Source: Natrinema thermotolerans DSM 11552 (GTDB taxonomy: Archaea > Halobacteriota > Halobacteria > Halobacteriales > Natrialbaceae). Taken from it: 64,000 nucleotides of DNA. Position numbers and translations under genes: made by a program. The notes beneath the pieces are model-generated. The model saw only the letters and a program-made list of their open reading frames with translations. It searched no databases and had not been told where the DNA came from. Within the stretch, counting starts at the first letter, position 1. Every line of letters starts with the position of its first letter. Location of the stretch: contig AOIR01000050.1 in NCBI GenBank assembly GCA_000337115.1, positions 17,736 to 81,735 of the forward strand, given 5' to 3'. Of the stretch, positions 1 through 64,000 are shown one piece after another.

Positions 1-870
1 ATTGCTCTCGGCGTCCCCGTCGTCACCGGTTTCGCCGTCCGATGCCGGGTCGGACCCGTTCGGTGGATCGCTCGAGTCGTCGGGGTCGAACCGCTCGTCG
101 GCGGGGGCGTCGAGTTGCAGGACGACGACCACCTGGCCGTGGGTCGAGTTCTCGGCCGCGTTGTATGTCCAGCCGCCGCCCGCCTCTTCGTAGGACTCCG
201 CGGCGGCGACCGGGTCGATATCGGTATCCCAGCCGTCGCCCGCCGGTTCCTGTTGGATATAGCCGGCGACGTCGATTCGGTCGGCGTATTCGCCGCTGAT
301 CTCGGCTTCGCCGTAGGTGAGGGTCGCGTCTTCGGGGTTCCCGTGGAACTCGAGGCAGTGGGAGTCCATATAGCCGTCGCCCTGTGCGACGTCCGGACTG
401 GTTCCGAACTGATCGCCGTCGAGTGGGAACTCGTAGTGGTCGTCCATGGGGAACTGGACGGTCATCGGATCGGCGTCGGAGTGCCACGTCGTCGCACCGC
501 CGGTCGGGACGGTCACGGAGGTGTTCGGCACCGACTCGCCGATGACTGGGTCGCCGTTTTCGTTGACCAGCGAGACGCAGACTTTCCCGGAGCCGTCCCC
601 GAGATAGGGGCTCCGGTACTCGTCGCGCGGGTTCTCGTAACTGACCCAGCTGCCGTCGTCGGCCGCCGCCTCGAAGTAGGGATCTCCCTTCTCGGGTGCG
701 GGGTCGACGTATACCGCCTCCGAAACGGTCCCGTTGTCGTCCGGATCGGCCTGCGCGGCGACCGCCCCGGAACCCGCCGCGACGAGGCTGCCGATCACGG
801 CCAATCCGAGCCCGAGCGCGAGGAGCGTTTGCCACCGCTTCGGGCCGTCCGTACCGCGTGCGTCGGCCAT
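1..870 (-). CDS. Secreted or membrane-anchored acidic protein, 3' end beyond the window
   Basis: This reading frame stays open from an ATG at 868-870 to the window edge, giving at least 290 residues, so the C terminus is not visible. The N terminus (about residues 12-39) has a charged start, a hydrophobic stretch rich in Leu/Gly/Ala and an Ala-rich end, which reads as a signal peptide or membrane anchor. The mature part is very acidic and ends in the visible region with a low-complexity Asp/Ser/Gly/Pro tail, typical of haloarchaeal exported proteins before a cell-surface anchor. I recognise no catalytic motif. The function is unknown. It is transcribed away from the permease, with a 360-base gap between them. 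Confidence 0.75.
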   Translation of the reverse strand, partial: MADARGTDGPKRWQTLLALGLGLAVIGSLVAAGSGAVAAQADPDDNGTVSEAVYVDPAPEKGDPYFEAAADDGSWVSYENPRDEYRSPYLGDGSGKVCVSLVNENGDPVIGESVPNTSVTVPTGGATTWHSDADPMTVQFPMDDHYEFPLDGDQFGTSPDVAQGDGYMDSHCLEFHGNPEDATLTYGEAEISGEYADRIDVAGYIQQEPAGDGWDTDIDPVAAAESYEEAGGGWTYNAAENSTHGQVVVVLQLDAPADERFDPDDSSDPPNGSDPASDGETGDDGDAESN

Positions 871-1230
871 GGTTATGCGCCCCTCTCCGGCTCGATTCTC
901 CGGGCGTCGAGCGGGCGATCGATCAGCGTCGACGACTGTCGTTTACTTCTATATGTCATCGACCTGCCGTACCGGATCGGCTATCCTATATATGAGCCGC
1001 GTACTCGAGCGGTAGCAGGTCGTTACGAGGCGTAGGCGGTCGTTTGAATGATCGGTGGCCGTCGAAACCGACACCTACTGCTGTCCCTTCGACGCCCGAT
1101 CCGGCCGACCACGACTCCGCTGGCGAGACGACGGCCGGTCCGTCGCCTTCGATTGCCGGTACGATCGATAGAAGTCATAGAGTATCCAATATTTGGTGTT
1201 TATATAGGATATTATTTTGATCGTTTTTGA
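871..1230. other. Intergenic region between divergent genes
   Basis: No coding potential is convincing here: open frames are Arg-rich shadows. The stretch contains the permease promoter at its right end. An 11-base sequence TATCCTATATA (982-992) recurs inverted as TATATAGGATA (1201-1211), the second copy covering the permease TATA box. The left copy may mark a second promoter, but no start codon lies at the expected distance on either strand. Confidence 0.5.
1181..1214 (+). promoter_or_regulatory. Permease promoter flanked by an inverted repeat
   Basis: TTTATATA at 1199-1206 is centred about 28 bases before the ATG at 1231, the spacing of a leaderless haloarchaeal promoter. AGTATCC (1181-1187) and GGATATT (1208-1214) form a 6/7 inverted repeat that brackets the TATA box. 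The GGATATT half also occurs at the promoter of the neighbouring Lrp gene, suggesting an Lrp operator. This is inference from symmetry and position only. Confidence 0.5.
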
Positions 1231-2667
1231 ATGGTTAGACTTAACACCCATCATTTGGCACTGCGTGGTATGGCAGGAAACGACAGTGACTTCGAGCGGA
1301 TCCTGACGAAGAAAGATCTCTTCGTACTCGCGTTCGGCGCGATGATCGGCTGGGGATGGATCATCCAGACCGGGTTCTGGATCGACGAAGCGGGTGTGGC
1401 CGGGTCGGTACTCGGATTCGTTGTGGGCGCGATCATGGTGTGCGTCGTCGGACTGATCTACGGTGAACTCACGTCCGCGATGCCGTTCGTCGGCGGCGAA
1501 CACGTGTACAGTTTCCGGGCGCTCGGCCCGCTCTGGTCGTTCGTGTGTACGTGGTCGCTCGTCCTCGGCTACGTCGGCGTCGTCGTCTTCGAGGTCGTGG
1601 CGCTGCCGTCCGCAATGGCGTTTATCGTGCCCGGGTTCAACGTCCTCGAACTCTGGACGGTGGCCGGCGAGCCGGTGTATGCATCGTGGATCCTCGTCGG
1701 CGGGATCGGGGCGATCGTAATGACTGGGCTCAACTACCGCGGCGTGAAACCCGCGGCACAGTTCCAGACGCTGCTGACGCTCGTGATCGGCCTTGCGGGC
1801 GTCATGCTCGTCATCGGTGCCCTGTTTAACGGACAGACCCAGGCGAACCCGCCGCTATCGGACGTGGGGACGGCAGGCGTCGCCACGGTCGCGATCATGA
1901 CGCCGTTCATGTTCGTCGGCTTCGACGTCATTCCCCAATCCGCCGAGGAAGCGGACGTCCCGCCCCGTGTCATCGGGCTTCTCATTCCGGCGGCGGTCTC
2001 GCTGGCCGCGCTGTTCTACGTCGGCGTGATCTGGGCGTCCGGGCAGGCCATGCCCGGCGTCGAACTCGTCGAGAGCCCGCTGCCGGCTGCCGCGGCCATG
2101 GAAACGATCTTCAGCAGTCAGTTGATCGGCCGTATCATGGCGCTGGCCGGCATCGCAGGTATCCTCACGAGCTGGAACTCCTTCCTGCTGGGGGCCAGTC
2201 GCGCCGTCTTCGCGCTCGCCGATTCGGGGATGATCCCGCGACGGATCAACGCGCTCCACCCCGAGTACAACACGCCCTCGACGGCGATCGTCCTCATCGG
2301 CGGACTCTCGATCTTCGCGCCGCTGTTCGGCGAACAGATGCTGGTCTGGATCGTCAACGCGAGCGGGCTCGGCCTCGTCGTCGCCTGGTTCCTCGTCGTC
2401 GTCTCGTTCCTCGTTCTCCGCTACCGAGAGCCCGGCCTGAACCGCCCGCTGAAGCTCCCGTTCGGATACGCGTTCGGGGCCGCGGGGCTGGTCCTGACGC
2501 TCGGCTTCATCGGCCTCTATCTCCCGGGCGGGCCGTCCGCGCTCGTCTGGCCCTACGAGTGGGCGATCGTCCTCTGCTGGACGCTGCTCGGCGTGGTGCT
2601 GTATGGAATCACCTCGACGGACTCGGAGATCGAACTGGCCGATCTGGAGCCGAGCGAACTCGAGTGA
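1231..2667 (+). CDS. APC-superfamily amino-acid permease
   Basis: The 478-residue protein is a polytopic membrane protein of about twelve hydrophobic segments with an APC-type first helix (GAMIGWGW around residues 35-42, in place of the usual GxxIGxGIF) and an acidic cytoplasmic tail. It should import an amino acid or related amine by proton or sodium symport. The ATG at 1231 fits a leaderless transcript from TTTATATA at 1199-1206. A second ATG at 1270 (MAGNDSD...) aligns better with where the conserved domain begins and remains possible. It sits next to an Lrp regulator and a class III aminotransferase, so uptake followed by deamination of the same substrate (for example GABA or an omega-amino acid) is a reasonable inference. 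Confidence 0.85.
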   Translation: MVRLNTHHLALRGMAGNDSDFERILTKKDLFVLAFGAMIGWGWIIQTGFWIDEAGVAGSVLGFVVGAIMVCVVGLIYGELTSAMPFVGGEHVYSFRALGPLWSFVCTWSLVLGYVGVVVFEVVALPSAMAFIVPGFNVLELWTVAGEPVYASWILVGGIGAIVMTGLNYRGVKPAAQFQTLLTLVIGLAGVMLVIGALFNGQTQANPPLSDVGTAGVATVAIMTPFMFVGFDVIPQSAEEADVPPRVIGLLIPAAVSLAALFYVGVIWASGQAMPGVELVESPLPAAAAMETIFSSQLIGRIMALAGIAGILTSWNSFLLGASRAVFALADSGMIPRRINALHPEYNTPSTAIVLIGGLSIFAPLFGEQMLVWIVNASGLGLVVAWFLVVVSFLVLRYREPGLNRPLKLPFGYAFGAAGLVLTLGFIGLYLPGGPSALVWPYEWAIVLCWTLLGVVLYGITSTDSEIELADLEPSELE

Positions 2668-2690
2668 GTGCTGCGACAGTCCGTCGGGAG

Positions 2691-3182
2691 TCAGTCCTCG
2701 TCCGCGGTCGACTCGACTAACGTCTCGAGTTCGAAGTCGTTCAGCGGATGCGGTTCGTCCTTGACCGTTTCGACCACGAACTGCGAACTCGTGCGAACGA
2801 CCTCGTCGATCGCCTCGTAATCGCTGATGAGACGGTTGACCATCTCCCGGTCCGCCAGATGTGCGATGACGATGAAATCGGTGTCCCCCATCGTGAAATA
2901 CACCTGATTGGCCCCTTCGATGGCGGCGAGTTGCTCCCCGACGTCCTCGTGATACTGTTCGTCGTACTCCGCGATGACTTCCGTGACGACCGTGATCTCC
3001 AGTCCCAACGCCTCGAGGTTGACGTCCAACAGGTCGTTGGTCACGACGCCGTCCTCCTTGAGTTTCGTGAGCCGGTAGTGGACGGTCGATTTCGGGATAT
3101 CGGTGTACTCCGAGATCTCGTCGGGGCTTCCCGTTCCGAGTTCCGCGACGGCCTGTAGAATGCGAACGTTTCGCTCGTCCAT
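2691..3182 (-). CDS. Lrp/AsnC-family transcriptional regulator
   Basis: The 163-residue protein has an N-terminal winged helix-turn-helix (MDERNVRILQAVAE..., then SPDEISEYTDIPKSTVHYRL as recognition region) and a C-terminal RAM-type effector domain (about residues 70-150). I chose the ATG at 3182 over an upstream in-frame start because it begins the canonical DERN...IL motif and lies 27 bases from a TATA-like GATAAA (3205-3210, minus strand). It is convergent with the permease and divergent from the aminotransferase. It probably controls both and itself, binding an amino acid as effector. The ligand cannot be read from sequence. Confidence 0.9.
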   Translation of the reverse strand: MDERNVRILQAVAELGTGSPDEISEYTDIPKSTVHYRLTKLKEDGVVTNDLLDVNLEALGLEITVVTEVIAEYDEQYHEDVGEQLAAIEGANQVYFTMGDTDFIVIAHLADREMVNRLISDYEAIDEVVRTSSQFVVETVKDEPHPLNDFELETLVESTADED

Positions 3183-3188
3183 GTCACG

Positions 3189-3225
3189 GATATTCGTCCA
3201 CTCCGATAAACAACATTCGAATATC
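3189..3225 (-). promoter_or_regulatory. lrp promoter inside a perfect inverted repeat
   Basis: GATATTCG (3189-3196) and CGAATATC (3218-3225) are exact reverse complements separated by 21 bases and enclose the TATA element GATAAA (3205-3210) of the Lrp gene, 27 bases from its ATG. This looks like an autoregulatory operator. The left half shares GGATATT with the permease promoter repeat. Confidence 0.55.
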
Positions 3226-3331
3226 GGGTCCGTCACCGGACGAAAATCGGACGGCGTTCGATGGCTCGGCCCGGCGCAGAGTCCGATCGCTCCGACGGCG
3301 TCGCGGAGGTGGAGCCAGATCTGTGTATTGA

Positions 3332-3358
3332 GTCCTAGATACTATAGTTTATTAGGAC
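3332..3358 (+). promoter_or_regulatory. Aminotransferase promoter with inverted repeat
   Basis: GTCCTA (3332-3337) and TAGGAC (3353-3358) form a perfect inverted repeat whose half-sites are about two helical turns apart. The TATA-like TTTATT (3348-3353) lies about 27 bases before the ATG at 3379, so a bound dimer would compete with TBP. Two CTAG tetramers, rare elsewhere in this DNA, fall at 3335 and 3364. Confidence 0.5.
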
Positions 3359-3378
3359 CCAGTCTAGAAGTATGTAGT

Positions 3379-4713
3379 ATGTCCGAACAAGAGCCCAGGA
3401 GAGCGGCCGATCGCGAATCGAACGCGGCCGTCGTTTCGGCCTACGAAGACCACATGATGCCGATCTGGAAATCGCTCGATGTCCCCGTCAAACGGGCCTC
3501 GGGCTGTACGCTCGAGGACGTCGAGGGCAACGAGTATCTGGATGTCTTCGCGGGGATCGCGGTGACGAACGTCGGCCACGGGAACGAGGCCGTCGTCGAC
3601 GCCGCCAAAGACCAGCTCGAGGAGTTCGTCCACGGCTGTTCGTACGTTCATCCCAACGAGCCGGTCGCCGATCTCGCAGAGCGGATCGCCGACGTAACGC
3701 CGGGCGATCTCGAGAAGACGTTCTTCTGTAACTCCGGGACGGAGGCCGTCGAGGGCGCGGTCAAGCTCGCGCGGAAGTACACCGGATCGAAGGAGGTCAT
3801 TTCCCTCGAGATGGGCTTTCACGGCCGGACGCTTGGTAGTCTGGCACTGACGGGCAACAAGTCCTACAAGCAGGGGATGGCCCCGACGCTCAACGACGTC
3901 GCCCACACCGCGCCGCCCTACGGCTACCGGTGTCCGCGCTGTGAGGGCGGGGAGTGTAACTCGGGGTGTGCCGACAAACTCGAGCGCGTGATCGGCTCGC
4001 ATACGAGCGGCGACCTCGCGGCGATCGTCGTCGAGCCGGTCATGGGCGAAGCTGGGATCGTCGTGCCGCCGGAGGGCTGGCTCGAGCGGGTCCAAGAGAT
4101 CGCCCACGACCACGGCGCGTTGCTGATCGCCGACGAGGTCCAGACCGGCTACGGTCGGACCGGCGAACTGTTCGCGAGCAGCCACTTCGACGTCGAACCC
4201 GATATCCTGACCCAGGCCAAGGGGATCGCGAACGGGCTGCCGCTCGGGGCCTTTACCGCCACCGCGGAGATCGCGGACGCCTTCGAGTCCGGCGACCACC
4301 TCTCGACGTTCGGCGGGAATCCGGTCGCCTGTGCGGCCGCGCTGGCGACGATCGACGAACTACAGGACGGGATCGTCGACGACGCCCGCGAGCAGGGCCA
4401 GTGGCTCGCCGACGAACTCGGCGCGCTCGAGGCCGAGTACGACGTCGTCGGGCAGACCCGCGGGCTCGGGCTAATGTGGGGCGTCGAACTCGTCGATCCG
4501 GAAACGACGGGGCCACAGAACGTGTCGCCGGCCCCGGACAGCGACCTTGCGGCCGCCGTCAGCGACTACCTCCGCGACGAATCGAACGTCGTGATGGGGG
4601 TCGGCGGCTACTACAAGAACGTCATGCGGTTCCAACCGCCGCTGACCATCTCGCGCGACCAGTTGCAGTACGCCGTCGACGAACTCCGTGCCGCGCTCGA
4701 GACGGTCGCCTGA
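3379..4713 (+). CDS. Class III PLP aminotransferase (GABA/ornithine type)
   Basis: The 444-residue protein matches the class III aminotransferase fold: cofactor phosphate motif CNSGTEAVEGAVKLAR (about residues 116-131), the Asp of LLIADEVQTGYGRTG that pairs with the pyridine nitrogen, and the Schiff-base lysine in LTQAKGIANG. Members transfer an omega-amino group to 2-oxoglutarate. An unusual insert near residues 185-198 holds four cysteines (CxxC, then two more), which could bind a metal. The ATG at 3379 follows a TATA element at leaderless spacing. Linkage to an amino-acid permease and Lrp suggests a catabolic unit. The substrate may be 4-aminobutyrate, but this is not proven. Confidence 0.88.
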   Translation: MSEQEPRRAADRESNAAVVSAYEDHMMPIWKSLDVPVKRASGCTLEDVEGNEYLDVFAGIAVTNVGHGNEAVVDAAKDQLEEFVHGCSYVHPNEPVADLAERIADVTPGDLEKTFFCNSGTEAVEGAVKLARKYTGSKEVISLEMGFHGRTLGSLALTGNKSYKQGMAPTLNDVAHTAPPYGYRCPRCEGGECNSGCADKLERVIGSHTSGDLAAIVVEPVMGEAGIVVPPEGWLERVQEIAHDHGALLIADEVQTGYGRTGELFASSHFDVEPDILTQAKGIANGLPLGAFTATAEIADAFESGDHLSTFGGNPVACAAALATIDELQDGIVDDAREQGQWLADELGALEAEYDVVGQTRGLGLMWGVELVDPETTGPQNVSPAPDSDLAAAVSDYLRDESNVVMGVGGYYKNVMRFQPPLTISRDQLQYAVDELRAALETVA

Positions 4714-4789
4714 GTCCCGATGCGTTCGGACGCTGAGTCGAACTGAAAACGATCGGTCGGTTCGCACGAACCGTCCGCTACTGCCTGCC

Positions 4790-4990
4790 TCACTCGTCGT
4801 CCGATAGCGATAAATCGGACAGCGAGCCGTCGACGGCGGTGAAGTCGGTACACCCACACTGACGGCCGTCTCGGCGACCGCCGATCGGGCGGAGCTTCTC
4901 CTTACCCAACTCGAGCGCCGCGTAAAGCGCCCCGCACCGTTCGCAGACGGCGATCGTTCGCCGGTTGTTCCGTTTCGTCCATCGCCGCAC
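4790..4990 (-). CDS. Small zinc-finger protein
   Basis: About 66 residues, basic at the start (KRNNRR) and acidic at the end (SDLSLSDDE). It has a CERCG knuckle near residues 16-20 and a second Cys pair in CGCTDF, so it should bind one zinc ion. I chose the GTG at 4990 because the longer frame, opening with GTG at 5038, would run into the 86-bp palindromic element. Other GTG codons close by are possible. It is one of several one-domain zinc micro-proteins in this window. The function is unknown; nucleic-acid or protein binding is the usual guess for such proteins. Confidence 0.7.
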   Translation of the reverse strand: MRRWTKRNNRRTIAVCERCGALYAALELGKEKLRPIGGRRDGRQCGCTDFTAVDGSLSDLSLSDDE

Positions 4991-5037
4991 CGCCACTTGG
5001 CCAACCGCAAGTATCCGGTGTGTGGACGCGGGCGACA

Positions 5038-5123
5038 CTATCGTCGCTCTTGAAACGATTTACACACCGATCGCAACGTTGTCCTGCGATCGGGTGTGCA
5101 TTGACTTTCAAGAGCGACGATAG
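5038..5123. repeat. 86-bp palindromic element, copy 1 (intact)
   Basis: The 18-base arms CTATCGTCGCTCTTGAAA (5038-5055) and its exact reverse complement (5106-5123) enclose a second inverted pair, CACACCGATCGCA against TGCGATCGGGTGTG, which differs by one inserted G. The whole can fold into one long hairpin. A diverged copy of identical length lies at 5709-5794. No transposase is near, so it resembles a small palindromic repeat family or MITE. Confidence 0.8.
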
Positions 5124-5252
5124 GTCTGTTACCACTGCCGTCCAACGGGCCGGACGAATACAACGGACGGCCGCGTTTGCGACCCGGTCGCGTCCGCGGG
5201 CCACGCGATCGCCGGCCCGCCGCTTTTCGGTCGGGTAGCGATAGCTCGAGCC

Positions 5253-5636
5253 ATGAGCGACGGACCCAGCCGCGACCGGGCACAGGACAGCGCGGAACGA
5301 CGGAAAGCCGAGCGGGCCGACAACACGGAGTCGATCCTCGAGGCCGTCGAACGCGATCTCGGGGAGCTGGAGTATCCGGTCACCAGCGAGGAGCTGGCGA
5401 CGGAGTACGCCGACGAGCCGATCGACATGCCAAACGAGACGGAGTCGCTGGGGAGCGTCTTCGACCGGCTGGCGGGCGAGCAGTTCGACTCCCCCGAAGC
5501 GGTCCGGGAGGCGGCCTACGGCGAGATCACCGGCGAGGCCGGCGGCCCGAACGAAGCCAACCCCGAACGCGACCTCCGAGAACTCGACGAGGGGAAGGGG
5601 GACTCGCTGAGCGAGAGCGGCGGGGACGACCACTGA
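5253..5636 (+). CDS. Conserved haloarchaeal acidic protein (DUF5789-like)
   Basis: This 127-residue soluble, very acidic protein has a conserved-looking core LGELEYPVTSEELATEYADEPIDMPNE followed by ESLGSVFDRL (about residues 36-72), which I associate with the small haloarchaeal DUF5789-type family, and then a low-complexity tail rich in Gly, Glu and Ser. I see no catalytic residues, membrane segment or cysteine. It stands alone between the two palindromic elements. The function is unknown. The ATG at 5253 is the only good start. Confidence 0.7.
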   Translation: MSDGPSRDRAQDSAERRKAERADNTESILEAVERDLGELEYPVTSEELATEYADEPIDMPNETESLGSVFDRLAGEQFDSPEAVREAAYGEITGEAGGPNEANPERDLRELDEGKGDSLSESGGDDH

Positions 5637-5708
5637 CCCGACGGCGGGATCGTGCCCTCGCTCGCGGGCCGATCGACGGACCGCCGCGCCGTCGGTCGGA
5701 TCGTGAGA

Positions 5709-5794
5709 GATAGTAGCCGCTGAAACAATGGATACGCCGACCGCGATGCGGTCGTGCGATCAGGGTGTCCACTGACGGTCAGTGGCTGCGATAG
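5709..5794. repeat. 86-bp palindromic element, copy 2 (decayed)
   Basis: It has the same length and order of blocks as copy 1: GAAAC, then a GCCGA/CCGCG segment, TGCGATC, GGGTGT, TGAC and terminal GCGATAG. Roughly six of ten positions agree by eye. Its outer arms pair imperfectly, but it contains local perfect hairpins such as CCACTGAC-G-GTCAGTGG. It ends shortly before the aIF2-beta promoter. Confidence 0.7.
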
Positions 5795-5831
5795 CAGAAC
5801 GGATTTACGTTCGCATCGCCTGTTTTCGCGT

Positions 5832-6443
5832 ATGGATTACGAATCGAGCCTCGACCGCGCGATGGAGGACGTCCCCGATATCGGGGGCGACGAACAGCGA
5901 CTGCAGATCCCCGATCCCGAGCCACAGAAAGACGGTGCGTTCACCCGCGTCACGAACCTCGACGAGATCGCGGACGTCCTCTCGCGGGACACCGAACACG
6001 TCCACCGGTTCATCCAGCGCGAACTCGGTACCAGCGGCAAGCTCGACGACGGCCGAGGCCGGTACAACGGCACCTTCTCCCAGCAGGACTTCGATGCGGC
6101 CATCGACGCCTACGTCGACGAGTACGTCCTCTGTTCGGAGTGTGGCCTGCCGGACACCCGCCTCGTCCGCGAGGACCGCACGCCGATGCTGCGCTGTGAC
6201 GCCTGTGGTGCCTTCCGCCCGGTGACCAAGCGCTCGACGGCCAGCCAGCAGCAACAACAGCAGGAGGCAGTCGAGGAGGGCAAGACCTACACCGTCGAGA
6301 TCACCGGCACCGGCCGCAAGGGCGACGGCGTCGCGGAGAAAGGCGAGTACACCATCTTCGTCCCCGGTGCCGAGGAGGGCGACGTGGTCGATATCTACAT
6401 CAAGAACATCTCCGGGAACCTCGCGTTCGCTCGGCTCGACTGA
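5832..6443 (+). CDS. eif2b: Translation initiation factor aIF2 subunit beta with TRAM domain
   Basis: The first about 135 residues of this 203-residue protein follow aIF2-beta: an alpha/beta domain (TRVTNLDEIADVLSRDTEHVHRFIQRELG) then a C4 zinc ribbon (CSECG...CDACG, about residues 100-125). A short Gln-rich linker leads to a TRAM domain (VEITGTGRKGDGVAEKGEYTIFVPG..., about residues 150-203), an RNA-binding fold. aIF2-beta joins the alpha and gamma subunits in the ternary complex that delivers initiator tRNA. The ATG at 5832 lies about 27 bases after GATTTACG, so the mRNA is probably leaderless. The aIF2-beta/TRAM arrangement is known in haloarchaea. Confidence 0.93.
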   Translation: MDYESSLDRAMEDVPDIGGDEQRLQIPDPEPQKDGAFTRVTNLDEIADVLSRDTEHVHRFIQRELGTSGKLDDGRGRYNGTFSQQDFDAAIDAYVDEYVLCSECGLPDTRLVREDRTPMLRCDACGAFRPVTKRSTASQQQQQQEAVEEGKTYTVEITGTGRKGDGVAEKGEYTIFVPGAEEGDVVDIYIKNISGNLAFARLD

Positions 6444-6449
6444 GTACCC

Positions 6450-6454
6450 TTTTT
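6450..6454 (+). terminator. T-run terminator after aIF2-beta
   Basis: Five consecutive T residues begin seven bases past the aIF2-beta stop codon in otherwise GC-rich DNA. Short T-runs are the usual archaeal termination signal. No stem-loop precedes it. Confidence 0.4.
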
Positions 6455-6498
6455 CGCCGCACTCGCGGTTTCGACGACACGACCCAGCGTGACGATAG

Positions 6499-6855
6499 TC
6501 AGCGGGCCGACTCGGGGACCGCCTCCGGCAGACAGACGACCTTTTCGCGGCCGACCCGGTAGCGGGCGATCACGCCTTCGTCCTCGAGTTCGGTCAGGAG
6601 GCGGCTGAGCGACGCCGCCGACCAGCCGTACCGGTCGGCGAATCGGTGCTGTTTGATCCGACCGCCGTGTTCGACCAGCACCGCCCTGACGTATTCGGCG
6701 GGCGTGAGACCGTACGCGACGAGGTCGCCCCTGCTGGTCGGCCCATCGTCGGGGTCGACGATCCCGGTCGCACTGAACGCGTCGGTACAGGCTCGAACGG
6801 TCCGGCCCACGGCCGTCGTGAGCCGGGATCGGATCGGCACATGTCGTTGGGACAT
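6499..6855 (-). CDS. Winged-helix DNA-binding protein
   Basis: The C-terminal half of this 118-residue protein reads as a winged helix: LTPAEYVRAVLVEHGGRIKQHRFADRYGWSAASLSRLLTELEDEGVIARYRVGREKVVCL, with the recognition helix around WSAASLSRLLTEL. The N-terminal 50 residues are less ordered. The ATG at 6855 starts MSQRHVP; an upstream in-frame extension reads into the promoter region of the divergent HAD gene. It faces the cobamide operon and could regulate it, but nothing in the DNA proves this. Confidence 0.72.
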   Translation of the reverse strand: MSQRHVPIRSRLTTAVGRTVRACTDAFSATGIVDPDDGPTSRGDLVAYGLTPAEYVRAVLVEHGGRIKQHRFADRYGWSAASLSRLLTELEDEGVIARYRVGREKVVCLPEAVPESAR

Positions 6856-6940
6856 CGTACGTCCGACTGGCCGCGACGGTTTCAAAGGGGTATGCACAAA
6901 ACCATCCAAAAGGTCGTGACCCGCCACCGACGGACCGCGA

Positions 6941-6948
6941 AATTAAAG
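6941..6948 (+). promoter_or_regulatory. TATA element of the cobamide salvage operon
   Basis: AATTAAAG is centred about 27-28 bases before the GTG start at 6973 in GC-rich surroundings, giving a leaderless transcript for the HAD gene and probably for the downstream cob genes. Confidence 0.55.
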
Positions 6949-6972
6949 TCAGATTGTGCTAGTCACACCACT

Positions 6973-7620
6973 GTGGGAGTATCGTTCGACCTCTTCGGGA
7001 CCTTGGTAGACGCCGACAGACCGACCGATCCGGCCGCCGCGGTCGCGGCCGAACTCGAGAAGCGGGACGTTCGAGTGCCCGACGACTGGGCCGACGCCTA
7101 CGCGGAGCCACACATCGATGCACCCGAGGGTGCGGAGATCCCGTTACCGGCTCACGTCTCGCGGGCGCTTGCAAGCCGCGGCGTCGACTACGAGGGGAAC
7201 GCGGCCAGACGGGCCGTCGTCGCGGCGTTCGATCCGGACGTCGAGACCAGGCCGGGCGCACGCGAGGCGGTCGCGGCCGCCCGCGAGCGCGGTCCCGTCG
7301 CGATCTGTTCGAACTGCAGCGTCCCGGAACTCGTCGGTCGCACGCTCGTTCGCTCGGCGTTCGACCGCGACGATTTCGACGCCGTCGTCTCGAGCGTGGG
7401 CTGTGGCTGGCGCAAGCCAGCCCCCGAGATCTTCGAGTTAACCGCCGACGAACTGGGCGTCGCGCCTGCCGACCTCGTCCACGTCGGCGACGACCCCGGC
7501 ACCGACGGCGGGGTCGAGGCCGTCGGCGGCACGGCGTTGCTCCTCGAGGAGGTGTCGCTCGCGGACGTTCCCGACCGGCTGGCCACGGTGTCGGCCGACG
7601 AACACAGCAGTAATGACTGA
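6973..7620 (+). CDS. HAD-superfamily hydrolase, first gene of cobamide operon
   Basis: The 215-residue protein holds the four HAD motifs: nucleophile Asp in FDLFGTLVD (residues 5-8 region), Ser in ICSNCS (motif II), Lys in GWRKPAPEIF (motif III) and the acidic HVGDDPGTDGG (motif IV). It starts with GTG at 6973, 27 bases from a TATA element. It is followed 39 bases later by cbiB and the rest of the salvage genes. Because the pathway needs a phosphatase for alpha-ribazole-5'-phosphate or adenosylcobalamin-5'-phosphate and no cobC/cobZ is visible here, this enzyme is a candidate for that step. That role is inference; a general phosphatase is equally compatible. Confidence 0.85.
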   Translation: MGVSFDLFGTLVDADRPTDPAAAVAAELEKRDVRVPDDWADAYAEPHIDAPEGAEIPLPAHVSRALASRGVDYEGNAARRAVVAAFDPDVETRPGAREAVAAARERGPVAICSNCSVPELVGRTLVRSAFDRDDFDAVVSSVGCGWRKPAPEIFELTADELGVAPADLVHVGDDPGTDGGVEAVGGTALLLEEVSLADVPDRLATVSADEHSSND

Positions 7621-7659
7621 ACGCTGCCCCGCTCCGACTAGCATGGAGGCGACGCCGGT

Positions 7660-8670
7660 GTGCTGACGACGCTTGCGGTCCTCGGGCTGGCGTTCAGCCT
7701 CGACCTGCTGATCGGGGAGCCGCCGACGGCCGTCCACCCGGTGGCCTGGTTCGGCCGACTCGTCGACGCCGCGGACCGGAACTGGGCCGGCAGCGAGCGG
7801 GGACAGCGGCTGGTCGGAGTCGCCGTCGCCGTCCTCACACCGCTGGTCCCCGCCGCCGTCGCGGGCGGTCTCGTCCTCGTGGCGACGCCGCTGCATCCGA
7901 TGGCCGGTCCCGTCGTCGCCGCGCTCGTCCTCTTTCTGACGACCAGCCTGCGCTCGCTGCTCGAGCTGACCCGGGACGTGGTGGCGGCGACCGACGGGGA
8001 CCCTGATCGAGCCCGCGAGCGGGTCCGCGGGCTGGTGGGCCGGGACACGTCCACCCTCTCACCGGCGGGGCTCCGTAGCGCGGCCGTCGAGAGCGCGGCC
8101 GAGAACCTCGCCGACGGGCTGGTCGCGACGCTGGTCCCCTTCGCCGTCCTCGCGCCGGTGTCGCTGCCGGCCGCCGCGGCGGCCGCCGCGTGGGTCAAGG
8201 GGGTCAACACGCTCGACTCGATGCTTGGCTACCCCTCGAAGCCGATCGGGACCGCGAGCGCCCGACTGGACGACCTCGTCATGTTCCTTCCCGCACGTCT
8301 CGCGGCCGTCTCGATCGCCGTCGCCGCGGTCGACCCGCTCTCGCTCGCCCGCGCTCGAGCGTGGGCGCAAACTCCGCCGTCGCCCAACTCCGGCTGGCCG
8401 ATGGCGACGCTAGCCTGTGCGCTCGGCGTTCGCCTCGAGAAGGTCGGTGTCTACGACCTCAACCCCGACGCCGACCTCCCGACGCTGGCCGAGGGCGAGC
8501 GGGCCGTCGCCGTCGTCGGCCGCGCGGCCGTCGTCGCGATCGCCGTCGCGGTCGCGCTGGCGGCCATCGTCGCGACTGTGCTGACACCGTTTGCCCCCGG
8601 ACTCGAGCCGCTGCGCGCGATACTGACGACCGGCGACGCCGCCCCGGCGGAGGTGGTCCGATGGGCCTGA
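7660..8670 (+). CDS. cbiB: Adenosylcobinamide-phosphate synthase CbiB
   Basis: The 336-residue integral membrane protein opens with the family signature LDLLIGEPPTAVHPVAWFGRL and later carries SAAENLADGLVATL and the KGVNTLDSMLGY segment typical of CbiB/CobD-type synthases. It attaches (R)-1-aminopropan-2-ol phosphate, made by CobD, to adenosylcobyric acid in the membrane. The GTG start at 7660 is preceded ten bases upstream by GGAGG (7645-7649), unusually clear for this genome. Its stop overlaps the cobS start by ten bases, implying translational coupling. Confidence 0.92.
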   Translation: MLTTLAVLGLAFSLDLLIGEPPTAVHPVAWFGRLVDAADRNWAGSERGQRLVGVAVAVLTPLVPAAVAGGLVLVATPLHPMAGPVVAALVLFLTTSLRSLLELTRDVVAATDGDPDRARERVRGLVGRDTSTLSPAGLRSAAVESAAENLADGLVATLVPFAVLAPVSLPAAAAAAAWVKGVNTLDSMLGYPSKPIGTASARLDDLVMFLPARLAAVSIAVAAVDPLSLARARAWAQTPPSPNSGWPMATLACALGVRLEKVGVYDLNPDADLPTLAEGERAVAVVGRAAVVAIAVAVALAAIVATVLTPFAPGLEPLRAILTTGDAAPAEVVRWA

Positions 8671-9440
8671 TCGGTCGTTGGATCGGTGCCCTCCGTGGCG
8701 GGCTGGGCTTTCTGACCCGGTTGCCGGTCGGCTACCGCGACGGGGACTGGACGGCCTTCCGGACGACGCCGGCGGCGTTCCCGGTCGTCGGCCTCGTGGC
8801 CGGAACGCTCGCGGCGCTGCCGCTGCTTGCCGTCGGGACGCTCGCGGCACCGACCGTCGCGGTGGGGTATCTGCTCTCGGTCTACGCCGTGACGGGGATC
8901 CATCACCTCGACGGGATCGCGGACCTGGGCGACGCGCTGGTCGTCCACGGCGATGCCGAGCGCCGCCGCGAGGTGCTGAAGGACACGACGACTGGCGTGG
9001 GCGCGCTGCTCGCGGTCGCGATCACCGTCGCTGTACTGGCGCTCGGCGGTCTCGGGCTGGCCGGACTGTCGGTCCCCGCGGCGGTCGGCGTCGCGATCGG
9101 TGCGGAGATCGGCACGAAACTCGGGATGGCCGCGATGGCCTGTTTCGGCCGTGCCGCGTACGAGGGGATGGGCAAGGGGTTCACTGACGCCGCCGCGCCG
9201 GGATCGTTCCTGCTTCCCCTCACGATCGCCGTCGCAGCGGCCGCCGGCGTCGGCACTGCGCTCGCCCGGCCGCTCCCCGTCGCGGTCGCGCTGGCCGGTG
9301 CCGTCGCCGGCCTCGCGCTCCCGTGGTACTGGGCCGACCGCCACCTCGGCGGCATCAACGGCGATATCTTCGGCGCGGCCAACGAGATCGGCCGCGTCGC
9401 TGGCGTCCACCTGGGGGTGATCGCGTGGACGCTGTCGTGA
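8661..9440 (+). CDS. cobS: Adenosylcobinamide-GDP ribazoletransferase CobS
   Basis: The 259-residue membrane protein has the CobS pattern: an N-terminal GLGFLTRLPVG, the acidic metal-binding GIHHLDGIADLGDAL in the second third and alternating hydrophobic helices to the end. It joins AdoCbi-GDP with alpha-ribazole (phosphate) to make the cobamide. The ATG at 8661 lies inside the last codons of cbiB, and its own 3' end overlaps the cobY start, so three genes are read as an overlapping chain. CbiB and CobS are both membrane enzymes, matching the idea of a membrane assembly complex. Confidence 0.93.
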   Translation: MGLIGRWIGALRGGLGFLTRLPVGYRDGDWTAFRTTPAAFPVVGLVAGTLAALPLLAVGTLAAPTVAVGYLLSVYAVTGIHHLDGIADLGDALVVHGDAERRREVLKDTTTGVGALLAVAITVAVLALGGLGLAGLSVPAAVGVAIGAEIGTKLGMAAMACFGRAAYEGMGKGFTDAAAPGSFLLPLTIAVAAAAGVGTALARPLPVAVALAGAVAGLALPWYWADRHLGGINGDIFGAANEIGRVAGVHLGVIAWTLS

Positions 9441-10027
9441 TGTGTGGCGGGAAGGGGACCCGCCTCGAGAGCCCCCACGAGAAGCCCCTGCACCCGATCG
9501 CCGGGACTCCCATGATCGATCGCGTCCTGTCGGCGCTCGGCGAGAGTCGGATAGAGACCGTCTACGCCGCCGTCTCGCCGAACGCGCCCGAAACGCGGGC
9601 ACACCTCGAAAACCGCGATGGCATCCGGACGATCGAGACAGCTGGCGACGGCTACGTGGCTGATTTGATGACCGTCCTCGAGCGACCCCCCCTTGAGGTG
9701 CCGATCCTGACCGTCGCCGCCGATCTGCCGCTGCTCGAGCCCCCGGTCCTCGACCGGGTCCTCGCGGCCCACGGCGACGACCGCGGTTCGCGGACCGTTT
9801 GCGTCCCCGCGGCGCTCAAGCGCCGGCTTGGCGTCAGCATCGACTCGCGGCTCGAGCCCGAGGACCACCTCTCGCCGACCGGCGTCAACGTGGTCGGCGC
9901 GACCGACGATTCACCATCCATGACCGACATCCACTACGATCCACGACTCGCGATGAACGTGAACCGACGCGAAGACGCACGGCTCGCGGCCGGCCGGCTG
10001 CGGACCCGGGACGGGGAGGGTCGCTGA
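9425..10027 (+). CDS. cobY: GTP:adenosylcobinamide-phosphate guanylyltransferase CobY
   Basis: The 200-residue soluble nucleotidyltransferase carries MCGGKGTRL...EKPL (the GTP-binding loop, residues 6-23) and AADLPLLEP, the metal-binding acidic motif. CobY is the archaeal non-orthologous replacement of bacterial CobU and activates AdoCbi-phosphate with GMP. The GTG at 9425 gives MDAVVMCGGKG; a downstream ATG would cut into the conserved loop. The start overlaps the cobS end by 16 bases. Confidence 0.9.
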   Translation: MDAVVMCGGKGTRLESPHEKPLHPIAGTPMIDRVLSALGESRIETVYAAVSPNAPETRAHLENRDGIRTIETAGDGYVADLMTVLERPPLEVPILTVAADLPLLEPPVLDRVLAAHGDDRGSRTVCVPAALKRRLGVSIDSRLEPEDHLSPTGVNVVGATDDSPSMTDIHYDPRLAMNVNRREDARLAAGRLRTRDGEGR

Positions 10028-10029
10028 CC

Positions 10030-11058
10030 ATGCGCGTGGTCCTCCCCGCCGGAACGACCGAGACTGCCCTGATCGACGGTATCAGCGCCGCCGGGGCCGC
10101 CCCGGAGCTGATGGAACACACCCCCTCCGCGGACGTCGAGATCCTCGAGTACGGGGACCCCGTCGCGTCGCCGGTGACGCCGGTGAGCCCGAACGGCTGT
10201 CCGACGCCCGCAGCCGTGACCCGCGCCGTTCGCGAGGTTATCGACTTCGACGTCGCGGTCGTCGACGCGGGGCTCACCCAGTCGACGGCCGCGCCGACGG
10301 TCGATCTGGGCGTCGAACCCGGGACCGACGTCCGTGAGGCCGTCGCCGTGCCGGCGGCGGACGGGGTCTTCGACCGCGCCTACGACTACGGCGCGAGCCT
10401 CCCCGACGACGAACTGCTGATCGGCGAGACGGTCCCCGGCGGCACGACGACCGCGCTCGGCGTTCTCACCGCACTCGGCGAGACGACCGCCGTCTCCTCG
10501 TCGCTGCCGGAGAACCCGATCGAACGCAAGCGCCGCGTCGTCGACGAGGCACTGGCCGCGAGCGACCTCGCGCCCGGCGACTGCAAAGGCCGCCCGCTCG
10601 AGGCGATCGAAGCGATCGGCGACCCCGTCCAGCCGACGGTGGCCGGGATCGCCGCCGGCGCGCTCGAGTCCGGCACCGCGGTGACGCTGGCCGGCGGCAC
10701 GCAGATGATCGCCGTCGCCGCCGTCCTGCGTCACGCCGGGATCGACGCCCCGCTATCGATCGCGACCACGTCGTTCGTGGCCGACGAGCAGGGCGACCGG
10801 CTCGAGGCGGCCTGTGAGCAGGTCGGGTGCGATCTCACCGTCACCGATCCCGGCTTCGACGGACGCGACCACGTCGCGATGGAACGCTACTGCGCCGGCG
10901 AGGCCAAGGAGGGCGTCGCCATGGGCGGCGCGCTCTCGCTGGTCCCCGACGATGAGATGGCTGCGGTCAGGGACCGGCTCGAGGCGGTCTGTGCCCGGCT
11001 CGGAATCGACGGGTCGGGTGAAGAGCGTCAAGCGACGGAGGAGCCCCGTGGAGCCTGA
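10030..11058 (+). CDS. cobT: CobT-like nicotinate-nucleotide phosphoribosyltransferase
   Basis: The 342-residue protein fits the archaeal branch of nicotinate-nucleotide:dimethylbenzimidazole phosphoribosyltransferases: GETVPGGTTTALGVL around residues 137-151, the VTLAGGTQMIAVAAVLRHAG stretch and YCAGEAKEGVAMGGALSL near the C terminus. It should make alpha-ribazole phosphate or an analogue for the lower cobamide ligand. It starts two bases after the cobY stop and overlaps cobD by eleven bases. The branch is distant from bacterial CobT, so base preference is open. Confidence 0.85.
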   Translation: MRVVLPAGTTETALIDGISAAGAAPELMEHTPSADVEILEYGDPVASPVTPVSPNGCPTPAAVTRAVREVIDFDVAVVDAGLTQSTAAPTVDLGVEPGTDVREAVAVPAADGVFDRAYDYGASLPDDELLIGETVPGGTTTALGVLTALGETTAVSSSLPENPIERKRRVVDEALAASDLAPGDCKGRPLEAIEAIGDPVQPTVAGIAAGALESGTAVTLAGGTQMIAVAAVLRHAGIDAPLSIATTSFVADEQGDRLEAACEQVGCDLTVTDPGFDGRDHVAMERYCAGEAKEGVAMGGALSLVPDDEMAAVRDRLEAVCARLGIDGSGEERQATEEPRGA

Positions 11059-12097
11059 CGCGATCCGACGCGGACAGCGGGTCCCCCATGGCGGCGAAAC
11101 CGACCGGGACCTGCTCGACTTCTCGGCCAACACCAACCCGCGGACTCCCGACGGGGTCGCGGACGTCTACACGGCCGCGCTCGAGGACTCCAGACGCTAT
11201 CCGGACGACGACTATCCCGAGTTCCGGGCCGCCGCGGCCGAATTCGTCGGCTGTGCCCCCGAGCGGGTGATCCCGTCCCCCGGCGGGCTCGCCGCGATCC
11301 GGCTGGCCATGGAGTCCGTCCTCGAGTCGGGCGACGAGGCGCTGGTGCCGTACCCGAGCTTCGGCGAGTACGCCCGGGAGATCCGGCTGCAGGGGGCCAC
11401 GCCGCGGTTCGTCCGCTACGACGACCTCACCAATCTCGGACCGACCACCCTCGAGCCGTGCGCGCTGGCGGTCGTCTGTACGCCGAACAACCCGACCGGC
11501 GACGCCGTCGACCCGGACGCGCTCGAGGCGTTCGCGGCCCGCTGTGCCGACGCGAACACGACGCTGCTCGTCGACGAGGCGTTCCTCGGCTTCACCGACC
11601 GGCCGTCGATGGGTCGGCTGGACCGCGCAAATGTCGTCGTGGCGCGGTCGCTCACCAAGCTCTTCGGCTTGCCGGGACTGCGGGCCGGCTTCGCGGTCGC
11701 AAGCGGTGACCGACGCGACGCGCTCGAGACCGCTCGCCGCTCGTGGTCGCTCGGCACGCCGGCGGCTCGCGTCGGGACGCATTGCCTTCGACAGGACGAC
11801 TTCGTCCGAGACACGCGCGAGCGGGTCGCGGACGAGCGTGACCGGCTTCGCGAGGCCCTCGAGACTCGGTTCGACGTCCACCCCTCGGAGGCCCCGTACC
11901 TGCTGTGTGATGTTGGCGACCGCGACGTGGCGACGGTGATCGCCGACGCGCGGGCCGCCGGCGTCGCCGTCCGGGACGCGACGACGTTCCGTGGGCTGGA
12001 TTCACACGTTCGCGTCGCCGTCAAGGATCGCGCGGCGAACGACCAACTGCTCTCCGCGCTGGGCGTTCGCGACGCCGACGAGGGCGGCGACGACTGA
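11048..12097 (+). CDS. cobD: Threonine-phosphate decarboxylase CobD
   Basis: The 349-residue PLP enzyme of the fold-type I aminotransferase family shows DFSANTNPRTP near the N terminus, CTPNNPTGD, LLVDEAFLGF and the Schiff-base lysine in RSLTKLFGLPGLRAGF. In this context it decarboxylates L-threonine-O-3-phosphate to aminopropanol phosphate for CbiB. Histidinol-phosphate aminotransferase is a close relative, but the operon settles the assignment. The start is GTG at 11048, inside the end of the previous gene. Confidence 0.88.
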   Translation: MEPDAIRRGQRVPHGGETDRDLLDFSANTNPRTPDGVADVYTAALEDSRRYPDDDYPEFRAAAAEFVGCAPERVIPSPGGLAAIRLAMESVLESGDEALVPYPSFGEYAREIRLQGATPRFVRYDDLTNLGPTTLEPCALAVVCTPNNPTGDAVDPDALEAFAARCADANTTLLVDEAFLGFTDRPSMGRLDRANVVVARSLTKLFGLPGLRAGFAVASGDRRDALETARRSWSLGTPAARVGTHCLRQDDFVRDTRERVADERDRLREALETRFDVHPSEAPYLLCDVGDRDVATVIADARAAGVAVRDATTFRGLDSHVRVAVKDRAANDQLLSALGVRDADEGGDD

Positions 12098-12099
12098 CG

Positions 12100-12885
12100 A
12101 TGTCCGACCCCGACCCGGCCTACGGCGCGATCCGACGCGACGGCGTCCTCCGCGTGGGGCGGCCGGCCACCGAGTGGCTCTCGACCGGGCCGAACGGCGG
12201 GCGTCAAACGGCCGATCACGCCTACAACATCTCGGTGCCCGAGGGCTGGGAACGGACGGATCTGGCCGCCTACGTCGGGGAACGCCTCGAGCGAGCGGGC
12301 TTTGACCCGGCGGGTACGACGCGCCGCGGGCCGGCTCTGCTGACCGGCGTCGATATCGACGACGCGCGCGGCGCGTGCCGCGGGCCGGTCACGGTCTACG
12401 CGACTGCCGGGATCTCGAACCCGGCCGCGTTACCGATCGAGCGGTCACACGAGGCGGCGGACCGAACCGACGGGGGCGATGCAGACCCCCTCGCACCCGA
12501 CGAGGCGGCCCAGGGACAGGCTCGGGGGACCGTCAACGTCATTGTCGGCACGACGCGGGCGCTCGCGCCGGGCGCGCTCGAGAACCTGATCGCCGTCGCC
12601 GCGGAGGCCAAAGCCGCGACCTTGCTAGCAGAAACCGGGTTTCCGGGGACTACGACCGACGCGATCGTCGTCGGCCACGACCCCGAAGGCCGGCCGACCG
12701 AGTTCTCCGGCAGCGGGACCGAGGTCGGTGCCGCGACCCGCGCCTGCGTTCGAGACGCCGTTCGGGCGTCGCTCCGGGCCCACTACGCCGACCGCGACGC
12801 GGACGCCCCGGACTCGGTCATCGACGCCACCTACGGCGTCTCCACCGACGGCCGTGCCGCGGTCTTTCGGCCCCCGCTCGAGTGA
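12100..12885 (+). CDS. cbiZ: Adenosylcobinamide amidohydrolase CbiZ
   Basis: The 261-residue protein shows CbiZ features: STGPNGGRQTADHAYNISVPEGW near the N terminus, a central VNVIVGTTRALAPGALENLI and AEAKAATLLAE, and C-terminal SGSGTEVGAATRACV. CbiZ cuts the aminopropanol off imported cobinamide so that the corrin can re-enter at cobyric acid and be rebuilt by CobD and CbiB. Its presence shows that the operon remodels scavenged corrinoids. The ATG lies two bases past the cobD stop; it is the last gene of the run. Confidence 0.92.
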   Translation: MSDPDPAYGAIRRDGVLRVGRPATEWLSTGPNGGRQTADHAYNISVPEGWERTDLAAYVGERLERAGFDPAGTTRRGPALLTGVDIDDARGACRGPVTVYATAGISNPAALPIERSHEAADRTDGGDADPLAPDEAAQGQARGTVNVIVGTTRALAPGALENLIAVAAEAKAATLLAETGFPGTTTDAIVVGHDPEGRPTEFSGSGTEVGAATRACVRDAVRASLRAHYADRDADAPDSVIDATYGVSTDGRAAVFRPPLE

Positions 12886-12921
12886 CCTCTCGAGCGACGG
12901 TCATCGACGGTTCGGCGACGG

Positions 12922-13032
12922 CTACAGAACGCCGACGTACTGCAGGCCCGCGATCAGCACGATCGCGACGACTAAGACGAGTTTGAACAGCCAGGGCGGA
13001 ACGTCCTTTCGGATTCGGAGGGCCCAGTCCAT
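12922..13032 (-). CDS. 36-residue single-span membrane protein
   Basis: The small protein has a basic, amphipathic start (MDWALRIRKDVPPWLF) and one hydrophobic helix (KLVLVVAIVLIAGLQYVGVL). A longer in-frame version lacks the haloarchaeal composition upstream of the ATG at 13032, so I use that start. It looks like a real membrane micro-protein because of the clean helix and its own promoter-like region with a palindrome. The function is unknown. Confidence 0.6.
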   Translation of the reverse strand: MDWALRIRKDVPPWLFKLVLVVAIVLIAGLQYVGVL

Positions 13033-13041
13033 GCAGGAGAA

Positions 13042-13057
13042 TGTAACCCTAGTTACA
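13042..13057 (-). promoter_or_regulatory. Palindrome upstream of the 36-residue membrane protein
   Basis: TGTAAC-CCTA-GTTACA is a perfect inverted repeat of 6-base arms, 10-25 bases before the ATG of the small membrane protein, overlapping where its TATA/transcription start should be. It contains a CTAG, rare in this DNA. A repressor operator is the simplest reading. Confidence 0.4.
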
Positions 13058-13161
13058 ACAATCTTCGGTCGGGTTCCGAGCGCGAACCCGCGACGTCGGT
13101 TCGCCACACCGCGGCGGTTCGAACCCGACAGTTAACCCGTCTCGAGCCCAACCGTCGGCCG

Positions 13162-13611
13162 ATGGACGATCCGTCAGGGACCGACGACCAACCGGGCGAG
13201 GACGACCCGAGGGCCATCCGGTCGATCGCGCTGTCGCCGGAGGACGCCGTCGATGCCTACGTCTACGGCCGGGAGAACCCCGGTGACGCCGTCCTCCGAG
13301 TCACGCCGCCGTTCCACGGCCGGATGCGGGCCCGGATCCACGTCTACCGCCGCGACGACACCGAACTGACCGGCGCAGTACATCTCCCGCCGGCTGACGT
13401 CATCGCCGACGACGTCGTCGCCGACTACCCCGACCTCGAGTCGGCGCTCGCCGATGCCGACCCCGACTCCGACGAAGCCGAACGGATCCGCAAGCGCCAC
13501 GCCGACTCGGTCGAGACGTGGCGAGACCGCGCTCGCGAGGCGATCGTCGAGACGGTCACCCTCGAGACCGACGAGGGGCCACGGCAAGTCGAGGTCAAGA
13601 CGCTGGGATAA
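13162..13611 (+). CDS. Haloarchaeal hypothetical protein, 149 residues
   Basis: This soluble protein begins with a disordered acidic stretch and continues with a compact domain (SIALSPEDAVDAYVYGRENPGDAVLRVTPPFHGRMRARIHVY...) followed by a helical end with RIRKRHADSVETWRDRAREAIVE. There are no cysteines or membrane segments. I do not recognise a described family function. It probably stands as a single gene after the cobamide operon. Confidence 0.7.
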   Translation: MDDPSGTDDQPGEDDPRAIRSIALSPEDAVDAYVYGRENPGDAVLRVTPPFHGRMRARIHVYRRDDTELTGAVHLPPADVIADDVVADYPDLESALADADPDSDEAERIRKRHADSVETWRDRAREAIVETVTLETDEGPRQVEVKTLG

Positions 13612-13741
13612 CACGGCGCGACGAACCGCCGACTGTTTCGAACCGAGACGTGGTTCTCAGCCTCGAGCGTTGCTTCGTCCCGCACTTTCACTTTCACTCC
13701 GCACGGATCGGTTTGATAGACAGTCGGTCCAACTGGACGGT

Positions 13742-13966
13742 ATGCAACTGACAGTCGAGCGGACCGACGACCGAGCCGAGTGCAGCGAGGCCGACGATGC
13801 CACAGTCACTGCGGCCGCGGAGCCGGCCGGACGACAGCGACGCCGCATCGACGTCACCGACCTCCACGCGGCGGGGCTCGAGGCGTTCGTCCGGACGAAC
13901 GTCGATACCGACGCCGTCTCGCTCGAACACCGCGGCGGTCGGACTTACCTGCTGCTCGAGGACTGA
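13742..13966 (+). CDS. Haloarchaeal hypothetical protein, 74 residues
   Basis: The ATG at 13742 opens a short acidic protein: a variable N-terminal half and a compact C-terminal half (IDVTDLHAAGLEAFVRTNVDTDAVSLEHRGGRTYLLLED). The alternation of residues suggests an alpha-beta hairpin. There are no motifs to assign a function. Base composition and codon third positions match the surrounding real genes, which supports translation. Confidence 0.6.
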   Translation: MQLTVERTDDRAECSEADDATVTAAAEPAGRQRRRIDVTDLHAAGLEAFVRTNVDTDAVSLEHRGGRTYLLLED

Positions 13967-14098
13967 CCCTTCTGCGTCGCGATCCGTCATCGCTCGAGCG
14001 GCGCTGGCCGCTGTCCCGATGCGTCGCTGGCCGCTATCCCCTATAAAAAGCGATCGTTCGGGAGCCCGTCCGTCTCGCCGTGACCGGAAGCGGACCGC

Positions 14099-14338
14099 TC
14101 AGAGGCGCTGCAGGCGGACCTCGTCGTCGGAAATCGACTCGACGTGGTCGTCGTCGAGCGGGTAGGTGTCCTCGTCGCGGTCGCCCCAACCGAGTTTCGA
14201 TTTGATCGTGTCGGTCATTCCCGGATCGGGGTCGATGTGGGCGGTCCCGCCGCTGACGGACTGGACGATCCCGATCTCGTCGCCGTTGGCGTTGACGACC
14301 CGTTTTCCCTCGTCGTCGTCGGTGAAGTGTGCGGACAT
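14099..14338 (-). CDS. Small PRC-barrel-like protein, paralogue 1
   Basis: The 79-residue protein reads FTDDDEGKRVVNANGDEIGIVQSVSGGTAHIDPDPG..., a PRC-barrel-like pattern in which a 'G(D/E)xIG' turn leads into short strands, then IKSKLGWGDRDEDTYPLDDDHVESISDDEVRL. A paralogue with the same order of motifs is encoded at 53310. PRC barrels act in RNA processing and as small ligand or partner binding folds. The precise role here is unknown. The frame stays open for a long way upstream, but only the part from the ATG at 14338 has protein-like composition. Confidence 0.75.
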   Translation of the reverse strand: MSAHFTDDDEGKRVVNANGDEIGIVQSVSGGTAHIDPDPGMTDTIKSKLGWGDRDEDTYPLDDDHVESISDDEVRLQRL

Positions 14339-14557
14339 GCACGTTCCCCTCCGCCGGGGGGAAGGGTATAGACTGGCCCTGCATCTGCCCGGCGGTCGCG
14401 GCGAACTCGCCGGCGGTGGATTCTCGGCCGGGAACTGCGCTCGAGTCCGCAGTTCCGGCCCGGGAGCGCTGACCCCGGGCCTCGCCGAGTCGATCGACCC
14501 GACCCGCTCCGCAATGGAACCGGTACGACTAATCGGCAGGAACCGACACCGCCGGTA

Positions 14558-15319
14558 ATGAAACTCGCGCGGATCGCGACCGACGACGGACCGGTATCGG
14601 GACGGTACGAGGACGGCGTCGTTCACGCCGACGACGGGGTCTACGAGGTGGGGACGGACGCCGACTTCCTGCCGCCCTGCGAGCCCTCGGCGCTGTACTG
14701 TATCGGCCGAAACTTCGCGGCGACTATCGACCAGATGGAGTACGAACGCCCCGAGGAACCGGACTTCTTCATCAAGCCGCCGGCGTCGCTGGTCGGCCAC
14801 CGGGATCCGGTTCCCTATCCGTCGTTCAGCGACGAGGTGACCTACGCCGGCGAACTCGCGGCCGTCATCGACGAACCCTGCCGGAACCTCTCCGAGGACG
14901 AGGTCCCCGAAGTCGTCCGGGGCTACACGATCATGAACGATGTGGACGCGCTCGATCAGGGTGGGCGCACACCCAGGAAGGCCTTCGACGCCTCTGGCCC
15001 GCTGGGCCCGTGGATCGAAACCGCCGTCGACCCGACCGGGATCGACATGTACACCGACGTGGCCGGCGAGCGCCGCCAGGAGGCCAACACCGAACTGATG
15101 CTGTTCGGTCCCGACGAGATCATCGCGTATCTCTCCCAACGGGTCACCTTCCGGCCCGGCGACGTGGTCTCGTTCGGCAGTCCGGCCAACCCCGGCCTCG
15201 TCGAACCCGGCGACACCGTCGAGATCACCTACGAGGGCGTCGGCACGCTCCGGAATACCGTCGTGAACTCGAGCGAGCGCGAGACCCTGCCGCTCGAGGG
15301 AGAGTCCGTTCGAGCATAG
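14558..15319 (+). CDS. Fumarylacetoacetate hydrolase family protein
   Basis: The 253-residue protein has the FAH catalytic core: YCIGRNFAATIDQM, PDFFIKPPASLVGHRDPVPYP, the metal-binding Glu of VTYAGELAAVI, and YTIMNDVDALD...KAFDASGPLGPWI. The family hydrolyses or decarboxylates acylpyruvate-type compounds or performs oxaloacetate decarboxylation or isomerisation in aromatic degradation. The usual TRKxFDG segment is altered to PRKAFDAS. No pathway neighbour identifies the substrate. The ATG is at 14558. Confidence 0.88.
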   Translation: MKLARIATDDGPVSGRYEDGVVHADDGVYEVGTDADFLPPCEPSALYCIGRNFAATIDQMEYERPEEPDFFIKPPASLVGHRDPVPYPSFSDEVTYAGELAAVIDEPCRNLSEDEVPEVVRGYTIMNDVDALDQGGRTPRKAFDASGPLGPWIETAVDPTGIDMYTDVAGERRQEANTELMLFGPDEIIAYLSQRVTFRPGDVVSFGSPANPGLVEPGDTVEITYEGVGTLRNTVVNSSERETLPLEGESVRA

Positions 15320-15419
15320 TTCGTCGCGCGAACGCGCCGGCCGGTCGTGCGACCATCTCCTCGAACCCCCTATCGTCGAAGGGCAAACACGGATGCTTCT
15401 AGCGTCCCTAACTAGACCG

Positions 15420-15614
15420 ATGTCGATGGACGAATTCAACCCAGCGGAGCTACTCGAGACAGGCGGGTCACAACTGAAGACGAGTCTCCCCGGCGTGGTC
15501 GTGACGACGAAACTCACCGATGCGGATGCGGACGAACTGGAAGCGGTTCACCGCCGGCAGCTGGAGTTCGCACTCGAACACGCCGAAGAAGCGAAGGAAG
15601 CGACCCGGATGTAA
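15420..15614 (+). CDS. Haloarchaeal hypothetical protein, 64 residues
   Basis: A short acidic protein starting MSMDEFNPAELLETG with a core strand (LPGVVVTTKLTDADADELEAV) and a C-terminal helix full of Glu and Ala (HRRQLEFALEHAEEAKEATRM). A second ATG six bases downstream is also possible. No cysteine and no membrane segment. The function is unknown. Confidence 0.65.
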   Translation: MSMDEFNPAELLETGGSQLKTSLPGVVVTTKLTDADADELEAVHRRQLEFALEHAEEAKEATRM

Positions 15615-15775
15615 TTACGGGCATCAGGTCCGAAAAATTCCCGTTCTGTAGTGACACTCCGCGGAGCCGAACGACGTGCGTGACGGGACGTAACCGGTCG
15701 ACGACCGCTCGATGAGAGACCGAGCCCAACTGCCGGGTAGAAAGGCACTTCACGGCGACCGCCCACCGACGACAC

Positions 15776-16285
15776 GTGAGCGCCGACACCCGACGCGTCG
15801 AGGTCTACCCCGGCCGCGAGGTCGTCGTCGAGTTCGACCCCGAACTCACCTTCGAGTGCGTCGACGACTGCACGTGGTGTTGTCACCACGGCGTGTTGCT
15901 GTACGATCGGGACCTCCTCGAGCTGGCCCAGCGGGCGAACCTCTCGGAGACGACGACCGACTTCCGCGGCGAGAAGTTCGTCACCCGCGAGGCGAAAGAC
16001 CGCGACGACCACGTCGCCGAGGACGGCCACGCCTGTGCCTTCCTGCGCGAGGACGGCCTCTGTACGCTCCATCTCGAGGAGGACTGGAAACCCACCCGGT
16101 GTTCGGTCTTTCCGCTCGCCGTCCACCTCGAGGATGGCGACCTCCACGTCGACATCAGGGACTCGGCCCACGACCACTGCGAGGGACTGAACGTCAGCGA
16201 GCGGTCGGTCATCGACAACCTCGAGGCGTTCCTCCCGGAAGTGCTGTGGGACCTCGAGAACCCCGACTCGGACCGGGAACTGTAG
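15776..16285 (+). CDS. YkgJ-type cysteine-cluster protein
   Basis: The 169-residue protein contains FECVDDCTWCCHHGVLLY near residue 27 followed by CAFLREDGLC and RCSVFPLAV, the Cys pattern of the YkgJ/zinc-or-iron-binding cysteine cluster family (Pfam CxxxCCxxxG then CxxL...C). Members probably bind a metal or cluster and are of unknown biochemical role. It opens with GTG at 15776. The gene is convergent with none and precedes aIF1A by 140 bases. Confidence 0.85.
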   Translation: MSADTRRVEVYPGREVVVEFDPELTFECVDDCTWCCHHGVLLYDRDLLELAQRANLSETTTDFRGEKFVTREAKDRDDHVAEDGHACAFLREDGLCTLHLEEDWKPTRCSVFPLAVHLEDGDLHVDIRDSAHDHCEGLNVSERSVIDNLEAFLPEVLWDLENPDSDREL

Positions 16286-16342
16286 CGGTGCCCCCACCGA
16301 ACCTCCCGTAAATGGCAAACGGCCGTCAGCTATTTTCCCGTG

Positions 16343-16385
16343 ACATATAAATAGATGAACAGTATCGTGGGGAGAGCTACCACGA
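16343..16385 (+). promoter_or_regulatory. Extra promoter-like element and hairpin upstream of aIF1A
   Basis: ACATATAAATAG (about 16342-16353) is a strong TATA-like element that lies some 75 bases before the aIF1A start, separate from the gene's own TATA box. Shortly downstream, GGAGAG and CTCTCC (within 16371-16391) can pair. It could start a longer aIF1A leader or a small RNA. Confidence 0.35.
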
Positions 16386-16396
16386 CTCTCCAAGCG

Positions 16397-16402
16397 TTTA
16401 AA
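16397..16402 (+). promoter_or_regulatory. TATA element of aIF1A
   Basis: TTTAAA is centred 27 bases before the GTG start at 16426, the spacing for a leaderless transcript. Confidence 0.55.
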
Positions 16403-16425
16403 GGGCTGCCGCACGTAGTTAAACT

Positions 16426-16710
16426 GTGACAGAAGACTCCGGGCGGCGGAACCTCCGTATGCCCAACAGCGACGAAGTATTCGCCGTCGTAACCGAACAC
16501 CTCGGTGGCAATCACGTCCAACTGCGGTGTGAAGACGGCAAGGAACGGCTCGGCCGCATCCCCGGGCGCATGAAATACCGCACCTGGATCGAGCCAGACG
16601 ACATCGTCGTCGCCGAGCCGTGGGACTGGCAGGACGAGAAGGCCACGATCGAGTGGCGCTACACCGGCCAGGACGCGGATCAACTACGTCGCGAAGGCCA
16701 CATCGATTGA
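16426..16710 (+). CDS. eif1a: Translation initiation factor aIF1A
   Basis: The 94-residue protein has the OB fold of eIF1[67 protein letters not shown], with short charged tails at both ends. It binds the A site region of the small ribosomal subunit and promotes correct initiation. The GTG start matches the TATA spacing. It is the second initiation factor gene in this window but is not linked in an operon to aIF2-beta. Confidence 0.95.
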
Positions 16711-16816
16711 ACCACGCGACCGGGTCCGACAACTACTAGCTTTCTCTCGAGACGACGACCTACCTAGCAACAGCTTCCCCTCGAGCCGTGAAAATCGGAC
16801 GACGAGGCCGACTGTG

Positions 16817-16990
16817 TTAACAGAAGTACACCCAGTAGGTGTGGCCGTCCGAACAGGTAACCGTCGTGTGGTCGCCAAACGCCGCGACCGACTGCCGTAC
16901 CTTCACATCGACCTCCTCACGTGGAAGGGAGACCGTCGCGCTCTCCCCGCAGTGCGGACAGGTGACCGCTTTCGTCGCGATTGCTTGCAT
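16817..16990 (-). CDS. 57-residue zinc-finger micro-protein
   Basis: An ATG at 16990 opens a short frame: MQAIATKAVTCPHCGESATV, a polar middle segment rich in Val, and a second half with CSDGHTYWVYFC. The CPHCG knuckle plus the C...H...C end could form one zinc site. TATA-like GTATAGTATG lies just upstream on this strand. It is too short for most automatic gene calls, but the cysteine pattern and composition resemble the other zinc micro-proteins here. The function is unknown. Confidence 0.65.
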   Translation of the reverse strand: MQAIATKAVTCPHCGESATVSLPREEVDVKVRQSVAAFGDHTTVTCSDGHTYWVYFC

Positions 16991-17104
16991 TGTCGTTCCC
17001 CGTGGTATAGTATGGCACGAGGGAGCATAACTGTTCGTCGCGGTCCGATCGCTCGCGGTCGACGCGTGTCGCGGCGAAACTGATCTACCGGACGGCGAAC
17101 GCCG

Positions 17105-17296
17105 TTACGTTCGACCGTCGGTCCGTGCCTCGACGCGCATTTCGACGTACCGATCCGCCCACGTCCGGACGTGCCGCCGGATGGACTCGCGGACGGTCGA
17201 GATGAGTCCGTCCGTCGGGGCGTGATCGACGTGATCGGCGTCGTCCTCGAGTGCGGACTGCTCGCCCGGCTTCCGTGGCCCTTCTGGAAAACTCAT
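17105..17296 (-). CDS. Haloarchaeal hypothetical protein, 63 residues
   Basis: Starting at the ATG at 17296 (MSFPEGPRKPGEQSALED), the protein has a short disordered N terminus and a C-terminal amphipathic helix with many Arg residues (STVRESIRRHVRTWADRYVEMRVEARTDGRT). The region divergent to it holds the exporter promoter. No motif or function is recognisable. Confidence 0.5.
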   Translation of the reverse strand: MSFPEGPRKPGEQSALEDDADHVDHAPTDGLISTVRESIRRHVRTWADRYVEMRVEARTDGRT

Positions 17297-17474
17297 CGTG
17301 CTAGTACGTACCGTAGTTAGTGTGATAAAGATTGAGGATATTTCCGCCACGCGGGAGCCCACGAGCGCGCTCCACTGTCTTCAGCCGCACTTGCCGCCAT
17401 ATGAACGGGTCACATGGACGGGACAGACGAAAATACTCTTGTTTCGGACCTCCGATAGCAGCGTTCACGCCTCA

Positions 17475-18563
17475 ATGACCGATACGTCAACGTCGCCGAG
17501 CATCCAAAAGACGCTCCTCAAGTACCAACACGTGTTCGTGTTTCTCGCGCCGCTTTTGTTCGTCGTCGGCGTCTACTTTGTCGCACCGACCCCGGCGGAT
17601 GCCGGGACTGGCTACTGGCTCGAGTACTGGTGGCTGTTCGTCGCGTTTCTCATCGGTGCGACCATCGTCAACACCGTCGGGATCAGCGGCTCCGCGCTGT
17701 TCGTTCCCTTCCTCATCTTCGTCTTCCCGCTGGTCGCGTATCCGCTCGAGCCGAACACGCTGGTGAAGATCGGCCTCATCAGCGAGTCCTTTGGCCTCTC
17801 GAGTTCCGCGCTGGCGTTTATCCAGTACGGGCTGGTCGATCGACGGCTCGGGACGGCGCTGGTCCTCGGTGGCGTCCCGTTCGTCGTCGCCGGAGCCCTA
17901 CTGTCGTTCGTCATCCCGGAACCGCTGTTTCACGCCCTGCTCGGGATCGCGCTCCTGGCCGCGGCGTACCTCCTGCTCAAGGCAAACCTCAGTCACGAGG
18001 AGCCCGGTGGTGGCGGCGGCGACGAGGCGGTGGCGGCCGACGGTGGTGCCGCCGAGTTGCCAAACGACGCGAACAAGCTCGGTCCCGCGGGGGTCGAAAC
18101 GAACGACGCGGGGACCGTGACGCGGGTCGACCGCGACGGCAACGACTACCGCTACTCCCGGAGCGGCTACCTCGAGCGGTTCGCCAACTACAGCGTCGGC
18201 GGCGTCTTTCAGGGCCTCGCCGGGTTCGGAATCGGTGAACTGGGCATTATCTCGATGCTCCGGACCGACGTTCCCGTTCGCGTCGCGATCGGGACCAACC
18301 ACATCGTCGTCGCAACGACGGCCGTGTTGGCCTCGCTCGTTCACGTCTTCGGCGGCGGGCTCGTGCCCGGCGGACACACGATGGACCTCGCCTCGACGCC
18401 GTGGAATATGGTCGTCTGGACGGTTCCCGCGACGACGCTGGGCGGACAGATCGCCCCCTACGTCTCGGCGGCGCTCGATACGAGTACCATCAAGAAAGGC
18501 GTCGGCGGCCTGTTCGCGATCATCGCCGTCGCGCTGTTCCTGATGGCCTCCGGCGGGATCTGA
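17475..18563 (+). CDS. TauE/SafE-family sulfite/organosulfonate exporter-like permease
   Basis: The 362-residue membrane protein has about eight hydrophobic helices in two halves, each with the family's small-residue motif (IVNTVGISGSALFVPFLI in the first, GVFQGLAGFGIGELGIISML in the second). A hydrophilic loop of about 60 residues (GGGGGDEAVAADGGAAE... to GNDYRYSRSGY) separates the halves. The family exports sulfite, sulfoacetate or other small anions. The ATG at 17475 follows a soluble N terminus without conserved features. The substrate is not assignable. Confidence 0.85.
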   Translation: MTDTSTSPSIQKTLLKYQHVFVFLAPLLFVVGVYFVAPTPADAGTGYWLEYWWLFVAFLIGATIVNTVGISGSALFVPFLIFVFPLVAYPLEPNTLVKIGLISESFGLSSSALAFIQYGLVDRRLGTALVLGGVPFVVAGALLSFVIPEPLFHALLGIALLAAAYLLLKANLSHEEPGGGGGDEAVAADGGAAELPNDANKLGPAGVETNDAGTVTRVDRDGNDYRYSRSGYLERFANYSVGGVFQGLAGFGIGELGIISMLRTDVPVRVAIGTNHIVVATTAVLASLVHVFGGGLVPGGHTMDLASTPWNMVVWTVPATTLGGQIAPYVSAALDTSTIKKGVGGLFAIIAVALFLMASGGI

Positions 18564-18626
18564 GCGGGACGTTCGCTACTCGCCTCGAGATCGGTTCCAC
18601 CTCGAACCGCCGACCGAGGCCCCGTG

Positions 18627-19325
18627 TCACCGGGTCGCCTGTTTCCACTCTCGGAGCCCGACGGTCTCCCCGTCGAGCGCCGTCGGGTCCGCCTCGGTCG
18701 CCGCCCAGACGAACATCGGCGCGACGGAGTCCGGATCGCGGCCGGTCCCGCCCGAGAGGTCCGTCGCGACGGTACCGGGATCCAGACAGCCGACGACGTA
18801 CTCGGTGTCCGCGGCGAACCCGCGAGCTACCGCCTCCGCCGTCGCCTTCGAGACCGCATAGGAGCCATAGCCCGCGTCCCCGTCTCGAGCGATCGCACCC
18901 GTCGGGACGAGGGCCCGCGCGCCGTCGTTCAGATGGGGCAGCGACTCGCGGATCGTCGCGTACGCGCCGCGCCCGTTCGTCCGCCAGTGGTCGTCGAACG
19001 CCGAGTACGACTCGTCGTCCATCGGCGTCCGCCCCGGTTCGCCGTGATAGACCCCTGCCGCGGGAACGACGACGTCGATCCCGCCCTCCGAGCCCGCTCG
19101 CGCGGCGGTCTCGGTCAGCCGTTCCACGTCGTACTCGTCCCGGACGTCGGTCCGGTGCCCGTCGGCGGTCCCGCCCGCCCGCTCGAGGTCGTCGATGGTC
19201 GCCGCGACGCCGTCGGCGTCTCGAGCGCCGACGACGACGGTCGCTCCCTCGGTCGTGAACGCTTCGGCGACGGCACGGCCGATGCCGCGCGTACCGCCGG
19301 TCACGACGGCTGTCGTTCCGTCCAT
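18627..19325 (-). CDS. Short-chain dehydrogenase/reductase
   Basis: A classical SDR of 232 residues: coenzyme motif VVTGGTRGIGRAVAEAF at residues 6-22, a central PAAGVYHG replacing NNAG, catalytic Ser of VPTGAIARDG region and YGSYAVSK (Tyr and Lys). ADP-ribose binding residues (VGARDAD) leave NAD versus NADP undecided. It reads away from the bacterioruberin genes, so involvement with carotenoids is not indicated. Confidence 0.88.
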   Translation of the reverse strand: MDGTTAVVTGGTRGIGRAVAEAFTTEGATVVVGARDADGVAATIDDLERAGGTADGHRTDVRDEYDVERLTETAARAGSEGGIDVVVPAAGVYHGEPGRTPMDDESYSAFDDHWRTNGRGAYATIRESLPHLNDGARALVPTGAIARDGDAGYGSYAVSKATAEAVARGFAADTEYVVGCLDPGTVATDLSGGTGRDPDSVAPMFVWAATEADPTALDGETVGLREWKQATR

Positions 19326-19443
19326 ACGTCCGCTACGCGAGCCAGCCACAGGAATCCCCGGGGAACGCACGGCTGCCGGCGGACGGAAGCCGTCCATCGC
19401 TCACCCTCCCCGATAACCGGTCGGGTTCCCTACCTATGTGTGA

Positions 19444-19454
19444 ACCACGTTTAA
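19444..19454 (+). promoter_or_regulatory. crtD promoter TATA-like element
   Basis: CACGTTTAACA lies 20-27 bases before the ATG at 19471 and is the only A/T-rich patch in the intergenic region. It is the likely promoter for the crtD-lyeJ-cruF run. Confidence 0.45.
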
Positions 19455-19470
19455 CACAGGTCGGCTACTC

Positions 19471-20976
19471 ATGTCGACCATGCAATCGCTGGCCGGTGAG
19501 TCGGTCGTCGTGATCGGGAGCGGGATCGGTGGGCTCTCGACGGCCTGTTATCTCGCCGATGCGGGTGCCGACGTACGCGTCATCGAAAAGAACGAACAGC
19601 TTGGCGGCCGAGCGAGCCGGCTCGAGAAAGACGGGTTCCGGTTCGATATGGGGCCCTCCTGGTATCTGATGCCCGACGTCTTCGAGCGCTTTTTCGCCGA
19701 GTTCGGCCGGACGCCGAGTGACTATTACGACCTCGAACACCTCGATCCACACTATCGGATCTTCTTCAAGGACGGAGACCGGGTCGACGTCACGCCGGAC
19801 TTGGAGCGGACGAAAGACGTCTTCGAGGAGTACGAACAGGGGGCGGGCGAGGCCCTGGAGCGATACCTCGAGAAGTCGAAGGAGAACTACGAGGTCGGGA
19901 TGGAACACTTCGTCTACGAGGACCGGCCGCGGCTGCGGGACTACCTCGATCTCGACGTCGCCCGACAGGCTCGCGGCCTCTCCCTGCTGGGTTCGATGCA
20001 GGGCCACGTCGAGGGCTACTTCGACCACCCGAAGCTCCAGCAGATCATGCAGTACACGCTGGTGTTTCTGGGCGGTTCGCCGACGAACACGCCGGCGCTG
20101 TACAACCTGATGAGCCACGTGGATTTCAACCTCGGCGTCTGGTACCCCGAGGGCGGGATCGGCGCGGTCGTCGACGGGATCACGGACCTCGGCCGGGAAC
20201 TCGGCGTCGAGTACGAGACAGGTCGCCCGGCGACTGAGATCAAGGGCCGTACGGGCGGGTTCGAGGTCGAGACCGCCTCGGGACCGATCCCGGCGGATCT
20301 GGTCGTCAGCAACGCCGACTACGCTCACACCGAACAGGAGCTTCTCACCCCCGAACGGCGCGGCTACGACGCCGACTACTGGGACGAGCGGACCTATGCA
20401 CCCTCCGCCTTCCTGCTCTATCTGGGCGTCGAGGGCGAGGTCGACGAACTCGCACATCACACGCTCGTGCTGCCGACCGATTGGCAGGACCACTTCGACA
20501 AGATCTTCGAGGACCCACAGTGGCCCGACGACCCCGCCTACTACCTGTGTGTCCCCTCCGAAACGGACGACACCGTCGCGCCCGAGGGCCATAGCACCCT
20601 CTTTGCCCTCGTCCCGATCGCACCCGGCCTCGAGGACACCCCCGAAATCCGCGACGAGTACCGCGATCGGGTCCTCGCGGACATCGCCGCGAACACGGGC
20701 ACCGACCTCCGGGACCGGATCGTCCTCGAGGAACGGTTCACCGTCTCCGACTTCGCGAACCGGTACAACAGCCACGACGGGACGGCACTGGGGATGGCCC
20801 ACACCCTCCGCCAGACGGCGCTTTTCAGGCCGCCACACCGCTCGAAAGAAGTCGACGGACTCTACTTCGTCGGCGGCGATACCACGCCCGGAATCGGAAT
20901 GCCCATGTGTCTCATCAGCGGCGAACTGACCGCCGACGCGGTCCTCGACGATCACGGGACCGCACACACGCCGTGA
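19471..20976 (+). CDS. crtD: Carotenoid 3,4-desaturase CrtD (phytoene-desaturase family)
   Basis: The 501-residue flavoprotein has the dinucleotide-binding VVVIGSGIGGLSTACYLADAGADVRVIEKNEQLGGRASR at its start and the C-terminal FAD signature GLYFVGGDTTPGIGMPMCLISGE, both typical of CrtI/CrtD desaturases. The next two genes are lyeJ and cruF. In Haloarcula japonica this trio was shown to convert lycopene to bacterioruberin, with CrtD making the 3,4 double bonds. I therefore prefer CrtD to phytoene desaturase CrtI, though sequence alone cannot exclude CrtI. The ATG at 19471 gives MSTMQSLAGES; the ATG at 19480 is an alternative. Confidence 0.82.
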   Translation: MSTMQSLAGESVVVIGSGIGGLSTACYLADAGADVRVIEKNEQLGGRASRLEKDGFRFDMGPSWYLMPDVFERFFAEFGRTPSDYYDLEHLDPHYRIFFKDGDRVDVTPDLERTKDVFEEYEQGAGEALERYLEKSKENYEVGMEHFVYEDRPRLRDYLDLDVARQARGLSLLGSMQGHVEGYFDHPKLQQIMQYTLVFLGGSPTNTPALYNLMSHVDFNLGVWYPEGGIGAVVDGITDLGRELGVEYETGRPATEIKGRTGGFEVETASGPIPADLVVSNADYAHTEQELLTPERRGYDADYWDERTYAPSAFLLYLGVEGEVDELAHHTLVLPTDWQDHFDKIFEDPQWPDDPAYYLCVPSETDDTVAPEGHSTLFALVPIAPGLEDTPEIRDEYRDRVLADIAANTGTDLRDRIVLEERFTVSDFANRYNSHDGTALGMAHTLRQTALFRPPHRSKEVDGLYFVGGDTTPGIGMPMCLISGELTADAVLDDHGTAHTP

Positions 20977-21088
20977 CGGCCGCTCGAGCGGTCCGGCGGA
21001 CCGAACGCACCGGGCGACGCGTTCGCTCGGAGCGAGACGACCGACCGCGCCGCGGACGTCGGCGCGGGACAGCCTCGAGATCCGATCG

Positions 21089-21961
21089 ATGACTTCGGAA
21101 CCGACCGCAGCGGGCGAGACCGACCGCGTCGAGCAGCTGTCGTACCTGCTGTCGCTTTCGCGGCCGCGGTTCTGGCTCTATCTCGCAGGGCCGGTCGTCG
21201 TCGGCGTCGCCTACGCCGCCGACGCCCCCGACGAACTGTTCACGCCGGCCACGGTCGCGCTGTTCGTCTACTTTCTCCTGCCGGCGAACGTCTTCCTCTA
21301 CGGCATCAACGACCTCTACGACCGGGAGATCGACGCCGCGAACCCGAAAAAGGAGGATCGGGAGACGCGCTATCGAGGACAGGGGTACGTCCCGGCGGCC
21401 GTCGGGCTCTGTGCGGCGCTGGCGATCCTGCTCGTCCCGCTAGTCGGGGCGGCCGCGGTGCCCTGGCTCGCGGCCTTCCTCGTCCTCGGGGCGGCCTACA
21501 GCGCCCCGCCGGCGCGACTCAAGACGACGCCGCTGCTCGATTCGGTCTCGAACGGGCTCTACGTCACGCCCGGGATCGCCGCGTACGCGGCTGTCGCCGG
21601 CACCGGACCGCCCCTCCTCGCGATCGGCGGCGGCTGGCTCTGGGCCATGGGGATGCACACCTTCTCCGCGATCCCCGACATCGAACCGGACCGCGAGACG
21701 GGGATTCGTACGACCGCGACGGTACTGGGCGAAGCTCGGACCTACGCCTACTGTGGCGCGTGCTGGCTCGCCAGCGCGGCCGCCTTCGGCGCGATCGACG
21801 TTCGACTGGGCGCGTTGCTCCTCGTCTATCCCGCGCTCGTGGCCGCCATCGCGACCGCGAGCGTCGCCGTCGACCGCGCGTACTGGTGGTTCCCGGCGAT
21901 CAACACCGTCGTCGGCGCGGCGTTGACTATGGGCGGGCTCTGGAGGCTGCTGTATGGATAG
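21089..21961 (+). CDS. lyeJ: Lycopene elongase/1,2-hydratase LyeJ (UbiA prenyltransferase family)
   Basis: The 290-residue membrane protein belongs to the UbiA family: the Asp-rich first motif appears as NDLYDREIDAANPKK (prenyl diphosphate/Mg binding) and the second as DIEPDRETGIRTTATVLG, with about eight hydrophobic helices. In bacterioruberin synthesis it adds C5 units from dimethylallyl diphosphate to lycopene and hydrates the ends. It lies 112 bases after crtD and its stop overlaps the cruF start by eight bases. Confidence 0.88.
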   Translation: MTSEPTAAGETDRVEQLSYLLSLSRPRFWLYLAGPVVVGVAYAADAPDELFTPATVALFVYFLLPANVFLYGINDLYDREIDAANPKKEDRETRYRGQGYVPAAVGLCAALAILLVPLVGAAAVPWLAAFLVLGAAYSAPPARLKTTPLLDSVSNGLYVTPGIAAYAAVAGTGPPLLAIGGGWLWAMGMHTFSAIPDIEPDRETGIRTTATVLGEARTYAYCGACWLASAAAFGAIDVRLGALLLVYPALVAAIATASVAVDRAYWWFPAINTVVGAALTMGGLWRLLYG

Positions 21962-22853
21962 CGGTGAACCGACCGCGCCGGGGTCAGAGTCCGATGCCTC
22001 GAGTCCGCGTTCCGGCGACGCGACCCTCGACGATTCGGCCCGGGCGACCGTCCAGCGCCGCCTCGAGGCCCTGATCCGCGAGAACCGGTTTACCATCGCG
22101 GTCGTCTTCCCCGTGATCGGTGCGGTGACGCTGGTCGCCAGCGCGGAAGGGCTGCTCCCGGCGGCGCTGTCGTACAACCCGCTGCTGATCCTGTTCGGGA
22201 CGCTGGTGATGCGCTCGCCGCTGGTCGTCGCCCTGTTACCGCAGGTCGACAGACGGGCGGCCCTGCCGTTGACCGTCCTGATCGCCTACACCTACGGGAT
22301 CGAACTGCTTGGCGTCCGGACGGGCTGGCCCTACGGGACCTTCGAGTACGGGATCAGCCTCGGGCCGATGCTCGGCGGCGAGGTGCCGCTCGCCCTGCCG
22401 CTGTTTTTCGTCCCGCTGGTGTTGAACGCGTACCTGCTGACGTTGCTGGCGCTTGGCGACCGGGTTGCTCGGCTCGTCCCCCGACTGCTCGGCGCAATCG
22501 CCGCCGTGGTAGCGGTCGATCTGGTCCTCGATCCGGCGGCCGTCGCCATCGGCTTCTGGTCGTACGTGCCGCCCGGCGGCTACTACGGCGTCCCGCTCTC
22601 GAACTACCGAGGCTGGCTCCTCTCTGGGACCGTCGCCGTCGTCCTCGTCGAACTCGCCTTCGACCGGCGGGCGCTCGTCGACCGCGTCCGGGCCTGCGAG
22701 TTCGCGCTGGACGACCTGGTGAGCTTCGTCCTCCTGTGGGGTGCGATCAACCTCCTCTATACGAACTGGCTGGCGGCCGGGGTGGCCGGCGCGTTCTGTC
22801 TCGGCCTGCTCCGGACCGACCGCTACGACCTCGGGATGGTCCGAGGAACGTAA
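21954..22853 (+). CDS. cruF: Bisanhydrobacterioruberin hydratase CruF
   Basis: The 299-residue membrane protein has an acidic 35-residue start followed by seven or more hydrophobic helices, with conserved-looking segments TYGIELLGVRTGWPYGTFEYG and FWSYVPPGGYYGVPLSNYRGWLL. That matches carotenoid hydratases CruF, which add water to bisanhydrobacterioruberin as the last step to bacterioruberin. The ATG at 21954 lies within the end of lyeJ, showing translational coupling. Confidence 0.85.
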   Translation: MDSGEPTAPGSESDASSPRSGDATLDDSARATVQRRLEALIRENRFTIAVVFPVIGAVTLVASAEGLLPAALSYNPLLILFGTLVMRSPLVVALLPQVDRRAALPLTVLIAYTYGIELLGVRTGWPYGTFEYGISLGPMLGGEVPLALPLFFVPLVLNAYLLTLLALGDRVARLVPRLLGAIAAVVAVDLVLDPAAVAIGFWSYVPPGGYYGVPLSNYRGWLLSGTVAVVLVELAFDRRALVDRVRACEFALDDLVSFVLLWGAINLLYTNWLAAGVAGAFCLGLLRTDRYDLGMVRGT

Positions 22854-22930
22854 CGGGGAGTCCGGCCGGCGTCGAACGCAGTCGAGTATGCCGGCCACTC
22901 GCTTTTGCTCGTGGCCCTCGTGGCCCCCGT

Positions 22931-23092
22931 ATGGCGACCAAAGAACCCCTCGAGTGTCCGGTCTGTCGCGAGCCGCCAAGGGCCGGCCGGCAACTCGAGG
23001 ACCATCTGGTCGACGAACACGAAAAGCGCAAGCTGGCGAAGTTCATCGTCGCCGAGACGGCGGCACTGACGACCGACGACGTCTCGGAGTGA
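22931..23092 (+). CDS. C2H2-type zinc-finger micro-protein
   Basis: The 53-residue protein MATKEPLECPVCREPPR...LEDHLVDEHEKRKLAKF has Cys-x2-Cys followed at finger spacing by His-x4-His, a classical C2H2 finger, and then a helix. The start at 22931 is the first ATG. It is tail-to-tail with a small membrane protein. The function is unknown; single C2H2 fingers in haloarchaea are possible DNA- or protein-binding factors. Confidence 0.75.
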   Translation: MATKEPLECPVCREPPRAGRQLEDHLVDEHEKRKLAKFIVAETAALTTDDVSE

Positions 23093-23245
23093 TCAGACGA
23101 ACAGGCTCGAGATGGCGTCGCCCAGCAGGAGTAGTAACACGACTGCGGCGACGGTTATCGCGAGCCAGACGCCGAGACCGATCGCCGTCGTCCGGGCCAT
23201 GCGTTTGTCGTTGCCGGTGATATCGGACCCTGTGTCCGTGGACAT
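23093..23245 (-). CDS. 50-residue single-span membrane protein
   Basis: From the ATG at 23245 the protein has a polar N terminus (MSTDTGSDITGNDKRMARTT) and one strong hydrophobic helix (AIGLGVWLAITVAAVVLLLLLGDAISSLFV). Its stop codon directly abuts the end of the opposite-strand zinc-finger gene. No function is known. Longer in-frame versions have Arg-rich shadow composition and were discarded. Confidence 0.6.
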   Translation of the reverse strand: MSTDTGSDITGNDKRMARTTAIGLGVWLAITVAAVVLLLLLGDAISSLFV

Positions 23246-23307
23246 ACCGTCGGTTACGGGACCGGTCACAACGAAGGAATAGCCACCATATCGAGGGGTT
23301 TCAAAAG

Positions 23308-24258
23308 CTACCGCGTCGGGATACCGTCGCCGTGTTCGGGCCCGTGACGGCTGGGCTCGCGGGTCGGCACCGCCGACACCCGCTGGAACACCGCTTCCGG
23401 ATCCCGGTTCCAGTGCCAGTGCCAGCGCGTCTTCGCGAGACACCACAGCTTCCGAGCCGTCGACAGCGACGGCTCGGCGGAGAGGACGTCGTACTCCTGG
23501 GCGCGGATAAGCGAGTGGTGTTCCGCATAGAGGACCGCCGCCAGCAACACGGGCAGCTGGCAGTCCTCGGGGAGATACCGGATGCCGGCGACCCCTTCTC
23601 GGTAGAGGTCCTCGGTTCGTTTGAGTTCGGCCTCCATCGCCGCCGCGAACGACTCGGAGTGTTCGAGGCGTTCGACCTGTGCCGGATCGACGCCGTGTTC
23701 ACGAAGCGTCTCCTGTGGGATGTAGATCCGATCCCGCTCGACGACGTCTTCCCGAACGTCCCGCAGGAAGTTCGTCATCTGGAACGCCTCGCCGAGTGTC
23801 ACCGCGTGGGGGATCGCCGTCTCCTCGGCCTCGGGCTCCATGATAGCGGTCATCATCACGCCGACCGCAGCCGCCGACCCGCGCATGTACGACTCCAGGT
23901 CCGCGTAGGTCTCGTACCGGTGGGTGTCGATGTCCGTCGCCATCGCGTCGATGAAGACGTCGACCTCGCGGTCGCTGATGCCGTATCGCTCCCGAAGCTC
24001 GACGAACGCCTCGAGGACCGGATCGTCGGGCTCGCGTTCTCCCAGTGCCTGTTTCCGGAGTTCCTCGAGTTGTGCGCGCTGTTGGGCCGGGTCGACGCCC
24101 GCGGCGTCGTCGACGACCTCGTCGGCGATCCGGAAGAACGCGTAGAGGACGTGCGTGGCGTGTCGCACTCGCTCGGGGAGAAACCGCGTCGCGAGATAGA
24201 ACGTCTTCCCGGTCCGCTTCTGTATCGCCTTGCCTGCGTGGATGTGTTCCTGTTGCAT
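23308..24258 (-). CDS. crtB: Phytoene synthase CrtB
   Basis: The 316-residue prenyl-condensing enzyme carries both Asp-rich motifs: AFFRIADEVVDDAAG (residues 40-54) and the second in TNFLRDVREDVVERDRIYIP, along with the N-terminal KTFYLATRFLPERVR. It joins two geranylgeranyl diphosphates to phytoene, the first step to lycopene and bacterioruberin. It lies on the strand opposite to crtD-lyeJ-cruF, downstream of the Bat-like gene. TATA-like CTTTATA about 24311-24317 (minus) suggests its own promoter with a roughly 30-base leader. Confidence 0.95.
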   Translation of the reverse strand: MQQEHIHAGKAIQKRTGKTFYLATRFLPERVRHATHVLYAFFRIADEVVDDAAGVDPAQQRAQLEELRKQALGEREPDDPVLEAFVELRERYGISDREVDVFIDAMATDIDTHRYETYADLESYMRGSAAAVGVMMTAIMEPEAEETAIPHAVTLGEAFQMTNFLRDVREDVVERDRIYIPQETLREHGVDPAQVERLEHSESFAAAMEAELKRTEDLYREGVAGIRYLPEDCQLPVLLAAVLYAEHHSLIRAQEYDVLSAEPSLSTARKLWCLAKTRWHWHWNRDPEAVFQRVSAVPTREPSRHGPEHGDGIPTR

Positions 24259-24475
24259 TCTCTGTTGCTGACCCTACCCGCCGGCGAACGGATGTATACG
24301 GTACGACAGGAGAGTATAAAGTAGCATACCCTCACTATGTTCAGAATCGCTGTCGGACGACGGTCCCGCTCCCGGCACAGTCCCATCGACCGACGGATCG
24401 GACTGCCATGAGTCGGCTCCGGTGTGACTGCAGGACGGAGACGGTCGCACCGGGAACTCGGGACACCGATCCGTC

Positions 24476-26077
24476 TCAGTCGAACAGTTCCTCGAGGACC
24501 TTCCGCTGGGCGGTCCGGAGGTGCTGGTGGAACGTCGACCGGGAGATATCCATCGAGTCGGCCAGTTCCTCGCCGGAGATGTCGCGGGGCCACTCGAAGT
24601 AATTCGCGTGGTACGCCTTTCGCAACGCCAGCAACTGCCGGTCGGTCAGCGACGACTCGAGCCGCGCCGAGACGTCGTGTGGCCGTTGGCTCGGCTCCTC
24701 CTGTTCGTGGTAGCTGATTAGTTCGACCCGATCGTACCGGCGTTCGAGGAGGTCGTACGCGGAGCGAGCGGACCGGCTGTCGGGAAACTCGACGGCGAGG
24801 TCGGCGACGCCGTCGCTGACCGACAACTCCTGTACCACCGCGCCGTGTTCGTTCAGCGCCGTTACTGGGCCGTCCCCCGCGGTGACCTCGAGGAGGGTCC
24901 CGCCGTCGTTTTTCGAGAGGACCGAGAGGTCGCGGACGTCCGCGTCCGGTGCGAGGACCGCCTCCTGGTCGATCTCGCGATCGGCATACAGGAGCAACTG
25001 CGGCGTCTCGTCGGCGTCGTAGGTCAGCCCGCGGTAGCTGATCGTCGCGTCGACGCGCTCGGACAGCGACGTGACGAACAGCGACGGGTCCTCGACGGCG
25101 GCCTCGATCGAGACGACGGCCTCGCTCGTGAGCATCCGCCTGGCCTCGAGGGCGTTCATCGCGGTCGCGACCGTCCCAGCGAGCGACTCGAGGACCAGCG
25201 ACTCCCGCTCGTCGAAGGCATCCGTTTCGTCGGCAAACACCACGAGGACGCCGTAGGTCACGTCGCCGTAGGCAAGCGGCAACGCGGCGACCGACTGGAA
25301 CCGCTCGCCGGCTCCCACGGGCCACCAGCGGTCGGCGTCGTCGAACGCGTCGATATCGTCGATCACCTGTGGCTCGCGGTCGACGAAGGCCCGGACGGCG
25401 GGATGGGATTCGTCGCTCTCGAGGACGAGTTCGTCGTCCTCGAGCGGGACGTCGTCGCGACTGGCCCACTCGCGGGGCGAGAGCCGCTGTCTCGTGACGT
25501 CGACCCGGCCGGTCCAGGCGAGGACGTACGGATCGGTGTCGGTCAACCGCGTACAGACGTCGCGCTCGAGGGCCGCCCGAGTCTCCGCACCGACCGCCGC
25601 ATCGGTGATCTCGGTGACGAGCCCGTCGACCCGCTCGAGGACGTGTTCGACGGTTTCCCGTTCCGCACGGATTCGGCGTTCGTTCTCCTCGGCGGCGATC
25701 TCGGCCAGTTTCCGGTCGGTGATCTCGAGGTGAACCAGCGACGCCAGCCGCCGGCCGTCGTGTGAAAACCGGGTGACACGCATCAGGAACCAGCGCTGCT
25801 GATCGGGCGAGTGACACGGGTACTCCATCGAAAACGCGTCCCGGTCGCCCGCGAGGACGGCCTCGATCCCCTCGACCGCCCGCCGGGCGTGTTCGTCCTC
25901 GGCCGTCGTGACGTTCGCGAGGTAGTCGACACCGACGTGATCCGTGGGGCCGTCCGCAGTACCGAACTCGCGCCACGAACGATTGGTCAACAGAATCTCT
26001 CCGTCCTCGTCGATGAGTGCGACGGTGATCGGAAGGTCCTCGAGCGCCGACGCAGCGAGTTCGTGCCGAGTGCCCAT
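24476..26077 (-). CDS. bat: Bat-like bacterio-opsin activator (PAS-GAF-BAT-HTH_10)
   Basis: The 533-residue regulator begins with a PAS domain (LEDLPITVALIDEDGEILLTNRSWREFG, about residues 12-125), a coiled linker, a GAF domain (about 150-320, ending EARRMLTSEAV), a Bat-associated beta domain (about 330-455) and a C-terminal HTH_10 (SLTDRQLLALRKAYHANYFEWPRDISGEELADSMDISRSTFHQHL). In Halobacterium, bat sits with crtB and controls bacteriorhodopsin and phytoene synthesis in response to oxygen and light. The same bat-crtB order here suggests control of carotenoid synthesis. TTAA at 26104-26107 fits a leaderless ATG at 26077. No opsin or brp gene is visible. Confidence 0.85.
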   Translation of the reverse strand: MGTRHELAASALEDLPITVALIDEDGEILLTNRSWREFGTADGPTDHVGVDYLANVTTAEDEHARRAVEGIEAVLAGDRDAFSMEYPCHSPDQQRWFLMRVTRFSHDGRRLASLVHLEITDRKLAEIAAEENERRIRAERETVEHVLERVDGLVTEITDAAVGAETRAALERDVCTRLTDTDPYVLAWTGRVDVTRQRLSPREWASRDDVPLEDDELVLESDESHPAVRAFVDREPQVIDDIDAFDDADRWWPVGAGERFQSVAALPLAYGDVTYGVLVVFADETDAFDERESLVLESLAGTVATAMNALEARRMLTSEAVVSIEAAVEDPSLFVTSLSERVDATISYRGLTYDADETPQLLLYADREIDQEAVLAPDADVRDLSVLSKNDGGTLLEVTAGDGPVTALNEHGAVVQELSVSDGVADLAVEFPDSRSARSAYDLLERRYDRVELISYHEQEEPSQRPHDVSARLESSLTDRQLLALRKAYHANYFEWPRDISGEELADSMDISRSTFHQHLRTAQRKVLEELFD

Positions 26078-26618
26078 CGGTCCGACGTACGGGATTGGCC
26101 CTCTTAACACGATTGGACGGTCGTGCGTGCTGGACCGAACCGCTCGGCCCCAGCATCTCGGCGATCCTCGCCCCACCGATGTCCGACGAGCCGACCACTG
26201 TGAGCGACGTCGGCGACTGCTCATGCTCTCATCGAGACGTTTAATTGGCTGTTTGATAGTTTCGACAACGCTTTTATTACTGTTCGTGGACGGCTCCCAC
26301 GGAGATCCGGCGTCCCGGACCGCCGAACCGACGACTCGAGCGCTGAATCGGGCGGCCCGCCGGCCCGCGGCTCGCCCGTCGACGGGCGCTCGAGGACGGT
26401 GGCCGATCCGTCGAGCCGATCTCCGAACTCGTCCACGCGACCGCCGGTCGTGGTCGTCGCTCGGTCGCCGACTGACCGGCGGTCGCGCCGTCCACGCTTT
26501 CCCCTGTCAGACGCGGTCGCGGCCGATCGTCGCGATCGGCCGCTCGACCCGTCGGAACCGGTGAGAGATCTCCGAATGTGAACAAATACCTATGTATGGT
26601 CATGACATAGAGTAGCTC
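26078..26618. other. 541-base intergenic region between bat and a zinc micro-protein
   Basis: No convincing gene is seen. One + strand frame from 26223 begins with a signal-peptide-like hydrophobic run but continues as a Pro/Arg-rich shadow. An A/T-rich patch at about 26240-26285 (TTTAATTGGCTGTTTGATAG..., CTTTTATTACTG) looks like promoter DNA for an unidentified transcript. The right end holds the promoter and inverted repeat of the zinc micro-protein gene. Confidence 0.5.
26590..26610 (+). promoter_or_regulatory. Promoter with inverted repeat upstream of zinc micro-protein
   Basis: CTATGT (26590-26595) and ACATAG (26605-26610) are perfect reverse complements, with TCATGA inside. They sit on and just downstream of the TATA-like AAATACCTAT, about 27 bases before the ATG at 26619, so a bound protein would block the promoter. 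Confidence 0.45.
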
Positions 26619-26780
26619 ATGGCACAGGATCAAGCGACGCGCGGACGGTCACGGTGTCGCAACTGTGGCTTCGAAGCACCCGGCGGAGACGACGACTGGC
26701 GGCGGATCGAGGTCCCGAAACTGGGCCGGATGACCCAGTGTCCGGACTGTGAGAGTACGGACGTCATCACCACCCGCTGA
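26619..26780 (+). CDS. 53-residue zinc-ribbon micro-protein
   Basis: The small protein contains CRNCGFEAPGG near residues 13-17 and CPDCESTDVITTR at its end, two CxxC knuckles about 25 residues apart, the spacing of a zinc ribbon. Between them lies DDWRRIEVPKLGRMTQ. The ATG at 26619 fits a leaderless transcript. It precedes msrB by 66 bases on the same strand. Zinc-ribbon micro-proteins of this size are known to be common in haloarchaea; the role here is unknown. Confidence 0.75.
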   Translation: MAQDQATRGRSRCRNCGFEAPGGDDDWRRIEVPKLGRMTQCPDCESTDVITTR

Positions 26781-26846
26781 GTTTCACCCGACGAGCGTCG
26801 GGCCGGCCACGAACAGACTCTTCAACGGCTCGCCCCTACTGCGGGT

Positions 26847-27248
26847 ATGAGCAACGAACCAGCGGAAACCCCGTCGGGCGACGAGGAGTGGCGCGACCGA
26901 CTGAGCGACGAGGAGTACCGAATCCTCCGGGAAGCGGGAACCGAGCCGGCGTTCAGCGGCGAGTACGTCGACCACAAGGAAGACGGCACCTACGCCTGTG
27001 CCGGCTGCGGTGCCGAACTGTTCGACTCCGAGACGAAGTTCGAGTCCGGCTGTGGCTGGCCCAGCTTCTACGATACCGACAGCGACCGGGTCGAAACCCG
27101 CCTCGATACGAGCCACGGGATGCGACGGACGGAAGTGGTGTGTGCGAACTGCGGCGGTCACCTGGGTCACGTCTTCGACGACGGCCCCGAACCGACCGGC
27201 AAGCGATACTGCATCAACTCCGTCGCGCTGGATTTCGACGACGAGTGA
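26847..27248 (+). CDS. msrB: Peptide-methionine (R)-S-oxide reductase MsrB
   Basis: The 133-residue enzyme contains the MsrB core: [52 protein letters not shown], and the second CxxC in [33 protein letters not shown], where Cys of YCINS is the catalytic residue and the two CxxC pairs bind zinc. It repairs oxidised methionine in proteins. The ATG at 26847 is the sole sensible start. Confidence 0.95.
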
Positions 27249-27490
27249 TGGCCCGACTCGAGGGGGCTTCGCCGGCGACTGCACATGGACGGGCCACCGG
27301 CCGTCGTTCGGACGGGCTGCGGCGGTAGCGACTGCGCGGCCGACAGGGAGCGACCGCCGAGTTCCGAGATTCAACCCGAGCGGCAAATAGGGCCGGTATC
27401 TAAACGAAACTGGCCCATTATGTCCAATATTCAACCACCAATCGATCTCCTTCCGGAACATTCATACTTCAGGTGGCGGAACGGTCGACC

Positions 27491-27664
27491 ATGACGCCCG
27501 AAGCGACACCGGTCGGACGAGAGGCGGACAGGGCGAGCGACGTCGTCGCCGCGGTCGACGAGATCGACGGTCGGCCGCATCTCGTCGTCGCCGACATCGC
27601 TCGAGACGACGCCTGGATCGCGATGGCCGAGTCGGCGGCCGTCGCCGTCGAAGACCACCGGTAG
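27491..27664 (+). CDS. Haloarchaeal hypothetical protein, 57 residues (DUF7556-like)
   Basis: The ATG at 27491 opens an acidic protein: a variable start, then RASDVVAAVDEIDGRPHLVVADIARDDAWIAM, which reads as two strands and resembles a small conserved haloarchaeal family I remember as DUF7556. A GTG at 27473 could extend it by six residues. An A/T-rich region (27405-27470) supplies the promoter. The function is unknown. Confidence 0.65.
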   Translation: MTPEATPVGREADRASDVVAAVDEIDGRPHLVVADIARDDAWIAMAESAAVAVEDHR

Positions 27665-27860
27665 GCCGCTCGGGAGTTTTCTCACGCCGTCGCGGGCTTC
27701 GCCAGCGACCGCTCTCGCCCTCGCGATGCGCCGTATGGATCGTCGACGGTAACGGCGACACGGACGTTATCCGGCGGGACTCGAGCGGCGAACGCGTGTC
27801 GATTCCAGCGAGCGCGACCGGACCGATGGGTTCTATCGGCCGGAGGTCGTATCGGGAACG

Positions 27861-30824
27861 ATGGCTTCCGAACGGCCGCTCGATGGCGCTCGACTCCTCG
27901 TCGTCGCACCCACCGAAGCGAGACCCGAGCCGCTGGCGAGCGTCCTCGACGACGACGCGCTCGACGCGACCGCGGTGTCGACCGCCACGGCGGCGCTCGA
28001 GCGCCTCGAAACGACGCCCGTCGACTGTCTGTTGACCGTCCAGTCGCTCCCGGATCGGAGCGGGCTTGCCCTCCTCGAGGCGGTCAGGGAACGCGAGCCC
28101 GACCTGCCGGTCGTCCTCGCACCGATCGACGGCGACGAGTCGGTCGCCAGCGCGGCGATCGCCGCGGACGTCTCGGCGTACGTCCCCCTCGACGACACCG
28201 CCGACGGGCCGGCCGAGGACCTCCGGTCGGCGATCGAACGGGCGTTGTCGGCCGCCGACGACCGCCGGTGGCGGCGGGATCGCGCCCGGGCGTTCGCCGC
28301 CGTCTTCGACGATCCGGAGGCGTACGGCTGGCTGCTCGCGCCGGACGGGACCGTGCGGCGGGCCAACGAGCCCGCGCTCGAGGCGATCGACGCGACCGCG
28401 ACCGACGTCCGGAGCCGCCCCTTCTCTGAACTCCCGTGGTGGGAGTCGGCCGTCGACGGGGAAGCGGTCCTCCGGGACGCGATCGACGCGGCCGCGAGCG
28501 GGGAGATCACACACCGAGAGCTGACGTGTGTCCGTGCCGACGGTGCGGGCGCGACCGCTCGAGACGGGAGCGACGCCGCGGCGGAGACCGACGATTCCGA
28601 TCGGCGTCGAACGTTCGAGGTGACCGTCCGGCCGATCCGCGACGAGTCCGGGACCGTCGTCTCGCTGTTCGCACGGGCGGACGACGTCACCGAGCGCGCC
28701 CGCCTCGAGCGGGAGTTACGCGAGTCCGAGCAGCTGCACCGCGTAACGCTCAACAACATGACCGACACGGTCCTCATCACCGACGACGACGGGGCGTTCA
28801 CCTACGTCTGTCCGAACGTCCACTTCGTCTTCGGCTACTCCGACGACGAGATCCACGAGATGGGGACCATCGACGAACTGCTCGGGCCGGACCTCTTCGA
28901 CCGCGACGAACTCGAGGCGGCCGGCGTCCTGACCAACATCGAGTGTACTGCCACTGATAGGGCGGGCCGGGAACACACCCTGCTGGTCAACGTCCGGGAA
29001 GTCTCGATTCAGGGCGGGACGACCCTCTACAGTTGCCGCGACGTGACGACGCGGAAACGCCGCGAGGAGGCACTGACGGCGCTGCACCGAACCACGCGGG
29101 AACTGCTGTACGCCGAGACGGACCGCGAGATTGCCGATATCGTCGTCGACGACGCGACGGACGTCCTCGACCTCGAGGCCAGCGCCGCGTACCTGTTCGA
29201 CACGGACGAGAACGTCCTGCGGCCGGCCGCGTCCTCGCCGGCGATGGAGCGGTTACACGGCCCGGTCCGGGATCATCGGGCGACGGACGACAGCGTTCCC
29301 GGTCGCGTCTTCGTCGACGGCGAGAGCCGGTTCTTCGCGGACGTCCACGAGTCGCCGTCGCTTTCGAACCCCGGAACCGAACTGCGAAGCGTCGCGTACG
29401 TTCCGCTCGGGGACCACGGCGTCTTCGTCGCGGGCTCGAGCGAGCCGGACGCCTTCGACGACGTCGCTCGCGAGTTGACGGACCTGCTGGCTACGACCGC
29501 CGAGGCCGCGCTCGACCGCGTCGGGCGCGAGCGAACGCTTCGCGAACGCGACCGCGAACTCGAGCGGCGCAACCGCCAGCTCACTCGGCTCAACGGGATC
29601 AACGAGATCATCAGGGACCTCGATCAGGCGCTGGTCGGCGCTGAGACCCGCGACGAGATCGAACGCGCCGTCTGCGACCGACTCACGACCGCCGACCGGT
29701 TTTCGTTCGCCTGGATCGGGGCGGCCGACGCCGGCGACGATCGGCTCGCGGTCCGCGCCGACGGCGGCGCGACCGAGGGCGGGTCGTATCTCGACAGCGT
29801 GTCGCTCTCGCTGACCGGGGGCACCGAACCCGCGGTCAGGACCGCGACCGACCGGGCGGTAACCGGCGTCGCGAACGTCGCCGACGGGCTCCGCGAGGAA
29901 CCGTGGCGGTCGGAAGCGCTCGCCTGTGAGTTCCAGTCCGCCGTGAGCGTCCCGCTGTCATACGACGACTTCACGTACGGCGTCCTGACCGTCTACGCCG
30001 ATCGGCCCGACGCGTTCGACGAGATGGTCCGGACCGTCCTCGCCGAACTCGGGGAGACGATCGCCGCCGCGATCGCCGCCGTCGAGCGCAAGCGCGCGCT
30101 CCTCTCGGACTCGAGTACGCGCCTCGAGTTCGCGGTCGGCGACGAGACGGTCCTCTTTACCCGCCTCGCCCGACGGACCGATTGCACCGTCTCGTTCGAC
30201 GGCGGCGTTCGCCACCGCGAGGACGGTGCGACCGTCGTCGCAACGGTCGAGGGCGCATCGCCCGACGCCGTCGCCGCCGCGGCCACGGACCTCGTCACCG
30301 TCGAGGGGGCGCGGGTCATCGGCCGTGACGGCGCCGATGACGACGGCTCCGACGAGGACGCCGGCGGGGCGGTCCTGCTGGATCTCTCGCGACCGGTTCT
30401 CGCACTGCAACTCGCGGACCACGGGGTCCTGCTGCGCGGCGTGGAGGCGACCCCCACCGACACGCGGGTCGTCGTGGACGTCCCCAGTTCCGTCGACGCG
30501 CGGGGCGGTGCCGACGTCGTCTCGACGGTGTTCTCCGAGGTCGAACTCCGGTCGAAACGATCCGTCGAACGGACGACCCCGCGTGACTTCCACGCGAGCC
30601 TCCGCGACCGGCTTACCGACCGCCAACTCGAGGTCGTGCGGCTCGCATATTACGGCGGCTACTTCGAGTCACCCCGCGCACAGTCCGGCGAATCGATCGC
30701 CGAGACACTCGATATCTCGCCCGCAGCGTTTTACCGGCACGTCCGGACCGTCCAGCGGAAACTCTTCGCGATCGTGTTCGACGAGATCGGACTGCCGGCA
30801 AACCCGTCTCGAGGGGTTGAATAG
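27861..30824 (+). CDS. Large Bat-like sensor-regulator with degenerate receiver
   Basis: The 987-residue protein has, in order: a receiver-like domain (about residues 10-130) in which the phospho-accepting Asp is replaced (VDCLLTVQSLPDRSG), two PAS domains (about 140-270 and 285-405, the second with TDTVLITDDDGAFTYVCPNVHFVFGY), two GAF domains (about 415-560 and 600-755), a Bat-associated domain and a C-terminal HTH_10 (LTDRQLEVVRLAYYGGYFESPRAQSGESIAETLDISPAAFYRHV). Such proteins are one-component sensors that bind DNA through the HTH. The loss of the Asp means the receiver is not phosphorylated. The signal and targets are unknown; the downstream glutamate dehydrogenase unit is one possible target. 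Confidence 0.85.
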   Translation: MASERPLDGARLLVVAPTEARPEPLASVLDDDALDATAVSTATAALERLETTPVDCLLTVQSLPDRSGLALLEAVREREPDLPVVLAPIDGDESVASAAIAADVSAYVPLDDTADGPAEDLRSAIERALSAADDRRWRRDRARAFAAVFDDPEAYGWLLAPDGTVRRANEPALEAIDATATDVRSRPFSELPWWESAVDGEAVLRDAIDAAASGEITHRELTCVRADGAGATARDGSDAAAETDDSDRRRTFEVTVRPIRDESGTVVSLFARADDVTERARLERELRESEQLHRVTLNNMTDTVLITDDDGAFTYVCPNVHFVFGYSDDEIHEMGTIDELLGPDLFDRDELEAAGVLTNIECTATDRAGREHTLLVNVREVSIQGGTTLYSCRDVTTRKRREEALTALHRTTRELLYAETDREIADIVVDDATDVLDLEASAAYLFDTDENVLRPAASSPAMERLHGPVRDHRATDDSVPGRVFVDGESRFFADVHESPSLSNPGTELRSVAYVPLGDHGVFVAGSSEPDAFDDVARELTDLLATTAEAALDRVGRERTLRERDRELERRNRQLTRLNGINEIIRDLDQALVGAETRDEIERAVCDRLTTADRFSFAWIGAADAGDDRLAVRADGGATEGGSYLDSVSLSLTGGTEPAVRTATDRAVTGVANVADGLREEPWRSEALACEFQSAVSVPLSYDDFTYGVLTVYADRPDAFDEMVRTVLAELGETIAAAIAAVERKRALLSDSSTRLEFAVGDETVLFTRLARRTDCTVSFDGGVRHREDGATVVATVEGASPDAVAAAATDLVTVEGARVIGRDGADDDGSDEDAGGAVLLDLSRPVLALQLADHGVLLRGVEATPTDTRVVVDVPSSVDARGGADVVSTVFSEVELRSKRSVERTTPRDFHASLRDRLTDRQLEVVRLAYYGGYFESPRAQSGESIAETLDISPAAFYRHVRTVQRKLFAIVFDEIGLPANPSRGVE

Positions 30825-30936
30825 TGAACCCCCACTAACCGACGACGCTAGCTATCTGACGAATAGGTTCATCCTAATATCCCTATTATTCCTAAGTGCG
30901 ACGAACGCACGATCAGCCGCGCTCGTCATCTCTCAC

Positions 30937-31083
30937 ATGCAACACAAAGACGCCGAACTCGACCCCGAGACGGAATCGACCTACGAGTGTTTCGAATGCG
31001 GTACTGTCGTCCGCGCTGCCGCGCCGGACGCCTGTCCCGAGTGCGGGGCCGAAATGCGAAACCGGCGCACACCGATCGAGTAA
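30937..31083 (+). CDS. 48-residue rubrerythrin-like zinc/iron ribbon protein
   Basis: The protein is mostly one rubredoxin-like ribbon: [29 protein letters not shown], with two CxxCG knuckles 13 residues apart. The ATG at 30937 follows a long A/T-rich promoter region. Its stop is only two bases before the glutamate dehydrogenase ATG, so the two are co-transcribed and probably coupled. The haloarchaeal family is annotated as rubrerythrin-like, without known function. A regulatory or redox partner role for the dehydrogenase is conceivable. Confidence 0.8.
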
Positions 31084-31085
31084 CG

Positions 31086-32408
31086 ATGTCATCACAAAAG
31101 CGTTCTTCGCCGTCGAACCGGGAAGCAACGGCTGAATCGTCCGACCCGGAAACCGCCCTCGAGACGGCACGCCGGCAACTCGATCGTGCCGCCGCCCGAC
31201 TGGACGTCGACGACGCGGCCCTCGAGCGGCTTCGCCACCCCGCGTCGGTCCACGAGGTAACGGTACCCCTCGAGCGCGACGACGGATCGGTCGAGGTCTT
31301 CACCGGCTACCGGGCCAAACACGACAGCGTTCGCGGCCCATTCAAGGGCGGGCTGCGCTATCATCCCGACGTGACCCGCGACGAGTGTGTCGGGCTCTCG
31401 ATGTGGATGACCTGGAAGTGTGCGGTGATGGATCTGCCCTTCGGCGGCGCGAAAGGCGGGATCGTCGTCGACCCCAAGCGCCTGAGCGACGACGAGACCG
31501 AACGGCTCACGCGGCGGTTTGCACAGGAACTGCGCGACGTGATCGGGCCGAAGACGGACATCCCCGCGCCGGACATGGGTACTGATCCGCAGACGATGGC
31601 GTGGCTGATGGACGCCTACAGTATGCAGGAAGGCGAGACCATCCCCGGCGTCGTCACCGGCAAACCGCCCGTCATCGGCGGCAGTTACGGCCGCGAGGAA
31701 GCGCCGGGACGGAGCGTCGCCATCGTCACTCGGGAGACCTGCGAGTACTACGACTACCCCCTCTCCGAGACGACCGTCGCCGTTCAGGGCTTCGGCAGCG
31801 TCGGTGCCAACGCCGCCCGCCTGCTCGCCGACTGGGGCGCAACCGTCGTCGCCGTCAGCGACGTCAACGGCGGGGTCTACGACCCGGACGGGATCGACGT
31901 CGCGGCGATCCCCTCCCACGACGAGGAGCCCGAAGCCGTCACCCGGTTCGCGGCCGGCCTCACCGAGGACGACAGTCCGCGTCGGCTCTCGAACGAAGAA
32001 TTGCTCGAGCTAGACGTCGACGTTCTGGTCCCAGCCGCGATCGGCAACGTCATCACCGCCGACAACGCCGACGCGATCGCCGCGGACATCGTCGTCGAAG
32101 GTGCCAACGGCCCGACGACGTTCGCGGCCGACACCATCCTCGAGGAACGCGGGATCCACGTAATCCCGGATATCCTCGCGAACGCCGGCGGCGTCACCGT
32201 CTCCTACTTCGAGTGGCTGCAGGACATCAACCGCCGCGCGTGGGCGCTCGAGCGGGTCAACGAGGAACTCGAGTCCGAGATGGTCCGGGCCTGGACCGCC
32301 CTGAAAGACGAGGTCGAACGGGCGGACGTCTCGTGGCGTGATGCCGCCTACGCCGTCGCGCTCGAGCGGGTCGCCGAGGCCCACGAGGCGCGCGGCCTGT
32401 GGCCGTAA
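31086..32408 (+). CDS. Glutamate dehydrogenase family protein
   Basis: The 440-residue enzyme has the GDH signature: [40 protein letters not shown] with catalytic lysines, [17 protein letters not shown], the Rossmann motif [21 protein letters not shown], and the C-terminal [14 protein letters not shown]. It interconverts glutamate and 2-oxoglutarate with NAD(P). An N-terminal extension of about 35 disordered residues is present. The first codon at 31086 is two bases past a rubrerythrin-like micro-protein gene. Cofactor preference is not readable with certainty. Confidence 0.93.
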
Positions 32409-32547
32409 CACGACCGTAGAAACGGCCCACTGTCGCCGAATCTCGAGACCCGTCGCCCCGTGATTTCGGCCCTCTATCGTTTCCGCGTGGCTCGGAGTCC
32501 GTTTGGATCGAGCGATCCGCGTTCCGATCGATCGCTGGTTGGCCGTC

Positions 32548-33168
32548 TCACTCGAGGTATTCGAGCGCTTCGTCGTCACTGACCTGGCCGAAGGTCCGAT
32601 AGTACTGGCCGACGGCGCGGAAATCGGCCGGCGTCTCCAGCGCGATGATCTCGTCGGCCTCCCGCTCGAGGTTGTCGATCGCGCGCGGGGAGCCGACGGG
32701 GACGGCAAGCCCGACCCACTCCGGGCCGGCCTCGCGGACCTGTCGGAGGCAGGCGGTCGCGGTCGCGCCGGTCGCGACGCCGTCGTCGACGACCAGCACG
32801 CGTTTTCCCGCCAGCTCCGGCAGCCCGTCACCCTCGCGGTAGCGGTCGGCCTTCTCGCGGGCGTTTGCGGCTTCCTCGGTGCGGATCTCCTCGAGGTATT
32901 CTTCGTCGGGATCGAGCCGCTCGAGCAGGCCGTCGTTGTACCAGACGCTACCGTCGCTGGCGACGGCACCCAGGGCCACCTCGGGGTTTTCCGGCGCACC
33001 CAATTTACGGGCGACGACCACGTCGATATCGGCCGCGAGCGCGTCGGCGACCGGCCGCGCGACGGGCAAGGCACCGCGGGGAATCCCGAGGACGACGTCG
33101 ACGTCGAGGCCACGACCTACGAGCGCTGCGGCGAGGCGGTCGCCGGCGTCGGTTCTGTCCTCGAACAT
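32548..33168 (-). CDS. Phosphoribosyltransferase domain protein
   Basis: The 206-residue protein has a type I PRT fold with VLGIPRGALPVARPVADAL near the start and the PRPP-binding loop VLVVDDGVATGATATACLRQV in the middle. It resembles the stand-alone PRT proteins often fused to dienelactone hydrolase domains in other microbes. The acceptor base is unknown. It is divergent to the nnrD-like gene. The ATG at 33168 fits family length. Confidence 0.85.
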   Translation of the reverse strand: MFEDRTDAGDRLAAALVGRGLDVDVVLGIPRGALPVARPVADALAADIDVVVARKLGAPENPEVALGAVASDGSVWYNDGLLERLDPDEEYLEEIRTEEAANAREKADRYREGDGLPELAGKRVLVVDDGVATGATATACLRQVREAGPEWVGLAVPVGSPRAIDNLEREADEIIALETPADFRAVGQYYRTFGQVSDDEALEYLE

Positions 33169-33274
33169 GGCTCGAGCTACGACGGCGATCCATATTAGCT
33201 TCCGCCGTCGGTGCTGGCCACAAACCGGAACTCGCCTGCCGAACGGCTACACGGGACCGCTCGGGACGTAAGAT

Positions 33275-34051
33275 ATGGGTCGCCTCCAGCAAACGCTCTC
33301 GAACGTCAGCGACGACACTGGACGGGACAACGGCCGCGTCGGTATCGTCGGCGGCAGCGTCGCGTATCCGAACCAGCCCGCGCTGGCCGGGCGTGCGGCG
33401 CTGCGGACCGGCTCCGACCACGTCCGGGCGTTCGTCCCCGAACCGATCTACGAGGTCGTCGCGGGCCACTCACCGAACCTGCTCGTCGATCACCACGGCC
33501 ACGAGTCGTTCGCCGACGACGCGATCGAACGGACGCTCGAGGTGGCCGAGTGGGCCGACGCCGTCGTGATCGGCCCCGGCCTCGTCGACGCCGATCCCGA
33601 CGCGGTATGCGAAGCGGTCGACCGCATCGAGACGCCGACCGTCGTCGATGCGCTGGCGATCGAACCCGCCCTCGAGGCCGACCTCTCGAACGTGATCCTG
33701 ACGCCCAGTGGCTCCGAGGACGACCCGATCTACGAGGCCTACGGCTCGCTCGAGGCCTTTTCCGAGGAGACCGGTGCGGTCGTCACGCTCACGGGCGGGG
33801 TCGACGAGATCGTCGCCGAGGGCGACCGGATCGAAAACGAGACCGGCACGTCGGCTATGACCGTCGCCGGGACGGGGGATACGATGGCCGGAATCACGGC
33901 CTCGCTGCTCGGGCAGGGGACCGACCGCCGGGAGGCCGCCGAGTTGGGCGCGTGGATCCTCGGCAAGACCGGCGAACTCGCGACCGCGGAGTACGGCCCC
34001 GGCGTCGTCGCGACCGACGTCATCGAGCGCATCCCCAAGGCGATCCGGTAG
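33275..34051 (+). CDS. nnrD: ADP/ATP-dependent NAD(P)H-hydrate dehydratase
   Basis: The 258-residue protein has the ribokinase-like NnrD/YjeF C-terminal domain: GRVGIVGGSVAYPNQPALAGRAALRTGSD at the start, VVIGPGLVD, NVILTPSGSE and the anion-hole/catalytic GTGDTMAG. It repairs hydrated NAD(P)H. The epimerase domain often fused to it in bacteria is missing, so the epimerase must be encoded elsewhere. The ATG is at 33275. Confidence 0.88.
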   Translation: MGRLQQTLSNVSDDTGRDNGRVGIVGGSVAYPNQPALAGRAALRTGSDHVRAFVPEPIYEVVAGHSPNLLVDHHGHESFADDAIERTLEVAEWADAVVIGPGLVDADPDAVCEAVDRIETPTVVDALAIEPALEADLSNVILTPSGSEDDPIYEAYGSLEAFSEETGAVVTLTGGVDEIVAEGDRIENETGTSAMTVAGTGDTMAGITASLLGQGTDRREAAELGAWILGKTGELATAEYGPGVVATDVIERIPKAIR

Positions 34052-34068
34052 CCGCGAGTGCCGCTCGA

Positions 34069-34707
34069 TCAGGACTCCCGCCGTCTTCGGAGCCGGCCCC
34101 GTACGATCGGCGTCGCCGGAAGGACGCCGACCCGGGTGCGTTCGATCTCGAGGACGTCGAACGCGTCGTGGCCGACGAACCGCTCGACGGTCTCGCGGTT
34201 CAGCTGACAGCCGCCCGCAGCCCGCTCCCAGATGGGGTTCAGTCGGTCCTGTACCCGCGCCCGCCAGCCGTCGTTGCGGACGTGTTCGAGAAAGCGCAGT
34301 TCCCCGCCCGGCCGCAGCACGCGGGCGACCTCGTCCAGCGCTCGGTCGGGCTCCTCGATCGTACAGAAGACCAGACTCGAGATCGCGGTTTCGAAGGCGT
34401 CGTCGACGTACGGCAGCGACTCCGCACGGTCGCCTCGGATGTGAGTCCGCAGGGCCGACCGGTCGGCCGTCGCCGCCGCCCGACGGCGCATGTTCGGATC
34501 CGGCTCGATCCCGTGGTACTCGAGGTCGTCGTCGCCGCCCGCGGCGACGTAGGGGATCATCGCGCCCGTCCCCGCGCCGAGGTCGAGGACCCGTCCCGAG
34601 AGATCGGCCGCGAGATACTCACGGTGAGGGCCGACCAGCAGTCGGTCCGGCATACACCGGTCATAGAGGGCCGCAAAGCAGGGGTGGTCGATTCGCCGTT
34701 CACCCAT
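34069..34707 (-). CDS. Class I SAM-dependent methyltransferase
   Basis: The 212-residue protein has the class I motifs: LSGRVLDLGAGTGAMIPYVAAG (motif I), YHGIEPDPNMRR (acidic loop), GDRAESLPYVDDAFETAISSLVFCTI (post-I to II) and LRPGGELRFLEHVR. The start MGERRIDHPCFAALYDR resembles UbiE-like small-molecule methyltransferases. The ATG at 34707 is preferred; an ATG 27 bases upstream, in a repeated CCCATTGTG context, is possible. The substrate is unknown. Confidence 0.85.
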   Translation of the reverse strand: MGERRIDHPCFAALYDRCMPDRLLVGPHREYLAADLSGRVLDLGAGTGAMIPYVAAGGDDDLEYHGIEPDPNMRRRAAATADRSALRTHIRGDRAESLPYVDDAFETAISSLVFCTIEEPDRALDEVARVLRPGGELRFLEHVRNDGWRARVQDRLNPIWERAAGGCQLNRETVERFVGHDAFDVLEIERTRVGVLPATPIVRGRLRRRRES

Positions 34708-34855
34708 TGTGCGCGAAGAGAGACCGCTTCCCATTGTGACTCGGTCCAACCGACGAGGGCCCGACTGATACCCGTTTTCCCGCCCGCTCGAGACTCCGGG
34801 GGTGTTCCGGCCTACTCTCGAGCGGTTTATGACCGAACGCGCCGGTAGTCCCGAT

Positions 34856-35926
34856 ATGAGCGACGATCGACTCCGCATGACGCCGGGGCCGACCGCGGTG
34901 CCGGCCGCCGTCCGCGACCGGATGGCCGAACCGACGCCCAACCCCGACATCGAGCCCGAATTCTTCGAGTTCTATCGAGACTTGACCGACGACCTCGGGG
35001 CGATCTACGGCGACGACGATGTCGTGATCCTCGGCGGCGAGGGCATCCTCGGCCTCGAGGCCGCGGTCGCCTCGCTCGTCGAACCCGGCGACCGGGTGCT
35101 GTGTATCGCCAACGGCCCCTACGGCGAGGGCTTTGCGGACTTCGTCGAGAGCTACGACGGCGAGGCGGTCGTCTGTGACTCCCCGTGGCGCGACCCCATC
35201 GATCTCGCAGCCGTCGAGTCTCACCTCACGGACGGCTCGTTCGACGTCGCGACGATGGTCCACTGCGAGACGCCGACCGGCGTCCTGAACGACCTCGAGC
35301 CGGTCCTCGATCTCCTCGAAGACCACGGCGTCATCAGCGTCGTCGACGCCGTCTCCTCGCTCGGCGGGACGGCCGTGCCGACCGACCGGATCGACGTTTG
35401 TCTCGGGGCCTCCCAGAAGTGTTTCAGCGCGCCGCCGGGCCTGACCGTCGCCTCGGTCAGCGACCGCGCCTGGGCGAAGATCGAATCGTTCGAGACCCGC
35501 GGCTTCTACACCGATCTCGAGCCCTGGCGCGACGCCGCCGACGAGGAGTGGTTCCCCTACACGCACCTGTCCGCGAACCTCTACGGACTCGGCGCTGCGA
35601 TCGACCTACTGCTCGAGGAGGGACTCGAGACGGTCTTCGAGCGCCACGAGCGGGCCGCACGGCGGTGTCGCGAGCGGGCCGCCGACCTCGGGCTGTCGAT
35701 CTACGCTGACGGCGCACAGTCGTCGCCGACGGTGACCGCACTCGAGGTCCCGGGTCGGGCCGAGACGCTGCAACGGCGGCTGGCGGACGATCACGACATC
35801 GTCCTCGCGACTGGCCTCGGCGACCTCGCCGCCGACGTCCTCCGGGTCGGCCACATGGGACACAACGCCCGGGTCGACCGGGTCGAGCGAACGATGGACG
35901 CGCTCGAGGCCGTCCTCGAGGAGTGA
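34856..35926 (+). CDS. Class V aminotransferase (alanine-glyoxylate type)
   Basis: The 356-residue PLP protein begins MTPGPTAVPAAVRDRM, typical of alanine-glyoxylate/serine-pyruvate aminotransferases, then shows VILGGEGILGLEAAVASLV, VHCETPTGVLNDLEPV, VVDAVSSLGGT and the lysine in CLGASQKCFSAPPGLT. It moves an amino group between small amino acids such as alanine or serine and glyoxylate or pyruvate. The ATG at 34856 (MSDDRLRM) removes a spurious upstream extension. It is divergent to the methyltransferase gene. Confidence 0.9.
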   Translation: MSDDRLRMTPGPTAVPAAVRDRMAEPTPNPDIEPEFFEFYRDLTDDLGAIYGDDDVVILGGEGILGLEAAVASLVEPGDRVLCIANGPYGEGFADFVESYDGEAVVCDSPWRDPIDLAAVESHLTDGSFDVATMVHCETPTGVLNDLEPVLDLLEDHGVISVVDAVSSLGGTAVPTDRIDVCLGASQKCFSAPPGLTVASVSDRAWAKIESFETRGFYTDLEPWRDAADEEWFPYTHLSANLYGLGAAIDLLLEEGLETVFERHERAARRCRERAADLGLSIYADGAQSSPTVTALEVPGRAETLQRRLADDHDIVLATGLGDLAADVLRVGHMGHNARVDRVERTMDALEAVLEE

Positions 35927-36039
35927 CGCGGTCGGGCCCGTTACCTGTCGGTACGAGTCGGCATTACGGGACGATCCGTTACTGACCTCGCGTATCAACG
36001 TTCCACTTCGATATTTGTCCATGACTCCGACAATATCAC

Positions 36040-36054
36040 CAGCAATATATGCTG
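36040..36054 (+). promoter_or_regulatory. Inverted repeat in the cstA upstream region
   Basis: CAGCA-ATATA-TGCTG is a perfect short inverted repeat 90-100 bases before the cstA ATG at 36141, in an A/T-rich stretch (about 36005-36120) with several TATA-like elements. Carbon-starvation control often acts upstream of cstA, so an operator or activator site is plausible. Confidence 0.35.
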
Positions 36055-36140
36055 TATAAGGTTACAGATGCGGAGTATATCGGGACGTAAACAAACAACA
36101 ATTAAGATCATACATCACACTGCATTTGTCTAGAGGTACC

Positions 36141-37991
36141 ATGACACAGGTCATATGGATCATCGCGGCAGTGCTGGTAACGTTCACTGTGGGGTACGTG
36201 GGTTATTCCCGATATTTGACGCGCTTCGTCGAACTCGACGAAGACGCGGAGACACCGGCACACAAGTACGAGGACGGACAGGAGTACGTCCCGTCGAAGA
36301 AACCGGTTCTGTTGGGACATCACTACTCGAGTATCGCCGGTGGGGCACCGATCGTGGGACCGATCACGGCCGGGGCGATCTGGGGCTGGGTGCCCGCGCT
36401 ACTGTGGATCGCCATCGGGAACCCGCTGATGGGCGCCGTCCACGACTTCGTCTCGCTGTCGGGCAGTCTGCGCCACGAGGGGAAGTCGATCGGCTACATG
36501 ATCGGGGAGTACGTCGGCGAGAGCGGGAAGAACATGCTGCTGTGGTTCGCGTTCCTGACGATCATCCTCGTCGTCGCCGTCTTCGCGCTGGTCGTCGGGA
36601 TCGTCTTCAACGCCTATCCACAGGTCGTGACGGCGTCGCTGCTGTACATCGGGTTGGCGCTCGCCTTCGGCGTCTACCTCTACCAGTTCAACGGCCCGTT
36701 CATCCCGGGGACGATACTGTTCGTCGCCGGGGTCTTCGCGGCCGTCTGGGTCGGCCTCGAGTACCCGCTCGCGCTCTTTGCCGGCGACTATCCCTCGGGC
36801 ACCATCGTGCTGTTCGGCGGTGACGGGAGCTGGGTGCCCGGTGCCGCGGCGCTGGAGGGAATCGGCGGCGGCAACACCGCCGGCTGGGTGCCGATAATTC
36901 TGGTCTACGCGGCGGTCGCGAGCGCGCTTCCGGTGTGGGTGTTGCTCCAGCCGCGTGACTACCTGTCGTCGTTCCTGCTGTACGCCGGCGTCGGTGGTGC
37001 GACCCTCGCGATCATCGTCGGCACGTTCTTCGGGACGGCCAATCAGGACCTCGTCATCGACAGCTCGATCGCCGCGTTCGAAGGGTTCTGGGGCGCGGAA
37101 GCGGCCGGCTACGCGCCGCTGTTCCCGCTGCTTTTCATCACGATCGCCTGTGGGACGATCAGCGGGTTCCACTCGCTGGTCTCATCGGGGACCACGGCCA
37201 AACAGCTCGACAAGGAGACCGACGCCCGCCTGATCGGCTACGGCGGCATGCTCGGTGAGGGCCTGCTGGCCGCTGTCGCGCTCTCGACGCTCGCCGTGTG
37301 GGGCGCGCCCGACGTCGGCGGCGGCATCGGTGCCGCTCTGCCGAACTTCGCCTCGGGCGGCGGCGTCATCCTCACGAGTTTCGGCGTCCCCGAGACCGCC
37401 GGCGCCGTGTTCATGGCGCTGGTCCTCTGTAGCTTCCTGCTGACCTCGACCGACACGGCCGTCCGCCTCGGCCGGTACATGATGGAAGAGATCGTCGGCA
37501 CGCCAGCCGGACGGACCGACACGGGGCTGAACGCGGACCCGCGATCGTTCGTTCGCGGCCGGTACACCAACCCGATCGTCCAGGCCGTCCCGGCGTACCT
37601 GCTGGTTATCTCCGGGCAGTGGGTCGTTCTCTGGCAGCTGTTCGGCGGTGCGAACCAGCTGCTGGCCGCGCTTGCCCTGCTGACCGCGACCGTCTGGCTG
37701 GCCAACTGGGACGACAGCAAACAGCTCGTCTCGACCGGCGTCCCGATGGCCGTCATGGTCACGATCACCGTCCTCGGGCTCTCGATTCTGGTGTTCTACG
37801 AGAACCTCTACCTGAACCTGATCGAGGGCGGTGCAGGAACCCTCAGCGAGCAACTCTCCGCGGTCGTGCAGATGGCGCTTGGCCTCGTCCTCATCGGCCT
37901 CGCGCTCGCGCTCGTCAGGCTGGGCTACCGGAACATCAGTCGCGTCCGTCGCGGCCCCGAGACGCCCGCCGCCGAACCCGGCGACGACTGA
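36141..37991 (+). CDS. cstA: Carbon starvation protein CstA family transporter
   Basis: The 616-residue membrane protein has the CstA start pattern (YKYEDGQEYVPSKKPVLLGHHYSSIAGGAPIVGPITAG with its signature HHYSSIAG), GNPLMGAVHDFVSLSGSLRHEGKSIG and a long series of hydrophobic helices. CstA-type proteins take up peptides or pyruvate during carbon limitation. The ATG at 36141 is preceded by GAGGTACC, a partial ribosome-binding sequence; a TTG at 36126 would add five residues. No CstA partner small subunit (YbdD-like) is visible downstream. Confidence 0.92.
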   Translation: MTQVIWIIAAVLVTFTVGYVGYSRYLTRFVELDEDAETPAHKYEDGQEYVPSKKPVLLGHHYSSIAGGAPIVGPITAGAIWGWVPALLWIAIGNPLMGAVHDFVSLSGSLRHEGKSIGYMIGEYVGESGKNMLLWFAFLTIILVVAVFALVVGIVFNAYPQVVTASLLYIGLALAFGVYLYQFNGPFIPGTILFVAGVFAAVWVGLEYPLALFAGDYPSGTIVLFGGDGSWVPGAAALEGIGGGNTAGWVPIILVYAAVASALPVWVLLQPRDYLSSFLLYAGVGGATLAIIVGTFFGTANQDLVIDSSIAAFEGFWGAEAAGYAPLFPLLFITIACGTISGFHSLVSSGTTAKQLDKETDARLIGYGGMLGEGLLAAVALSTLAVWGAPDVGGGIGAALPNFASGGGVILTSFGVPETAGAVFMALVLCSFLLTSTDTAVRLGRYMMEEIVGTPAGRTDTGLNADPRSFVRGRYTNPIVQAVPAYLLVISGQWVVLWQLFGGANQLLAALALLTATVWLANWDDSKQLVSTGVPMAVMVTITVLGLSILVFYENLYLNLIEGGAGTLSEQLSAVVQMALGLVLIGLALALVRLGYRNISRVRRGPETPAAEPGDD

Positions 37992-38208
37992 CGTCGTCCT
38001 CGCCGATCCGTTCTTTCGCCGTGTCTCGTGGACCGACAGTACCGCGCCTCGAGTCACTCGAGACCCGCAGCCGTCTGCGACACGCACATCCGTCGGCGAC
38101 CCGCACCGCCGACTGTGGGTTCGAACGATCGCTCCGAAATCGTCGCGGACGGCGGCGACTGATCTCGTGTCGTCGACGTTTCCATCCGAGCGAAAACGGG
38201 CCCGCCGG

Positions 38209-38817
38209 TTACTGCCAGAACCGCTTCGCGAACCGCGAGAGAAAGCCCTCGTCGGGCGTCGTCACGTCGTCCCAGAGGGTAAACGCCTCGGCCACGTCGG
38301 CGGCCTCGCTGGCGACGTGGTCCTCCTTCTCGGGGACCACGACGACGAGGTTCACCTCGTAGTGGCCGTGATAGCCGAACTTCAGGAGAGTCCGATCGCG
38401 AAAGTCCCCAACGAACGCGCGGACGTCGTCGGAGAGTTCGTCCGCGACGAGGACGAACGAGAAGTCCGTCCCGAAGTGTTCCTCGTCGGGGACGACCCGC
38501 TCGTCCGCGAGGTCGTGGCCCAGATCGACGAGTCGCTCGAGTTCCGCGACCGTCGGACGGGACTCCCGACGGGCAAAGAGATACTCCTCGGCCTCGTGGT
38601 CGGCGTAGGACAGCGCCGGGTGGAAGAACTGTTTCTGGCTGCGGACCCGCAGCTTCCCGTAGAGGTCCCAGCGCTCGCCGCCGGCCCGGTGGTCCTTCTC
38701 GAGGTCGTAGTTGTACAGCAGTCGGTCGGACACCCGGTCGAGGTACTCGTCCTCCCAGTCGGGGACCGCCTCGCGGATTTCGGCCGGCAGTTCCGCCGGT
38801 GCCCGCTCGTCGCTCAT
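38209..38817 (-). CDS. Haloarchaeal hypothetical protein, 202 residues
   Basis: The soluble acidic protein has a helical first half (MSDERAPAELPAEIREAVPDWEDEYLDRVSDRLLYNYDLEKDH...) and a second half with strands (FSFVLVADELSDDVRAFVGDF...LLKFGYHGHYEVNLVVVVPEKEDHVASE). I see no conserved catalytic motif. A possible ferredoxin-like alpha/beta fold is only a guess. It is a lone gene between cstA and small-protein genes. Confidence 0.7.
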   Translation of the reverse strand: MSDERAPAELPAEIREAVPDWEDEYLDRVSDRLLYNYDLEKDHRAGGERWDLYGKLRVRSQKQFFHPALSYADHEAEEYLFARRESRPTVAELERLVDLGHDLADERVVPDEEHFGTDFSFVLVADELSDDVRAFVGDFRDRTLLKFGYHGHYEVNLVVVVPEKEDHVASEAADVAEAFTLWDDVTTPDEGFLSRFAKRFWQ

Positions 38818-39015
38818 CGCGCGGCGACGGACCGCGGGCTGGTTCGGTCGCGATCCGGCGTCGGCTCGGTTCCGGTCGAATCCGTGACGGGGTTTCGCAT
38901 ACCACTCGTTGCGCTCGGAATATCAAATACCCGTCGGTGGACGGCGAGCCGGCGCTGCGGCGCTCGAGCGGTAGGCTTTAGCCGCCGGAGCTATTTCTTC
39001 GTGTAAGGCGTTACC

Positions 39016-39240
39016 ATGGGGAGCAAACGGACCGAAGCCTGTGGCCGGTGTTCGATGTCGACGGTCGTCGACGTCGCCTCGAGCGACGAGGACGACGGGG
39101 ACGACGCTCGCGACCCGTTCGGCGAGGACGCGATCGAGGTCGACGACGAGACACTCCGGCGCGTCTCGCCGGGCGCGTGGATCGGCCGCGTGACCGATCG
39201 GATCGACGACCTCGGCCACCGGCTCATTTACGGCCGCTGA
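39016..39240 (+). CDS. Acidic small protein with one CGRC motif, 74 residues
   Basis: Opening with MGSKRTEACGRCSMSTVVDVASSDEDDGDD, the protein has a single Cys-x2-Cys at residues 9-12, an Asp-rich linker and a C-terminal helix (WIGRVTDRIDDLGHRLIYGR). One CxxC alone cannot complete a zinc site, so it may dimerise, act in redox chemistry or have lost a metal. The function is unknown. The ATG is at 39016. Confidence 0.65.
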   Translation: MGSKRTEACGRCSMSTVVDVASSDEDDGDDARDPFGEDAIEVDDETLRRVSPGAWIGRVTDRIDDLGHRLIYGR

Positions 39241-39277
39241 CCAGCCACGCCGGTTCCGCGAGCGAACGGGCCGACGG

Positions 39278-39502
39278 TCAGGACATCGTCACGAGATACG
39301 TCAGCGCGAACAGCAGTATCGCCGCCGTGGCGACATTGATAGGACTGAACTCGAGGACGTCCAGAAAGGACAGTCCCCAGACGACCGTCCAACCGAACAG
39401 CGTCGAGAGGACGGCGTTCATCACGAGCAGGACCCGCGGGTCGCCCTGCGAGGATGATACGCCGGCCTCGAACCCCTCGCGGTCGGAGTCCTCGTCGTTC
39501 AT
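39278..39502 (-). CDS. Two-span small membrane protein, 74 residues
   Basis: From the ATG at 39502 the protein has a polar acidic N terminus (MNDEDSDREGFEAG) followed by two hydrophobic helices (VLLVMNAVLSTLFGWTVVWGLSFL and FSPINVATAAILLFALTYLVTMS). No function is recognisable. It is convergent with the acidic CGRC protein gene and divergent from another membrane protein gene. Confidence 0.7.
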   Translation of the reverse strand: MNDEDSDREGFEAGVSSSQGDPRVLLVMNAVLSTLFGWTVVWGLSFLDVLEFSPINVATAAILLFALTYLVTMS

Positions 39503-39610
39503 ACAGGGAGACGGCGGCACCGCCACTTATAGCTTCGCCGGCGCGGTCGCGTCGGACGGGCCGGAAACCGCACGGTCTAGCTCTTTGCCGCTCGAGTCCG
39601 AACGGCGGGT

Positions 39611-39931
39611 ATGCAACTCCGTAATCGCGACGGCACGCCCGTCGATCCGGTCCCGTTCGGCGTCGTGGTCGGACTCGCGTTCATGGCCCTGCTGTCGTTC
39701 GGGCCGCTGTACGGACAGGCGCTGGGCCTGTCCCTCGAGGCGGCGATCTGGCTCTCGACGGCGGTGTTCGTCGTCACCGCCGCCGGCGCCTTCTACCGGC
39801 AGATCTGGACCGCTCGGCCCGAACTCGACTACGAGGTTGCGGCCGCGGTCCGCGCACGGCGGGTGTTCTATCTCATTCCGATCCTCGGAGCGCTGCTCGT
39901 CGCGCTGTCCGTGCCGCTCGTGGTCGGCTGA
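39611..39931 (+). CDS. Membrane protein with three hydrophobic segments, 106 residues
   Basis: The protein opens MQLRNRDGTPVDPVPFGVVVGLAFMALLSFGPLYGQALG, with helices at about residues 16-33, 44-62 and 84-104 and a polar loop that includes YRQIWTARPELDYEV. It has no motif I know. The ATG at 39611 is the only sensible start. It is probably a monocistronic gene. Confidence 0.7.
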   Translation: MQLRNRDGTPVDPVPFGVVVGLAFMALLSFGPLYGQALGLSLEAAIWLSTAVFVVTAAGAFYRQIWTARPELDYEVAAAVRARRVFYLIPILGALLVALSVPLVVG

Positions 39932-40030
39932 GACGGATCGCCCCGGATCGGTAGCGTACCCCGATCCGCGATCGTGCGTCTGTGACACATTGTCGCACGA
40001 TATTAGTGGCCGCCGACCGAACGACCCCGT

Positions 40031-40234
40031 ATGGGACTCATCGACTCGGTCAAAACGGCCCTCAGCTCGCCCGCGCCGAAAGAGCGGCCCGACGACGGCT
40101 CCACGGGAGCCTACTGGTGTGACGACTGCGCCATCCGCATCAGGGGCGTCGACCTCGAGGGGGAGCCGGTCTGCCCGGACTGCGGTTCGGAGATGCGCTT
40201 CGAGCGCGCGACCGGTCGCGACTGTGCGTGTTGA
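40031..40234 (+). CDS. 67-residue zinc-ribbon protein
   Basis: The protein has a short helical start (MGLIDSVKTALSS), then a zinc ribbon made of YWCDDCAIRIRGVDLEGEPVCPDCGSEMRFERA and ends in CAC. The two CxxC knuckles are 17 residues apart. Its 3' end faces, at 12 bases, that of a CobW-type GTPase gene. That neighbour is a putative metal chaperone, which makes metal delivery to small zinc proteins an idea worth testing. The function is unknown. Confidence 0.75.
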   Translation: MGLIDSVKTALSSPAPKERPDDGSTGAYWCDDCAIRIRGVDLEGEPVCPDCGSEMRFERATGRDCAC

Positions 40235-40246
40235 GACGGGACCCGG

Positions 40247-41473
40247 TCACGGCTCACGGACGACGACGGCCGCCCCCTGCTCGTCGGGGAACGGCCCCTC
40301 GAGGGCGCCCTCCCACTCCGCGTCGGTGACCAGCGCGTCCTCGAGGCCCTTCCGCAGCGCCGCCTCGTCGTAGTCGGTGCCGATGAACACCAGTTCCGTC
40401 CGCCGGTCGCCGTGTTCGTCGTGCCACTCGAGATCGGGACGATTCGACCGGTACATGTCCCGTTCGACCGCGGGCAGGCTGGCGATCCAGGGACCCTGTG
40501 CCGTGGCCCTGATCGAGGGGCCGGCCCCCGCGATCGAGACCCGCATCTCGTTGTCGGCGAGCCACGCGGTCCCCTTCGAGCGGACGATCGACCGCGGCAG
40601 TTCGCGGAGGACGGCGGCGAACCGCTCGGGGTGAAACGGCCGCCGGGCCCGGTAGACGAACGAGGAGACGCCGTAGACTTCGTCGGGGTGGTGATGGCCG
40701 TGGTGGTCGTCGTGACGGCCGTCGCCCTCGTGGTCGGTGCCCTCGCCATCGGTCGACTCGAGTGCGCGCTTCCAGCCCGGCAGGTCGGTCACCCGATCCG
40801 GGTCGAACAGGCCGGCACCGAGCAGTCGGTCGGGATCGACCGCCGCAAACTCCGTGCGGATCGTCTCCGCGTCGGGCTGGAGCGCACCGACGAGTTCTTC
40901 GGCCTCCTCGAGTTCCGCCTCGGTACAGCGATCGGCCTTGTTGAGCAACACGAGGTTCGAGACCTCGACCTGCTCGACGAGCAGGTCAGAAAGGGGTCGG
41001 TCGTCTTCTTCGCCCCGGCGCTCGGGAGCGTTCGCGCCCGCGAAGGCCTCGAGGAACGCCGGCGTGTCGAGGACGGTCACGAGCGTGTCGACGTCGTACA
41101 GCGCCGCGACCCGGGATTCGGTCGTGAACAACCGTGCGACGGGTGCGGGCTCGGAGATCCCCGACGACTCGACGATCAGGTGATCGAACGAGCGATCGCG
41201 GGCCAGCCTGACCACGGCGGTCTCGAGGTCGTCCTGGAGTTCACAGCAGATACAGCCGTTCGAGAGTTCCGCGACGCCGTCGTCGAGTTCGAGTTCCGAT
41301 CCTTCGGCGACGAGGTCGGCGTCGACGTTGACCTCCCCCATGTCGTTGACCAACACTGCAAGCGACCGGTCGCCGGCGTTCGACAGCAGATGGTTCAAAA
41401 GCGTCGTCTTCCCCGCCCCGAGACTGCCCGAGAGGATCGTGACGGGACGTCCGTCGTCCGTGTCCGTTCTCAT
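40247..41473 (-). CDS. CobW/COG0523 family GTPase, probable metal chaperone
   Basis: The 408-residue protein shows GxxGxGKTT (LSGSLGAGKTTLLNHLL), the family hallmark CxCC in NGCICCEL, the Glu of IVESSGISEP, and the NKAD guanine motif (LLNKADRC). A linker near residues 235-255 is rich in His and Asp (HDDHHGHHHPDE), a metal-binding stretch. The CobW_C domain follows (RRPFHPERFAAVLRELPRSIVRSKGTAWLA). Members insert zinc or cobalt into target proteins. In haloarchaea cobalt for cobamide is another option. The ATG at 41473 removes a non-homologous extension. Confidence 0.9.
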   Translation of the reverse strand: MRTDTDDGRPVTILSGSLGAGKTTLLNHLLSNAGDRSLAVLVNDMGEVNVDADLVAEGSELELDDGVAELSNGCICCELQDDLETAVVRLARDRSFDHLIVESSGISEPAPVARLFTTESRVAALYDVDTLVTVLDTPAFLEAFAGANAPERRGEEDDRPLSDLLVEQVEVSNLVLLNKADRCTEAELEEAEELVGALQPDAETIRTEFAAVDPDRLLGAGLFDPDRVTDLPGWKRALESTDGEGTDHEGDGRHDDHHGHHHPDEVYGVSSFVYRARRPFHPERFAAVLRELPRSIVRSKGTAWLADNEMRVSIAGAGPSIRATAQGPWIASLPAVERDMYRSNRPDLEWHDEHGDRRTELVFIGTDYDEAALRKGLEDALVTDAEWEGALEGPFPDEQGAAVVVREP

Positions 41474-41548
41474 AGCCGGATACCAGACGCTGGAACGTCT
41501 TGAAAGCGAGCCACGAGGGTTTTTAGCGCTCGATACACAGATACAGGC

Positions 41549-41845
41549 ATGGACCTGGCCGACCGGATCGACGCGTTTCGCGAGACGCTCGAGGAGTGGC
41601 TCCGGGGGCTCTATCACGGGATGATCTCGCACCCAGCCTACGAGAAGATCGAGAAGGAAGCCGAGGACGCCGAGGACGCGTTCATCCTGGCGTGTTTCCC
41701 GGACGCCTTCGGCATCCCGTCGCCGGTCTCCTACTACACCGCCGAACTGCTACCCTATCTCGAGGACGAGTTCGAGGCCTGGGAGCGCCGGCTGTGGGAC
41801 CGCGGCACGTACCTCGAACGAAAGGGTCAGCAGTACCACTTCTGA
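41549..41845 (+). CDS. Haloarchaeal 98-residue protein preceding Get3/ArsA
   Basis: The acidic, mostly helical protein (MDLADRIDAFRETLEEWLRGLYHGMISHPAYEKIEKEAEDAEDAFIL...) has a conserved-looking centre PDAFGIPSPVSYYTAELLPYLEDEFEAWERRLWDRG. Its TGA overlaps the ATG of the Get3-like ATPase (TGATG), so both are translated together. A TTTTAG box at 41521-41526 gives leaderless spacing. I recognise no family function; a partner or adaptor of the ATPase is the natural inference. Confidence 0.75.
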   Translation: MDLADRIDAFRETLEEWLRGLYHGMISHPAYEKIEKEAEDAEDAFILACFPDAFGIPSPVSYYTAELLPYLEDEFEAWERRLWDRGTYLERKGQQYHF

Positions 41846-42819
41846 TGGAACCGTTCGTCTTCTTCGGCGGCAAGGGCGGCGTCGGCAAAACGACGGTGTC
41901 GTGTGCCTACGGGCTCAAGTGCGCCCGCGACGGCCACCGAACCCTCGTCGTCTCGACCGACCCCGCCCACTCCGTCACGGACGTCTTCGACCAGCCGTTC
42001 GGGGACTCGCCGCGACCGGTCGAGGGGGTCGATCGACTCGAGGCCATGCAGATCGACCCCGAGGACGAGGTCACCCGGCACTTAGACGAGATCCGGCAGG
42101 ACCTCTCCGAGCAGGTGTCGGCCTCGATGGTCAACGAGATCAACCGCCAGCTCGAGATGGCTCACGGGACGCCGGGGGCCTACGAGTCAGCGCTGTTCGA
42201 CCGGTTCATCGAGGTGATGCGCACCGCCGACGACTACGACCGGGTCGTCTTCGACACCGCGCCCTCGGGCAGCACGCTCCGCCTGCTCGGGCTGCCGGAC
42301 CTGCTCGAGGACTGGATCGACCGGCTAATGTACAAGCGCCGGACCAGCATCGACCTCTTCGAGAAGGCCGCCGTCGGCAACAACGAACCCCGCCGCGTGA
42401 TGGAGGGCGACCCCGTTCTAGCGCGACTCGAGGAGCGCAAGTCCTTCTTCGAGTTCGCCGGGTCGGCGCTGCACGACGACGCCGCGTTCTTCCTCGTCCT
42501 CAACCCCGACGAACTGTCGGTCAACGAAACCCGCCGCTCGATCGCCGACATCCGCGAAAAGGACCTCGCCGTCCGTGGACTCGTCGCCAACAAGCTCACG
42601 CCGTCGCCGGACCCCGACGAGAACGGCCGGGGCGCACGCTACCTCCGCGAGCGGGTCGCGACGGAGGAGGAACGCCTCGAGACCATTCGGTCCGAGTTCG
42701 AGCCGCCGCTGGTCGCCGAAATCGGCTGGCGAAGTTCGGAGGTCAAAGGCGACCTACTCGACGACGTCGCCGCCGAACTCGATATCGCGACCGCGGTCGA
42801 GCCGCCGACGCACGTCTAG
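41845..42819 (+). CDS. arsA: Get3/ArsA-family ATPase
   Basis: A single-domain ATPase of 324 residues: deviant P-loop FFGGKGGVGKTTVSCAYG, switch I TDPAHSVTDVF, switch II VVFDTAPSGSTLRLL, and NKLTPSPDPDE as the adenine-proximal region. Archaeal homologues are related to Get3/TRC40, which hands tail-anchored proteins to membranes, and to ArsA, which energises arsenite export. There is no arsB or arsenic gene nearby, and no CxxC zinc dimer motif is visible, so the client is uncertain. It overlaps the preceding small gene. Confidence 0.88.
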   Translation: MEPFVFFGGKGGVGKTTVSCAYGLKCARDGHRTLVVSTDPAHSVTDVFDQPFGDSPRPVEGVDRLEAMQIDPEDEVTRHLDEIRQDLSEQVSASMVNEINRQLEMAHGTPGAYESALFDRFIEVMRTADDYDRVVFDTAPSGSTLRLLGLPDLLEDWIDRLMYKRRTSIDLFEKAAVGNNEPRRVMEGDPVLARLEERKSFFEFAGSALHDDAAFFLVLNPDELSVNETRRSIADIREKDLAVRGLVANKLTPSPDPDENGRGARYLRERVATEEERLETIRSEFEPPLVAEIGWRSSEVKGDLLDDVAAELDIATAVEPPTHV

Positions 42820-42917
42820 CCCCCGCTCGAGTCGACTGCGCGAATCTGATACGCCCATACATACCACCCCAGCGACGGAGGGAAACCCGTTTACGCTGGC
42901 CGCGCCACGGACGGATA

Positions 42918-44117
42918 ATGAGTACGAGTTACCGAATCGGACTGGTCGGCAAACCGTCCGTCGGCAAGTCCTCTTTCTTCAACGCCGCGACGATGAACGA
43001 CGTGCCCGAGGGGGCCTACCCGTTCACGACGATCGACCCCAGCGTCGGCGAGGCCTACGTCCGCGTCGACTGTGCGGCCCCCGAATTCGACGAGGAGTGT
43101 ACGCCTAACATCGGCTACTGCGACCACGGGACGCGGTTCGTCCCCACGAAGCTCGTCGACGTCGCCGGGCTCATCCCCGGCGCACACGAGGGCAACGGGC
43201 TGGGCAATCAGTTCCTCTCCGACCTGAACGAGACCGACGTCCTCGTCCACGTCGTCGACTTCTCCGGACAAACCGACGCCGAAGGCGAACCCACCGAGGG
43301 CCACGACCCCCGTGACGACATCGACTTCCTCGAGGTGGAACTCGATCAATGGTATCTCGACGTCCTCGAGAAGGGGATCGAACGCTACGAATCGGGATAC
43401 ACGACCGAGGACGACGCCATCGAGGAGGAACTCGCCGAGCAGATGAGCGCGTTCAAGACCACCGACGACGAGATCAAGCGCCTGATCCGGCGGGTCGATG
43501 TCGGTTTCGAACCCGAGGCCTGGGACGACGAGGACAAACTCGAGCTGGCCCGCGAGATCCGCAAGGAGACCAAGCCGATGGTCATCGCGGCGAACAAGAT
43601 GGACACGCCCGAGGCACAGGAGAACTACGAGGCGATCGCGAACGATCCGGACTACGATCACCTGACGATCGTGCCCTGTAGTGCTCACGCCGAGAAGGCG
43701 CTGAAATCGGCCGACAAGGCCGGCGTCGTCGACTACCGGCCCGGCGATGACGACTTTGAAATCACGGGCGACGTCTCCGGCGACCAGGAACAGGGACTCG
43801 AGCAGATCCGGGACTTCCTCGACGAGTTCGGCGCGACGGGCGTCCAGGCGGCACTCGAGACCGCGCTCTTCGACGTGCTGGGCGTGACGCCGGTGTTCCC
43901 CGGCGGCGCGAACGGGCTGGGCAACGAACGCGGCGAGGTGTTGCCCGACTGTTATCTGATCCCGCCGAACTCGACCGCGGAGGACTTCGCCTACAGCCTC
44001 CACTCGGACATCGGCGACGGGTTCCTGCACGCGATCGACTGTCGGACGAACCGTCAACTGGGCAAGGACTACGAGGTCGCGTCTCGCGACGTGATCGAAG
44101 TTATCACGACGAACTGA
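42918..44117 (+). CDS. YchF/Ola1-related GTPase or ATPase with TGS domain
   Basis: The 399-residue protein starts with G1 GLVGKPSVGKSSFFNA, then PFTTIDPSVGEAYV (G2), DVAGLIPGAHEGNGLGNQF (G3) and NKMD (G4), followed by a helical insertion (about residues 120-200) and a C-terminal TGS domain (VLPDCYLIPPNSTAEDFAYSLHSDIGDGFLHAIDC). It belongs to the Ygr210/YchF branch of Obg-like proteins that bind ribosomes or nucleotides. Because G4 is NKMD rather than NxxE, GTP use is more likely than the ATP preference of YchF. Confidence 0.88.
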   Translation: MSTSYRIGLVGKPSVGKSSFFNAATMNDVPEGAYPFTTIDPSVGEAYVRVDCAAPEFDEECTPNIGYCDHGTRFVPTKLVDVAGLIPGAHEGNGLGNQFLSDLNETDVLVHVVDFSGQTDAEGEPTEGHDPRDDIDFLEVELDQWYLDVLEKGIERYESGYTTEDDAIEEELAEQMSAFKTTDDEIKRLIRRVDVGFEPEAWDDEDKLELAREIRKETKPMVIAANKMDTPEAQENYEAIANDPDYDHLTIVPCSAHAEKALKSADKAGVVDYRPGDDDFEITGDVSGDQEQGLEQIRDFLDEFGATGVQAALETALFDVLGVTPVFPGGANGLGNERGEVLPDCYLIPPNSTAEDFAYSLHSDIGDGFLHAIDCRTNRQLGKDYEVASRDVIEVITTN

Positions 44118-44350
44118 CCGACCGCAGTTGGCGACTCCTGCGGGACCTTCCGCACGTCGCCGGCCCGGCCTGACCGGAAGAGCCCAGCATGCGTCCCCGT
44201 TCGGGGCGACTACGGACGACAGCAGAGCTGTCACGCCCTTCCTGCCGACGACCGACCCGGCCAACGCTGCGGTCCGTCGAAGTACGACAAAAGATGCGGC
44301 GAGGTCAGTGGTACACGGCGCGGATCACTTACGGATAACCGCTGGAATCG
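44118..44350. other. Convergent intergenic region with two perfect hairpins
   Basis: No gene is visible. Two perfect hairpins occur: CCCCG-TT-CGGGG at 44195-44206 and GACAGC-AGA-GCTGTC at 44218-44232. They lie between the convergent GTPase gene and the exported-protein gene. They could act in transcript 3'-end formation or belong to a small RNA. Confidence 0.4.
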
Positions 44351-46303
44351 TTACTCCCGCGATGGAACGACGTGACCGATCGAACCGCTGGTACCGTCGT
44401 ACGAGAGCATCGCGTACCGGATTTCGTCGGCATCGACGGAAACGGTATCTCCCTGTTCGAACTCACCGTCGATTTCCTCGCCGAGGTCGATCTCGCTGAA
44501 GCCGTCTTCGGTCATGACCCGGAGGGTAAGCTCCGACGCGGCGACCGAATCGCCGCCGACGTGTTCGATCACGCCCTGATCCTCGTCGAACTCGAGTTCG
44601 ATCCGCGGTCGCGGATGGGTTCCGCTGACACGGACATCGTCGTCACCCCAGACGACGGTGACATCCGATCCGGCCGCAACGTCGTCGACTTCGATCGTCG
44701 CCCCCGAAGAGACAGTGTCCGCCTCGTCGGCCCACTGCGTCTCGGCCGGCTCGTCGTCGATCAGCAGTTCGTACGCGTCGGCCGGGCGCTCGCCGTCCTC
44801 GAGTTCGAGCGTCGCCGAGAGCGTCTTGCGCTCGAAGTCGTAGTCGAAGGCCACGGTCCCCGGCGGCCGGGCACGGAAGTGTGCGATACTGTCTTCCATC
44901 GTCGTTCCGTCCCAACAGACGAGAACGGTGTCACCCGGCCGAATGTCCTCGAGCGTCGTCCCGTCGCCCGAACGCATCGTTCCGGACCACGGCTGAGCGG
45001 TGGTTCGTGGCTCGACTTCCTCGTCAGGGGAATGGTACCACGGTCGTTCGTCGTAGACGGCGATGGAAACCCGCTCGCCCTCGAGCGGGAACTCGTCCGC
45101 GTACTCGACGGTGAGCGTTCCGGCGTCGACGTCGTAGTCGTATTCGAACTCGAACCGATCGAGGATCGACGTCCCGCTCGTGCTGCTCCCGGCCGCGTGG
45201 TCGTGGGTGAGGGTGATCGATAGGTTCGGCTCGACATCGTCCATGTCGACGACGATCGTATCTCCCTCTTCGAGGGTGCCGTGGCTGTTGGTCCAGATAT
45301 CGCGGTCGTACTCCTCGCCGCCCACCTCGAGCGTGAGATCCTCGACCGGGGTCGGATCGCCGCGTCCGATCTCGATCTCGAGTTGGTCGTCCTCGAGATC
45401 GATGTCCTCCTCGGGCCGGAGACTTCCCGGGCTCTCGTGGTCGTTGGCTTCCCGTTCGGCGGCGAGATCGCGCTCGGCGGTGATGGTGACGAGCGACCCG
45501 TCTCGTTCGACCGTCGGCTCGCCGGTGAGCGCCATGTAGCGCAACTCGCTCGTGAGCGTATCGACCAGTTCGTCGGTGACCTCCGTGGCGTCCTCGAAGG
45601 CGACGCCGATGTTCATCTCGAGGGTATCCGGATCGAGGACGGTCGTTGCTCGGGCACTGTATTCGATGGCGGCGGCGTCGGTGAAGTCGGGGAACTGATA
45701 TCCCTCGCCGATCTGGACCGTGTAGTCGGCATGCTCCCCGTCGAAGAGGCCGAACGCCTCCTCGAGCAGGGGTTCGGCGTCCAGCAGTCGCTTGGCCTCG
45801 CCCGCGTTCGCCGCGAGGGCCTCGCCGATCCGCTCGTCGTTTTCGGCGGCGACGACGACCGTCTCGGTGACGGCGGCGACCATCTCATTGTCTTCGCGGC
45901 GCTCGTACTCGACGCCGCCGTCGGTCTCGCGAATGTCGCCGTCGTCCTCGAGTTCGAAGTCACCGGCGATGACGACGATCGGCATCGAGAACGCATCGTC
46001 GTCGGTCGCGTAGACGAACGCCTGCTTCGAGATCGACTCGGGATCGATCCCAAACCCGCTGCCCGTCGACATGTGTCCGTAGGGGTCGTTGGCCTTTCGC
46101 TGCTGCTCGAGATCCCTCGTCACAACTGCCATCGAGTCCGATTCGGCCGAGGCCGGGAAATAGTCGAAGAGGGAGTCGAACGCCGGCGAGCCGACATCGT
46201 TGGTGGACCGTCCGTCCGTCGCGCTGACAGCGTTTCCTGCCAGTGCGACGGTCATCGTCGTGCCGATACTGCCGAGGAGGGTTCGGCGGGGATACTGCGG
46301 CAT
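44351..46303 (-). CDS. Twin-arginine exported, acidic multi-module protein
   Basis: The 650-residue protein begins MPQYPRRTLLGSIGTTMTVALAGNAVSATDG, a Tat-type signal with Arg-Arg and a mild hydrophobic core. An N-terminal domain (about 35-290) has a SPAFDSLFDYFPASAESDSMAVVTRDLEQQ start. The remaining part (about 290-650) reads as four successive beta modules, each with a pattern of 'L.V........Y......GD.I.V........V...W/L...', similar in style to the C-terminal domain of archaeal type IV pilins. I see no cysteine-based or catalytic site. The role is unknown; surface binding or cell-wall association is possible. A GTG at 46330 may extend the start by nine residues. Confidence 0.75.
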   Translation of the reverse strand: MPQYPRRTLLGSIGTTMTVALAGNAVSATDGRSTNDVGSPAFDSLFDYFPASAESDSMAVVTRDLEQQRKANDPYGHMSTGSGFGIDPESISKQAFVYATDDDAFSMPIVVIAGDFELEDDGDIRETDGGVEYERREDNEMVAAVTETVVVAAENDERIGEALAANAGEAKRLLDAEPLLEEAFGLFDGEHADYTVQIGEGYQFPDFTDAAAIEYSARATTVLDPDTLEMNIGVAFEDATEVTDELVDTLTSELRYMALTGEPTVERDGSLVTITAERDLAAEREANDHESPGSLRPEEDIDLEDDQLEIEIGRGDPTPVEDLTLEVGGEEYDRDIWTNSHGTLEEGDTIVVDMDDVEPNLSITLTHDHAAGSSTSGTSILDRFEFEYDYDVDAGTLTVEYADEFPLEGERVSIAVYDERPWYHSPDEEVEPRTTAQPWSGTMRSGDGTTLEDIRPGDTVLVCWDGTTMEDSIAHFRARPPGTVAFDYDFERKTLSATLELEDGERPADAYELLIDDEPAETQWADEADTVSSGATIEVDDVAAGSDVTVVWGDDDVRVSGTHPRPRIELEFDEDQGVIEHVGGDSVAASELTLRVMTEDGFSEIDLGEEIDGEFEQGDTVSVDADEIRYAMLSYDGTSGSIGHVVPSRE

Positions 46304-46423
46304 ACGATCCGATTTCGTTCCCCGCACCACAAGTAGGTTTTCATAACTTTCTGCGTTAGAAACAGGTTCGGTCGATCGGCCCCGATCGACGATTCCACCG
46401 CCCGGCGATCCAGTCCCGAGCCG

Positions 46424-46834
46424 TTACTCGAAACCGGTCTCGGCCGACTCGAGCAGATTCGTGAGTTCGCCCCGCCGTTTCCAGGCGGCGATCCGATCGC
46501 CGAACGGTAGGGGGGCGGCGAGTTCGACCGCCGAGCGGGCGGTGAGTCGGGTCCGACCGTGGTCGACGGGGTCGATCTCGAGCCACGTCTCCATCGCCGA
46601 AAAGGGGCCGCGCTCGCTCTCCTGCGTGTAGTAGATCGTCCCGTCGCGGTCCTCGAACCGCAGCGGCAGTTGCAGTCCCGGGCCGCTGGCGACGACGACC
46701 GTCGCCCCGTCCCGCTCCTCGACGCGTTCGATCGCGAAACTCCCCTCTGCCTCGACGATCGTCGCCGGCTCGAGCCACGCCGACAGCTCGGTCGGAGCCG
46801 CAGCGACGACTCCAGAGACCGTCACATCACGCAT
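46424..46834 (-). CDS. SRPBCC/START-like protein
   Basis: The 136-residue protein (from the ATG at 46834) starts with MRDVTVSGVVAAAPTELSAWLEPATIVEAEGSFAIERVEERDG and continues with beta strands ending in GELTNLLESAETGFE with a long final helix. This is the helix-grip SRPBCC fold for binding hydrophobic ligands. It is divergent from the spermidine-synthase-like gene. The ligand is unknown. Confidence 0.75.
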   Translation of the reverse strand: MRDVTVSGVVAAAPTELSAWLEPATIVEAEGSFAIERVEERDGATVVVASGPGLQLPLRFEDRDGTIYYTQESERGPFSAMETWLEIDPVDHGRTRLTARSAVELAAPLPFGDRIAAWKRRGELTNLLESAETGFE

Positions 46835-47002
46835 ATCGGCCCCACGGACGGAACGGCCATAAACGTCGGTCGTCACGGACTTCACGTTCGGCTCGGGGCG
46901 TCTCGCTCGTTCCGTCGGTGTCTCAGCTCCCGTCGTGACCGAGTCCCGGCGAATCCGTACCGAGGCGACAAGTTCTCCTGCCGGGCCCGCTATGTCCCGG
47001 TA

Positions 47003-48658
47003 ATGAGTCTGGGGCAGCCCTCCGCGTACCGCCCGACGAAACCCGACGTCGCGGTGTTCGTCTCCGGCGTCACCAGTATGGGTCTCGAGATCCTCGCGGG
47101 CCGGATCATCGCCCCGCAGTTCGGGAACAGCATCTACACGTGGGGGAGCATCATCACCGTCTTCCTCGCTGCACTGAGCCTGGGTTACTGGCAAGGTGGC
47201 AAACGTGCCGATACCGCCTCGAACGCGCGGATGAGCTGGATCCTGCTGGGGACGGCCGGCTACGTCGCGATCGTCGTCTACGCCAGCGATCAACTCCTGC
47301 TCTCGGCGTCGACGCTGCCGCTGCCGGCCCGCTACGCCTCGCTGCCGGCGGTCCTGATCCTGTTCGGCCCGCCGACCTATCTGCTTGGCTTTATCAGTCC
47401 CTACTCGGCCGAACTCTCCGAGAAAGAAGGCACCGGCGAGGCGTCGGGCCACGTCTACGCGCTGGGCACCATCGGCAGCATCGTCGGCGCGGGCGCGACC
47501 ACGTACTTCCTGATTCCGACGCTGGGAATCGACGCGATCGGGCTGCTGTTCGGGTTCATTCTCGTCGGCACCGCGTTCGCGTTGACCCTCCCGCGGGTCG
47601 CGCCAAGACCCGCGGCTGCGAGCATCGGCATTGCCCTGCTGTTGGTCGTCGCCGGCGGCCTCGGCCCCGTCGCCTTTGACCACCGCGGCGATGTCGTCTA
47701 CGAGACTCAGACGGCCTATCAGGAACTCGAGGTCATCGACGACGGCGACGTGCGAACGCTGTATCTCGACGGTGCGCGCCACAGCGCGATGGACCTCGAG
47801 GACCCGGACCGACACGTTTTCGAGTACACGCGGTACTTCCATCTGCCGATGCTGATGACCGACGACCCCGACGAGGTCGATGACGTGTTGTTCATCGGCG
47901 GGGGCGGCTACACCGGCCCGAAGGACTTCGAGCGGCGCTACGATGTCGATGTCGACGTCGTCGAACTCGACCCCGAGGTGACGCAGGCGGCCAAGGAGTA
48001 CTTCCGCCTCGAGGAGGGCGAGAACATGACTGCCCACACCGAGGACGGCCGGATCTTCCTGCAGGAGACCGACGAGACCTACGACCTGATCGTCCTCGAC
48101 GCTTACCAGAAGGATCAGGTTCCGATCCACCTCACGCAACTGGAATTCATGGAGCTCGTCGAGGACCGACTCTCCGACGACGGGGTCTTCCTCGCGAACG
48201 TCATCGCCGCGCCCAGCGGGGCCGGCTCGGCGTTCTACCGGGCCCAATACAAGACCATCGACGAGGCGTTCCCCTCGACCTACAGCTTCCGGACCTCGAG
48301 TCTGGGCTCGGTCCAGAACATCGAGGTCGCCGCGACGAAGGCCGACACCGAGTTCACCGAAGACGACCTCGCGGCCCGCAACGAGCGCCGCGACCTGCCG
48401 ATCGACCTGAGCGGCGAGGTCGACGCATACATGGACGACCCGAACACCGACGACGTGCCGGTGTTGACCGAGGATCACGCGCCCGTCGACAACCTACAGG
48501 CGTCGACGATCGGCCAGGAGTACGTCATCGAGGAGACCGACGAGGACGAGGCGGAGCCGGAACCCGCCTCGATCACGGTCGGGCCGGACCCGCTCGCGAC
48601 GGCGCGGCCTGCGGCGGGGCTCGAGCAGATCCAGCAGACACACACTATAATTGAATGA
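47003..48658 (+). CDS. Membrane-anchored spermidine-synthase-like protein
   Basis: The 551-residue protein has about seven hydrophobic helices in its first 225 residues (from DVAVFVSGVTSMGLEILAGRIIAPQFGNSIYTWG) and a C-terminal polyamine-synthase/methyltransferase domain: VDDVLFIGGGGYTGPKDFERRYDVDVDVVELDPEVTQAAKEYF and TYDLIVLDAY. An acidic tail of about 60 residues ends the chain. Homologues are annotated spermidine synthase, but haloarchaea have little or no spermidine, so another aminopropyl or methyl transfer may be meant. The ATG at 47003 is the start. Confidence 0.82.
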   Translation: MSLGQPSAYRPTKPDVAVFVSGVTSMGLEILAGRIIAPQFGNSIYTWGSIITVFLAALSLGYWQGGKRADTASNARMSWILLGTAGYVAIVVYASDQLLLSASTLPLPARYASLPAVLILFGPPTYLLGFISPYSAELSEKEGTGEASGHVYALGTIGSIVGAGATTYFLIPTLGIDAIGLLFGFILVGTAFALTLPRVAPRPAAASIGIALLLVVAGGLGPVAFDHRGDVVYETQTAYQELEVIDDGDVRTLYLDGARHSAMDLEDPDRHVFEYTRYFHLPMLMTDDPDEVDDVLFIGGGGYTGPKDFERRYDVDVDVVELDPEVTQAAKEYFRLEEGENMTAHTEDGRIFLQETDETYDLIVLDAYQKDQVPIHLTQLEFMELVEDRLSDDGVFLANVIAAPSGAGSAFYRAQYKTIDEAFPSTYSFRTSSLGSVQNIEVAATKADTEFTEDDLAARNERRDLPIDLSGEVDAYMDDPNTDDVPVLTEDHAPVDNLQASTIGQEYVIEETDEDEAEPEPASITVGPDPLATARPAAGLEQIQQTHTIIE

Positions 48659-48677
48659 ACACAGTTTTGTGAGACTC

Positions 48678-48707
48678 CGGAGAGTATACATTCGGAGACT
48701 ATACTTT
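48678..48707. repeat. Tandem 15-bp direct repeat
   Basis: CGGAGAGTATACATT (48678-48692) is followed at once by CGGAGACTATACTTT (48693-48707), 13 of 15 bases identical. The second unit also forms the left arm of the inverted repeat at 48699-48728. Confidence 0.6.
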
Positions 48708-48739
48708 CGTAAAGACAGTAAAGTATAGCAATACTTTTT
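48699..48739. promoter_or_regulatory. Overlapping inverted repeats, alternative hairpins and T-run
   Basis: CTATACTTT (48699-48707) and AAAGTATAG (48720-48728) are perfect reverse complements, 12 bases apart. The same AAAGTAT also pairs with ATACTTT (48731-48737) across a 4-base loop, followed by a T-run. The two pairings exclude each other. For + strand RNA the second is a hairpin-plus-T-run, a possible terminator for the synthase gene; as DNA the boxes could be an operator. Confidence 0.5.
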
Positions 48740-48762
48740 GAGTGCGAGATACTAGTATCCCG

Positions 48763-48792
48763 TGTAGGCACCGCCAATAGACCACGCCTACA
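48763..48792. repeat. Inverted repeat TGTAGGC/GCCTACA
   Basis: Two perfect 7-base arms (48763-48769 and 48786-48792) with a 16-base spacer, lying between the overlapping hairpin block and the small-peptide gene. No gene is associated with it directly. Confidence 0.45.
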
Positions 48793-48815
48793 TCCGATAC
48801 GATAAATCAGGATGG

Positions 48816-48835
48816 CTGGCCGCCCCAGCGGCCAG
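48816..48835 (-). terminator. Hairpin directly after the small-peptide stop codon
   Basis: CTGGCCGC-CCCA-GCGGCCAG is a perfect 8-bp stem that begins at the base following the stop codon of the 42-residue peptide gene on the minus strand. It is a strong candidate for transcript end formation or stabilisation. Confidence 0.55.
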
Positions 48836-48964
48836 TTAATTGCCGCCTGATTCCTCAGTCGAGGCGGCGACCGCGACGGCGATAAGCGCCCAACCCAGCG
48901 CATTTCCCTGTGCCACCAGGGTCACACCGCCCGTCGCGAGCGCCGCGCGGACGTTTGGAGGCAC
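48836..48964 (-). CDS. 42-residue hydrophobic peptide with a strong Shine-Dalgarno
   Basis: A short frame starts at GTG (48964) and ends at TAA (48836-48838). Its product begins MPPNVRAALATGGV, has a hydrophobic helix (ALGWALIAVAVAA) and ends STEESGGN. GGAGGTGA at 48971-48978, six bases upstream of the GTG, is an almost full complement to the 16S 3' end, much stronger than elsewhere in this window. A predicted leader with two hairpins precedes it and a hairpin follows the stop. The function is unknown. A membrane-active micro-protein or a toxin-like peptide is possible. Confidence 0.6.
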   Translation of the reverse strand: MPPNVRAALATGGVTLVAQGNALGWALIAVAVAASTEESGGN

Positions 48965-48970
48965 GCTACT

Positions 48971-49035
48971 TCACCTCCTACCGACTCTCTTGTTTAGCCA
49001 CGCAATTCGGTGATGCGTGGGTGGTCATCGACCAC
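48971..49035 (-). promoter_or_regulatory. Structured leader of the small-peptide gene
   Basis: On the minus strand the region starts with GTGGTC-GAT-GACCAC (49021-49035), immediately followed by CCACGCA-N9-TGCGTGG (48998-49020), both perfect stems, then a 19-base linker and the Shine-Dalgarno. The TATA-like TTTTTATG at 49059-49066 predicts transcription start near 49036, the first base of the first stem. It is an unusual layout for a mostly leaderless genome. Confidence 0.5.
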
Positions 49036-49058
49036 GCCAGTATGGTCGTGTAGTCGAC

Positions 49059-49066
49059 ATAAAAAG
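49059..49066 (-). promoter_or_regulatory. TATA-like element for the small-peptide transcript
   Basis: TTTTTATG on the minus strand, about 27 bases before the start of the two-hairpin leader. It is the only A/T-rich patch in the 130 bases before the peptide gene. Confidence 0.45.
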
Positions 49067-49098
49067 CCACCCTTTACGCGCGGGTGTCCAAGCCGAAC

Positions 49099-49893
49099 CT
49101 AATCGGCGAGATCGTCAACCGAAAGCGGCGTCGCGGTCCGCCAGTAATGATCCAGCGAGTCCTCGGCCCACGCGCGGACGGCGTCGTCGTCGGTGTCGAC
49201 GGAGGCCCGCAGGATGCCGTCCTCGTCGCGCAGGAGGAGGTAAACGAGGTCGTCGACGATCATGATCGCGATCGGAACGCCCTCCTCACGGACCCTGATC
49301 TCGGCGTCCTCGGCCGTGAGCAGGGCCTCGAGCCGGTCGCGAAGCTCCGACTCCTCGGCGAGCGCCTCGATCGCGTTGCGGCCGAAGACGCCCCGAAAGC
49401 GCTGGTCGCCGCCGGTTACACGGTCGCTGACGACCTGTAGCGCCTGTCCGTTGAACGTGTGTGAAAACGTCCTGATTTCGTCGCCATCGCGGACGAACTC
49501 GAGCAGTCGCGAGAGCGGCGCGTTCGGCCGCGTCGCCGTCGGGACGGTGATCGTCGCATCCGAGAGCCGCCGGAGGTCGAAGTCCATCGCATGGGTCGGC
49601 AGGTAGTCGACGATGTCGCGGAGTCGCCCCTCAGTCTCGAGGATCTCCTGGAGGTCGGTGAATCCCTCCGCGACGAGTCGGCCAGTCGCTGTCGCGACGT
49701 ACTCGCTGCCGTCGTGTCTGACCCACGACCGGTCCTCGAAGTCCCCGAGGATTCGGCCCAGCGTCGCCTGTGAGGCCCCGGTGGCGTCGGCCAGTTCCCT
49801 GCGGGTGTGTCGCCCCGCCGAGAGCAGGTCCAGCACCGCGACGCGGTTCTCCGAGAGTGCCAGGAACTCGATCTCCTCGAGCGCCGATTCCAT
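49099..49893 (-). CDS. HTH transcriptional regulator with C-terminal effector domain
   Basis: The 264-residue protein has an N-terminal winged helix (ESALEEIEFLALSENRVAVLDLLSAGRHTRRELADATGASQATLGRILGDFEDRSWVRHDG...) and a longer C-terminal domain (about residues 95-255) typical of a large haloarchaeal/methanogen regulator family with an effector domain (DUF1724-like). It is divergent from an EamA transporter, and both promoters carry a similar AAACCGTTTY box, so it probably regulates itself and the transporter. The effector is unknown. Confidence 0.85.
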   Translation of the reverse strand: MESALEEIEFLALSENRVAVLDLLSAGRHTRRELADATGASQATLGRILGDFEDRSWVRHDGSEYVATATGRLVAEGFTDLQEILETEGRLRDIVDYLPTHAMDFDLRRLSDATITVPTATRPNAPLSRLLEFVRDGDEIRTFSHTFNGQALQVVSDRVTGGDQRFRGVFGRNAIEALAEESELRDRLEALLTAEDAEIRVREEGVPIAIMIVDDLVYLLLRDEDGILRASVDTDDDAVRAWAEDSLDHYWRTATPLSVDDLAD

Positions 49894-49917
49894 ACGTCAC
49901 CTCTCCGGGCCGAGACC

Positions 49918-49950
49918 AAACCGTTTTCGCACCGTGAAAGGGTTTCACGG
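49918..49950 (-). promoter_or_regulatory. Operator-like palindrome at the regulator promoter
   Basis: CCGTGAAAGGGTTTCACGG (49932-49950) is a perfect palindrome with 8-base arms. It lies next to AAACCGTTTT (49918-49927), 25-34 bases before the regulator start, where its TATA box should be. Confidence 0.55.
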
Positions 49951-50007
49951 CCCGCGCGGGTGTCGCGTCGCCGGTCCCTTTCCCGGCCCGCCCACATTTC
50001 TTGCTCT

Positions 50008-50036
50008 GAAACCGTTTCTGAACGAAACTATATACC
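50008..50036 (+). promoter_or_regulatory. Transporter promoter with AAACCGTTTC box
   Basis: GAAACCGTTTC (50008-50018) is a perfect palindrome about the middle C, followed by CTATATACC (50029-50037) as a TATA box. The same AAACCGTTT core occurs at the regulator promoter. Transcription would begin near 50058, leaving a leader of about 70 bases before the GTG at 50131. Confidence 0.5.
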
Positions 50037-50130
50037 CGACGTTCGTACGTCCGTGTACGATGATCTCCACTCTTCACGCGTCGCCCGGGTCCGGGTCGGC
50101 GCATGCGGTTCGCACGGTGGTGACGACGCC

Positions 50131-51111
50131 GTGGTAGCGCGTCGTACTGCCGTCTTCTTCGCCCTCTCGAGCCTGTTTTTCGGCGGCACGTTCGTCGCCG
50201 CGAAAGCCGGGCTTGCGTACTTCCCGCCGCTGCTGTTCGTGGCGTTCCGATTCGACGTGGCCGCCGTCATCATGCTTGCCTACGTCGGGCTGACGACCTC
50301 GCGGGCGGACCTGTTTCCCCGGACCCGCGGCGACATCGGAGCGATCCTCGCGACCGGCGTTCTCGCGATCGGGCTGACCAACGCCTTGCTGTTCGTCGGC
50401 CAGCAGTACGTCACCAGCGCGGTGGCTTCGATCATGTACAGCCTCAACCCCATCATGACGCCGATCTTCGCCGCGTTCTTCCTCTCGGACGAGCGGCTCT
50501 CCGCCCGCGGCGCGGCCGGGATGGGACTTGGCCTGCTCGGCGTCGGTCTCGTGGTCAGTCCCGACCCCGCGAACCTGCTGGGCGGTGCCGTCGGCAAGGG
50601 GATCCTCTTTGTCGGCGCGATCGCCGCCGCGCTCGGGGCCGTGCTGATCCGTCGGGCGGACAGCGACCTCTCGAGTACGGTTCGGGTCGCCTGGGGGCTG
50701 CCATTCGCCGCGGCGCTGTGTCACCTGCTCGCCTGGACGGGCGGCGAGTCGGCGGCCGCGATCGACTGGACCGTCGAAGCGGTCGCGGCACTGGGGTACG
50801 TCAGCGTCTTCGCGGGCGTCCTCGCCTACATCGCCTACTTCGGCCTGATCGACGCGGCCGGCGCGATCCGCGCGAACCTGATCTTCTACGTCGTGCCCGT
50901 CGTCTCGACGCTGGGTGGCTGGGCGCTGCTTGGTGAGACGATCGACGCGCTGGCGGTCGCCGGCTTCCTGACGATCTTCGCCGGCTTCGCGGTGCTGGGC
51001 AGCAAGTCGGTCGATCTCGAGGCGCTGCGCGAGCGGCTCACCCCCGACCCGCGGCTGCCCGACGACGAAACCCCGGTCAGGGACGAACCCCGCGGCTATC
51101 GGTCGGACTGA
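50131..51111 (+). CDS. EamA/DMT-family transporter
   Basis: The 326-residue protein has ten hydrophobic helices in two EamA repeats (RRTAVFFALSSLFFGGTFVAAKAGLAYFPPLLFVAFRFDVAAVIMLAY... and VGAIAAALGAVLIRRADSDLSSTV...) and a short polar tail. EamA transporters export metabolites such as amino acids. The GTG at 50131 is preferred because homologues begin close to this position and the TATA box at 50029 makes a start at 50053 unlikely. It is divergent from the HTH gene that probably regulates it. Confidence 0.85.
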   Translation: MVARRTAVFFALSSLFFGGTFVAAKAGLAYFPPLLFVAFRFDVAAVIMLAYVGLTTSRADLFPRTRGDIGAILATGVLAIGLTNALLFVGQQYVTSAVASIMYSLNPIMTPIFAAFFLSDERLSARGAAGMGLGLLGVGLVVSPDPANLLGGAVGKGILFVGAIAAALGAVLIRRADSDLSSTVRVAWGLPFAAALCHLLAWTGGESAAAIDWTVEAVAALGYVSVFAGVLAYIAYFGLIDAAGAIRANLIFYVVPVVSTLGGWALLGETIDALAVAGFLTIFAGFAVLGSKSVDLEALRERLTPDPRLPDDETPVRDEPRGYRSD

Positions 51112-51114
51112 CGG

Positions 51115-51453
51115 TTAAAACAGCGACAGCTCGCCGGTCACGCTGTCGACGCGGTCGTCGGCCGCCGGGCCGACTGCCAGCGCGGTGACGGTCCCCGGCT
51201 CGAGTTGGGTGTGACCGGCGTCTCGGATGAGTCCGGTGGGAATCCCCTTTCGCTCGGCGATCTCGGAGAGTTCGTGAAGTTGGCGCTCGCTCTCGCCTTT
51301 CAGGACGACCTTCTTTTGGCCCCCCTCCTTCCACTGGTCTCGCAGTTGCCGATCGGCGTTCTCGTAGGCCGACAGCGACGCGTGAGCGACCTGTGCGGCG
51401 AGCTTTCCCTGTCCCATCCCGATATCCATGCGAGCGACGATGGCCTGTTTCAT
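51115..51453 (-). CDS. pth2: Peptidyl-tRNA hydrolase Pth2
   Basis: The 112-residue archaeal-type enzyme has [39 protein letters not shown], and [21 protein letters not shown], matching the Pth2 fold whose catalytic residues are in the KxxAQVAHA and DAGxTQ segments. It releases tRNA from drop-off peptidyl-tRNAs. Its stop codon lies three bases from the transporter's on the other strand. Confidence 0.95.
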
Positions 51454-51521
51454 GGCCTATTCGAGGACGTCGATGCCTTTAGCGGTACCTATCGATCGCT
51501 GCGACGGACGCCGGCGAGCCG

Positions 51522-52337
51522 TCAGTGAACGACCTCGCTCTCGCGGAAGTACTCCCGTTCCGTTCGTCTGGCCTCGGGCCCCGCCTCGACTAGCGTCGGT
51601 TCGTCGATCGGCCCCTCGAACCGGTCGGGATCGGGCTCGACCCGCTCGATCATCGCCGAGAATACCGATCCCCGGCGGCCGCTCGCCGAGACGAAACCGC
51701 CGTACTCCCGCTCTTCTCGGGCGGTCTCGTCGGGGTCGGGGAACTCCTCGCGGATGATCTCGGCACCCGCTTCGAGATACGTCGCCGCCCGCCGCTGGGA
51801 GTAGTAACTCTCGTCGTAGTAGGTTTCGGCGTACTCCTCGTCGAGATCGTCCGTGGAGTGTTCGGGTGACTCGTATCGGATCGCCTCGGCCGTCTTGTGC
51901 CCGCTGGCAAAGCGGATGTTGACCGTGAAACTGTCCGGATACCGGATGACCAGCGGAACGTACAGCATGTCCGTGATCGTGGCCTGCTGTTGGGCCCGCC
52001 AGGCCCCCTCGAGGTAGTACGCGGCGATCGCGCCGATGCGGTCGTCGCGATCCCCGCGATGATACGCCCGCGCGACCGCCTTGTAATCGTCGCCGACGAT
52101 CCGTCGGAGTCGCCGCTGGAAGCTTTCGGCGGCGTGATCGAACTGTGCTTCGTAGGCATCTAACACGGTCACTTCGGGATCGGCGAGCAGGTCCGCCTTC
52201 CGCTCCAACGCGGCCGCGATCGTCAGCATGTTCTCGTGGAACAGCCGCTCGGCCTCGAGATCGGGGAGCGGAACTCTGACCGCCCGCTGGTGTAGCACTT
52301 CCGTGTCCCCGTTGAATCGGCCCTGCCTCCCACTCAT
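51522..52337 (-). CDS. Haloarchaeal hypothetical protein, 271 residues
   Basis: A soluble, acidic, mostly helical protein: MSGRQGRFNGDTEVLHQRAVRVPLPDLEAERLFHENMLTIAAALERKADLL at the start, a middle with DDRIGAIAAYYLEGAWRAQQQATITDMLYVPLVIRYPD and a low-complexity stretch of Tyr, Glu and Asp (DDLDEEYAETYYDESYYSQRR). TTATAA at 52361-52366 (minus) gives leaderless spacing to the ATG at 52337. A palindrome lies upstream. The family and function are not recognised. Confidence 0.7.
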   Translation of the reverse strand: MSGRQGRFNGDTEVLHQRAVRVPLPDLEAERLFHENMLTIAAALERKADLLADPEVTVLDAYEAQFDHAAESFQRRLRRIVGDDYKAVARAYHRGDRDDRIGAIAAYYLEGAWRAQQQATITDMLYVPLVIRYPDSFTVNIRFASGHKTAEAIRYESPEHSTDDLDEEYAETYYDESYYSQRRAATYLEAGAEIIREEFPDPDETAREEREYGGFVSASGRRGSVFSAMIERVEPDPDRFEGPIDEPTLVEAGPEARRTEREYFRESEVVH

Positions 52338-52413
52338 GGACCCACCTTCATCGTACAGCGTTATAATCGGTTAGGCCGTCCGTCGTCGGGTTACAGGCGC
52401 TTGAATTGTATCA

Positions 52414-52429
52414 ACATCATAAATGATGT
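52414..52429. promoter_or_regulatory. 16-bp palindrome between two divergent genes
   Basis: ACATCAT-AA-ATGATGT has perfect 7-base arms and is the most A/T-rich part of the intergenic region. It lies about 50 bases upstream of the TATA box of the 271-residue gene and about 85 bases upstream of the dCTP deaminase TATA box, so it could serve either. Confidence 0.45.
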
Positions 52430-52540
52430 AAACCGTTGGCTCGACCGAGGGTCGCCGGTCACCCGTGGATCGAACCGAGACCGCGCCGCGAGCGACGGCG
52501 GACCGAGGACTTTAGGGTGCCGTGTTCGCTCCCTCTCGAT

Positions 52541-53155
52541 ATGATCCTCTCCGACGCGGACATCCTCGACCGACTCGAGGCCGGCGACCTCGTCGTCGAG
52601 CCGTTAGACGACCCGGAACTGCAGATCCAGCCCGCGAGCGTCGACCTCCGACTGGGCCGGGAGTTTCTCGAGTTCCAGCGGACGAACATCCCCTGTATTC
52701 ACCCCAACTCCGAGGACGAAGTCGACGATTACGTCTCCGAGACCGTCGTCGACGAGGACGACGACTTCATCCTCCACCCGGGCGACTTCGTGCTTGGGAC
52801 GACTCACGAGCGCGTCGAGATCCCGGCGGATCTGATCGCCCACGTCGAGGGCCGGTCCTCGCTGGGCCGGCTCGCGGTCGTCGTCCACGCTACCGCCGGC
52901 CTCTGTGATCCCGGCTATCGCGGCCAGATCACGCTGGAACTGTCGAACTTGGGTTCTGCACCCGTCGCGCTCACGCCGGGTATGCGGATCTCCCAGCTCA
53001 CCTTCACCGAACTCAAGACCGAAGCCGACCGGCCCTACGGGAGCGAGCGGGGCTCGAAGTATCAGGACCAGAGCGGACCGCAGGCCTCCCGGATCGAGAG
53101 CGACGACGAGTTCGGCGGCGACCAACTCGAGCGCGGGGACGCGGACGGCGAGTGA
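52541..53155 (+). CDS. dcd: dCTP deaminase
   Basis: The 204-residue protein carries the dCTP deaminase core: [39 protein letters not shown], then [55 protein letters not shown] with the catalytic Glu in ITLELSN. It makes dUTP from dCTP (or dUMP directly in bifunctional forms), feeding thymidylate synthesis. TTTAGGG at 52511-52517 fits a leaderless ATG at 52541. The last about 35 residues are a Gly/Asp/Glu tail. Confidence 0.92.
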
Positions 53156-53309
53156 ACCCGGGGCTGGAACTCGATCCGCCCTCGAGACGTCGGCACGCCG
53201 TTTCGATCCCGACCGGCCGCCGAACCGTCTCCCGGTCGCTTCCCCCGCGGATCACCGACCGGCCATCGCAGGCACGACCGACTTATTCTGAGTCGCGGTA
53301 GCCGACGGT

Positions 53310-53621
53310 ATGTGCGCCGTCTTTTCCGACGACGATATCGACAAACCCGTCGAGAACGCCACCGGCGAGACCGTCGGTATCGTCGCGGCGGTCGCGGGCG
53401 ACATCGCTCACGTTCGGCCCGACCCGTCGGCCGTCGAGTCGATCAAATCCTCGCTTGGGTGGGAGAAAGGAGCCCGGTATCGCGTCACGCTGGAGCGAGA
53501 CTCGGTCCGTGAGATCACTCCCGATGCGGTCCGGCTCGAGGGTGGGCTGCCGACGGAACCGGCCGCGACGCCCGACGCGGACGCCGACTCCGGAAGCGAC
53601 GGCGGTCGGGGACTCGAGTAG
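53310..53621 (+). CDS. PRC-barrel-like protein, paralogue 2
   Basis: The 103-residue protein reads MCAVFSDDDIDKPVENATGETVGIVAAVAGDIAHVRPDPSAVESIKSSLGWEKGARYRVTLERDSVREITPDAVRLEGG, then an acidic Ala/Pro/Asp tail. It has the same order of motifs as the smaller protein at 14099-14338 (a GETVGIV-type strand, PDP, IKS(S/K)LGW, then DxV(R/E)xI). A TATA-like CTTATT lies 27 bases upstream of the ATG. PRC barrels bind small partners or RNA; the role here is not known. Confidence 0.75.
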   Translation: MCAVFSDDDIDKPVENATGETVGIVAAVAGDIAHVRPDPSAVESIKSSLGWEKGARYRVTLERDSVREITPDAVRLEGGLPTEPAATPDADADSGSDGGRGLE

Positions 53622-53691
53622 CGGTCGTCCGCCGTCGCCGTAATGGGCCGGGCAGACCACTAAGGCCGCTCTCGTGATATCCCCATCGGCT

Positions 53692-54486
53692 ATGGACTGG
53701 ACAGGCGAGGACCCCGACGAGACCGGCGTCGACGTCGCCGGCCCGTCGGACACCGACTCGATCGTGTTCGTACACGGCGCGATGTTCACCCGAAAGATGT
53801 GGCTCCCCCAGACGCGGGCGCTTTCCGAGGAGTACCACACCGTCGCGCCCGATTTACCGGGCCACGGCACCCGCGCGGGGAAGCCGTTCCGGATGGAGCC
53901 GGCGATCGACGTCCTCGAGGCGGTCGTGGACCGGCATACCGATGGCTCCGCGACGCTCGTCGGGCTCTCGCTGGGGGGCTACGTGGCGACGGAGTACGCC
54001 TACCGCCATCCCAGCACGGTCGACGGGCTGGTGCTGTCGGGCAGTAGCGTCAACCCGGTGAACACGATGGAACTCGGCACACGAGTGAGCGGCGGCGGCG
54101 CGCGACTACTCACGAAGCCTAACCTCGGGAAACGGGCCGTCGAGACACTCGCCACCCGCTGGGTCCGACAGCGTGATCTCGCACCCGATATCGAGCGCGA
54201 GATCATCGACGCCGGCTTCTATCCCAAACAGTTCGGCGACGCGGGGCCGGACATCGCCGGCCGCGACTTCCGGGCTGCGCTCTCGACGTATCCCGGCTCG
54301 ACGCTGCTACTCAACGGAGAGAACGACAAACTCATGCGCCGCGGCGAGCGCGATCACGCCGCTGCGGCCCGTGACGGCCGGGTCGAAGTGCTGGCGGGAG
54401 CCGGCCACATCTGTAACCTCCATCGACCCGAGACGTACACGGATCGGGTGCGGCGGTTCGTCAGCCAGACTGCTCGCGTTCAGTAG
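53692..54486 (+). CDS. Alpha/beta hydrolase
   Basis: The 264-residue protein has the alpha/beta hydrolase series: SIVFVHGAMFTRKMWLPQ (oxyanion region), APDLPGHGTRAG, nucleophile elbow LVGLSLGGYVATEYAYRHP (GLSLGG with Ser), an acid in LLLNGENDKLMRRGERDH and the catalytic His in VLAGAGHICNLHRPE. It hydrolyses an ester or amide of unknown identity. The ATG at 53692 is preferred to one six residues upstream. Confidence 0.88.
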   Translation: MDWTGEDPDETGVDVAGPSDTDSIVFVHGAMFTRKMWLPQTRALSEEYHTVAPDLPGHGTRAGKPFRMEPAIDVLEAVVDRHTDGSATLVGLSLGGYVATEYAYRHPSTVDGLVLSGSSVNPVNTMELGTRVSGGGARLLTKPNLGKRAVETLATRWVRQRDLAPDIEREIIDAGFYPKQFGDAGPDIAGRDFRAALSTYPGSTLLLNGENDKLMRRGERDHAAAARDGRVEVLAGAGHICNLHRPETYTDRVRRFVSQTARVQ

Positions 54487-55794
54487 CTATCGACGGTCGC
54501 CGACCGCGTCGCGGAGCCGACCGGGGAGTCCGAGCAGGGAGATGCCGAAGCCGATCAGGACCATCAGGACGTAGAGACCGAGCGTCGAGGTCCAGACGAC
54601 GAGCATCGCGAGGATCGCCCAGCCCCCGTTGAGGAAGGAGAACGCGCCGATCGACATCGCCGTGCCGTAGAGCAAGACGAGGTACGGCCCCCAGTCACGG
54701 GCGTGGCCGCGTCGGACTCGGCGGCGAACGTAGCGTTTCAACTCGCTCTCGAGGGACTCCTTCCGGACGGTGCGCTCTTCGACGTCGGACTCGAAGTCGT
54801 CGACGCGATCGCGGAGTCGCTCGATCTCCTCGCGTAGCGCCGCCGGATCGTCGGCTCGATCGCGGGTTCGGGCGCCCGCGCTTGATTCGCGTGCGCGGTC
54901 GCTCGCGCGGTCCTCCGTGGCTCCCTCGTCGGCGCCCGTGGCGTCGTCGGTCATCGCTTCTGTCGGAATCTGTCGTCGGCCGGGACTTTGTAGCTGCCGA
55001 TCCAGTTCACGGTCGGCCAGCACCGCGTTGACCACCGCCGCGAAGACGAGGATGATCGCACCGACGTACAGCCAGACGAGGACGAGAAAGACGGCCCCGA
55101 GCGCACCGTAGACCGCGTAATCGGAGAGTAACCCGGCGTATAGCGAGAACGTGCGGCTCAGAACGAACCAGCCGACTGCGGCGATGACCGTTCCAGGTGC
55201 CGCCTCGCGGATCCCCACGTTCGCGTCCGGGAAGATCACGTACAGCGGCAGGAAGGTGACGAACAGCCCCAGCACGACGAACAGTTGGCCGACGACCGCC
55301 ACTGCGAACGACACCTCGAGCCCCGGCAGGAACCGAACGACCAGCTCGAGCGCCCCCAGCAGCACGAGGCCGGCCGTGATGGCGATCGAGACGATCATCG
55401 CGTCCCAGATCGTATCGAGTAGCGACTTCTCGCCGACCGTGTCGTAGACCTGCGAGAAGGCCCGATCGAGGCCGCGGAGGACGCGGCTCGAGCCCCACAG
55501 CAGGCCGAGGATGCCGACGACGGTCGCCCCGCGACGACCCGTCTCGTCGGTGACGGCGTCGGCCAGCAGCGTCTGGGCCTGAACGGTGAGAATGTCGGTC
55601 GCGGCCGCGGAGAGCCGATCCGCGAGCGCCTCGCCCCCGATCGACGCCGCGAGGCCGAGCGCCAGCAGCATCAACGGTACCAGCGAGAGAAAGCCATAAA
55701 AAGCGACGCCGGCCGCCAGCAGCGTCAACTGCTGGGCCTTCGCCAGCCGAAGGACTCGTCCCGTCAGTGCCACCCCTCGTCCCCGATCGATCAC
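54487..55794 (-). CDS. YihY/BrkB family membrane protein fused to a coiled-coil module
   Basis: The first about 270 residues match the YihY/virulence factor BrkB family (LTLLAAGVAFYGFLSLVPLMLLALGLAASIGG..., GILGLLWGSSRVLRGLDRAFSQVYD..., about six helices). A 110-residue hydrophilic segment follows with a coiled coil (ALREEIERLRDRVDDFESDVEERTVRKESLESELKRYVRRR), then two further helices (YLVLLYGTAMSIGAFSFL and ILAMLVVWTSTLGLYVLMVLIGFGISLLG). The GTG at 55794 fits leaderless spacing to ACATATT at 55819-55825; a GTG at 55773 is the alternative. The family function is debated. The C-terminal fusion is uncommon in my experience. Confidence 0.8.
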   Translation of the reverse strand: MIDRGRGVALTGRVLRLAKAQQLTLLAAGVAFYGFLSLVPLMLLALGLAASIGGEALADRLSAAATDILTVQAQTLLADAVTDETGRRGATVVGILGLLWGSSRVLRGLDRAFSQVYDTVGEKSLLDTIWDAMIVSIAITAGLVLLGALELVVRFLPGLEVSFAVAVVGQLFVVLGLFVTFLPLYVIFPDANVGIREAAPGTVIAAVGWFVLSRTFSLYAGLLSDYAVYGALGAVFLVLVWLYVGAIILVFAAVVNAVLADRELDRQLQSPGRRQIPTEAMTDDATGADEGATEDRASDRARESSAGARTRDRADDPAALREEIERLRDRVDDFESDVEERTVRKESLESELKRYVRRRVRRGHARDWGPYLVLLYGTAMSIGAFSFLNGGWAILAMLVVWTSTLGLYVLMVLIGFGISLLGLPGRLRDAVGDRR

Positions 55795-55994
55795 GGCTCG
55801 CCGTTCGAGGTCCCACCCAATATGTAATCGCACGACACAGGGATCCAACGGGCTGTTACGCCGGACGGCCCCGACAGTACCATCGGGCTGATCCGGGTCG
55901 GCGTCCCGTAGCGGTCGGTTTCGGCCGCCGATCGGAGACCGGCGACGGCGGCTCGATCGCGAACTTCTTTCTGTCGGGAATCCAACGCCATCGC

Positions 55995-56195
55995 ATGGAG
56001 CAGCGACGCTGTCCCGACTGCGGCGTGACGATGAAAGAAACCACCGTCCGCGACACCGAGGGAATGCGCCTGTCGATCACGACCGGAAAACGTGACGGAC
56101 TGTTGGGAAAGATGGGGGTCCAGAACACGGCGAAAGTACAGGGCGTCTGCTGTCCCGAGTGCGGGCTCGTCCGGCTGTACGCCGACCTCGAGTGA
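55995..56195 (+). CDS. 66-residue zinc-ribbon protein
   Basis: The protein begins MEQRRCPDCGVTMKETTVRDTEGMRLSITTGKRDGLLGKMG and ends VCCPECGLVRLYADLE. Two CPxCG knuckles lie about 42 residues apart, around a polar middle. This is the frequent haloarchaeal 'double CPxCG' micro-protein pattern, which needs one zinc. The ATG is at 55995. It sits between the YihY fusion gene and a small membrane-protein gene. The function is unknown. Confidence 0.75.
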   Translation: MEQRRCPDCGVTMKETTVRDTEGMRLSITTGKRDGLLGKMGVQNTAKVQGVCCPECGLVRLYADLE

Positions 56196-56409
56196 GCAGC
56201 GTCGGGGCCCTGTTCGAGTATCCGGAGTCGCGCTGTCGGGATGCAGATGGGTTCGCTTTCGCATCCGTTCCGACGCCTGGCCAACCGTCAGAAAACGGTC
56301 CCTCGGGTCGGTCGGGCCAGTGCCGACAGGAGCCGCGTCGATCGTGGGTCGGTACCACAAGTATGCCGCCGGCTCAGTGACGCCGTACAACGCCGCGATA
56401 AAAATCGGA

Positions 56410-56706
56410 TCAGCTGGGTCGACCAGCTTGCCGGTCGTCGGTCTCCGGCTCCGAGCGGGGCCGTTCTCGGTAGGTGTTGCGACCGAGCATCGAGTTCATT
56501 GGGCACTGCTGCGTGCGAGCCGTGATCGTCAGCACCGCCCCGACGACGAGTGCGAGGACGGCGAGTGCCATCCCGAGGGTTCCAGCAGCGATCGAGAGCA
56601 ATCCAGCGAGGGCGGCGATACCGACGACCAGTAGCACCGGGCCGACAAGGAGTCGAGTCCGACGGTCGTATCCACCGACGTTTTTTTCCATGGTTTCTGT
56701 CACCAT
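56410..56706 (-). CDS. DUF2892/YgaP-type small membrane protein
   Basis: The 98-residue protein reads MVTETMEKNVGGYDRRTRLLVGPVLLVVGIAALAGLLSIAAGTLGMALAVLALVVGAVLTITARTQQCPMNSMLGRNTY, matching the DUF2892 (inner membrane YgaP-like) pattern of 'MxxNVGxxDRxxR' and two hydrophobic helices, with the CPxNxxxG(R/x)NTY end. GTTATATAG (56726-56734, minus) lies 27 bases before the ATG at 56706. It is a small membrane protein with a role proposed in stress or sulfur metabolism in bacteria; unknown here. Confidence 0.88.
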   Translation of the reverse strand: MVTETMEKNVGGYDRRTRLLVGPVLLVVGIAALAGLLSIAAGTLGMALAVLALVVGAVLTITARTQQCPMNSMLGRNTYRERPRSEPETDDRQAGRPS

Positions 56707-56918
56707 GTACACATACGGCAGCTAACTATATAACGTATGCATATCGTTCATTGATGCAATCAGTTGTTGCTGGTGTTCAGTCATGGCTCCGCCGCGTCGA
56801 TCCGGTCGGTTACTCGTATATTCTCGATGCGGGACTTGTCCGCTTCGCCAGCAATCAGTGCGTACGGCTCGGTGGGGACGCGCGCTCGGCGACTCACACG
56901 GTGCGCGGTGACGCTGGA
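56707..56918. other. Intergenic region between two minus-strand genes
   Basis: This 212-base stretch lies between the DUF2892-type gene and the trm1 stop. It holds the promoter of the former. TATGCATA (56735-56742) is a perfect 8-bp palindrome inside a near-palindrome AACG...CGTT, and may be an operator. A + strand open frame starting near 56755 looks peptide-like for some 30 codons but has no conserved features. Confidence 0.4.
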
Positions 56919-58034
56919 TTAGTCGAGACCGTCTTTCGTCGCCGCCTTGACCTCGCCGACGCTCGCGTCCGTCTTGAACGTCGTCCCGCCGTAGTGGGCC
57001 CGGGAAGCGGCGTGGCCCGCCTCACGCAGATCTGCCAGGAACTCGTCCATCGCGTTGGCCGGCAGCCCCCAGTTCCGACAGAGTTTGTGCTGATCGTAGT
57101 GGGTCGGCGTGTCGAGTTCCGCCGCGAGCGTGTCACAGAGTTCGCGGGCCTCGGGCGCGGTATCGAACGTGTACGGAATCTCGTCGCGAACCGCCCCGAT
57201 GAACGACGAGTCCTGGACGGGGCCGAGCCAGACCGGGCCGGCCGCGAGGATCCGAGTTCCGTCGCAGTGAGGACAGCGCTCGAGTGGATCGGCGATCAGC
57301 CCGGGGTCGGCCTCGCGGTAGAGGCAGTCTTCACAGTGATAGAGGTGGCCTAACTCGTCGATCGCGGCGTCGGCCGCGGTGGCTTTGTGGGTCAGCTCGA
57401 GGTAGGTCCGGACGTAGTGACTGGTCGCGTGGGTGAGCAGCGGTTCGACGCCGACGTCGAACCGGGCCGCGCTGCGGGCCAGCGCCGACATGAGGGTTCG
57501 GACGCCCATCTCGGCGTGGTAGTCGGTGTTTCGCGGCACCGCGGAGTAGGAACGCACGCCGCTGTTGAAGTGTGCGCCACACATCGGCGCGGTATCGGTC
57601 GCGGTGATACAGACCAGATCCCGGCAGTTCGCGAACGCGGCGTCGGCAAACGGCATCGGCGTCCCGTAGGGGTCGAGATCGATCACGTCGAACGGCTCTT
57701 CGTGCATCAGCGCGTTGACGTTGCGGTGTTCGACCCGCCCCTCGCAGTCGTTTCGCTCGAGGTTGTCCCGGGCGAGGGAAACCGCTTCCTCGTCGACGTC
57801 ACAGCAGGTCACGTCCCAGCCGTCGGCCGCGGCTCGAACCCCGCGGACGCCGCTTGCGGTCATCGCGTCGAGATACGTCTCGGCGCGATCCTCGCGCTCG
57901 CGGTAGGCCCGCAGCGTCGCGATCGTCAAGTCCCGGTTCAGCTCCTGTCGCGGGTTGTAGAAGACCGCCTCCTCGATGCCCTCGGTCTGCTCGCCGGGGA
58001 CCTCGAGATCGACCCCGCCCTCGGTGACGCGCAT
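56919..58034 (-). CDS. trm1: tRNA (guanine-26-N2)-dimethyltransferase Trm1
   Basis: The 371-residue enzyme begins [11 protein letters not shown] and [20 protein letters not shown], has the SAM-binding [19 protein letters not shown] and [16 protein letters not shown], the catalytic [11 protein letters not shown] and a C-terminal zinc-binding region ([26 protein letters not shown]). It methylates G26 of tRNAs twice. The ATG at 58034 matches the family start. Confidence 0.95.
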
Positions 58035-58156
58035 ACCACGTCTCGTGGGTAGCGGGCGAAAAGCGGTGTGGTCTCCCGCCGGCGGCCGATGGGGGAAACG
58101 GCGGGCCGGCGGCGGACAACCAAACCGATTTTACAGTTCGGCGCACAGTCACGGAC

Positions 58157-58513
58157 GTGTCGGAGGCCAATCCCGTCGAGCGATGGCAGGCGAGTCTCGA
58201 GGAGGCCGGCGAGCTGACGCCGGAGATCGTCGGGACGATCACGCGGGTCCACGGCGACCGCGGGGCCCAGGCCATCGAGGCGGTCGGCGAGAACCGCGTG
58301 AAGTCCTATCGCGATTTCACCATCGTCGTCGGCTACGAGGACGAGTATATCGTCGAGGACGGCGGCTGTACCTGCAAGGACAGCGAGTACAACTTAGACG
58401 CCGACGACCCCACCGAGAAGTGCTGGCACTCCCTTGCGGTCGCCATCGCTCGCCGGGTCGGCCACGTCGACTACCACGATATGTGGTACTCCGAGGTCCG
58501 CGAACTGCTCTGA
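58157..58513 (+). CDS. SWIM zinc-finger protein
   Basis: The 118-residue protein has an N-terminal helical part (EANPVERWQASLEEAGELTPEIVGTITRVHGDRGAQAIEAVGENRVKSYRD) and a SWIM-type finger: GGCTCKDSEYNLDADDPTEKCWHSLAVAIA (CxCx(n)CxH). SWIM domains bind DNA or proteins. GATTTTACAG at 58128-58137 gives leaderless spacing to the GTG at 58157. It is divergent from Trm1 and 120 bases from orc1. Confidence 0.85.
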   Translation: MSEANPVERWQASLEEAGELTPEIVGTITRVHGDRGAQAIEAVGENRVKSYRDFTIVVGYEDEYIVEDGGCTCKDSEYNLDADDPTEKCWHSLAVAIARRVGHVDYHDMWYSEVRELL

Positions 58514-58636
58514 GGGCGTCGATCTCCGTTCCTACAGAACCAGACGGAGTGAGCGAATCGACGAGAAGTGTCTCTCTCCTCGTCGCCACGATGGCAGCAC
58601 GCTCGCGGCCGATATCGTTCATCGTGATCGAGAGCG

Positions 58637-59836
58637 CTACTCGGACTCGTTACAGGCGGCGATGATGACCTCGGGGTCGTCGATCAGCCGATTCTCCATG
58701 TAGTTGCCTTTCCCCTTTCCGGCCCACTTGCGCTCCTGATCGATGATCGAGAGGAACTCGAGTTCCGAGAGGATATCGCGAACCCGACGGAGCTTCAGGT
58801 GTTCCGAGCCGTCCCGATCGCAGAGACGTTTGTAGAGGTCGTACGCCTCGTTGGTCGTCACCGGCGCGTCGTCGCCCTCCTTTTGCTGGGTCAACAGCGC
58901 CATCGCCTCGAGGACGAGTTTCGCGTGACTGGGGCTTTTGGATATCAGTTCGGCCAGCCGGCTGGTCTCCTCGCGCTCGTGTGCCTGATCGACGCAATCC
59001 TCAGTGACCGCCTCGAGGGCGTTCTCCTCGGCGATCTCACCCGCAAAGCGGAGGATGTCGATCGCCTTCCGTGCGTCACCGTGTTCACGGGCCGCGAGCG
59101 CTGCAACGCGGGGAACAACGCCGTCCTCGAGGACGCCCTCGTGAAACGCATCGGACCGTGAGCGCAGGATTTCCCGGATCTGGGTCGCATCGTACGGCGA
59201 GAAGACGTACTCGCGTTCACAGAGGCTCGATTTGATGCGCTCGTCCAGCGAGTCCTTGTACCGGACCTTGTTCGAGATTCCGATAACGCCGACGGTACTC
59301 TCGGTGAGTTTGCCGGACTCGACCGCTCGAGAGAGTTGCATCAGGATGTCGTCGTCCTCGATCTTGTCGACTTCGTCTAAGATGATCAGAGCGACATCGT
59401 AGCAGGTGTCGACGATGTGCCAGAGGCGACGGTAGTATTCGGCCGTACTCAGTCCCGAGTGTGGAATCGAGACATCGGTCTTGGACTGGTCGTTGAGTTG
59501 GTGGCCCGTGGACTGCACTGCTTGCGTTTCCGTCGACTCCTGGAGGCAGTCGACGTACGCGACGCCGATCGAGACGTCGTTGCCCTCCGCGCGCTCGATC
59601 GCCTGATTCGTGATGAACTTCGAACACAGCGACTTCCCGGTTCCTGTCTTCCCGTACACGAGGACGTTGTTCGGCGTGTTTCCTCGAGTCGCCGGTTTGA
59701 TCGCGTTCGCGAGGTTGGTCAGTTCGTCCTCGCGGCCGATGATTCGATCGCCGTCCGGGAGGTGTGAAACCTGCAGCAACTCCTTGTTCCGAAAGATTTC
59801 GTTCTCACTGCCGAAGTAGTCCGTCGAATCCGACAT
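58637..59836 (-). CDS. orc1: Orc1/Cdc6 replication initiator
   Basis: The 399-residue AAA+ protein shows Walker A VLVYGKTGTGKSLCSKF, Walker B LIILDEVDKIEDDDIL, sensor 1 GVIGISNKVRYKDSLDERIKSSL and sensor 2 (HGDARKAIDILRFAGEIA), and a C-terminal winged helix (about residues 310-395, ENRLIDDPEVIIAACNE). It binds the ORB repeats upstream of its own gene and opens the origin. The gene is transcribed away from the origin, which starts right before its ATG at 59836. The winged-helix part lies at the 3' end. Confidence 0.95.
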   Translation of the reverse strand: MSDSTDYFGSENEIFRNKELLQVSHLPDGDRIIGREDELTNLANAIKPATRGNTPNNVLVYGKTGTGKSLCSKFITNQAIERAEGNDVSIGVAYVDCLQESTETQAVQSTGHQLNDQSKTDVSIPHSGLSTAEYYRRLWHIVDTCYDVALIILDEVDKIEDDDILMQLSRAVESGKLTESTVGVIGISNKVRYKDSLDERIKSSLCEREYVFSPYDATQIREILRSRSDAFHEGVLEDGVVPRVAALAAREHGDARKAIDILRFAGEIAEENALEAVTEDCVDQAHEREETSRLAELISKSPSHAKLVLEAMALLTQQKEGDDAPVTTNEAYDLYKRLCDRDGSEHLKLRRVRDILSELEFLSIIDQERKWAGKGKGNYMENRLIDDPEVIIAACNESE

Positions 59837-59881
59837 TCGGGTGCCAGCTCCTTTCGGCGTCGACTACTTAACCGTTCGGAA

Positions 59882-59899
59882 CCGGACTGCCGCTGTATG
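59882..59899 (+). repeat. ORB1 (partial)
   Basis: CCGGACTGCCGCTGTATG is the copy closest to the orc1 start. It has the core but lacks the full ACCCC extension. Confidence 0.7.
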
Positions 59900-59940
59900 C
59901 CTCGAGTTTCGCGGTTTGAGTCGCTAAATTCTGCGAACAT

Positions 59941-59964
59941 ACACCCCAGAGTGCCGCTGTATAG
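59941..59964 (+). repeat. ORB2
   Basis: It starts ACACCCCAGAG and continues with the full core TGCCGCTGTATAG. Confidence 0.8.
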
Positions 59965-59974
59965 GTGAACAACC

Positions 59975-59996
59975 ACCCCTCGGTGCCGCTGTATAC
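59975..59996 (+). repeat. ORB3
   Basis: ACCCCTCGG followed by TGCCGCTGTATAC. It is identical to ORB6 over all 22 bases. Confidence 0.85.
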
Positions 59997-60060
59997 GTGG
60001 GCCGATTGCGCTGGGCTGCCGTCGGAGAACTGCCACTGGACTGGGACCGAGATTCATCGG

Positions 60061-60083
60061 AACCCCGGACTGCCGCTGTATAG
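60061..60083 (+). repeat. ORB4
   Basis: AACCCCGGAC followed by the core TGCCGCTGTATAG. Confidence 0.8.
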
Positions 60084-60196
60084 CATGGCGGTTCCGCCGA
60101 CAGAAGCGAACCAAAGGGCGATGAGCCGCCAGTGGTATCCGTGGCTCAGACGACCGTTATCGGTAGATTCGGGTTCGGTCCGGGGAACCGAACGGA

Positions 60197-60218
60197 TACC
60201 GTCCTTCCGCTGTATCGG
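60197..60218 (+). repeat. ORB5 (degenerate)
   Basis: TACCGTCCTTCCGCTGTATCGG keeps CCGCTGTAT only, so it is probably a weak or decayed site. Confidence 0.5.
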
Positions 60219-60258
60219 ATAAAAAGAGTTTCTATTGGGCGTGAGTCGGCCGGTTTTC

Positions 60259-60280
60259 ACCCCTCGGTGCCGCTGTATAC
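60259..60280 (+). repeat. ORB6
   Basis: Identical to ORB3, and closely followed by ORB7. Confidence 0.85.
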
Positions 60281-60291
60281 GGCGGACACAC

Positions 60292-60313
60292 ACCCCGCGT
60301 TGCCGCTGTATAG
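60292..60313 (+). repeat. ORB7
   Basis: ACCCCGCGT followed by the core TGCCGCTGTATAG. It faces ORB8 across the unwinding region, and the two share 23 consecutive bases, CACACCCC through to the core. Confidence 0.85.
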
Positions 60314-60450
60314 CTGTGATGGTGGCTGTCGACTCGAAGTGGCGGTCCGGTGTTGACTCACAGATCGGGCTGACCGATAGGACAGTGTGGCACCGGGTAC
60401 AGAACTCGTACCGGCACGCAGTAACCCCGACGGAGACCGAACGACTCGGC

Positions 60451-60546
60451 CGAAAGCAAACCGATGATAGCCGAAAGCGGCACCGATAGTAGCCGGAAGC
60501 GACACCGATAATAGACGAAAAGAGGCCGATGACGGCCAAAAGCGAC
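60451..60546 (+). repeat. 21-22 nt tandem repeat in the origin
   Basis: Four full units at 60451-60471, 60472-60493, 60494-60515 and 60516-60536, each of the form CGAAAGC...ACCGATGATAGC, and a partial fifth to 60546. They diverge by several bases each but keep GAAAG, CCGAT and TAG/ACG blocks. They may be initiator-binding iterons or help unwinding. Confidence 0.65.
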
Positions 60547-60759
60547 GGGGAATTTCGTCTCGAGCGACGAACCCATGTCCAATCGCCATTGGACGCTACT
60601 GTAGCCAATTCAGTCAATGGGCGATTACACAGCACTAGTATATATTGTTGGTTATTCTGTTTGGTGATTCCGTCGGTAACGCATCTGCTGTCCAGCAGTC
60701 CTACAGCGATCCGTGAACCGAAATCCAAGGGGCCTCCGGAGAGGCAGAACGCTGCGGCT

Positions 60760-60783
60760 GATACAGCGGCAACGCGGGGTGTG
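60760..60783 (-). repeat. ORB8 (inverted)
   Basis: Read on the minus strand it starts CACACCCCGCGT and continues with the core TGCCGCTGTAT, pairing with ORB7 as an inverted couple around the A/T-rich patch. Confidence 0.85.
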
Positions 60784-60785
60784 TC

Positions 60786-61096
60786 TCTTCGCTACCTACT
60801 TCGTGGATTTATCTATGAGCCGACAGAAGCGTGCGGCAGCAAACGAGCGGCACATCGCGGTGAACTACTTCCTTTCGGCCGGCAACTATCGTTTCGGTCG
60901 CTGGTAGCGTCCCGGCGGGACGACTCGCCGGGGCAGACCTCCACGAGGTTCCGCAGGATCTGCAGCCCCGTCTTGCACGCCACCCCGTCTCGCACGCCAC
61001 CTTTTTCCGCTCGAGTTCGGTCGCATCGCTCTCTCACCTATCGCGCAAAAATCTGGATCAAAACCCGCTCACTCCCGATGGTCGCTCGCGGTCGCC
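60786..61096. other. Intergenic region between origin and hisH, with hisH remnant
   Basis: No complete gene is visible. A + strand frame from 60815 would give a 30-residue peptide (MSRQKRAAANERHIAVNYFL...), which may be a remnant. A degenerate copy of the hisH 3' end lies at 60923-60973. The rest has no recognisable feature. Confidence 0.45.
60923..60973 (-). pseudogene. Degenerate copy of the hisH 3' end
   Basis: These 51 bases correspond to the last codons of hisH (61099-61149). Only about six bases differ, mostly third-position transitions, so the encoded stretch TGLQILRNLVEVCPGE parallels TGLQILRNFVEICADE of the real gene. The copy lacks the stop codon at the equivalent place and has no upstream part of hisH. 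This looks like the leftover of a recombination or integration event between diverged hisH alleles. Confidence 0.7.
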
Positions 61097-61759
61097 TTAC
61101 TCGTCGGCGCAAATCTCTACGAAGTTCCGCAGGATCTGCAGCCCCGTCTCGCCGCTCTTCTCCGGGTGGAACTGCGTGCCGAAGACGTTCCCTGACTCGT
61201 TCGCGACGATCGAGGGGAACTCTCGTTCGTAGTCGGTCGTCGCGACCGTCGCCGCTTCGTCATCGGGAGCCGCGTAGTAGGAGTGAACGAAGTACGCGTA
61301 GTTCCCATCGACGCCCTCAACGAGCGGGTGATCGCGCTCGACCGAGAGTTCGTTCCAGCCCATGTGGGGAACCTTCTGACCCTCGGCGAAGCGAACGTTA
61401 GTCCCGGGGATCAAGTCCAGTCCCTGGACGGCGGAGTCGCCGTCGGTCTCGCCCTCCTCGCTCGAGGTCAGCAACATCTGCATCCCGAGGCAGATGCCGA
61501 AGAGGGGAGTCCCTCGCTCGGCGACTGCGAGGAGATCCTCGCGGAGCGGGTCGGCGTTCTCGACGCCCTCGCGGAACGCGCCAACGCCGGGCAGGACCAC
61601 CCCGTCGGCCGCCTCGAATGCGGCCGGATCGTCGGTGATCTCGACGTCGGCACCCGCACGTTCCAACCCGCGGGTGACACTGCGGAGGTTCCCGAGTCCG
61701 TAGTCGACGACGACCACGGACGCGAGGGATTGCTCGGTCGAAGACGAAACGGCGCTCAT
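61097..61759 (-). CDS. hisH: Imidazole glycerol phosphate synthase subunit HisH
   Basis: The 220-residue glutamine amidotransferase has ADGVVLPGVGAFREG, the nucleophile LFGICLGMQMLL with catalytic Cys, and the His-x-Glu pair in FGTQFHPEKSGETGLQILRNF. It supplies ammonia to HisF in histidine and purine linkage. The ATG at 61759 includes a short variable N terminus; a GTG or ATG further in would start at VVVVDYGLGNLRSV. It is next to the replication origin, and its 3' end is partly duplicated there. Confidence 0.95.
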   Translation of the reverse strand: MSAVSSSTEQSLASVVVVDYGLGNLRSVTRGLERAGADVEITDDPAAFEAADGVVLPGVGAFREGVENADPLREDLLAVAERGTPLFGICLGMQMLLTSSEEGETDGDSAVQGLDLIPGTNVRFAEGQKVPHMGWNELSVERDHPLVEGVDGNYAYFVHSYYAAPDDEAATVATTDYEREFPSIVANESGNVFGTQFHPEKSGETGLQILRNFVEICADE

Positions 61760-61854
61760 ACGTTCACTCGGAGCGGCGCGTTGAAGTGAATTACCCTTCG
61801 GGCAACCGGCCGTTCCTCGGGGGAGAGACGGTCACTCGAGCTCTGGTCGATCAC

Positions 61855-62283
61855 TCACAGGGTCCCCGCTCTCCCACGGCCCTCGCTACCGTGGAGACGC
61901 TGCCGTCGTCGATACACGTAGTACCCGATCGCTGGGACCGAAAACAGGTACGCGACCGCCAGTTCCGCCCCGGCGACGTGACCGAGTCCGAGCGCGCCTA
62001 CAAGCCACGGGTTCGGATTCCATCCCGGCCGGTCTCGAAGCGCGAGTGCGTCCATGAGCAGCGCGACCGCTACGACGGCGGCGAACAGGAACGACAGCCA
62101 GCCGGCGAGGACGGTCACAGCGAAAGAAACCAGTCCGGCACCGAGGGCCTCTCTGTCGGCAGCCACGACGAAGAAACGGAGTGTAGCGGTGGAAATCAGC
62201 GTCCAAAGCGGTGCGATAGGAAACAGGTACACACCGTACCGCCACACGGGATCAGCGGAGGCGAATTCGGAGGTGGAGGACAT
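61855..62283 (-). CDS. Four-span membrane protein, 142 residues
   Basis: The protein has four hydrophobic helices (around residues 15-40, 45-80, 92-112 and 115-130), with a polar N terminus (MSSTSEFASADPVWRYG) and a basic C-terminal tail (YVYRRRQRLHGSEGRGRAGTL). The ATG at 62283 is about 27 bases after AATATACT (62311-62318, minus); one at 62292 is possible. No function is known. Confidence 0.7.
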   Translation of the reverse strand: MSSTSEFASADPVWRYGVYLFPIAPLWTLISTATLRFFVVAADREALGAGLVSFAVTVLAGWLSFLFAAVVAVALLMDALALRDRPGWNPNPWLVGALGLGHVAGAELAVAYLFSVPAIGYYVYRRRQRLHGSEGRGRAGTL

Positions 62284-62398
62284 CCGTCCCATTTCTTGAC
62301 AATCGACACTAATATACTCAGTGAACGGTATCGTCTCCGCTCGACTACTCGCCGCCTCTTCTCCCGGCGAGTATTCGCCGATGGATCATGCCGGTCGC

Positions 62399-62992
62399 TC
62401 AGAACCCGTCGAGCCGGGACTGTCCGCCCTCGCTCTCGCTGATTCCTGCCAATTCGGCCGCCTGCCGGATCGCGTCCTCGAACGTCTCCTCCTGACTGCG
62501 GTCGTACAGCGTCGCCGCGGGATGGACACAGAGCAACACGCGCCGCGGCGTCCCGTCGATCCGGACCTCCTCGAGCGAGCCAGCCTCCTTGGTCACCGCG
62601 ACGGATCGCTCGAGCAGGTGTTCGCTGGGGACCTTCCCCAGCGTGACGACGACTTCGGGGTCGACGGCCGCGATCTCGCGCTCGAGATAACCCCGGCAGT
62701 TCTCGAGTTCCTCGGTCGTCGGGTCGCGGTTCTCCGGCGGCCGACAGCGCACGCAGTTGGTGATGCGGACGTCGATCCGGTCGAGGCCGGCGGTCCGGAG
62801 GGCATCGTCGAGAACGGTCCCGCTGCGGCCGACGAACGGCTCACCCTGTTCGTCCTCGTTGGCACCCGGCCCCTCGCCGACGAACAGCAGGTCGGCGTCC
62901 GTGGGACCGGTTCCGTTGACGATCCGGCTCCGCGAGTCGACCAGCGCCGGACAGCGCGTACACTCCGTGACCCGACAGTCCTCCATTCCCAT
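62399..62992 (-). CDS. udg: Family-4-type uracil-DNA glycosylase
   Basis: The 197-residue protein has the 4Fe-4S cysteine set (VTECTRCPALVDSR at the start, NCVRCRPPENRDPTTEELENCRGYL in the middle), motif A LLFVGEGPGANEDEQGEPFVGRSG and the C-terminal HPAATL motif with catalytic/His contact. It removes uracil from DNA that arises by cytosine deamination. The ATG at 62992 (MGMEDCRV) is consistent with the family, with another ATG six bases in. Confidence 0.92.
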   Translation of the reverse strand: MGMEDCRVTECTRCPALVDSRSRIVNGTGPTDADLLFVGEGPGANEDEQGEPFVGRSGTVLDDALRTAGLDRIDVRITNCVRCRPPENRDPTTEELENCRGYLEREIAAVDPEVVVTLGKVPSEHLLERSVAVTKEAGSLEEVRIDGTPRRVLLCVHPAATLYDRSQEETFEDAIRQAAELAGISESEGGQSRLDGF

Positions 62993-63094
62993 ACCGGTGG
63001 CTGTGACGGGCGGCTACTACGTCTTTCGGGTCGCAGTTGCAGACCGATCGTCGGCCACAGCCCGGGCCACACTCCGGCCATCCTCCCGTACCAC

Positions 63095-63667
63095 TTACTC
63101 GAGCGACCGGGCATACGCGTCCGCGGCGCGAGCCGCCTCGCGCGCGACCCGGATCGGCTCCGGGCGGCCGCCCTCGGGCGTGAACCCGCGGACGACCGCC
63201 GCAGCCTCGGTCGGCTCGAGGCCGACCGCTCTGACGTAGACCGTCTCGTCGTTGACCGACACCGCGTGGCGCTCGGGCAGCGACCGGTAGGTCTCGAGTC
63301 GCGACTCGAGGTCCGGCCCCGAGAAGGCGTCCCGCAGACCGTCCTCGAGGCCGTCGCTGGCTTCGAAGGTCACTGCGATGACCGGTCGGTCGACCGCTTC
63401 GAAAAGACGTGTGAGATCGAGCAGGTTGTACCACGCGGGGGCAACGGTGCCGAGCAGCACGTACCGGGCGTCGGGACGTCCGAGGTCGTCGACCAGCCCG
63501 GCAACGGAGCCGGTTCCATCGGTGCCGCCGACGCGACAGGAGCCGTACGCGAACCCATCACAGACGCGGTCGGCGCGGACGACGGCACCGGCGATCGTGC
63601 TTCGATTCCGATCGTGATCACCGCGGTACGATTCGGCGATGCCCAGCGCCCGTACCCCGGCTTTCAT
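63095..63667 (-). CDS. DUF99 (endonuclease dU-type) protein
   Basis: The 190-residue protein begins MKAGVRALGIAESYRG and includes VLLGTVAPAWYNLLDLTRLFEAVDRPVIAVTFEASDGLEDGLRDAF, a pattern of the archaeal DUF99 family, related to endonuclease V folds. Such proteins are annotated endonuclease dU. The gene is three bases downstream of a small acidic protein gene and next to the uracil-DNA glycosylase, suggesting a DNA repair neighbourhood. Confidence 0.85.
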   Translation of the reverse strand: MKAGVRALGIAESYRGDHDRNRSTIAGAVVRADRVCDGFAYGSCRVGGTDGTGSVAGLVDDLGRPDARYVLLGTVAPAWYNLLDLTRLFEAVDRPVIAVTFEASDGLEDGLRDAFSGPDLESRLETYRSLPERHAVSVNDETVYVRAVGLEPTEAAAVVRGFTPEGGRPEPIRVAREAARAADAYARSLE

Positions 63668-63670
63668 CCC

Positions 63671-63847
63671 TCACCCGTCGTCGTCTTTGATCTCCTTGAG
63701 CCGGTCGAGCAACTCGTCGCTCGAGGCACCGTTCTCGAACTCGATGGTTCCGTCGTGGCTGTTCGCTCCCGACTTCACTGCGTCATCGTCGTCAAAATCG
63801 GCGTCGACTTCCTGCTGTTCGGATTCGTCGTAGCTCCCGAATCCCAT
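63671..63847 (-). CDS. 58-residue acidic protein (DUF5786-like)
   Basis: From the ATG at 63847 the protein reads MGFGSYDESEQQEVDADFDDDDAVKSGANSHDGTIEFENGASSDELLDRLKEIKDDDG, of which I recognise the haloarchaeal DUF5786 pattern (MGFGSYDES...HxGxxxFE...SxDELLxRLxEIK). It ends three bases before the DUF99 ATG and is probably the first gene of that operon. Its transcript is predicted to be leaderless from ATTAAAAAAT at 63871-63880. The function is unknown. Confidence 0.75.
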   Translation of the reverse strand: MGFGSYDESEQQEVDADFDDDDAVKSGANSHDGTIEFENGASSDELLDRLKEIKDDDG

Positions 63848-63880
63848 ACACCGAGTACTATGGGATACCGATTAAAAAAT
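63841..63880 (-). promoter_or_regulatory. Promoter and inverted repeat at the DUF5786-like gene
   Basis: ATCCCAT (63841-63847, containing the start codon) and ATGGGAT (63860-63866) are perfect 7-base reverse complements around the predicted transcription start. The TATA-like ATTAAAAAAT is at 63871-63880. Either a repressor operator or a short 5' hairpin that would hide the start codon. Confidence 0.5.
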
Positions 63881-63900
63881 TCAGTGGTCACCAGTTTATG

Positions 63901-64000
63901 AGGGTTTCCGAACCGCTGTAGTCACGCGTGAACGGGGTCAGCCCCGACAGTTAGCTACCGTTATATAAGAAAGAAAGGACGAGCGGACGAGGTCGTTCCG
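63901..64000 (+). promoter_or_regulatory. Possible promoter at the right window edge
   Basis: GTTATATAAG at about 63960-63969 is a strong TATA box on the + strand, predicting transcription from about 63992. The product would lie beyond the window, whether a protein gene or a stable RNA. No start codon is seen before the edge. Confidence 0.35.

Follow-up and report, generated by a model that had tools for sequence, protein, structure and literature searches.

The window analysed here, a stretch of 64,000 nucleotides from Natrinema thermotolerans DSM 11552 (genome code G000; 3.9 Mb in 68 contigs), carries an intact hisH gene, which encodes the glutamine amidotransferase subunit of imidazole glycerol phosphate synthase and is separated from orc1 by the replication origin region (Table 1). 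Throughout, G### denotes compared genomes and L### loci in our set. In alignments, the HisH proteins of relatives are at most 89% identical among named records.

Table 1. Features of the orc1–hisH region, in window positions
Feature	Positions	Strand	Basis or comment
orc1	58637-59836	-	origin region lies between orc1 and hisH
Remnant flank	60896-60922	-	resembles sequence directly after the hisH stop in single-copy relatives
Copy 2, hisH 3'-end remnant (stop replaced by TCG)	60923-60976	-	47/54 identical to 61099-61152
17-nt tandem repeat where E meets the remnant (two units of CCCCGTCTYGCACGCCA, + strand)	60966-60999	-	direct reading of sequence
Element E, dispersed two-hairpin element between gene-end copies	60997-61094	-	matches in genome, genus and order
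E hairpin 2 (CC-AGA-TTTTTGC..GCGGAAAAAGG-TGG), T5 runs in both directions	60997-61056	-	outer pairs covary across families
E hairpin 1 (CCGCGAGCGA..GAGTGAGCGG), directly after the hisH stop	61065-61091	-	consensus fold with compensatory changes
hisH, intact	61097-61759	-	ORF list and HisH alignments
Copy 1, last 54 nt of hisH	61099-61152	-	

The 3' end of hisH is duplicated

A repeat search found a further, imperfect copy of the hisH 3' end downstream of the gene. The two 54-base copies are 87% identical (47/54), start 176 bases apart and are separated by 122 bases; their local alignment lies far above chance (z = 20 against shuffled downstream DNA). The first-pass annotation, which had described 51 bases repeated about 125 bases apart, was right that the duplication is real and that the remnant has no stop at the matching place, where TCG stands in the position of the hisH TAA. 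Its description of the differences as mostly silent does not hold for the window's own copy: five of the six changed codons in the remnant are non-synonymous, a pattern consistent with decay.

Alignment of positions 60900-60990 continues beyond the hisH stop in G004, G006, G010 and G015. In single-copy relatives, the hisH end and the sequence after it align with the remnant and its flank taken together; the simplest explanation is therefore that the remnant is the original hisH end, which has probably been displaced.

A dispersed two-hairpin element separates the copies

The 122 bases between the hisH copies match many positions in the genome. They contain an element of about 100 bases, here called E, in which hairpin 1 is followed by a T run and by the longer hairpin 2, ending in AAAAAGGTGG. 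The genome of N. thermotolerans holds 26 matches to E at an E-value ≤1, and the core TTTTTGGTCCAGATTTTTGC (up to three mismatches) occurs 18 times in it, with no occurrence of the reversed-pattern control. Members of the family are present in 28 of the 29 genomes of the genus and in 76 of 117 genomes of the order. Among 42 aligned members, 10 of the 21 predicted base pairs have changes on both sides: compensatory changes in hairpin 1 affect column pairs 7-35, 10-32, 11-31, 14-28 and 15-27 of the consensus fold, and in hairpin 2 the two outer pairs change jointly between families (CC/GG, GT/AC, CG/CG, GC/GC). A known RNA family was rejected as the identity of E, since Rfam covariance models gave no match at an E-value ≤1 for 11 loci.

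E is thus a dispersed, multi-copy, non-coding sequence of about 100 bases with a conserved imperfect hairpin and compensatory changes, and like REP/BIME and MITE-type repeats (PMC2817692, PMC2229807) it is short, extragenic and imperfectly palindromic. T5 runs are present in both directions, and at some loci E lies between convergent genes. The cited sections of a Haloferax volcanii terminator study (PMC7237163) describe hairpins close to sites of termination, together with a T stretch and an AGATC motif, and E resembles such haloarchaeal terminators in placing T stretches and hairpins behind genes; those sections do not, however, mention a dispersed element of about 100 bases with gene-end copies.

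Three side observations concern dispersed repeats. Natrinema versiforme (G014) and its relatives carry near-identical MITE-like units that contain E of the GT/AC type (L225-L229, L234, L206), with ACGTAGTTGCCGTTCAGTACAG at some borders. E appears to be numerous in G146-G152, the genus of G128, with many matches per genome, making this a good genus for its study. Finally, the genome of N. thermotolerans has a second, RNA-like dispersed repeat (L161, L163, L165, around position 1501) of the form GGGAGGGCAGGC..CCCGA [CGACCGCGAGCGACCGAAGGGAGCGAGCGGG] CCGACGACTGATGTGGAG..GGAGGAGTGCTTTT, for which Rfam gave no match at L161 or L163.

E is often accompanied by copies of the upstream gene end

Elsewhere in this genome, too, E begins immediately behind a stop codon, and the upstream gene has its end repeated directly beyond E. 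Such a repeated gene end accompanies 12 of the 18 core matches, read against control scores, and the same module, a gene end plus E with another gene end after it, recurs across the order and, in this genome, behind about ten further genes. In the Natrinema genomes, 47 of 90 E instances have the 3' end of the upstream gene directly behind E, compared with 3.7% for mismatched-pair controls; as many of the 90 are orthologous loci in related species, the independent events are fewer than 47. Order-wide, a gene-end copy was found at 12 of 29 E loci (mismatched-pair control 0.4%). To our knowledge, REP, BIME and MITE repeats are not accompanied by a duplicate of the adjacent gene's 3' end.

Each E locus duplicates a different gene end, and within the genus the copy usually begins 1-5 nt past E. 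The junction on the right side is constant, at the end of E, whereas the upstream point varies between genes. When E abuts a gene's stop, a copy is present at all but three loci (L195, L202 and L219) among the 90 instances; a complete E directly after a stop and without a copy is rare (L195, with L202 and L219 decayed). E placed otherwise is mostly without a copy, for example where it abuts the stop of a convergent gene or in the MITE-like family of G014 and others. Tandem arrays of gene end plus E are found at L185, L217/L218, L222/L223, L261 and hisH of G150, and at L208/L220, L217, L222, L192 and L250 the last gene-end copy is itself followed by E, complete or in part.

Outside E, gene-end repeats are rare. 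An unbiased scan of 2,432 ORF stops in 784 kb yielded five, two of them with E although only four E matches were present. Both E-associated repeats were hisH cases, and one of the other three (of about 2,430 ORF ends) is apparently made of origin repeats. The hisH case is one example of a widespread haloarchaeal pattern that is apparently undescribed: we found no description of E or of haloarchaeal gene-end copies in the open-access literature.

The copies differ as alleles do

In 32 gene-end pairs with a secure reading frame, 22, 10 and 79 differences fall on codon positions 1, 2 and 3, respectively. The excess at the third position (79 of 111; p = 5e-16 against one third) is the pattern of alleles under coding selection, so that at many loci the second copy either belonged to a working gene until recently or is refreshed by exchange. 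For the class as a whole, then, the differences are mostly silent, as the first-pass annotation had said of hisH. Identical or near-identical copies at L190, L192, L241 and L182 indicate that copies can arise within one genome or are homogenised. A diversity-generating retroelement was considered and rejected, as the differences, read from the sequence, are not adenine-specific.

Sites with and without E in relatives

The two-copy hisH layout is common to the window and its closest relative, G026 (z 13.8), and is present in decayed form in G007 and G018 (z about 9.6). In contrast, G004 and G005, whose Orc1 protein is 99% identical to that of the window, have a single hisH end and no E. A vestige read by eye in G014 and G025 was dropped after a shuffle test (z -0.8 and 1.6). 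As a separate observation, the remnant of G026 (L144) contains a 23-base internal duplication.

In G128, a member of another haloarchaeal family, hisH is followed by E and a second hisH end that is coding-intact; its congeners G146 and G152 have one hisH end and a downstream flank that matches that of G128. The hisH copy of G128 starts at a different codon, which points to a probably independent event at the same gene. Arrays at hisH occur in G150 and G151, and E with a copy in G149; the final short hisH end of G150 belongs to another allelic type than the first two. In G152, hairpin 1 and the T run already stand behind the single hisH end, so that hairpin 1 may be a terminator native to hisH, with hairpin 2 alone as the newcomer.

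Other genes offer similar comparisons. E and a copy are present at the SDR locus of G000, G026 and G004, while G005 has lost E there and keeps a decayed copy. At L002, the single end of G005 matches the downstream, presumably native, end type of G000. The diphthine--ammonia ligase locus takes its name from plasmid records; here the four species differ in how gene-end types are paired with downstream flanks, the change-over lying at E. E therefore marks sites at which gene ends and flanks become reshuffled. L219 has only one gene end; a partial E comes after it, and then the flank that also borders the two-copy G026 locus (L250).

How could a gene end come to lie on both sides of E?

The reading that we prefer, at a probability of about 45%, is that E is palindromic and non-autonomous, that its insertion at the 3' ends of genes produces a long duplication of the target, and that the hisH remnant is the displaced original end. 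On insertion at hisH, E, with its roughly 100 non-coding bases, and another version of the hisH 3' end would have come to lie before the original end, pushing it about 175 bases downstream. The gene would now terminate with the E-linked copy, and the displaced native end, no longer needed, would be decaying. More generally, insertion of E at a gene 3' end would duplicate about 40-110 bases of target and would be retained where the gene's stop is rebuilt, after which the direct repeats could expand, contract or exchange through recombination. The duplication, the E family and its association with gene-end copies, the compensated hairpins, the tandem arrays and the single-copy orthologous sites are observed, whereas the mobility of E, its joint arrival with the copy and the choice of native copy at loci other than hisH are inferred.

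Insertion is favoured by the rarity of E without a copy behind genes and by G004 and G005, in which hisH has no E behind it. Counted against it are that no transposase, excision product or fresh insertion was seen, that 40-110 bases would be unusually long for a target duplication and that the E-like sequence beyond the last copy at several loci is consistent with tandem duplication of a gene end that already had its terminator. Of the three models that remain, insertion, tandem duplication and import of a foreign gene end carrying E, we regard insertion as slightly the more likely. A broader proposal, which we make tentatively, is that of an order-wide hairpin family that repeatedly captures or duplicates the 3' end of any gene behind which it settles, builds arrays and lets genes swap 3' ends between species, a mechanism that would be undescribed in prokaryotes.

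Tandem duplication is possible, if somewhat doubtful. E, or its left half, would be an old terminator whose strong hairpins make replication slip back by 40-110 bases into the end of the gene, yielding repeats of gene end plus E, the last E decaying afterwards. Slippage is indeed favoured at the several loci that have E-like sequence behind the last copy, and it would suit the true arrays with several units, the constant right junction at E's end with its gene-dependent upstream point, the single end with partial E at L219 sharing its flank with L250, and hairpin 1 with its T run behind the single-copy hisH of G152. Yet the common starting state that slippage leads one to expect, a complete E after a stop without a copy, is rare, and the window's close single-copy relatives G004 and G005 lack any E behind hisH.

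We consider it unlikely that homologous recombination with another species brought in an E-bearing 3' end and left the resident end as an allele-replacement scar, the explanation that comes nearest to the first-pass annotation's idea of recombination with a hisH allele. The concentration of copy differences at third codon positions, the reshuffling of SDR and diphthine--ammonia ligase end types and flanks between species around E, and the differing allelic type of the last short hisH end in G150 all speak for such import. It is at odds with the identical or near-identical copies at L190, L192, L241 and L182 and with the mostly non-synonymous codon changes in the window, and on its own it gives no account of why E lies at the junction every time.

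It is very improbable that a provirus or other integrated element once attached at the hisH 3' end and was then lost, with attL and attR as its traces. The first-pass annotation had raised a mobile element at this site, and the part of that idea that survives is that the copies flank a small mobile-looking element, a layout repeated with the ends of other genes. Such integration would also be expected to duplicate a gene end and to keep the intact gene on the side of the element. A classical integrase attachment site is not supported here, the 'element' being only about 100 non-coding bases within the 122 bases between the copies. The same E of about 100 bases lies between copies of many different gene ends, so that there is no common attachment core shared by all insertions, and this largely refutes the provirus reading. 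Least probable of all is an old local duplication specific to hisH and without wider meaning, which the first-pass annotation would have seen in a two-copy structure common to all close relatives: G026, G007 and G018 do share it, with differing decay, but G004 and G005 do not, the intervening E and the same layout at many other genes speak against it, and the genus-wide association (47/90 versus 3.7%) refutes it.

Comparison with known systems

The closest architecture that we found is that of fungal mitochondrial mobile ORFs, which carry C-terminal gene ends (atp6, atp9, cox2 and nad3 in Glomus; atp6 in Allomyces). These mORFs bring their own version of the 3' end, the hybrid gene is functional, the native end is displaced downstream and the copies differ mostly silently; they encode a homing endonuclease and span several hundred bases to 1 kb (PMC3630166). 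At hisH, likewise, the element-linked end is in use and what is probably the native end lies downstream with its native flank. Unlike mORFs, E comprises about 100 non-coding bases, resides on an archaeal chromosome and stands behind many genes, and the 122 bases between the window copies leave no place for a homing endonuclease. Casposons and CRISPR arrays (PMC4046053, PMC6614799) share with E the direct target repeats that flank the inserted sequence and the possibility of repeat-insert-repeat arrays, but the duplications at E loci are longer and gene-specific, and the insert is a conserved hairpin instead of a varied spacer.

If E and the gene-end copy do arrive together, haloarchaea possess a non-coding route of insertion at gene 3' ends that leaves the genes unbroken, and with it a source of mosaic gene ends. 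The many sites with and without E form a large natural set for separating target-duplication, slippage and allele-import models. They also call for caution, as gene-end remnants near origins or islands in these genomes need not signal integrated elements.

The origin region

The first-pass annotation had further proposed that the origin or its flanking DNA entered by recombination with a hisH allele. We reject import of the origin, and a role of the origin in the duplication is not supported: on both sides, orc1 and more distant genes mostly share 92-98% identity with G004/G005, orc1 and most of hisH behave as vertically inherited, and none of the other E loci examined is linked to the origin. 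The block that diverges from G004/G005 consists of the 3' part of hisH and the intergenic origin region, and no better donor for it was found among 40 relatives. As a side observation, the origin region turns over between close species: across the orc1-hisH intergenic stretch (59840-60900), G000/G026 and G004/G005 are only about 50-80% identical, compared with 92-98% in orc1, and G004 and G005 are 81-89% identical to each other.
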